21,317 bases of DNA from the IMG/VR virus record IMGVR_UViG_3300037070_006258, positions 1-21,317 of that record. One strand, written 5' to 3'. The translations under genes were made by a program, and so were the position numbers. The stretch is from a virus. Below, piece after piece: positions 1 through 21,317 of this stretch (position 1 is its first letter; the number at the start of each line of letters is the position of its first letter). The notes below the pieces were generated by a model that worked only from the letters and a program-made list of their open reading frames with translations, was not told the origin of the DNA and made no database searches.

Positions 1-1569
1 CTTGTCCACACCGCTGAAGTAGTTCTTGGCGGCGAAGGCCGTGCCGACGAGCGCACCGGCCGCAGCTCCGACCCCAGCACCAATCGGGCCGCCGACCATC
101 CCGCCGATCATCGCTCCGCCCGCCGTGGCCATCCCCACGCCCCCGAGCATGCCGGCCGGCGTCGTGGCGGAGTTGGCCATCATGATCCCACCGATGGCGA
201 GCCCAGCACCGGCGGCACCGACACCGAGCTTGCCGATCATTCCTGCACCACCGCCACCACCTAGAGCACCGGCAAGGCCAGGTCCGCCGCCACCACCGGC
301 GCCACCCCCCATGAGCATGCCGAGCAGTCCGCCGCCGCCGCCCATTCCCTTGAGCATCTGGAGAGCGCCGAGGACTCCCAGTGCGGTGGTGGCGACCTTG
401 AGAACCCGCTCGAACTCGTGCATCGGCCCGAGCAGGCTGTTGAAGGCCTGCTCGGTGTCCGACAGCGCTTCCTGGATCGCGTTCTCCTGACGGAGCCGGT
501 CGACCTCGGCGCCCTCCTGGGTACGGAAGAAACGCGCCTCGCGCCGCTGCGTGGTCGTGCCGAGGCGGGTCATCTGGAGACCGAGGACGTTCTGGTCGAG
601 CCCGATCCTCTTGAGGTCCTCGCCGCTACCGAAGTTGATCTGTCGGCCGCCGCCCTTGTTGCGGAACTGCATGTTCTGCATGCCGGCCTGGATCACCGTG
701 TCGATGGCCTCGTCGGACAGCCCGTAGATCTGCTTCATCCGCATCCGGTGCGCCGACCCTGGCGAACGCAGGTTGGCAAAGTCGATCTCGTTCATCGTGA
801 CGTTGTTGCGCTTCTCGTAGTCCTTGACGTAGTCGAGGCCCACCTGCAACGGGTTGTTCAGGACGCCGTTGTCCTTGTACGTCATGATCCCGAGCGCCTG
901 AGCCCGGTTGGAGACCATCGGGGAGGCGAACTGCCCGGTGGTCGCTGCCGCCTGGACGATGTTCATCGAGCCGCCCGAGGCCTGCACCATGGACCCGGCC
1001 TGCTGCAGGAACCGCTGCGAACCCTGCACCGTCGAGCCGAACGAGAGAGCGATCTGCTGAGCCGCCTGGACGTTCTCCCGGGATCCCCCGTACTGGCCGA
1101 CCGCCTGGTAGCGCTGTGGCTCCAGGCCCTTGTAGAGGGCGTTGTACATCGACGCTGTGAAAGCGTCGCGCGAGGAGATCGGAGCGCTCTGGGCGACGTT
1201 GCGGGCGAACCGGTCGTTGATGACACCGAGGCCGGTGTTGGCGGCACCGGCGATCGCGATCATCCCCGAGCCGTAGTTGAACCCTCCGGGAGGAACCATC
1301 CGGGTGAGGTTTCCGAGAAGGCCGCCGCCACCGCCGCCAGTCCCGGCGGCTCCCGTGGGGGTGCCTTGACCGACACCGCCAGTCCCGCCGGCGCCGCTGG
1401 CCAGCTTGTTGAGCGCCGTCATCTCGCCGCGGATGTTCTTCAGGACGTTCCAGAAGGCGGTGCCCTCCGAGGTCAGCTTGCGGAAGCCCTCGATGGTGAC
1501 CTTGGCAGCGAGCGTCCCAGCGACATTGCGGCTTCGACGTCCGGTACGGAAGCCGCCGCCACCACTCAT
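1..1569 (-). CDS. Tape-measure-like tail protein, partial (C-terminus beyond left edge)
   Basis: The reading frame starts with ATG at 1569 and stays open to base 1, giving at least 523 residues with no stop. The N-terminus is Gly-rich (MSGGGG) and basic. It is followed by a helical stretch (FRKLTSEGTAFWNVLKNIRG), a poly-Gly linker, Gln/Ala-rich helical segments, and a long Gly/Ala/Met-rich hydrophobic part near the left edge with repeated GxxxG-like spacing (for example AGGAMIGGMVGGPIGAG). It lies directly after the tail chaperone locus, whose stop TGA overlaps this ATG (ATGA). In tailed phages the gene after the tail assembly chaperones usually encodes the tape measure, which sets tail length and can insert into the host membrane. 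That role is inferred from position and composition. A large structural or baseplate protein is the alternative, because the true length is not visible. Confidence 0.7.
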   Translation of the reverse strand, partial: MSGGGGFRTGRRSRNVAGTLAAKVTIEGFRKLTSEGTAFWNVLKNIRGEMTALNKLASGAGGTGGVGQGTPTGAAGTGGGGGGLLGNLTRMVPPGGFNYGSGMIAIAGAANTGLGVINDRFARNVAQSAPISSRDAFTASMYNALYKGLEPQRYQAVGQYGGSRENVQAAQQIALSFGSTVQGSQRFLQQAGSMVQASGGSMNIVQAAATTGQFASPMVSNRAQALGIMTYKDNGVLNNPLQVGLDYVKDYEKRNNVTMNEIDFANLRSPGSAHRMRMKQIYGLSDEAIDTVIQAGMQNMQFRNKGGGRQINFGSGEDLKRIGLDQNVLGLQMTRLGTTTQRREARFFRTQEGAEVDRLRQENAIQEALSDTEQAFNSLLGPMHEFERVLKVATTALGVLGALQMLKGMGGGGGLLGMLMGGGAGGGGGPGLAGALGGGGGAGMIGKLGVGAAGAGLAIGGIMMANSATTPAGMLGGVGMATAGGAMIGGMVGGPIGAGVGAAAGALVGTAFAAKNYFSGVDK

Positions 1570-1727
1570 CGACCCGGTGCCGTCGATTGGCGGTTCATTG
1601 CCTGCCACGACGCGATCTCCTTCCTCCAGGTCAACATCGCTGTCCAGTACCGCCGCTCGCGGACGGCCATCGCTCTCACATCACTGATGCTCATGCTGTA
1701 GTCGTGCACGAGCCGCTCATACTCCAT
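1566..1727 (-). CDS. Second part of tail assembly chaperone locus (DUF6760-like), separate start or +1 frameshift product
   Basis: This is a 53-residue coding stretch in the +1 frame relative to the preceding chaperone gene, from ATG 1727 (MEYERLVHDYSMSISDVRAM) to TGA 1566. The pattern of an N-terminal YE-L, then SISDVRAMAVRERRYW and a basic Trp-containing helix, resembles the small helical proteins (DUF6760 type) that follow the gp26/gp51-like chaperone in contractile tails. No Shine-Dalgarno sequence precedes ATG 1727, and the upstream stop lies only 19 nt away. In this frame the reading stays open well upstream of 1747, so a fused product made by ribosomal frameshifting near the end of the first gene (0-frame CTT CTA TTC ATC TAG) is at least as likely as independent initiation. 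Its stop overlaps the tape-measure start. The coding call is fairly secure; how it is translated is open. Confidence 0.65.
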   Translation of the reverse strand: MEYERLVHDYSMSISDVRAMAVRERRYWTAMLTWRKEIASWQAMNRQSTAPGR

Positions 1728-1746
1728 GAAGATGAGCTGGTAGGGG

Positions 1747-2616
1747 CTAGATGAATAGAAGATCGGCCCAGCTGAGCTTGAACGGCAACTCGCTACCGCA
1801 CTCTGGACAGGGCACTTCAACCTCCTTGAACTCCACGCGCGGGCCGTCGCCCAACGCATCGACCAGCGTGCGCCGATCGGCCATCCCGAGGTTCCGGGCG
1901 TACTCGACAGCGTTACGGATCGTCTTGCCATCGACAGTGTCGATGCAGCGCCCGAGGAGGAGCGTGTTGCGCTCGCTGGTGTTCTTCTTGGCGACCTCCT
2001 TGCCCTGGAACAGCGACATCTGATCCTCTCCGGTGGGGTACCGGAGATGAACGACAGCGCCGTCGCGGAGTACGACGTCGGTGGCTGGCTCACCGTCCTC
2101 CTCCAGCCGGTGGATCTCGACGACGCCGCGGATCCCGACGTGGGCGTTGAAGGTCTCGCCGCACTCCGGGCACTTGACGTCCTCGTACTCCTTCTCCTCG
2201 CCGGTGGTGGCCAGGATGATCTCCAGGAAGATGACGTCGCGGTCCCCCATCAGCAGCCGGCCGAGATCGCTGGGCGTCGGAACGACACCGCCGATGCTCT
2301 CGGTGGCCCGCTTGATGATGAGGTCCATGAGGAGGACGTAGTACTGATCGCCCTTCGTCGGATCGAGGCGCGCCAACGCTTCCTCGTCCGACCCGTTCAG
2401 CTCCCGGACGGTGACCAGCTTGCGCCGCTCACCGTCGATCTCGACACCGTAGGAGAGCGTCGTCACACCCGGGTTGGGCACCTCGATGAGCGGCACCTCT
2501 GGCCGCCCGGCCTCGGTGAAGGCCTTGGCGAAGTCAGCTCGGTCAGCTTCGGTGAAGGACTCGGGATCGAGTACGTCACCCCCGTCTGCTTCAGTGTCGA
2601 TGATGTTCTGGGACAT
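1747..2616 (-). CDS. Tail assembly chaperone / T4 gp26-gp51-like tail assembly protein with two CPxC zinc sites
   Basis: A 289-aa protein with ATG at 2616 and a Shine-Dalgarno GGAG six bases upstream. It has an acidic N-terminus, then VRELNGSDEEAL (about residues 70-81), which resembles the conserved RE-G-DE segment of T4-baseplate-assembly-like tail proteins. Two Cys pairs follow: CPEC at 149-152 and CPEC at 270-273, the second just before the C-terminal LPFKLSW. Two separated CPxC pairs suggest one zinc-binding site built from both. The gene lies between the tail tube and the tape-measure candidate, the usual slot for the tail assembly chaperone that holds the tape measure during tube polymerisation. 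The stop TAG 1747 is followed at once by the +1-frame second part. Family assignment comes from motif recall and context, without a profile search. Confidence 0.75.
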   Translation of the reverse strand: MSQNIIDTEADGGDVLDPESFTEADRADFAKAFTEAGRPEVPLIEVPNPGVTTLSYGVEIDGERRKLVTVRELNGSDEEALARLDPTKGDQYYVLLMDLIIKRATESIGGVVPTPSDLGRLLMGDRDVIFLEIILATTGEEKEYEDVKCPECGETFNAHVGIRGVVEIHRLEEDGEPATDVVLRDGAVVHLRYPTGEDQMSLFQGKEVAKKNTSERNTLLLGRCIDTVDGKTIRNAVEYARNLGMADRRTLVDALGDGPRVEFKEVEVPCPECGSELPFKLSWADLLFI

Positions 2617-2642
2617 GCGTGCTCCGTGTATGGGTCAGAGGA

Positions 2643-3242
2643 TCAGAGCGGGAAGGTGCCGGTGGCCTCGCCACCGAAGAGCGGGTACCAGCCCTCGTGG
2701 TGGATCTGCATGGTCGAGACCATGATCGAGTTGTCACCGGCGTTGAGGTCGTTGAACTGCACCGAGCCCGGCCAGGCGTTGTAGACCTTGATCCGCATCC
2801 CCGACGACTGCAGCGACGTCGGGTCTCCAGGCCCACCATCGGCGTACTTGGTGGTCGGGTGCAGAAGCACAGAGACGATGATGTCGCAGCGGAAGTTCTC
2901 GTTCCAGCCGGTGTTGCCCTTGCCGCTGATGACCGAGAAGACGTGCTTGAACCACTCGTACCCGGCGTTCACATTGTCCATGAAGATCCCGCCCACGAAG
3001 CTGAGGGGCGAGAACTCGGACTGACCGGGCATCTTGCGGGTCGAGGTGTTGTCCCCGCCCTCGCGGTAGGGGATCATGTCGGTCTGCACGCCGAAGCCGC
3101 CGATGGAGATGAACCCCATCTTGGCGAACGGGGTCTGCACCGACTCGTTGTTGACGAAGTCAGCGCGGAACTTGAAGTTGCGCAGCGGATCGCGCTCGGC
3201 CGGCTTGGAGGTACGGATCGGGAAGGTGTCGAACTGTGGCAT
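2643..3242 (-). CDS. Tail tube protein (T4 gp19-like)
   Basis: A 199-aa protein from ATG 3242, preceded by a strong Shine-Dalgarno (AGGAGG, about 6 bases upstream). The frame extends further upstream without a stop, but only inside the sheath gene's 3' end, so this start is preferred. The N-terminal DPLRNFKFRADF (about residues 18-29) matches the characteristic 'DP-RNF-FRV' opening of T4 gp19-like tube proteins. Other typical features are the TRKMPGQSEFSPLSF stretch and an aromatic beta-rich C-terminal half with HHEGWYPLFGG. These proteins form the inner tube of contractile tails by stacking hexameric rings. It immediately follows the sheath gene, as in most myoviruses. Length is typical of the family. 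Confidence 0.9.
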   Translation of the reverse strand: MPQFDTFPIRTSKPAERDPLRNFKFRADFVNNESVQTPFAKMGFISIGGFGVQTDMIPYREGGDNTSTRKMPGQSEFSPLSFVGGIFMDNVNAGYEWFKHVFSVISGKGNTGWNENFRCDIIVSVLLHPTTKYADGGPGDPTSLQSSGMRIKVYNAWPGSVQFNDLNAGDNSIMVSTMQIHHEGWYPLFGGEATGTFPL

Positions 3243-3253
3243 GGCGGCCCTCC

Positions 3254-4858
3254 TCAGGCTCCAATGGCGACAGTGCTGCCGCCGTCGTACTGACCGATGG
3301 TGATCACGACGAACTCGGCGGGCGCCGTGAGAGCGATGCCGCACTCGACGTTGACCTGCCCCTGATCGATCATGTTCGGTGTGTTGATGGTCTCGTCACA
3401 GGTGACGTAGAAGGCATCGGTGACCGTGGCGCCCTTGAGCCCTCCGCTCTGCCAGAAGCTGGCGAGGTAGGAGGAACAGACCGACCGGAGTCGCTCCCAC
3501 AGTCGGGCGTCGTTGGGCTCGAAGACGGCGAACTCGGTCAGCTGCTTGAGGCTGCTGCCGATCTCGATCAGCGAGCGACGGTTGCTGATGTACTTGTCGA
3601 GCCCGAACATCTTGAGCGTACGGCCGCCCATGATGGCGAACCCGGCCTGACCGGTCGAGCGCCCGTTGACGTAGCGGATGGCATTGACGTGAGCGTTGTT
3701 GAGCAACGTCAAGTCAGCGTCGGTGAGCTTGCGCTCCGAGGCGCTGGCGCCGGAGACGATCATCTGCGCTCCCGCAGGGGTGCGCCAGGCGCCGAAGGCG
3801 GCGTCGGTCGACAGGAAGGCGCCGACGACCGCCCCGCCCGGTGGGTGCAGTGCCTGACGGCCACCAGCGGAGCCCAGCGCCGGCATGTAGATCCACGGGT
3901 AGTACACGGCGGCGAAGCTCGGAGCAGTGGTCCCGATTGACCCGAGCGCCAACGTCGTACCGGCGTACGTCTTGGCCTCGGTCGGCGTCTTGCCGACCGC
4001 CGTGTCGACCACCACGAACGTCGTCTGCTGGCCGGCGGCCGCCGAGACGGTGTTCTTGATGATCGTCTCGTCGGTCATGTTGGGGAGGTTCAGGATCAAC
4101 GGGACGTCGATCTCGTTGAGCGAGGCGACGGCGGCCCCGTAGGCGACTGCAGGGTCGTAGGGCGTGCTGTACGTGCCGTCGGCCCCCGCGGTGAAGTCGT
4201 TGCCGCCGGCGGTCCCGGGGTACGGCTTCACGGTCGGCGTTGAAGGGTTGTAGGACTGTCCGGTGAAGGTCACGTACGACGACCCGGCGATGCTCGGGAA
4301 GTTGGCGATCGAGTAGAGGTACCGCGAATCAGCCGGGTCGAGCGTGACGTCGAGCCACTGGTCGAGCAGCCACTCGGTGTTGCGCTTCGCGGGGTCGAAG
4401 GTCGGCTCGGTGGACGGGTACTTGAACAACGCCACGTCGAAGCGTCCGTTGGTCTTGTCGCGCGTCGTTACGACGAGCTTCAGATCGTTTCCCCACACCC
4501 CCGGGTTGGAGGCGGTGGCCGTGAACAGCGCCACCGCCGCACCTGGGGCGCCGACGACGGTGTCGTCGTACACCTTGAGTGACGAGGGGAGTGCACCGCT
4601 ACCGGCGATGCGCACGATCGCCGCTCCGTGTCCACCGTTGGTGTAGAAGTCGTTGACGGCGTTGTGGAGGTCGGTGTAGTTCGTCCCGTAGAGCCGGGAG
4701 AACTCGGCCCAGGAGTTGACGATGGCCACGGTCAACGGTCCTTGGTGAGACCGACCGATGAACGCACCCAGTGTGGAGATCACTCCGCCGGGCGCCTGGC
4801 CGGGCTGGAATGCCTTCTCCACCGTCTGGACACCTGGGTAGTAGAGGTCAGTGGGCAT
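3254..4858 (-). CDS. Contractile tail sheath protein
   Basis: A 534-aa protein, ATG at 4858 with a purine-rich GAGAAGG upstream. The N-terminus YYPGVQTVEKAF followed by GAFIGRSHQGP is the classic sheath opening (beta-rich arm plus first insertion domain). The C-terminal region DARLWERLRSVCSSYLASFW, then FYVTCDETINTPNMIDQGQV and LTAPAEFVVITIGQYDGG, matches the conserved C-terminal domain of the phage tail sheath family (PF04984/PF17482). The less conserved middle (about residues 80-300) is the expected surface-exposed insertion. The protein polymerises around the tail tube and contracts to drive it through the cell envelope. Its stop lies 11 bases upstream of the tube start, so the two are almost certainly co-transcribed. 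This is the clearest evidence for a myovirus morphology. Confidence 0.95.
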   Translation of the reverse strand: MPTDLYYPGVQTVEKAFQPGQAPGGVISTLGAFIGRSHQGPLTVAIVNSWAEFSRLYGTNYTDLHNAVNDFYTNGGHGAAIVRIAGSGALPSSLKVYDDTVVGAPGAAVALFTATASNPGVWGNDLKLVVTTRDKTNGRFDVALFKYPSTEPTFDPAKRNTEWLLDQWLDVTLDPADSRYLYSIANFPSIAGSSYVTFTGQSYNPSTPTVKPYPGTAGGNDFTAGADGTYSTPYDPAVAYGAAVASLNEIDVPLILNLPNMTDETIIKNTVSAAAGQQTTFVVVDTAVGKTPTEAKTYAGTTLALGSIGTTAPSFAAVYYPWIYMPALGSAGGRQALHPPGGAVVGAFLSTDAAFGAWRTPAGAQMIVSGASASERKLTDADLTLLNNAHVNAIRYVNGRSTGQAGFAIMGGRTLKMFGLDKYISNRRSLIEIGSSLKQLTEFAVFEPNDARLWERLRSVCSSYLASFWQSGGLKGATVTDAFYVTCDETINTPNMIDQGQVNVECGIALTAPAEFVVITIGQYDGGSTVAIGA

Positions 4859-4899
4859 GCGGCCTTCTCTCAGGAGAGGTGTTCAACGACAGTGAGCAT

Positions 4900-5607
4900 T
4901 CAGGGTGCCGGGGCCTGGTGGTCCCAGTCACCCATCTCTTCGTTTCCGGGGATGCCCCTGAGGGTTCCGTGCACCTTCAACACCTGCGTGAAGACGAACG
5001 GGTTCTCGGGCGGGAGATGTGCCGACACAACGACATGGAGGATCTTGCGGAAGATCCTGTTCTGGCTGTCGCCAGCACCTTCGTTGTAGTTGGCGGTTGA
5101 CCAGTCGACGAGGTCCAACCAGCGGTTGGACTTGTCGGCCGGGACGTAGAGCCAGCCCCACCGGTGCGGCGTGAACGTCGTACCGAGGAGGATCCTGGTG
5201 ATCTCCAGATCGTGGCGCGCATTGCGAGCGTGCGTGGCGATCTGGAAGTGGAGGTTGTAGGGATGCCACATCACGGCCTGCGGGACCGTCGGGGCATCAG
5301 GGTCGTAGTTGAGGTCGTAGGCAGCGGCGTACTCGGCGAAGGTGGCGTACTCGCTCGGCCAGTAGTCGATGCCCACCACCTCGGCCGAGTGGGCGCGGTC
5401 GGCAGCGAACTCGATGTCGATGAGGTCGAGCGAGATGAACGGGTACTGCCGGTTGACCTCGGCCATCGGGTAGCCCCAGCGGACCTGCACCCGCCGGCGC
5501 CCAGCCGTCGCATTGGGGTCGGTGACGTAGATCTTGGAGAGCTTGGCCTTGAGCGCCTCCTCCTCGGCGAGTAGGAAACCACGGTCGACGACGGCGTCAG
5601 TCGGCAT
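4900..5607 (-). CDS. Tail completion / tail terminator candidate
   Basis: A 235-aa protein from ATG 5607 with AAGG seven bases upstream. The longer open frame upstream is a shadow of the neighbouring gene and has low-complexity Arg/Ser composition. The first 30 residues are helical (FLLAEEEALKAKLSKIYV), then comes RRVQVRWGYPMAEV and an extended aromatic domain with several Trp and Tyr residues. The C-terminus LRGIPGNEEMGDWDHQAP is acidic. It overlaps the preceding gene by 11 bases and lies directly upstream of the sheath gene. In myoviruses this slot usually holds the tail terminator or neck/tail completion proteins (functional equivalents of T4 gp3/gp15). No diagnostic motif is visible, so the role is inferred from order only. 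Confidence 0.6.
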   Translation of the reverse strand: MPTDAVVDRGFLLAEEEALKAKLSKIYVTDPNATAGRRRVQVRWGYPMAEVNRQYPFISLDLIDIEFAADRAHSAEVVGIDYWPSEYATFAEYAAAYDLNYDPDAPTVPQAVMWHPYNLHFQIATHARNARHDLEITRILLGTTFTPHRWGWLYVPADKSNRWLDLVDWSTANYNEGAGDSQNRIFRKILHVVVSAHLPPENPFVFTQVLKVHGTLRGIPGNEEMGDWDHQAPAP

Positions 5608-5926
5608 TGAGCACCTTCGACATCTCCCGCGAACCCTGGATGGTCGCTCCGATGATGGCCCGGCGGACGGTGGCCTGCGGGGCCTCGTTGCCGTCTCCGA
5701 ACTCGGTGTCGAACTGGTCCTGGTCGAGCGGGATCTCGAAGGCCCCGTTGACGAACTGCGCCTGACTGGCGATCTCAGGACCGGCGGTGCGGATGAGCCG
5801 CTCCTCCAGCACGTCAGCCCCGGCCCGGATCGACTCGACGAACATCTCCTGCACATCTGCATCGCTCATGCCGCCAGCGACAGCGGCGATGAAGTCATCG
5901 TTGAAATGGAAGAGATCCACTCTCAC
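5597..5926 (-). CDS. Small neck/head-tail joining candidate
   Basis: A 109-aa protein if GTG 5926 is used. A second GTG at 5920 has a better-spaced Shine-Dalgarno (GGAG, five bases upstream) and would give 107 aa (MDLFHFNDDFIAAV). The protein is mostly helical in its first half, including VQEMFVESIRAGADVLEERLI (about residues 25-45). An acidic DQDQFDTEFGDGNEA segment follows, then ATVRRAIIGATIQGSREMSKVL. The size and the helix followed by a mixed domain resemble small HK97-gp10-like joining proteins, but there is no decisive motif. It overlaps the next gene by 11 bases. The 79-base gap upstream (5927-6005) shows no convincing promoter. Confidence 0.6.
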   Translation of the reverse strand: MRVDLFHFNDDFIAAVAGGMSDADVQEMFVESIRAGADVLEERLIRTAGPEIASQAQFVNGAFEIPLDQDQFDTEFGDGNEAPQATVRRAIIGATIQGSREMSKVLNAD

Positions 5927-6005
5927 TCCGGGCTGGGCAGATGGGGAGCCAGGCGCATCCCTGGTCTCGTTGCGCAGCGTAGTTCGAGGGACCTGGCCCG
6001 GGCGG

Positions 6006-6611
6006 TTACGGCCTGATGGAGCCGGTGTAGACCTCGTGATCGCCCGTGTAGTCGGTGAAAGCGTCCTGGTCCTGCACGTCGCCGGTACCGAGGGCGCCGC
6101 CGGTCTGGTACGCCTGCTCCCGGATCAGTGGGCCGAGCATGTTCACGAGATCGCCCGGGATGTGGTCGAAGATGAGGTCCTCGTCCGGCGAGACACGCTC
6201 GCACTCGACACCGATGATGACCGAGTGGCCGCCCATGCGGCCGCGGATCTGGAAGGCGTTGACCGTCCACAGCGTGCGGTGGTACAGCACGATGTCGTTC
6301 TGGTGGCGCTCGGCGTCCATCACATCCGACACACCTGACCGCCGGAGCTGAGCGATGTCGACGGCGAAGCGCAGGGTCGGGTTGTAGCGCCCTCCCTCAG
6401 GCGGGTTCTCCTCGTCGTCCTCGTTCTCGATGACCCACAGCACGGGCACGCCGATGCCCTTGGCGTACGTCCGGCCGCCCTCATCGAAGACCGACGTGAA
6501 GGTGCTGTGCTCGGCGTCGTACTCGTACCAGAGCACGCCCTCACCGAGGGTCTGCTGATACCACCCGAGCCCGAGGCGGCGGATCTCAGCCAGCTCGCGG
6601 CGCGTGTCCAT
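6006..6611 (-). CDS. Head-tail connector/neck candidate, unknown family
   Basis: A 201-aa protein with ATG at 6611, which overlaps the stop of the Arr-like gene (TGATG), and a Shine-Dalgarno GAGGA five bases upstream. An N-terminal helix (RELAEIRRLGLGWYQQTL) leads into a beta-rich aromatic domain (GVLWYEYDAEHSTFTSVFDE). A conserved-looking YNPTLRFAVDIAQLRRSG segment follows, then HQNDIVLYHRTLWTVNAFQI and GGHSVIIGVECERVSPDED. The pattern of a virion-type beta domain with few charges in the core fits a stopper or neck protein, and the neighbours are connector and tail-completion genes. I do not recognise a named family. The C-terminal 30 residues are acidic and probably flexible. Confidence 0.65.
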   Translation of the reverse strand: MDTRRELAEIRRLGLGWYQQTLGEGVLWYEYDAEHSTFTSVFDEGGRTYAKGIGVPVLWVIENEDDEENPPEGGRYNPTLRFAVDIAQLRRSGVSDVMDAERHQNDIVLYHRTLWTVNAFQIRGRMGGHSVIIGVECERVSPDEDLIFDHIPGDLVNMLGPLIREQAYQTGGALGTGDVQDQDAFTDYTGDHEVYTGSIRP

Positions 6612-6922
6612 CAGTCCTCGACCCTACGCCGCACCCTGAACCCCACCGGGTCGGCGGCGTGCCGCACGCCCCAGATCTCGGCCGGGCTGCTCATGTGCTC
6701 GACCTCATAGACCAGAGGCTCGCGCGGATCGTCGGGGTTGCGCCGGTTGTGCATACGGGCCTTGACGCTGGCGACGGCCTGGGCGTGCTCCAGGTCCGCC
6801 GTGGCGTAGGCCATCGGCTCCTCGGTGTGCTCGGTGTCGGTCGGGTTGACGGTGTCGCCTTCGAGGAACGGGTGCACCGTGCCGTGGAACAGCGCAGCGC
6901 TGAGGTGCTCCACGGCGGCCAC
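6611..6922 (-). CDS. Small Arr-like ADP-ribosyltransferase candidate
   Basis: A 103-aa protein from GTG 6922, chosen because AAGGAG lies eight bases upstream and the GTG shares one base with the previous stop (TAGTG). The sequence follows the rifampin ADP-ribosyltransferase (Arr, PF12120) pattern. LFHGT (H13) is followed by a GD segment (22-23), then AYATADLEHA (Y39) aligns with the second NAD-contact motif, and LVYEVE (70-75) with the central strand ending in Glu. The C-terminal DPVGFRVRRRVED resembles the last Arr strand. The aspartate-rich segment that carries the third catalytic residue in Arr is shortened; E75 or D91 might substitute, or the enzyme may be inactive. Arr proteins transfer ADP-ribose from NAD to rifamycins, and related folds modify proteins. 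It sits inside the connector gene chain, and its target is unknown. Confidence 0.6.
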   Translation of the reverse strand: MAAVEHLSAALFHGTVHPFLEGDTVNPTDTEHTEEPMAYATADLEHAQAVASVKARMHNRRNPDDPREPLVYEVEHMSSPAEIWGVRHAADPVGFRVRRRVED

Positions 6923-7272
6923 TACTGGTACTCCTTGTCCTCGGGCACCGCCGAGTGCGGGCCGTACTCCTCGGGCGTCGGCATGCGCGGCTCGCCCGAC
7001 CAAGCGCCGGTCTCGGTGAACTCGGCGAACTGGTCGTGAGAGAGCTTGTACGTCGGTGCCCGACCCTTGACCTCAGCGAGACCAATGACGGTGCGCTTGA
7101 CGGTGTCGATGATCTCCCGACCGAGCTTGGCGTGCAACACCGGGTCGTACGGGGGCGCCGGACGGCCGGCAGCGAGCTTGCGCGCGGCGTCGATCTGCTC
7201 CTGGGAGGTGCGCCGGGCGGTTCCCCGGGTGTCGAGGCGCTTGGTGAAGTCGTAGCCCTTCTTCTGGCTCAT
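6922..7272 (-). CDS. Conserved-type hypothetical protein, 116 aa
   Basis: ATG at 7272 overlaps the preceding stop (TGATG), and AGAGG lies about 8-9 bases upstream. The N-terminal third is strongly basic and helical (MSQKKGYDFTKRLDTRGTAR, then SQEQIDAARKLAAG). A Pro-rich linker and a helix HAKLGREIIDTVKRTVIGLAEV follow, and the C-terminus is acidic and Pro/Gly-rich (PEEYGPHSAVPEDKEYQ). No domain is recognised. It is translationally coupled to the Arr-like gene downstream and to the 110-aa gene upstream. A small DNA- or capsid-associated virion protein would fit the charge pattern, but this is only a suggestion. Confidence 0.6.
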   Translation of the reverse strand: MSQKKGYDFTKRLDTRGTARRTSQEQIDAARKLAAGRPAPPYDPVLHAKLGREIIDTVKRTVIGLAEVKGRAPTYKLSHDQFAEFTETGAWSGEPRMPTPEEYGPHSAVPEDKEYQ

Positions 7273-7604
7273 CAGCGTGGCCTCTGCTTGAGGAGGTCGT
7301 TGTGAGCGCCCTTGGCCGCTCTGCGTACATGCGTCTTCATCTTGGATGGCGTCATGCCGTGCATGACCTCGGAGCTGACCGTGCGGTAGTACGACCCGGT
7401 CGTGTCCTTCTCCTCGTGCGGACCGTGCGTGGTGCGCACGATCCAGTCACTGCTGTTGACCTGCTCGGCCTGCGCCCGGATGGCGTGGGGCTCGTGCGGG
7501 AGACGATCGGTGAGGTTGACCTCGGCGTACACCCGCGCCCGACCGGTGTTGTGGTCCTTGCCCTCCTGCTCGTGGAGGTTGGCCTGATCGGGGTGTCGAG
7601 GCAT
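7272..7604 (-). CDS. Hypothetical protein, 110 aa, His-rich and basic
   Basis: ATG at 7604. The upstream Shine-Dalgarno is weak (GAGTGAG). The protein is hydrophilic and rich in His and Arg: an N-terminal MPRHPDQANLHEQEGKDHN, a middle segment RARVYAEVNLTDRLPHEPHAI, then DWIVRTTHGPHEEKDTTGSYY and a basic C-terminal helix MKTHVRRAAKGAHNDLLKQR. No family is recognised. The stop overlaps the start of the 116-aa gene. The 29 bases between this gene and the 282-aa gene upstream contain no promoter or terminator that I can see, so it likely belongs to the same transcript. Confidence 0.55.
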   Translation of the reverse strand: MPRHPDQANLHEQEGKDHNTGRARVYAEVNLTDRLPHEPHAIRAQAEQVNSSDWIVRTTHGPHEEKDTTGSYYRTVSSEVMHGMTPSKMKTHVRRAAKGAHNDLLKQRPR

Positions 7605-7633
7605 GGCAGCTCACTCTACAGCAACGGTGTAAA

Positions 7634-8482
7634 TCATGGCTCTGTCACCGGTGGGTACGCCTCGGGCGTCTCGGCGAAGCCGGTGACCACGCGGGCCGGG
7701 ATGAAGTCGGGCGGCGGCGTGGTCGGCAGGTTGGTCGGGTTGGGCGGGAAGAGCCGCAGCGGACGCGAGGCGTCGTCCCATTCACGGGACTTGTAGACCG
7801 GCACGAGGCGGCCGGTGGTACGGCTGATCCGCCGGAGGTGAAACATCTCCGACGACTCCAGACCGATGTTCAGCATCTGTGCCTTGGTCTTGTACTTGTT
7901 GACGAGCCCGCTCGGGGAGAAGAGGAGGTCCTCCATCTGCCGGTAGCGCTGGGTCGCCGGGACGGAGACAGCCTCGGGCGTGGAGATGTCGATGTCGCGG
8001 GCGAACTCGATCAGCTGTGACCACAGCGCCTCGACGGCGGACCCGAGAGCGATAGCGTCAGCCTCGACGTCGGAGACAGACGAGAGCACGAAGTCGGGCC
8101 GGTGGTACTGATGCTCAGCGATGGTGTTCTCGACGAAGAACACGAGATCCTCGTCAGTGACCCACGTGTAGTAGTAGCCCTCAGCGTTGATGTACGTGCC
8201 AGCCGGGAAGCCGGCCGTGATCGGCGCTGCGATCCGCAGCAGACCATTGCGCTCGTCGAGCAGGTAGCTGAACACCGTAGCGGTCGCCGTAGCGTCCGGC
8301 CGCCCCTCGTAAACCGCCGTACCGGCAACAGCGGTGACGAAGAGCCCGGCCGGGGAGATGTTGGGATGGGGCAGCTGGAACGTGCGCGAGCCGTCCTGGC
8401 GCGCCGCCGTCGACTGGAAGAACTTCTTGTGGTCGCGCATGTACGTGCGGGACGTCGCCATCAGCGATTCGATGCTGGGCAT
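7634..8482 (-). CDS. Head-tail adaptor / virion protein candidate, 282 aa
   Basis: ATG at 8482 overlaps the stop of the 58-aa gene (TGATG), with GGGAGG five bases upstream. The first 40 residues are helical. A beta domain follows (RTFQLPHPNISPAGLFVTAV, then VFSYLLDERNGLLRIAAPI and GTYINAEGYYYTWVTDED). A long helical part comes next, FVENTIAEHQYHRPDF through VEALWSQLIEFARDIDISTP and QRYRQMEDLLFSPSGLVNKY. The C-terminus is Pro-rich (PPNPTNLPTTPPPDF). The mixed alpha/beta organisation and the location between capsid and tail completion genes suggest an adaptor or connector-associated virion protein. No named family is identified. Confidence 0.6.
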   Translation of the reverse strand: MPSIESLMATSRTYMRDHKKFFQSTAARQDGSRTFQLPHPNISPAGLFVTAVAGTAVYEGRPDATATATVFSYLLDERNGLLRIAAPITAGFPAGTYINAEGYYYTWVTDEDLVFFVENTIAEHQYHRPDFVLSSVSDVEADAIALGSAVEALWSQLIEFARDIDISTPEAVSVPATQRYRQMEDLLFSPSGLVNKYKTKAQMLNIGLESSEMFHLRRISRTTGRLVPVYKSREWDDASRPLRLFPPNPTNLPTTPPPDFIPARVVTGFAETPEAYPPVTEP

Positions 8483-8658
8483 CAGTCCTCCCAGGTGATG
8501 AGCGCCGAGAACTGGTCGAGGTCGACGAGGTTGCGTGGTGTGCCGGCGGTGTCGACCACGTTGTCGACGGGATCGTCGTCGCCCGTCGCCGTCGTCGGCA
8601 TGCTCGCCCCGGGCGTCATCTGCGCCAGGCCCCAGAAGCGCTCCTCGCCGGCAGCCAT
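8482..8658 (-). CDS. Small acidic protein, 58 aa
   Basis: A short frame from ATG 8658, which overlaps the stop of the collar-domain gene (TGATG), to TGA 8482, which overlaps the start of the 282-aa gene. The product begins MAAGEERFWGLAQMTPGASM and ends NLVDLDQFSALITWED. It is acidic, with a DDDPVDNVVD stretch in the middle. Support comes from the perfect start/stop coupling on both sides, the absence of any other gene in the interval, and protein-like composition without Arg/Ser/Pro bias. No family is recognised. Small acidic proteins of this type next to head completion genes are often joining or assembly proteins, but nothing here shows that directly. Confidence 0.7.
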   Translation of the reverse strand: MAAGEERFWGLAQMTPGASMPTTATGDDDPVDNVVDTAGTPRNLVDLDQFSALITWED

Positions 8659-10079
8659 CACAACTTCACATAGAGGTTGACGGTGTGGGTCGGCTGGAAC
8701 ATCAGGATCGGCTCACCGTTGCCGGTCGGGGCGACGGTGATGCCGGTGGCGGCGTTCTTGTCAAAGGTGCTCGCCTCGGTGTAGATGTGCTCGTACTTCC
8801 CGTCGGACGGGACCGGGTGCCGGTTGTTGTGGAACTGCCACGGCAGGACGTAGGCGTACGGGCCGCCTTGCGGATGGGCGTGGCCGGGATCATTGACACC
8901 GTGGTCGTGCGGGGGCAGGTTGCTGACGGAGAGCCCCAACGTCTTGGCGCCGAGGGTGGCGAAGAAGCTCATCCCGTCACCACCGCAGGCGAGCGTGAGC
9001 CCGCGCAGGTCGGGCATCTTGACTTGCCCACTCTGCGACCCGTAGCGGGCGCCGATCTCCGCCGCCAACGCTGCGGTGGCTCCCGTCGTGTCGATCCACT
9101 GGCCCATCGGGAAGATGAACCCGGTCGGAGTCGTGTTCGACAACGAGGCGATGATCGCCCCGACCGGCATCGCCGACTCAGAGGGGTCGTAGAGCCGGTA
9201 CGACTTCCACTCGGAGGTGTCGCCGTCGTTGCCGCCCTTCTGCCAGATGCCCAGGCTCGATCCGCCAGCGGAACGGGAGATGTAGATGTCGCCCTTGCGC
9301 CCAACGACACTACCGTTGGGGTTTCCGGCGCCGAACTTGAGGTTGTCGGCGTACAGCTGGCCCTCACCGTTGATGTAGGCCAGCTCGTTCCCAGCGCTGC
9401 CCTGCACCTGGAGCACCTTCTGCGCCGCAGCGTTGGTCGCGCGGCCCCTCAGGATGAGTACGGCGAGCGCCTCGTCGGCCGCCTTGAGCATCAAGCTCGT
9501 GGCCCAGTCCATGGCGTAGTTGGTGACCCGGCGGAGCTTGCTGACGCCCCAGCTGTGGTCGCCCTCAGCGGTGACGTCGAACGTGGCACCGGTCGAAGCG
9601 TCGGTGTGCAGGAACGTGGCCCCAGCGGAGTCGTAGGTGCGGTTGAAGCTGCCCGGCACCGCCGCCCCCTTCGGAGCGACGTGAGCACCGAGCACCGACG
9701 TCGAGCCGGGCGGAACGTAGACCGAGCCGAGCGGGCAGTAGGTGTCGAAGTCGAACGTGCTGTAGAGGGCGTTGGCCGAGGCGGCGCCGGCGACGTTGAT
9801 CAAGGTCCCCTGATTGGAGACAGCGATGATGTCGAAGCGGGCGTTGCCACCACCGTTGGCGACAGCGACGACACCGGCGTTGAAGCGAACCGGGATGTCC
9901 TTGATGAGGGCGATCCCGGCAGCGACCTGGACCGAGGGCCCGGGTGTGCTCTGAGCGGAGACGTCGCCGCCGCTCAGGATGCCTGTGCGTCGGTTGCCGA
10001 GCGCCTGGTAGTCGAAGTCGTCCGGTTCAGCCTGGTCGAGGTAGGTGACCGTCGGGGCGTTCGGAACGCTGTACTTCAA
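8658..10079 (-). CDS. Phage collar-domain protein (short fibre/head or tail appendage)
   Basis: A 473-aa protein from TTG 10079, with GGAG eight bases upstream, just after the preceding stop. Residues about 1-110 look like a beta-rich attachment domain (GPSVQVAAGIALIKDIPVRF). Residues about 180-295 resemble a trimeric fibre shaft with peptides such as AADEALAVLILRG, YINGEGQLYADNLKFGAG and GDIYISRSAGGSSLGIWQKG. A tail-collar domain (PF07484 type) follows: MPVGAIIASLSNTTPTGFIF at about 304-323 and MPDLRGL at 355-361. After it come two His-x-His pairs, H391/H393 (PPHDHG) and H400/H402 (GHAHP), like the iron-binding HxH of T4 gp12-type tips. It is probably a receptor-binding or decoration fibre. 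Its position after the capsid gene, far from the tail module, favours a head or neck appendage. Confidence 0.85.
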   Translation of the reverse strand: MKYSVPNAPTVTYLDQAEPDDFDYQALGNRRTGILSGGDVSAQSTPGPSVQVAAGIALIKDIPVRFNAGVVAVANGGGNARFDIIAVSNQGTLINVAGAASANALYSTFDFDTYCPLGSVYVPPGSTSVLGAHVAPKGAAVPGSFNRTYDSAGATFLHTDASTGATFDVTAEGDHSWGVSKLRRVTNYAMDWATSLMLKAADEALAVLILRGRATNAAAQKVLQVQGSAGNELAYINGEGQLYADNLKFGAGNPNGSVVGRKGDIYISRSAGGSSLGIWQKGGNDGDTSEWKSYRLYDPSESAMPVGAIIASLSNTTPTGFIFPMGQWIDTTGATAALAAEIGARYGSQSGQVKMPDLRGLTLACGGDGMSFFATLGAKTLGLSVSNLPPHDHGVNDPGHAHPQGGPYAYVLPWQFHNNRHPVPSDGKYEHIYTEASTFDKNAATGITVAPTGNGEPILMFQPTHTVNLYVKL

Positions 10080-10082
10080 CGC

Positions 10083-10367
10083 TCACTCTCCGCTCGGCTC
10101 ATCCACCTTGGCACCGTACCCCTGGTCGATGACGAAGGCGGCGTCTTCGGGCTGCAGCTCCAGGACGTCGCCGGCGCCGAGGACGTATGAGGCTCCCGAC
10201 GGCAGGGTCACCGTGGCCGTCTGATCGATGCGCACCCACTCCGACCCCGTCGGGCGCTCGGCGTCCTGGGTGTCCTCAGAGGTCGCCTCAGGGGGGTCGA
10301 CCACGGGCTCGGGATCAGGCTCAGCTTCCTGCGCCTCGGGCTCCTCACCGGACTTCTTGGTCGCCAT
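10083..10367 (-). CDS. Acidic capsid-adjacent protein, 94 aa
   Basis: ATG at 10367 with a strong AGAGGAG upstream. The first 45 residues are a disordered acidic/Pro-rich tail (KKSGEEPEAQEAEPDPEPVV). A small beta domain follows: TATVTLPSGASYVLGAGDVLELQPED, then AAFVIDQGYGAKVDE. The C-terminal pattern, a strand followed by a helix ending in '-I--GYG', resembles the end of the neighbouring 121-aa protein (IHRYLIERGLLVDQL), so the two may be distant paralogues. Small proteins of this shape next to the major capsid gene are frequent in tailed phages and may decorate the capsid. That role is a guess. Its stop is 3 bases before the TTG of the collar-domain gene. Confidence 0.6.
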   Translation of the reverse strand: MATKKSGEEPEAQEAEPDPEPVVDPPEATSEDTQDAERPTGSEWVRIDQTATVTLPSGASYVLGAGDVLELQPEDAAFVIDQGYGAKVDEPSGE

Positions 10368-10378
10368 CGGGACTCCTC

Positions 10379-10744
10379 TCAGATCGGGTTCTCGGCGAGC
10401 TGATCGACCAGGAGGCCGCGCTCGATGAGGTAGCGGTGGATGTCGGCGGGCACCCGGTAGCGACGGTTCTTCTTCAGCTCGATCGTCCGCTCGGTGCCGC
10501 CGTAGAAGACGGGCCCGACGTCGGTGTGCACGCGCACGACGTGGGTGGTCGCCTCCGGGTCGAGGATCTCGACGCCGAGGTCGACGATCTCGTCGACCGT
10601 CTCGGCCCGTTCGAGTACGTGGTGACGGTGGAGGGACTCGGTCGTCGTCAACTCCTCACCCGGGCCGACGTCGTACTCCTCGACCTCGACGAGGTGCGGA
10701 TCGATCTCCTCGTCAACTTCGGTGATCTGCTTGTTGGTGGGCAT
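10379..10744 (-). CDS. Acidic capsid-adjacent protein, 121 aa
   Basis: ATG at 10744 with AAGGA about ten bases upstream. The N-terminal 50 residues are very acidic (ITEVDEEIDPHLVEVEEYDV). A beta-strand-rich core follows (THVVRVHTDVGPVFYGGTER, then TIELKKNRRYRVPADIHRYL) and a C-terminal helix ending IERGLLVDQLAENPI. The 'R-VP--I--YLIERGL' ending is common in small head proteins of actinobacterial phages. It is separated from the major capsid gene by an 85-base gap with a strong hairpin, so it may be expressed less than the capsid protein. Exact role unknown. Confidence 0.6.
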   Translation of the reverse strand: MPTNKQITEVDEEIDPHLVEVEEYDVGPGEELTTTESLHRHHVLERAETVDEIVDLGVEILDPEATTHVVRVHTDVGPVFYGGTERTIELKKNRRYRVPADIHRYLIERGLLVDQLAENPI

Positions 10745-10776
10745 GAGCGCGTGTCCTTGTGATCGTTGTATGCGGT

Positions 10777-10811
10777 GCGGGCGGAGAGGCCTCGTCAACC
10801 CCTCCGCCCGC
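10777..10811 (-). terminator. Hairpin after major capsid gene (terminator or attenuator)
   Basis: A perfect 10-bp inverted repeat (GCGGGCGGAG at 10777-10786 pairing with 10802-10811) encloses a 15-base loop, 19 bases past the capsid stop. It is very GC-rich, but no T-run follows on the minus strand, so it may act as a partial terminator or an RNA-stabilising 3' end for capsid mRNA. Confidence 0.55.
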
Positions 10812-10829
10812 TCTGTCAGCCTTCTCGGG

Positions 10830-11963
10830 TCAGTTGGTCGCCATCGTGACGACGGCCTGCGGCGTGATCGCCCCGAAGCCGTAGATCGAGTACCACGCCA
10901 GGGCGTGCTCACGACCGAAGTCGAGGACGCCGCCGTCGCGCAGCTCGACCGGCAGCGAGATCGCATGCCCGAAGGCGTTGTCGCCGATCATGATGCCGAA
11001 GTACTCGTCGAAGCCGGCGCCGGTCGCCGTCTTCTTGACCTGCGTGGTCTCGATGAACACGACGTCGTTGAGACGCCCGATCTCGCCGAGCATGAAGTTG
11101 CCCGGGGCCGCGTACTTCGAGACCTCGATGAACTCCGGCGTGTCGCGCAGCGCACGGCTCTGGTGCGGGTGGATGAAGGCGACGTACGTCTCCCCGAGGC
11201 GGGGGATGTTCAGCGATGACAACATCTCGACACCGTCCTTGACGGTGTACGTCGTGAACTTGTAGGCCTCCTTGCCGGTCGTGCCGTCGGCCGCATCGAC
11301 GGCCGCCTGGTTGGCAGCCTTGAGACCGGGCTCGTAGATGTTCGTCGACGGGCCCTGGTACGGGGCAGCCAGCCGGTAGCCGAAGGCCACGTTGCCGGCC
11401 GCCGACAGGAGCGTGTTGCGGGCCTGGATGTCCATCGACTGCGCCATGTGACGCCCGAGGAGTCGGGAGCCCGACGCCATGATGTCGTCGAACGAAGCGT
11501 GCAGGAGCAACTCCGACACGGCGATGGCGTAGCCCTGTTCACCGACGCTGATGCGGTACTGGAAGGCCGACAGGGCCTTCGTCGTCATGCGCACACCCTC
11601 GGTGAGGGCCGCACCTGCGACCTGATCCACCGGGAGGTTGTTGTACTTCATGAAGTTGACCGTGAGGCCCGGCTGGACTCCCAGCTCGGTCTTCTTTACG
11701 GCAAACTGCTCGAAGCGCAGGATCGGCATGGCCTCGAAGAGGATCTCCTTCGACCAGATCGCCTGGATCGCTGGAGTCATCGCTGTTGAACCGGTGATGG
11801 CGGTGCCCTGCGGGTAGCCGTCGGTCACCATCCCGCTCGGGGCGGGTGCGACCTGGACGCCGAGGAAGGCACCTCCAGTGGGGACGGCAGCGGGGTTGTT
11901 GCCCCCGGACACGCCGGAGTACAGGTTCCCAGTGCCCGAGACGGCACCCGAGATGTCGGGCAT
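10830..11963 (-). CDS. Major capsid protein (N4-gp56-like HK97 fold)
   Basis: A 377-aa protein with ATG at 11963 and a very strong AGGAGG-type Shine-Dalgarno, as expected for an abundant virion protein. The Gly/Ala/Pro-rich first 50 residues are flexible. AIQAIWSKEILFEAMPILRF (about 66-85), KTELGVQPGLTVNFMKYNNL and the later EQGYAIAVSELLL match the N4-gp56 family of HK97-fold capsid proteins. The peptide YVAFIHPHQSRALRDTPEFI, followed by KYAAPGNFMLGEIGRLNDVVFIET, is the family's typical C-terminal A-domain part. It lies directly downstream of a coiled-coil scaffold candidate and downstream of the portal, the standard head-gene order. No obvious N-terminal propeptide cleavage signal is visible. 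Confidence 0.88.
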   Translation of the reverse strand: MPDISGAVSGTGNLYSGVSGGNNPAAVPTGGAFLGVQVAPAPSGMVTDGYPQGTAITGSTAMTPAIQAIWSKEILFEAMPILRFEQFAVKKTELGVQPGLTVNFMKYNNLPVDQVAGAALTEGVRMTTKALSAFQYRISVGEQGYAIAVSELLLHASFDDIMASGSRLLGRHMAQSMDIQARNTLLSAAGNVAFGYRLAAPYQGPSTNIYEPGLKAANQAAVDAADGTTGKEAYKFTTYTVKDGVEMLSSLNIPRLGETYVAFIHPHQSRALRDTPEFIEVSKYAAPGNFMLGEIGRLNDVVFIETTQVKKTATGAGFDEYFGIMIGDNAFGHAISLPVELRDGGVLDFGREHALAWYSIYGFGAITPQAVVTMATN

Positions 11964-11997
11964 TGGCTCCTCCTATGGAGTTGAGTGACGAGGTCGT

Positions 11998-12834
11998 CTA
12001 GCGCCCGCTGTAGAACTGGCGCTTGGCGGCCTCACGGAGTTGAGCCTGATGCTGGGCGTATACCTGTGGGCTCATGGCCCGGATCTGTTCGGCAGTGAAG
12101 GTCTGTTGCTGCGGAACGGCCTCTTGCGGCCCCCCCGCCGGAGCCGTCACCCCGGCGCCTCGCATGGCGCTGAAGTTCTGGTTCTGGACAGCTTGGACAT
12201 CATTGACGATGGAGTTCGTGCGCTCCACCATCGCGACGATAGCCGCATCGATCTCCTCCGGGCTGTTGCCGGACACGAAGTCGAGCAGCTGGGGCATGAT
12301 CTGCGCCCCGTACTCGCGCAGCTGCTTGTCGCGGTACTGGATGAGACCGCTGAGGCGGCGCTCCTGTTCGAGCATCGCCTCGGCCTGCTGGCGCTCCTCC
12401 TCCAGCTGCTGGAAGCGCTGCTGGGTGCTCGCCTCCATCGTCTCCAGGCGAGTACGGAGGTCCATCTCCTCCAGCTCCTTCGCCTTGCGCGTCTCCTCGG
12501 CGGCCTGCTCGGCGGCCTTCTGTGCATCGAGGGCGGCTTGGCGCTCGGAGGCCAGCCGGTCGAACTGCTCCTCCATCGTGTTCAGCCGGTTGTAGAGCTT
12601 GGACTTCTCCTGCTCGCGGGCGGCTTCGAGATCAGCAGCGGTGAACTGCACGGCCTGGTTACCGGTCGGCGCCGGCGGAGGTGGCTGCTGACCGTTGCCG
12701 GTGCGGCGCGACGAGATCGCCGGTGACTGCACATTGGCGATGAACCCGTCGCCGGTCTCACCGGCAACGATGGCGGGATCGACAGTGGCGGGCGGAGTAT
12801 CGACGGTGATGGAGTTGGGATCGGCATTCGACAT
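11998..12834 (-). CDS. Capsid scaffolding protein candidate
   Basis: A 278-aa protein from ATG 12834. The Shine-Dalgarno is weak or distant (AGGA about 12 bases upstream). The N-terminal 60 residues are disordered. Residues about 65-180 form a long Glu/Gln/Ala/Lys/Arg-rich coiled coil (for example ADLEAAREQEKSKLYNRLNT and AQKAAEQAAEETRKAKELEE). A helical stretch (LLDFVSGNSPEEIDAAIVAM) follows, then a Gln/Pro-rich linker, and a short basic C-terminal helix QLREAAKRQFYSGR. A long coiled coil ending in a basic helix, placed between portal and major capsid genes, is the typical layout of phage scaffold proteins, where the basic tail contacts the coat protein. The function rests on architecture and position. 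Confidence 0.8.
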   Translation of the reverse strand: MSNADPNSITVDTPPATVDPAIVAGETGDGFIANVQSPAISSRRTGNGQQPPPPAPTGNQAVQFTAADLEAAREQEKSKLYNRLNTMEEQFDRLASERQAALDAQKAAEQAAEETRKAKELEEMDLRTRLETMEASTQQRFQQLEEERQQAEAMLEQERRLSGLIQYRDKQLREYGAQIMPQLLDFVSGNSPEEIDAAIVAMVERTNSIVNDVQAVQNQNFSAMRGAGVTAPAGGPQEAVPQQQTFTAEQIRAMSPQVYAQHQAQLREAAKRQFYSGR

Positions 12835-12867
12835 GATGGTGGGTGTCCTGTGTGTGGGCGTGTGGAC

Positions 12868-14550
12868 CTAGGTCCTGGTGTTCTCTGGGTTGCGGTACTG
12901 GGCCAGTCGTCCTCCGTAGGCCCGGTTGACGAGATCCTCGGCCATGGCCTGGATCTCGGGGGTGACCATGGGACGTCCGGGGGAGACGTTGCCGGGCATC
13001 GTGCCAGAGTCCCCTTCGTCGTCGGGCGGCACGATGCCGCCATCGGGGTCGCTGGGGATGACCCCGGTGACGAGCTGCACAGCCGCAGCGATGGCACTGG
13101 TGATCATCGACAGTGCGCCGGCGTCCTTGGCGTCCTCGACCTGCTCGCTGGCGATCTCGTCGAGCTTCTCGCGCGGCATGTCCTCGCCGAGGTCGCGCAG
13201 CGCTCCCTCCTTGGACTCCAGCCCGAGCATCATCTTGGCCTGGATCTCGTTGAGCTTGACGAGGATGTCGACCGGCAGCGGCGGCGGCCAGTGGATCGAC
13301 GTCTCGTAGGTGTTCGGGTCAGCCGGGTCGAGCACCAACGGCTGGCCGGGCTCGGGCCGCGCCGACTCCATCGGATCGAACTGCAGGACCGCCGGTTCCT
13401 TCTGGGCCAGGGTCAGGATGATCAGTTCATTGACCTTGCGGAACAGCTTCGAGAGGTTCGTCGTCTTGCGGTCGTAGCGGTTCATCAACGGCTGGTACTG
13501 GATGTGCAGTGCCACACCGCTGGTATTGCTGATCGGTTGCATCTGACCGAGCGCCTGCTCCGGGACGCCGGTCATCTCGTGCATCGCACGCTTGATGTAG
13601 TCCATGTACGCCAGCGGGCCCTGCAGCTCGACGAGCCCCTGCAGGTTGGTCATCGACGCTTCCTTGGGCAGCGTGATGACGCGGCTGGCGCCCTTCTCGA
13701 TGTTGGCCAGCTTGGCTCCCACAACGACGGTGAGCGGGGCGGCATGGTAGTTGATGATGTCGCTCACCTCCAGTGCCTTCTCGTTCAGCTCCCGGTTGAG
13801 GGGTATGACACTGTCGATGTCAGGAAGGCCCCACGGTGATCCGGGTACGACGATGTTGGGCTGGTAGGCGATCGGGATCACCCCGAGCGGGTTCGGGCGC
13901 GCATCGATCAAGCGATCGTTGACGTACTCCTGGATCTCCATGTCGGTGATCAGCTCGGTGTACGTGTACACCTGGCGCTCGCCGGTCGGCGCCGTGTTCC
14001 AGAAGCGGTACTTGAGCTTGAACGAGATCATCCGCTGACGGTCGTGCGGATGCCACTGCGGGAAGCACTGCGCAGCGTTGAGCGGGATGATGCGGACCCG
14101 GCCAGGGTGGAGACGTCCAGCCGGGTCCACGAAGGGATCCTCGTAGGCGACCTTGACGAACATGTCGCCGCTCACACCACCGTGGACGCCGATCTCCCAA
14201 AGTACACTGTCCTTGTCGTTGTCCTGCTCCCAGACCCGGTTGAGGGCCGGCAGGATGATCGACTGCGTCGCCGCCGGGCAGCGGAACCCGATGCCCTTGC
14301 CGAGCGTGAAGCTCGTGATGTAGTCGGAGAGGGCGCGGACGTAGTTGAAGCTGAACTGGGGCTCGCCGATCTCGCGCATGTGCGACTGCATGTGCCCGAG
14401 GTAGTGCGCCCAGTACAGGGCGTAGCGAGAGAGACGTGGCCCGTTGACCTCGAACTCTTCATCACTGAGTTCCACCAGGCCCAGCGGAGAGACCTGAACC
14501 GTGAGATCACCGGACGCGGCCCGGTAGCTGGGCGGATGGAAGGTCAACAC
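12868..14550 (-). CDS. Portal protein
   Basis: A 560-aa protein, GTG at 14550 (no clear Shine-Dalgarno). Features typical of phage portals include the early WAHYLGHMQSHMREIGEPQF, then VRALSDYITSFTLGKGIGFR and DSVLWEIGVHGGVSGDMFVK. These are followed by ARPNPLGVIPIAYQPNIVVP and the stem/crown helices (IDSVIPLNRELNEKALEVSD), then AMHEMTGVPEQALGQMQPIS and NTSGVALHIQYQPLMNRYDR. The C-terminal 100 residues are acidic and Pro/Gly-rich. The length and layout match portal proteins of the SPP1 gp6-like group. The dodecameric portal nucleates procapsid assembly and is the DNA entry channel. The gene precedes scaffold and capsid in the transcription direction. Confidence 0.88.
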   Translation of the reverse strand: MLTFHPPSYRAASGDLTVQVSPLGLVELSDEEFEVNGPRLSRYALYWAHYLGHMQSHMREIGEPQFSFNYVRALSDYITSFTLGKGIGFRCPAATQSIILPALNRVWEQDNDKDSVLWEIGVHGGVSGDMFVKVAYEDPFVDPAGRLHPGRVRIIPLNAAQCFPQWHPHDRQRMISFKLKYRFWNTAPTGERQVYTYTELITDMEIQEYVNDRLIDARPNPLGVIPIAYQPNIVVPGSPWGLPDIDSVIPLNRELNEKALEVSDIINYHAAPLTVVVGAKLANIEKGASRVITLPKEASMTNLQGLVELQGPLAYMDYIKRAMHEMTGVPEQALGQMQPISNTSGVALHIQYQPLMNRYDRKTTNLSKLFRKVNELIILTLAQKEPAVLQFDPMESARPEPGQPLVLDPADPNTYETSIHWPPPLPVDILVKLNEIQAKMMLGLESKEGALRDLGEDMPREKLDEIASEQVEDAKDAGALSMITSAIAAAVQLVTGVIPSDPDGGIVPPDDEGDSGTMPGNVSPGRPMVTPEIQAMAEDLVNRAYGGRLAQYRNPENTRT

Positions 14551-14620
14551 TGGAGGCGGAGCCTAACCCTGGGGCGTTTCGTCACGCAGACACAGGCGTT
14601 TCGCACACCGGTGATGACCA
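14551..14620 (-). promoter_or_regulatory. Candidate late promoter region with direct repeat before portal
   Basis: This 70-base gap lies between the 591-aa gene and the portal gene. On the minus strand a TAGGCT box (14565-14560) ends nine bases before the portal GTG. Two copies of a 9-base direct repeat (GGCGTTTCG on the plus strand, 14573-14581 and 14595-14603) have a 22-base period. The -35 region is not convincing. A leaderless start or an activator site is possible. Confidence 0.3.
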
Positions 14621-16396
14621 TCAGAACTGAGCGCCGAGGACGGTCGAGCGCGCCTTCCTCGCGTGCTTCAGCGACTGCCGAGCCGTCATCGGTGCGGGGA
14701 CGGTCGACGGGTGCACCGTCGAGCCGCCGCGGGTGACCACGGTGACGCTGTCGGTGTCGAGCGGGTTGTCGTAGCCACGCGAGAACGTCCCGGGCGTCTC
14801 GTGCGGCGCCGCCGTGGGCTCGACACGCGGCCAGGCGCTGGAGGCGCCTTCGCCGCGCAGCTCCTTCTGCCCCACCAGCGTGCCCGAGGTGAGGCGAGCG
14901 ATCCGGGAGCCAGCGGTGCCAGCGTTGCCCTTGGTGTTCGCAGCGTTGTCCAGCATCTGCTGGACCGACCCGGCGACCTGCCCGCGCCCGTGGACCCAAG
15001 TCATCTCCTGCAGCATCACCGGCGGAATGTTGGTCTGCGCCTCGGTCTCGCGCGCCTCGACAGCACCCTGCTGGACGGCGGCGAGCGCCGCCATGCCCCA
15101 GGCTGCGCCGGGGGTCATCGCCTTGCCGCCGGCGGCCTTCGCCGCGGCCGGGCTCATGAACGTCGAGCCCTTGGTGCTGGCGTGGGTGGTCGCCGTCTGC
15201 GAGCCGCCCATCTTCGCCGGCGACGGTGAGCCTGGCTCGTCATGCATCTCCTGTCCCGACAGCAGGCCCGACATCCAGGTGTCGGGCACCGCCATGCCGC
15301 GCTCGCCGAGGATCTTGTGGTGGTAGGCGGGGTCGGTCGGATCACTGCCGCCCTTGGCCAGCCCGTAGAGGTCGACACGGTCGGTCACGCCGCGCAGCGT
15401 CTCCGAGCCGGTGCGGCCCTCGGCGATGTCCAGCTCCCGGCCCTGACGCACCTTGCGCGCCTCGTCCTGGTCGCCAAAGCGCATCTCGTACTCGTGATGC
15501 AGCGGCGTGTCGGGTTCCGACCCCTCGATCACGTTCGTGTAGAGGTGGACCTTCGCCGCCTTCATCCGCTCAACAGCGTTGTAGTCGCCACGCAACGTCG
15601 CGAACCCCTCACGTCGGTTGGTCCCGGCATTGCGGAAGCCTTCGACGTTGAAGCCGGGGACGACGCTGATCTTCTTCTTGTTGCCCGACGCCGTCGCCGC
15701 CTGCATGTCCTCGGGGGTCATCGAGGCGATCGTCCGACGCGCCCCGGCCTGCATGACGAGGCGGGGCTTGACGCCCTTCTTCGCCTGCTCCTCGCTGACC
15801 TCGGTGGTGATGTCCTCGGTCGCCCGGAGCTGACGACGGTTCTTGATGGCGTCGGACATCGCCGACACGGCCTTGAACTCGCTGTCGGGGTCGTTCTGCG
15901 GGCTCATCGCCCCGCTGGCCTGAATGACGGTGCGCTTGTTCATGCCGTGCTTCTTGGCCACCTCGCCGAGCCGGCGGTTGTGGCCGAAGTACCAAGCCGG
16001 GTCGGGCCGGCCCCCGGTGTCGGCCATCATCCGGTCCCAGTGGGTGGCGATGTTGCTCGCCGCCTTCTCGACGGTGACGTCCTCGTCCGTCAGACGGGCG
16101 ATCACGGCGGGGTCGAGCGCTGTCTTCTTCGCCTCACCAGACTTGGTCTTCGTGGTGGCGAGCGTCGTCTCCCGGGTCTTCCAGTTCGACATCGAAGCGC
16201 GGAACCCCTCGCGCACGACGGCCTGACTGGTCTCCGACATCTCGTGCAACATCGGTGGCATGTGCCGCGCGCCGGTGCCGTAGTCGATCTCGGCCTGAGA
16301 GGGCTGTGGCTTCGGGGGCGCCGGCGCCTTGGCCGCCTTCTTCTTCCTGCCGCCCCGCTTCGCCTGGTTGGCGTTGATCATCTCATCGGCAGCCAT
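14621..16396 (-). CDS. Large phage protein with SPQ-motif domain (DUF7178-like), 591 aa
   Basis: ATG at 16396 is preceded by GGAAGTG, giving 591 residues. The frame runs further upstream only as the antisense of the zinc gene. The N-terminus is Lys/Ala/Pro-rich (about 12-33). The central region contains NIATHWDRMMADTGGRPDPA and WYFGHNRRLGEVAKKHGM (about 115-152), then VIQASGAMSPQNDPDSEF (157-174). The sequence 'WY--A, la---G, viaa-SPQ-' is known from DUF7178-type proteins of actinophages and recalls a helical DNA-glycosylase/HhH-like fold, but catalytic residues are not clear. Downstream parts include GFATLRGDYNAVERMKAAKV and a conserved-looking ERGMAVPDTWMSGLL. The C-terminal third is Gly/Ala-rich and ends in a basic tail. 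Its position before the portal suggests a head-associated or ejected protein. Function unproven. Confidence 0.75.
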   Translation of the reverse strand: MAADEMINANQAKRGGRKKKAAKAPAPPKPQPSQAEIDYGTGARHMPPMLHEMSETSQAVVREGFRASMSNWKTRETTLATTKTKSGEAKKTALDPAVIARLTDEDVTVEKAASNIATHWDRMMADTGGRPDPAWYFGHNRRLGEVAKKHGMNKRTVIQASGAMSPQNDPDSEFKAVSAMSDAIKNRRQLRATEDITTEVSEEQAKKGVKPRLVMQAGARRTIASMTPEDMQAATASGNKKKISVVPGFNVEGFRNAGTNRREGFATLRGDYNAVERMKAAKVHLYTNVIEGSEPDTPLHHEYEMRFGDQDEARKVRQGRELDIAEGRTGSETLRGVTDRVDLYGLAKGGSDPTDPAYHHKILGERGMAVPDTWMSGLLSGQEMHDEPGSPSPAKMGGSQTATTHASTKGSTFMSPAAAKAAGGKAMTPGAAWGMAALAAVQQGAVEARETEAQTNIPPVMLQEMTWVHGRGQVAGSVQQMLDNAANTKGNAGTAGSRIARLTSGTLVGQKELRGEGASSAWPRVEPTAAPHETPGTFSRGYDNPLDTDSVTVVTRGGSTVHPSTVPAPMTARQSLKHARKARSTVLGAQF

Positions 16397-16425
16397 GTTG
16401 TTCACTTCCGGTGTAGATTGGTGAC
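16397..16425 (+). promoter_or_regulatory. Divergent 29-base spacer with -10-like box for the plus-strand gene
   Basis: The spacer contains TAGATT at 16414-16419, six bases before the plus-strand ATG, fitting a leaderless actinobacterial promoter. No -35 hexamer is found at normal spacing and no good Shine-Dalgarno exists for the plus gene. The same spacer carries the ribosome site of the minus-strand 591-aa gene, so expression of the two may interfere. Confidence 0.3.
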
Positions 16426-16965
16426 ATGAACGTTGTCCTGACCATCGACGAGTGCGGCGAGCTGCTGCGGTACGTCCGCGGCGCGGAGTTCTCGGGAGCC
16501 GCCCGCCGCAAGCTCGCTGAGTTCCTGGAGCAACGAGGGCTGACGTTGGACGAGGCGCTCCCGATCGCCCAGCAGCGCTGGGGCGCCCGGTCCAAGATCC
16601 ACAAGATGTGCGGGAGCCCGGTGTGGTGCAGCGTCTGCGGCAAGCGGGCAACGAAGGTGACGAACAACGGATGGCGTTGCCGAGAGCACTGGGAGACAGT
16701 GAGTGAGCCGCTGTACGACTGGGCCAGCGGGTTCGCCCTCCCAGACACTCGCGATGCACGCAAGCACCGGGCCCAGTTCTCACACAAGTACTGCGTGTAC
16801 TGCGGAGAGATCGCCACCTGCCTCGCCAGAGATGCGTTCTGGTCCTGCGACGAGCACAAGCTGAAGTCCAAGCCCAAGACGCCCATCTACGATCGCCTCA
16901 CCGGTGAACGCTTGATCCAGGAGTTCACTCCGCCGAGCACATCGCCGGAGACCACCTTCTCGTAG
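16426..16965 (+). CDS. Antisense zinc-binding protein with two C2CH sites, 179 aa
   Basis: This is the only plus-strand gene. Reading from ATG 16426 gives a helical N-terminus (LTIDECGELLRYVRGAEFSG; AARRKLAEFLEQRGLTLDEAL) and two similar putative zinc sites. Site one is C68-x2-C71 (CSVC) with C85-x2-H88 (CREH). Site two is C123-x2-C126 (CVYC) with C141-x2-H144 (CDEH). Both have the form 'C-xC-G-A... W-C-xH', suggesting an internal duplication. Such ribbons often bind nucleic acid, and no catalytic motif is seen. The ordered Cys/His spacing shows the plus frame is real, while the overlapping minus frame is Ser/Arg/Pro-biased. The 3' end overlaps the convergent 197-aa gene by 79 bases. It is probably an independently expressed moron-like or regulatory gene. 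Confidence 0.8.
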   Translation: MNVVLTIDECGELLRYVRGAEFSGAARRKLAEFLEQRGLTLDEALPIAQQRWGARSKIHKMCGSPVWCSVCGKRATKVTNNGWRCREHWETVSEPLYDWASGFALPDTRDARKHRAQFSHKYCVYCGEIATCLARDAFWSCDEHKLKSKPKTPIYDRLTGERLIQEFTPPSTSPETTFS

Positions 16966-17480
16966 ACGTCGGGGTGCAGTCGCAACGTGTTGAGGTACTC
17001 CTCGATGCCGTGCTTGTCCCCCAACCGCTGCGTCGAGAGCGGGTTGTCGTGGGTGCCGGCGTACCCGGCGTTCTCGTCGACCTCACCGTAGGCGCGCTCG
17101 TTGCGCGCGACCGTGGCTGATCGAGCAGCCGTCGTACCTGCCGGCGTGCGCGGAAACCCCTCGCTCACATCGAGGTCGACCTCAGCCCTCGGCTGGCGCT
17201 CGCTCTCGTGCCAGGCGCCCATGTACATTTCTGGTCCGGCCAACTGGGATTTGTTCTTCCGAGCGAATGCTGCTGTCTGCCGGCCTGAGATGGGAGCTGG
17301 GAGCGATTCAGCGACGCTGCCGGGGACTCCGCCCACCATGAGCCGGTCACGCGCAAGCACCACTTCTCCGTTCGGACCCTGCTGTGCCTTGGCGGAGAAC
17401 CCTGACTCCGTCTCGCCCGGCGGGATCGTGTTGGCCGTGTCGGCCAGCTCCTTGAACTGGTCGCGGTTCAACCACGTCAT
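16887..17480 (-). CDS. Hypothetical protein, 197 aa
   Basis: The start ATG 17480 (MTWLNRDQFKELADTANTIP) is chosen because upstream sequence in this frame is Ser/Arg-rich and belongs to the 55-aa gene. The Shine-Dalgarno is poor (GTGTGGGG just before ATG). A GTG at 17486 is an alternative. The protein is hydrophilic, with EMYMGAWHESERQPRAEVDL in the middle, then VARNERAYGEVDENAGYAGT and a C-terminal HGIEEYLNTLRLHPDVYEKV. No family is recognised. It begins 13 bases after the stop of the 55-aa gene. Its last 79 bases are shared with the 3' end of the plus-strand zinc gene, so the two transcripts would be complementary there. Confidence 0.6.
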   Translation of the reverse strand: MTWLNRDQFKELADTANTIPPGETESGFSAKAQQGPNGEVVLARDRLMVGGVPGSVAESLPAPISGRQTAAFARKNKSQLAGPEMYMGAWHESERQPRAEVDLDVSEGFPRTPAGTTAARSATVARNERAYGEVDENAGYAGTHDNPLSTQRLGDKHGIEEYLNTLRLHPDVYEKVVSGDVLGGVNSWIKRSPVRRS

Positions 17481-17493
17481 CCCCACACGCCAC

Positions 17494-17661
17494 TCAGTAG
17501 AGCCAGGGCTCGGAGGTGCCGTCGAAGAGACCCTGGAAGAACGACTGCGTGCGGCTGATGTAGACGACGCCCTCGGGCGCCGGCCCGGTGAAGGGCACAT
17601 CGATCGGGATGTCGCCGACCTCTTCGCCGGGGGCGATCTGGCTGGACGTGGGACCTGGCAT
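17494..17661 (-). CDS. Small hypothetical protein, 55 aa
   Basis: A short frame that fills the gap between two larger genes. ATG 17661 has GAGGAG seven bases upstream. An in-frame ATG at 17667 is too close to that site. The product starts MPGPTSSQIAPGEEVGDIPI and ends FFQGLFDGTSEPWLY, with a central VPFTGPAPEGVVYISRTQSF. It is acidic, with an aromatic C-terminus and no Arg/Ser bias, so real coding is likely. Its stop TGA lies 13 bases before the next start. No family is recognised. A small virion or assembly protein is a reasonable guess from context only. Confidence 0.65.
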   Translation of the reverse strand: MPGPTSSQIAPGEEVGDIPIDVPFTGPAPEGVVYISRTQSFFQGLFDGTSEPWLY

Positions 17662-17673
17662 GGACATGCTCCT

Positions 17674-18429
17674 CTACTTGCGACGTCGGTTTACGGCGCG
17701 CGCCGCTCCGAACACCAACTTGGGCACCGTCATCGGCCCACCGACGCTCCCGGAGAGCACCCTGTTGACGGTGTTGTTCATCGCGGATGACGTAGTCACC
17801 CGCTGGACGATGGCGCCGAGCCGATCGGTCGGCGGAGCGACATGCGCACGCCCGCCGGTCTCGCTCGGCGCGGCGAAGTCGCCGGGGTTCGGGTCAGTGT
17901 CGAGTAACGGGTCGCGACCACCGCGGACGGACGAGGAACCACCAGGCGATGTTCCCATGCCGGCGCCCGGGTTCTGCCAACCGAGGATCACCTCGTTCTC
18001 CTTGTAGAACCTCTCCGGGTCGAACGTCGGTCCCGGCCCGGCGGGGTTCTGGCGGAGGAAGGGCGGCGGGTTCTCCTCGTTCGGACCGTCGCCGCCTGCC
18101 GCCCGGCGCTGCTGCGCCTTGGCCTGCTCCCGCTGCTGCTCCCTGACCTGCTCCTTCTTCCCCCTGGCCCAGGCGTTCGCCTTGTTCATGCCCATCGTGC
18201 CGAACCCGGTACGACCCTGCGCCTCCAGGCCGAGCCTGGTGGCCGTGGTGTCGTTCGGCCTGAGGGCAGCGCGCAGGGCGTGGTTGACGTCGACGCCCGG
18301 CGCTGCGGTGGGACGCCCGAAGCGCTGGCCCCAGTCGATCTCGTTGAACCCCCGAGCGAACCCGCGGTTGTACACCGGCGGGGTGTACGTGGAGTGCCGC
18401 GGGTAGGCACTAGATGGATTGTAAGGCAC
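17674..18429 (-). CDS. Hypothetical protein, 251 aa, disordered with coiled segment
   Basis: GTG at 18429 has GGGGAG six bases upstream. The N-terminal 60 residues are Tyr/Pro/Arg-rich (MPYNPSSAYPRHSTYTPPVY). A basic, Gln-rich helix follows at about residues 80-110 (WARGKKEQVREQQREQAKAQ, then QRRAAGG). Next is a long Pro/Gly/Asn-rich region with ERFYKENEVILGWQNPGAG. The end (about 205-251) is more ordered and basic: RLGAIVQRVTTSSAMNNTVN, ending in AVNRRRK. No enzyme motif is present. Low complexity and charge suggest a virion-internal or scaffold-type protein, but this is only inference. The gene follows the HNH-like gene with a 2-base gap. Confidence 0.6.
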   Translation of the reverse strand: MPYNPSSAYPRHSTYTPPVYNRGFARGFNEIDWGQRFGRPTAAPGVDVNHALRAALRPNDTTATRLGLEAQGRTGFGTMGMNKANAWARGKKEQVREQQREQAKAQQRRAAGGDGPNEENPPPFLRQNPAGPGPTFDPERFYKENEVILGWQNPGAGMGTSPGGSSSVRGGRDPLLDTDPNPGDFAAPSETGGRAHVAPPTDRLGAIVQRVTTSSAMNNTVNRVLSGSVGGPMTVPKLVFGAARAVNRRRK

Positions 18430-18431
18430 GC

Positions 18432-18932
18432 TTAACTCCCCTTCTGCTTGGGGCGTCGGTTGCTTGCGTTCACGCTCGGTGTCACGAACCGGCAGTTGCT
18501 CGGCTCGTAGTCACCGTCGTTGTCGCGCCGGTCGAGCTGCAGCCCGGGCTCCCAGCCGGCGCTGCCGGCCCACACGAGGAACTCGGTGGCGTCGCGCCAC
18601 TCGTCGCAGACCTTGATGCCCCGACCACCGTAGTTGTGGTACTGACTCTGCTTCGGGTTGGTGCAGCGCTGGATCATGTTCGACCACACCGCGTACAGCG
18701 GGTGATGGTTTCCCCCGCGAGCGTGGCCGTGCATCTCCGGGGAGCAGAGGCAGCCGGTGGTCTCCACTCGACCGACAGCTCGCCATCTCCGCCGCCGGCA
18801 CGCCTGGCACTCGACCAGAACCATCGTCCGTCGGCGGTTGCCGGCCTCCTCGCGCAGGCACGGGCCCTCCACGATCATGAAGAGCCCGACGACGTCGCCG
18901 ACGACGTAGTGGCGCGGGAGCGGTGGAGGCAC
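18432..18932 (-). CDS. HNH-like endonuclease candidate with N-terminal Cys cluster
   Basis: A 166-aa protein, GTG at 18932 with a weak ribosome site. A Cys cluster, C42-x2-C45 and C61-x-C63, probably binds zinc. It is followed by a domain often seen in phage free-standing homing-type endonucleases: LYAVWSNMIQRCTNPKQSQY (79-98), then YGGRGIKVCDEW (101-112), then LDRRDNDGDYEPSNCRFVTP (133-152) and NASNRR (155-160). The 'LDR-DN-G-Y-P-NCR--T---N--NRR' stretch is diagnostic of this family and resembles the HNH/HNN core, although a canonical first His is not evident. Such genes usually insert between phage genes and cut related DNA lacking the insertion. It lies between two apparently structural or unknown genes, with gaps of 3 and 2 bases. 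Confidence 0.75.
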   Translation of the reverse strand: MPPPLPRHYVVGDVVGLFMIVEGPCLREEAGNRRRTMVLVECQACRRRRWRAVGRVETTGCLCSPEMHGHARGGNHHPLYAVWSNMIQRCTNPKQSQYHNYGGRGIKVCDEWRDATEFLVWAGSAGWEPGLQLDRRDNDGDYEPSNCRFVTPSVNASNRRPKQKGS

Positions 18933-18935
18933 GGC

Positions 18936-19340
18936 TCAGTCAGTGACGATGGTGGGACTTGGACGATTCATCCGATGTGTGAGAGGGTTCTGCACCATCT
19001 CGTAGGCCGGTGGGCCCTGACCGGCGCCGGCGCCCTGCACGAAGTCGCTGAGCATGCCGGGCGCCTCGATCCAGGCGGCGGAACCGATGTGGGCCCGCTC
19101 CTTCATCGTCTCGTCGGCGTGCTTGTAGAGCATCTCCGGGTTGTTGTGGTTGTGCCGTGTCGGCGCACTGGTGGTGTCGAAGTAGGCACCCCGGGCGAAG
19201 TCCATCGGGACGTCAGTGTCGGTGGCGACGCCTTCCTCGAACCGCAGCGGGCCGCGCGAGGCCGGGATCGACGGCGCCACCGTGCGGTCGAACCGCTGCG
19301 GGTACCGCTCCGGGTACGGGTTCTGCGGTGCAATGGTCAT
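18936..19340 (-). CDS. Hypothetical protein, 134 aa
   Basis: ATG at 19340 has a good GAGGAG six to seven bases upstream. The protein is hydrophilic and Pro/Arg-rich at the start (MTIAPQNPYPERYPQRFDRT). It then has PMDFARGAYFDTTSAPTRHN, HNNPEMLYKHADETMKERAH, and an end part with AAWIEAPGMLSDFVQGAGAG and NPLTHRMNRPSPTIVTD. The composition resembles the 251-aa and 197-aa proteins downstream (Asn/Pro-rich, few hydrophobic cores, DNPL/NPL motifs), suggesting that these are related virion-associated proteins. No domain is recognised. It is the first gene after the TOPRIM gene and is preceded by a possible promoter. Confidence 0.6.
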   Translation of the reverse strand: MTIAPQNPYPERYPQRFDRTVAPSIPASRGPLRFEEGVATDTDVPMDFARGAYFDTTSAPTRHNHNNPEMLYKHADETMKERAHIGSAAWIEAPGMLSDFVQGAGAGQGPPAYEMVQNPLTHRMNRPSPTIVTD

Positions 19341-19417
19341 GTAGGGCTCCTCTGACCTGGCTGGATGCCGATCACTGTAGTTCCGGGCCCTGATCAGGCG
19401 CAGCCGTGGACGTCAGC
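19341..19417 (-). promoter_or_regulatory. Candidate promoter with 10-bp palindrome upstream of the 134-aa gene
   Basis: On the minus strand TACAGT (19379-19374) is a good TANNNT -10 box, about 33 bases before ATG 19340. A perfect 10-base palindrome, CCTGATCAGG (19389-19398), lies nine bases upstream, where a repressor or activator would touch the promoter. A -35 hexamer is not evident. Confidence 0.35.
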
Positions 19418-20575
19418 TCACTCCGGCGGCGTGCCGCCGTCCAGCGTCGCCGGCGCCCACCAAGCCGCGAGCAGCACGTTCGTCAGGTGCTCAGCGATCT
19501 CGTCGGCGGACTCCCACTTCGTACCGGTGTGCTTCAAGATCGTCGTGGAGTGCAGGGTCTGCCAGACGCCCAGCGTGTCCTCGTACTGCTCCATGTCAAG
19601 GATGTCCTCAGCCTCCTCGGTGACGATCGTGGCCAGCACGCCACCACGCAGCAGCGCCTCGCCTTGCATCGTCCACGGCAGTGACTTGACGCCCTTGGAC
19701 TTGCCGGGCTCTTGCGCCGCAGCGAGGTCGGGCCAGCGGGTGATGTGCGCCGGCAGCGGGGCGACCCAGCGCCACTCGACCTGACCGTCGTAGCCGTCCT
19801 CGGACAGGAACGCCTCGACGTCCTGCACGAAGCGGTCGGCGTTCTCCCGGCCGTCGACGTCGTAGTCACCAATGATGCACACGACGACGTCCTTGTCGGC
19901 CTCCCGCGCCACCTGCAAGCGCTCGGCGCACGCTGCCACCGCCGGCACCGGGTTGTCGCCAGAGCCGCTGTAGACGGAGATGCCGTACGGCGTGAGGAGG
20001 TTGGCGACGGCACGGGCCAGACCCTGCGCTTCACACCACCACTCGGTGTAGACGTTCTGGTCGTTGAGCACGTTAGGGCGGAAGCGCTTAGACCACGCCT
20101 CCAGTGTCCGACGGACTTGGTTCGCGTTAAGAGCCACGAGCGGGTTGTGGTTCTCAGTGCGGCCGTCGAGCACATCGTCCATGCTCACCAGACGCGCCCG
20201 ACGCAACGCCACGAGCGTGTCACCGATGTCGGCGAAGTCGTAGAAATCAGCGAGGTACGCCCGACGGATCGCCTTGCGCTCCTGCGGCGTGGCAGCAGCG
20301 TCTTCGCCGGGAGCGATCAGATCGCCCTTGTCCTTGACGACGGTGCGACCGTTGACGGTGCGCCCGAGGAGGATGTAGCCGACACCGCGAGGACCGACCG
20401 GAAGGAGACCGTCGACCCGCAGTTGAGCCAGCTCAGCGACAACCCGGATCGCCAGCGGGTCATCCTCGATGTTCTGGACCTTGTCGTAGTCGGTGATCCA
20501 ACCGAACGCTCTCGGGGCGCTGTACGTCCACCCCGTGAAGTACCCGACGAACTCTTCTCCTCGTGCTCTCACCAT
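19418..20575 (-). CDS. TOPRIM-domain protein related to Spo11/topoisomerase VI A-type phage/bacterial proteins
   Basis: A 385-aa protein if ATG 20575 is used, which lies seven bases after a TACACT box and fits a leaderless mRNA. A TTG at 20629 would add 18 residues. Residues about 100-145 (RKAIRRAYLADFYDFADIGD, then ARLVSMDDVLDGRTENH) resemble the winged-helix part of Spo11-like proteins. The TOPRIM domain follows: NVYTEWWCEAQGLARAVANL with catalytic-type E182, then YGISVYSGSGDNP and VVVCIIGDYDVDG (230-242) with D237 and D239. The C-terminus has WTMQGEALLRGGVLATIVTE. TOPRIM folds bind metal ions for phosphoryl transfer on nucleic acids. No clear catalytic tyrosine is assigned, so nuclease, topoisomerase-like or regulatory roles remain open. 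Confidence 0.75.
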   Translation of the reverse strand: MVRARGEEFVGYFTGWTYSAPRAFGWITDYDKVQNIEDDPLAIRVVAELAQLRVDGLLPVGPRGVGYILLGRTVNGRTVVKDKGDLIAPGEDAAATPQERKAIRRAYLADFYDFADIGDTLVALRRARLVSMDDVLDGRTENHNPLVALNANQVRRTLEAWSKRFRPNVLNDQNVYTEWWCEAQGLARAVANLLTPYGISVYSGSGDNPVPAVAACAERLQVAREADKDVVVCIIGDYDVDGRENADRFVQDVEAFLSEDGYDGQVEWRWVAPLPAHITRWPDLAAAQEPGKSKGVKSLPWTMQGEALLRGGVLATIVTEEAEDILDMEQYEDTLGVWQTLHSTTILKHTGTKWESADEIAEHLTNVLLAAWWAPATLDGGTPPE

Positions 20576-20582
20576 CTGTGTG

Positions 20583-20619
20583 AGTGTAACGGCGGCCTGG
20601 CGCCACCGCACACTGTCAA
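20583..20619 (-). promoter_or_regulatory. Candidate promoter of TOPRIM gene
   Basis: Minus-strand TACACT (20588-20583) lies seven bases before ATG 20575, ideal for a leaderless start in actinobacteria. A perfect TTGACA (20619-20614) is upstream, but the 25-base spacing is too long for a standard sigma-70 promoter. It follows the terminator, so a new transcript must start near here. Confidence 0.45.
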
Positions 20620-20650
20620 TGAAGTTCAACAGTGCTGCAAACGCGAAAGA

Positions 20651-20672
20651 GCCCCCTCCCGGAGGAGGGGGC
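20651..20672 (-). terminator. Strong intrinsic terminator after ParB-like gene
   Basis: A perfect 9-bp GC-rich stem (GCCCCCTCC at 20651-20659 with 20664-20672) closes a 4-base loop 14 bases after the stop at 20687. On the minus strand it is followed by TCTTTCGCGTTT, a modest T-rich tail. It separates the ParB-like gene from the TOPRIM gene. Confidence 0.8.
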
Positions 20673-20686
20673 CCTCATCGCTGTTG

Positions 20687-21317
20687 CTACACGGACACCA
20701 GCTTACGCGCCACCGCCAAGCGCTTGTTGTAGGTCTGGATCAGCTCGTAGCGCAAGGTGTTGGCGCGGCTCTCCGACCCACCCGAGGTCACCGCCATCCC
20801 GTGCATCGCCGCCGTGGCTGCCGCCACCCAGCGACCCACGCTCTTGGCGGAGATGATCGCCACCAGCCGGGAGCGGTCCACGATCATGGCGTGGTCGAGC
20901 AGGATGCGGCTGACGGCCTGGAGGAGGTCGGCGTTGTACGCATCCGGGGAGCCGGGGTACGCCGCCATCGTCACATCGAGGACGTCGTTGAAGTGAGCCT
21001 CCGCTGCCGCCGAGTCGGGCAGGAACTTGTCCACGATCCGGTGGCACGCCACCACAGCAGCCACCTTGGTCGAGGTCGGAGCCTCGGCCACCACCAAGCC
21101 GTGGGACATCAGGGCACTGTCGATGACGACCGCCCACTCCTGGCCTGCCTGCAGTGCCACCATGTACTGGCTGTATGCACTCGGCCGACGGGAGAGGAGG
21201 TTGTGGGCCAACATCGCCTCGGCAGCCTCCTTCTCGGTCATCTTCTTGACCCAGCACTCGAAGACGTAGTCAGGATCGCCATACTTCTGCTGCGCCATCA
21301 CACGGGTACCGCCGTCT
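20687..21317 (-). CDS. ParB-like (DUF6551-type) protein, partial, N-terminus beyond right edge
   Basis: The frame ends at TAG 20687 and is open through the right edge. A GTG-ATG pair at 21301/21298 could look like a start, but residues just upstream (DGGTR, joined to VMAQQKYG) fit the conserved ParB/sulfiredoxin-fold motif 'DG-HR--A', so the true start is outside the window. The visible part continues with FECWVKKMTEKEAAEAMLAH, then NLLSRRPSAYSQYMVALQAG, as in DUF6551-like actinophage proteins (an EEA-F--N pattern followed by AG--A--I, here VVIDSALMSHGLVV). It ends with ISAKSVGRWVAAATAAMHGM and a basic helix. ParB-fold proteins bind nucleotides or DNA and some are nucleases. In this group the usual DGxHR histidine appears replaced by Thr. 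Exact role unknown. Confidence 0.65.
   Translation of the reverse strand, partial: DGGTRVMAQQKYGDPDYVFECWVKKMTEKEAAEAMLAHNLLSRRPSAYSQYMVALQAGQEWAVVIDSALMSHGLVVAEAPTSTKVAAVVACHRIVDKFLPDSAAAEAHFNDVLDVTMAAYPGSPDAYNADLLQAVSRILLDHAMIVDRSRLVAIISAKSVGRWVAAATAAMHGMAVTSGGSESRANTLRYELIQTYNKRLAVARKLVSV

Follow-up and report, generated by a model that had tools for sequence, protein, structure and literature searches.

The closest described relative of the protein considered here is Arr, an ADP-ribosyltransferase (ART) that requires His19, Tyr49 and Asp84 according to Baysarowich et al., as cited in PMC13246000. In phage T4 the internal proteins and the ART Alt are packaged in the head, and ten N-terminal residues suffice to target an internal protein (PMC9026906). 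ARTs encoded next to portal and terminase genes, which are most common in myoviruses, were also read as head-packaged (PMC9503650), as were solo GNATs located among late genes (PMC5512222). Freshwater phages with ART genes, some of them predicted to infect Actinobacteria, were noted before without mention of an N-terminal motif (PMC6802176). Here we describe an Arr-fold ART of an environmental phage that, with a probability we place at about even, would be one interchangeable cargo of a virion-delivery tag, both its packaging and its activity being inferred.

The stretch of DNA analysed (the window) is a 21,317-base virus record of IMG/VR in which almost every long gene lies on the minus strand. 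The minus-strand genes form a contractile-tail structural module with tube, sheath, neck-type, tail-collar, capsid, scaffold-like and portal genes. The gene under study (6611-6922, minus strand) starts with GTG, ends with TGA and encodes a protein of 103 aa, (M)AAVEHLSAALFHGTVHPF...MAYAT...LVYEVEHMSSPAEIWG...GFRVRRRVED, hereafter the mini-ART. An earlier note, made from the same DNA, had listed this reading frame without its strand, and the frame does exist. Further observations of that note proved to be exact: single bases are common to the consecutive genes 6922-7272, 6611-6922 and 6006-6611, the motifs HGT, YAT and VYEVE (the last with Glu75) begin at residues 13, 39 and 71, and the surroundings are of virion type. 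The latter include, all on the minus strand, the tail tube (PF06841; 2643-3245), the tail sheath (3254-4858), a neck-type gene adjoining the mini-ART, the major capsid protein (10830-11963; 76-95% identity in the high-GC contigs covering it and 57% in the tag-array phage G013) and the portal protein (PF05133; 12868-14550). An ORF of 179 aa on the opposite strand to the surrounding module (16426-16965, plus strand) contains repeated Cys/His pairs resembling zinc ribbons.

The phage is probably an actinobacteria-infecting environmental relative of the Streptomyces borockviruses. Its portal is 52% identical to those of four of them (BRock, Alone3, GiJojo and pSt2308), its capsid protein is 57% identical to that of BRock, its sheath is about 35% identical, and the gene order around the mini-ART locus is the same.

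Relatives of the mini-ART were found in viral contigs at 59-65% identity, with more distant ones at 25-38%. Those in IMG/VR align over the full length, which is more than expected by chance. The dN/dS values between homologues range from 0.04 to 0.65; they are fairly high between the window protein and its nearest relatives (0.43-0.65) and amount to 0.04-0.24 in other pairs, with one of 0.45. These comparisons point to purifying selection on the gene, of no great strength near the window and stronger between the other pairs.

The structure of the mini-ART predicted by AlphaFold2 from the family alignment (pLDDT 84.2, pTM 0.75) was compared with known folds by two methods, and both place it within the Arr fold. 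Ranks 1-3 of the Foldseek search against the PDB are occupied by Arr and Arr-2 (E 4e-4 to 2e-3; best probability 1.00). The VIA Z values are 11.2, 9.9 and 8.9 for Arr-2, Arr and Arr, followed by Tpt1 with 8.1; the best match extends over 94 residues with an rmsd of 2.5. The profile of the 19-member family gave Arr as its only match among all PDB sequences (E 0.035), and 8 of the 19 members match PF12120 at E<=1 (best 4.6e-6). Two sisters of the window protein (28.1 and 29.4 bits) and one tagged sister (48.6 bits) exceed the curated PF12120 cut-off of 25 bits, the last of them matching true Arr-2 with 38.9% identity (E 1e-6). The window protein itself has no match to PF12120 at E<=1 and for this reason is not assigned to that family. 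Nor is it classed as a rifampin ADP-ribosyltransferase, since the NCBIfam equivalog NF033144 (rifampin_ARR, 130 bits), on which true Arr-2 scores 223 bits, gives no match with it and 41.7 bits with the best tagged sister. The window protein alone yielded nothing significant in Pfam, NCBIfam or PHROG and no tblastn match among 50,697 cultured-phage records; a scan based on A1 found no relative in 84,980 bacterial and archaeal genomes. The profile of all 19 members was too diverse for a scan of the collection.

The Arr-like reading proposed in the earlier note is thereby supported by the fold, the family profile and the sister proteins above the PF12120 cut-off, while the profile check holds for the family and not for the window protein taken singly. 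Absence of an ART fold and a match to a connector family would both speak against it; both were looked at, and the outcomes favour an ART. The window gene thus most probably encodes a minimal Arr-fold ADP-ribosyltransferase, a relative of Arr whose activity is plausible and may resemble that of Arr. Several copies can occur together: contig L020 carries four divergent Arr-like genes, and a possible second Arr-like match was seen in contig L003 (14584-15177). An "Acinetobacter phage" match of one tagged Arr turned out to be a resistance-gene contig with a true Arr-2 and was kept only as a reference.

The putative active site was compared with that of Arr residue by residue (all codons on the minus strand). 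Equivalents of both His19 and Tyr49 are present. His13 (codon 6884-6886) is aligned with the catalytic His19 and is invariant (19/19 members), and Tyr39 (6806-6808) is aligned with Tyr49, its position being occupied by Y, F or W in 18/19 members and by H in one. Glu75 of the VYEVE strand (6698-6700) is aligned with the Glu of Arr VEP and is found in 16/19 members. At the third catalytic position Ile83 is aligned with Asp84 of Arr, and this column is hydrophobic across the window clade. The adjoining column, one position earlier, holds Glu82 (6677-6679), which is D or E in 13/19 members and Asp in all seven closest relatives; the DP pair is retained in a more Arr-like tagged sister (L103, 16399-16719). 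The Asp-rich segment had earlier been described as missing, and DDP is indeed absent, but a conserved acidic residue stands one position before the aligned Asp84. Judging from the alignment, the active site is altered rather than plainly missing. Catalysis is not assured, because the position of Tyr39 is occupied by Phe or Trp in several close relatives and because of the hydrophobic Asp84 column in the clade.

The N-terminal residues 1-12 of the mini-ART (MAAVEHLSAALF, with V/M at position 1; 6887-6922, minus strand) are a variant of the tag M-x-A-x-[D/E]-[N/H]-L-[S/N]-x-x-Q-F, degenerate in that Leu takes the place of Gln at position 11. Residues 1-7 lie outside the predicted fold, are disordered in the model and are conserved in relatives. 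All eight close homologues start with M-x-A-x-[DE]-H-L-[SN] (GTG starts counted as M), and neighbouring small genes in the relatives begin likewise but encode other folds. A degenerate DNA pattern for M-x-A-x-D-N-L-x-x-x-Q-F revealed 55 viral loci, and at nearly all of them a small protein begins precisely with the match. These proteins comprise Arr-like ARTs, ARTs of other types, GNATs, ParB-like proteins and several unknown ones. The GNATs have Pfam matches above the cut-off. The ParB/Srx-like ones are GHHR proteins; one tagged ParB-like protein gave an only moderate model (pLDDT 64) with weak ParB/sulfiredoxin matches, and this model served only as support. With the variants [DE][NH]LGxQF and [DE]H[LV]-[S/N]-x-x-QF the viral scan yielded 32 and 25 further matches, again nearly all at small effector-like genes, in contigs of 40 to 67% GC.

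A relaxed search of the collected loci, many of which had themselves been selected by the tag, counted 111 distinct tagged proteins; once the tag is cut off, these form 22 sequence clusters, including a few that resemble chance matches. Run on reversed DNA, the search found 0 tagged proteins. Since many loci were chosen by the tag, more weight is to be given to the control with 257 Gb of bacterial and archaeal genomes, which returned 43 pattern matches and 0 strict tags, against 55/64 strict in viruses. Both controls reject the tag as an effect of chance or composition. The N-terminus of the mini-ART is therefore, by these searches, a tag common to non-homologous small proteins, a feature the earlier note had overlooked.

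No other clearly tagged gene was found in the window. One gene there (16887-17480, minus strand) starts with MTWLNRDQFKELAD, containing a tag-like L-N-x-x-Q-F; its sole relative found is in contig L028 (42% identity). A search among cultured phages found no members of the tag system, and gp084 of Mycobacterium phage Phabba, a GNAT relative of a tagged protein, was rejected as it does not have the tag. A text search of 5.39 million papers for the tag motif strings tried found no mention of them. Some contigs encode the tag on peptides of 41-43 aa with no enzyme domain (L066 5383-5514, L082, L091, L093, L100 and L052 6502-6627), where it is followed by the conserved tail MYVNVAMQM-PPS-ASNTASSTKA; these are possibly structural or competitor peptides of the tag system.

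The mini-ART gene is situated in a slot between two conserved genes on the minus strand. The upstream flank is a connector-region gene (7634-8482) homologous to gp143 of BRock, and the downstream one is the neck-type gene (6006-6611) homologous to BRock gp142 (26%, 2e-13). The slot is empty in the borockviruses: the two homologues abut directly in the Streptomyces phages examined, and no tagged protein was found in BRock. In the window it also contains, on the minus strand, the genes 7272-7604, conserved in the two closest contigs (L002 and L028), and 6922-7272, absent from L002 and seen only in the window among the loci compared. In L002 the ART shares the slot with another extra gene. Contig L028 has a portal of 93% identity; there a long tail-fibre-like ORF begins at the slot, and no ART was found. 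A tagged ParB-like gene occupies the slot in L060/L095, and four genes do so in L008, namely a gene without assigned type, a tagged GNAT, a gene that is ART-like by its WRGE/HWT motifs though it matches no profile, and a ParB-like gene. The ART of other relatives sits directly before the portal. In two high-GC relatives the gene directly before the ART (L015 4917-6014 and L011 1841-2920) has an HEFGH zincin-type motif, seen in L015. The mini-ART gene is an accessory, mobile cassette by this comparison, because both the content of the slot and the position of the ART vary among relatives; this variability was not recognised earlier.

Many tagged small effector-like proteins of this and related lineages (several ART types, GNAT acetyltransferases, ParB/sulfiredoxin-like proteins and others) form interchangeable cassettes of the structural and late-gene region. 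A long tagged array shares its contig with a portal 53% and a capsid protein 57% identical to those of the window (L101/L102). The cassettes of other contigs have lysis genes and not head genes nearby, and two tagged genes of L062 run in the direction opposed to that of portal and terminase. Beside tagged arrays of low-GC phages a proteasome-like N-terminal-nucleophile hydrolase was recognised by eye (L101 16467-17015, L105 13446-13994 and L107 6748-7299).

Taken together, these data suggest, at a level where belief and doubt are evenly balanced, that an environmental lineage of actinobacterial myophages marks cargo in general with an N-terminal peptide of 9-12 residues, M-x-A-x-[DE]-[NH]-[LV]-[S/N/G]-(x)-x-Q-F, a signal unrelated to that of T4. 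The same reading, to which we give an equal chance of being right or wrong, holds that the signal would load exchangeable arrays of small effectors into the virion for injection, the mini-Arr being one cargo. Its place in the coupled gene chain suggests that the mini-ART would be made late, together with the connector genes. The tag would then bind a head or core component, and the mini-ART would thereby enter the procapsid. Ejected together with the phage DNA, it would reach the next host and there transfer ADP-ribose from NAD, the acceptor being a protein of the host, a nucleic acid or a small molecule. In this it would resemble T4 Alt and the capsid-targeting sequence of T4, but belong to another fold subfamily and carry an unrelated tag. 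The degenerate tag of the window, its lack of other clearly tagged genes and the fairly high dN/dS towards the nearest relatives speak against this reading, and late co-transcription would not be universal, because of the opposite-strand pair of L062.

This pair and the arrays near lysis genes leave room for a role of the tag other than packaging. The tag may serve for docking to a partner within the infected cell (a scaffold of the phage, the membrane of the host or one of its complexes, for instance), an explanation that we consider rather unlikely but worth attention. The enzymes would stay unpackaged and, at the same low likelihood, have a late function in the ongoing infection, such as superinfection exclusion or the timing of lysis. 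Such a role agrees with the location of tagged arrays beside endolysin and holin-like genes in low-GC phages and with the opposite-strand pair; it fits less well with several cassettes placed inside the portal/neck gene chain with short overlaps, and with effector types that match those described earlier as virion-packaged (PMC5512222, PMC9503650). It is improbable that the common N-terminus carries no peptide signal and reflects cassette recombination via a common start region or a translation-enhancing start context. The codon for Ser2 does point in that direction, being AGC in 34/41 genes compared with 73/385 Ser codons elsewhere in those genes, and this bias hints at an extra nucleotide-level constraint near the start. 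The other conserved codons vary synonymously (all six for Leu7, 30/29 for Phe12, 33/23 for Asp5), and the tag is retained across GC 0.40-0.67. Selection acts mainly on the tag peptide, because synonymous codons vary freely with the exception of AGC at Ser2.

The enzyme may also be read without reference to a tag. The mini-ART could be an Arr that inactivates rifamycin or another small molecule and protects the infected host, its N-terminus being merely an inherited start. Arr is the closest family in both fold and sequence, and Arr-family ARTs of Gordonia, Microbacterium and Sinorhizobium phages were interpreted in this way (PMC9503650). We regard this reading as improbable: even the most Arr-like tagged sister stays below the rifampin_ARR threshold, the Asp84 column is not conserved in the clade, L020 has four divergent copies, and GNAT and ParB-like proteins bear the same tag. 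That the ART fold has decayed or been reused structurally and serves as a neck protein seems very improbable. The location among neck genes and the non-canonical equivalents of Tyr39 and Asp84 are compatible with it, but the flanks abut in cultured relatives, so that the mini-ART is not an essential neck part and was rejected as a structural neck gene; besides, the ART lies elsewhere in relatives, just before the portal, and His13 is invariant. Among the three options raised in the earlier note, the ART acting on the host is thus favoured, via virion packaging, because of the tag common to non-homologous proteins and the accessory cassette in a variable slot, and the rifamycin-inactivating enzyme and the reused fold are disfavoured.

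If virion delivery by the tag is true, a simple N-terminal search would allow uncultured phages to be screened for candidate proteins of host takeover and counter-defence and, provided that the tag marks injected effectors, would reach folds without recognised homologues. The tag would also give a portable means to load proteins into particles of actinobacterial phages.

Compared with Arr (PF12120; PDB 2hw2, 9iaf, 9iba), the mini-ART has the same fold, strand order and order of the HGT, YAT and V-E motifs, with His and Tyr aligned. In contrast to Arr, it is about 40 residues shorter, has an extra N-terminal tag, belongs to virion gene modules, carries the acidic residue one position before a hydrophobic Asp84 column and does not reach the cut-offs of Pfam and NCBIfam. 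Polyvalent proteins and MuF-fused effectors (PMC5512222, PMC9503650) likewise bring ART, GNAT and ParB-like domains near portal and terminase, but fuse them in one large protein, with at least two effector domains per polypeptide in the polyvalent ones, whereas here they are separate single-domain genes with a common short N-terminal tag, the mini-ART being a single domain of 103 aa. Alt and the internal proteins of T4 (PMC9026906) belong to another phage lineage with no evident sequence similarity. No conserved prohead-protease site [L/I]-x-E was found in the tag consensus MxAx[DE][NH]L[SN]xx[QL]F, and for lack of this cleavage motif the tag is not filed as a T4-type capsid-targeting sequence. 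As in T4, a short N-terminal peptide is common to small phage proteins that are otherwise dissimilar and unrelated in fold, an ART among them, and the genes are accessory and vary between relatives; by this analogy the tag may work like a capsid-targeting sequence.
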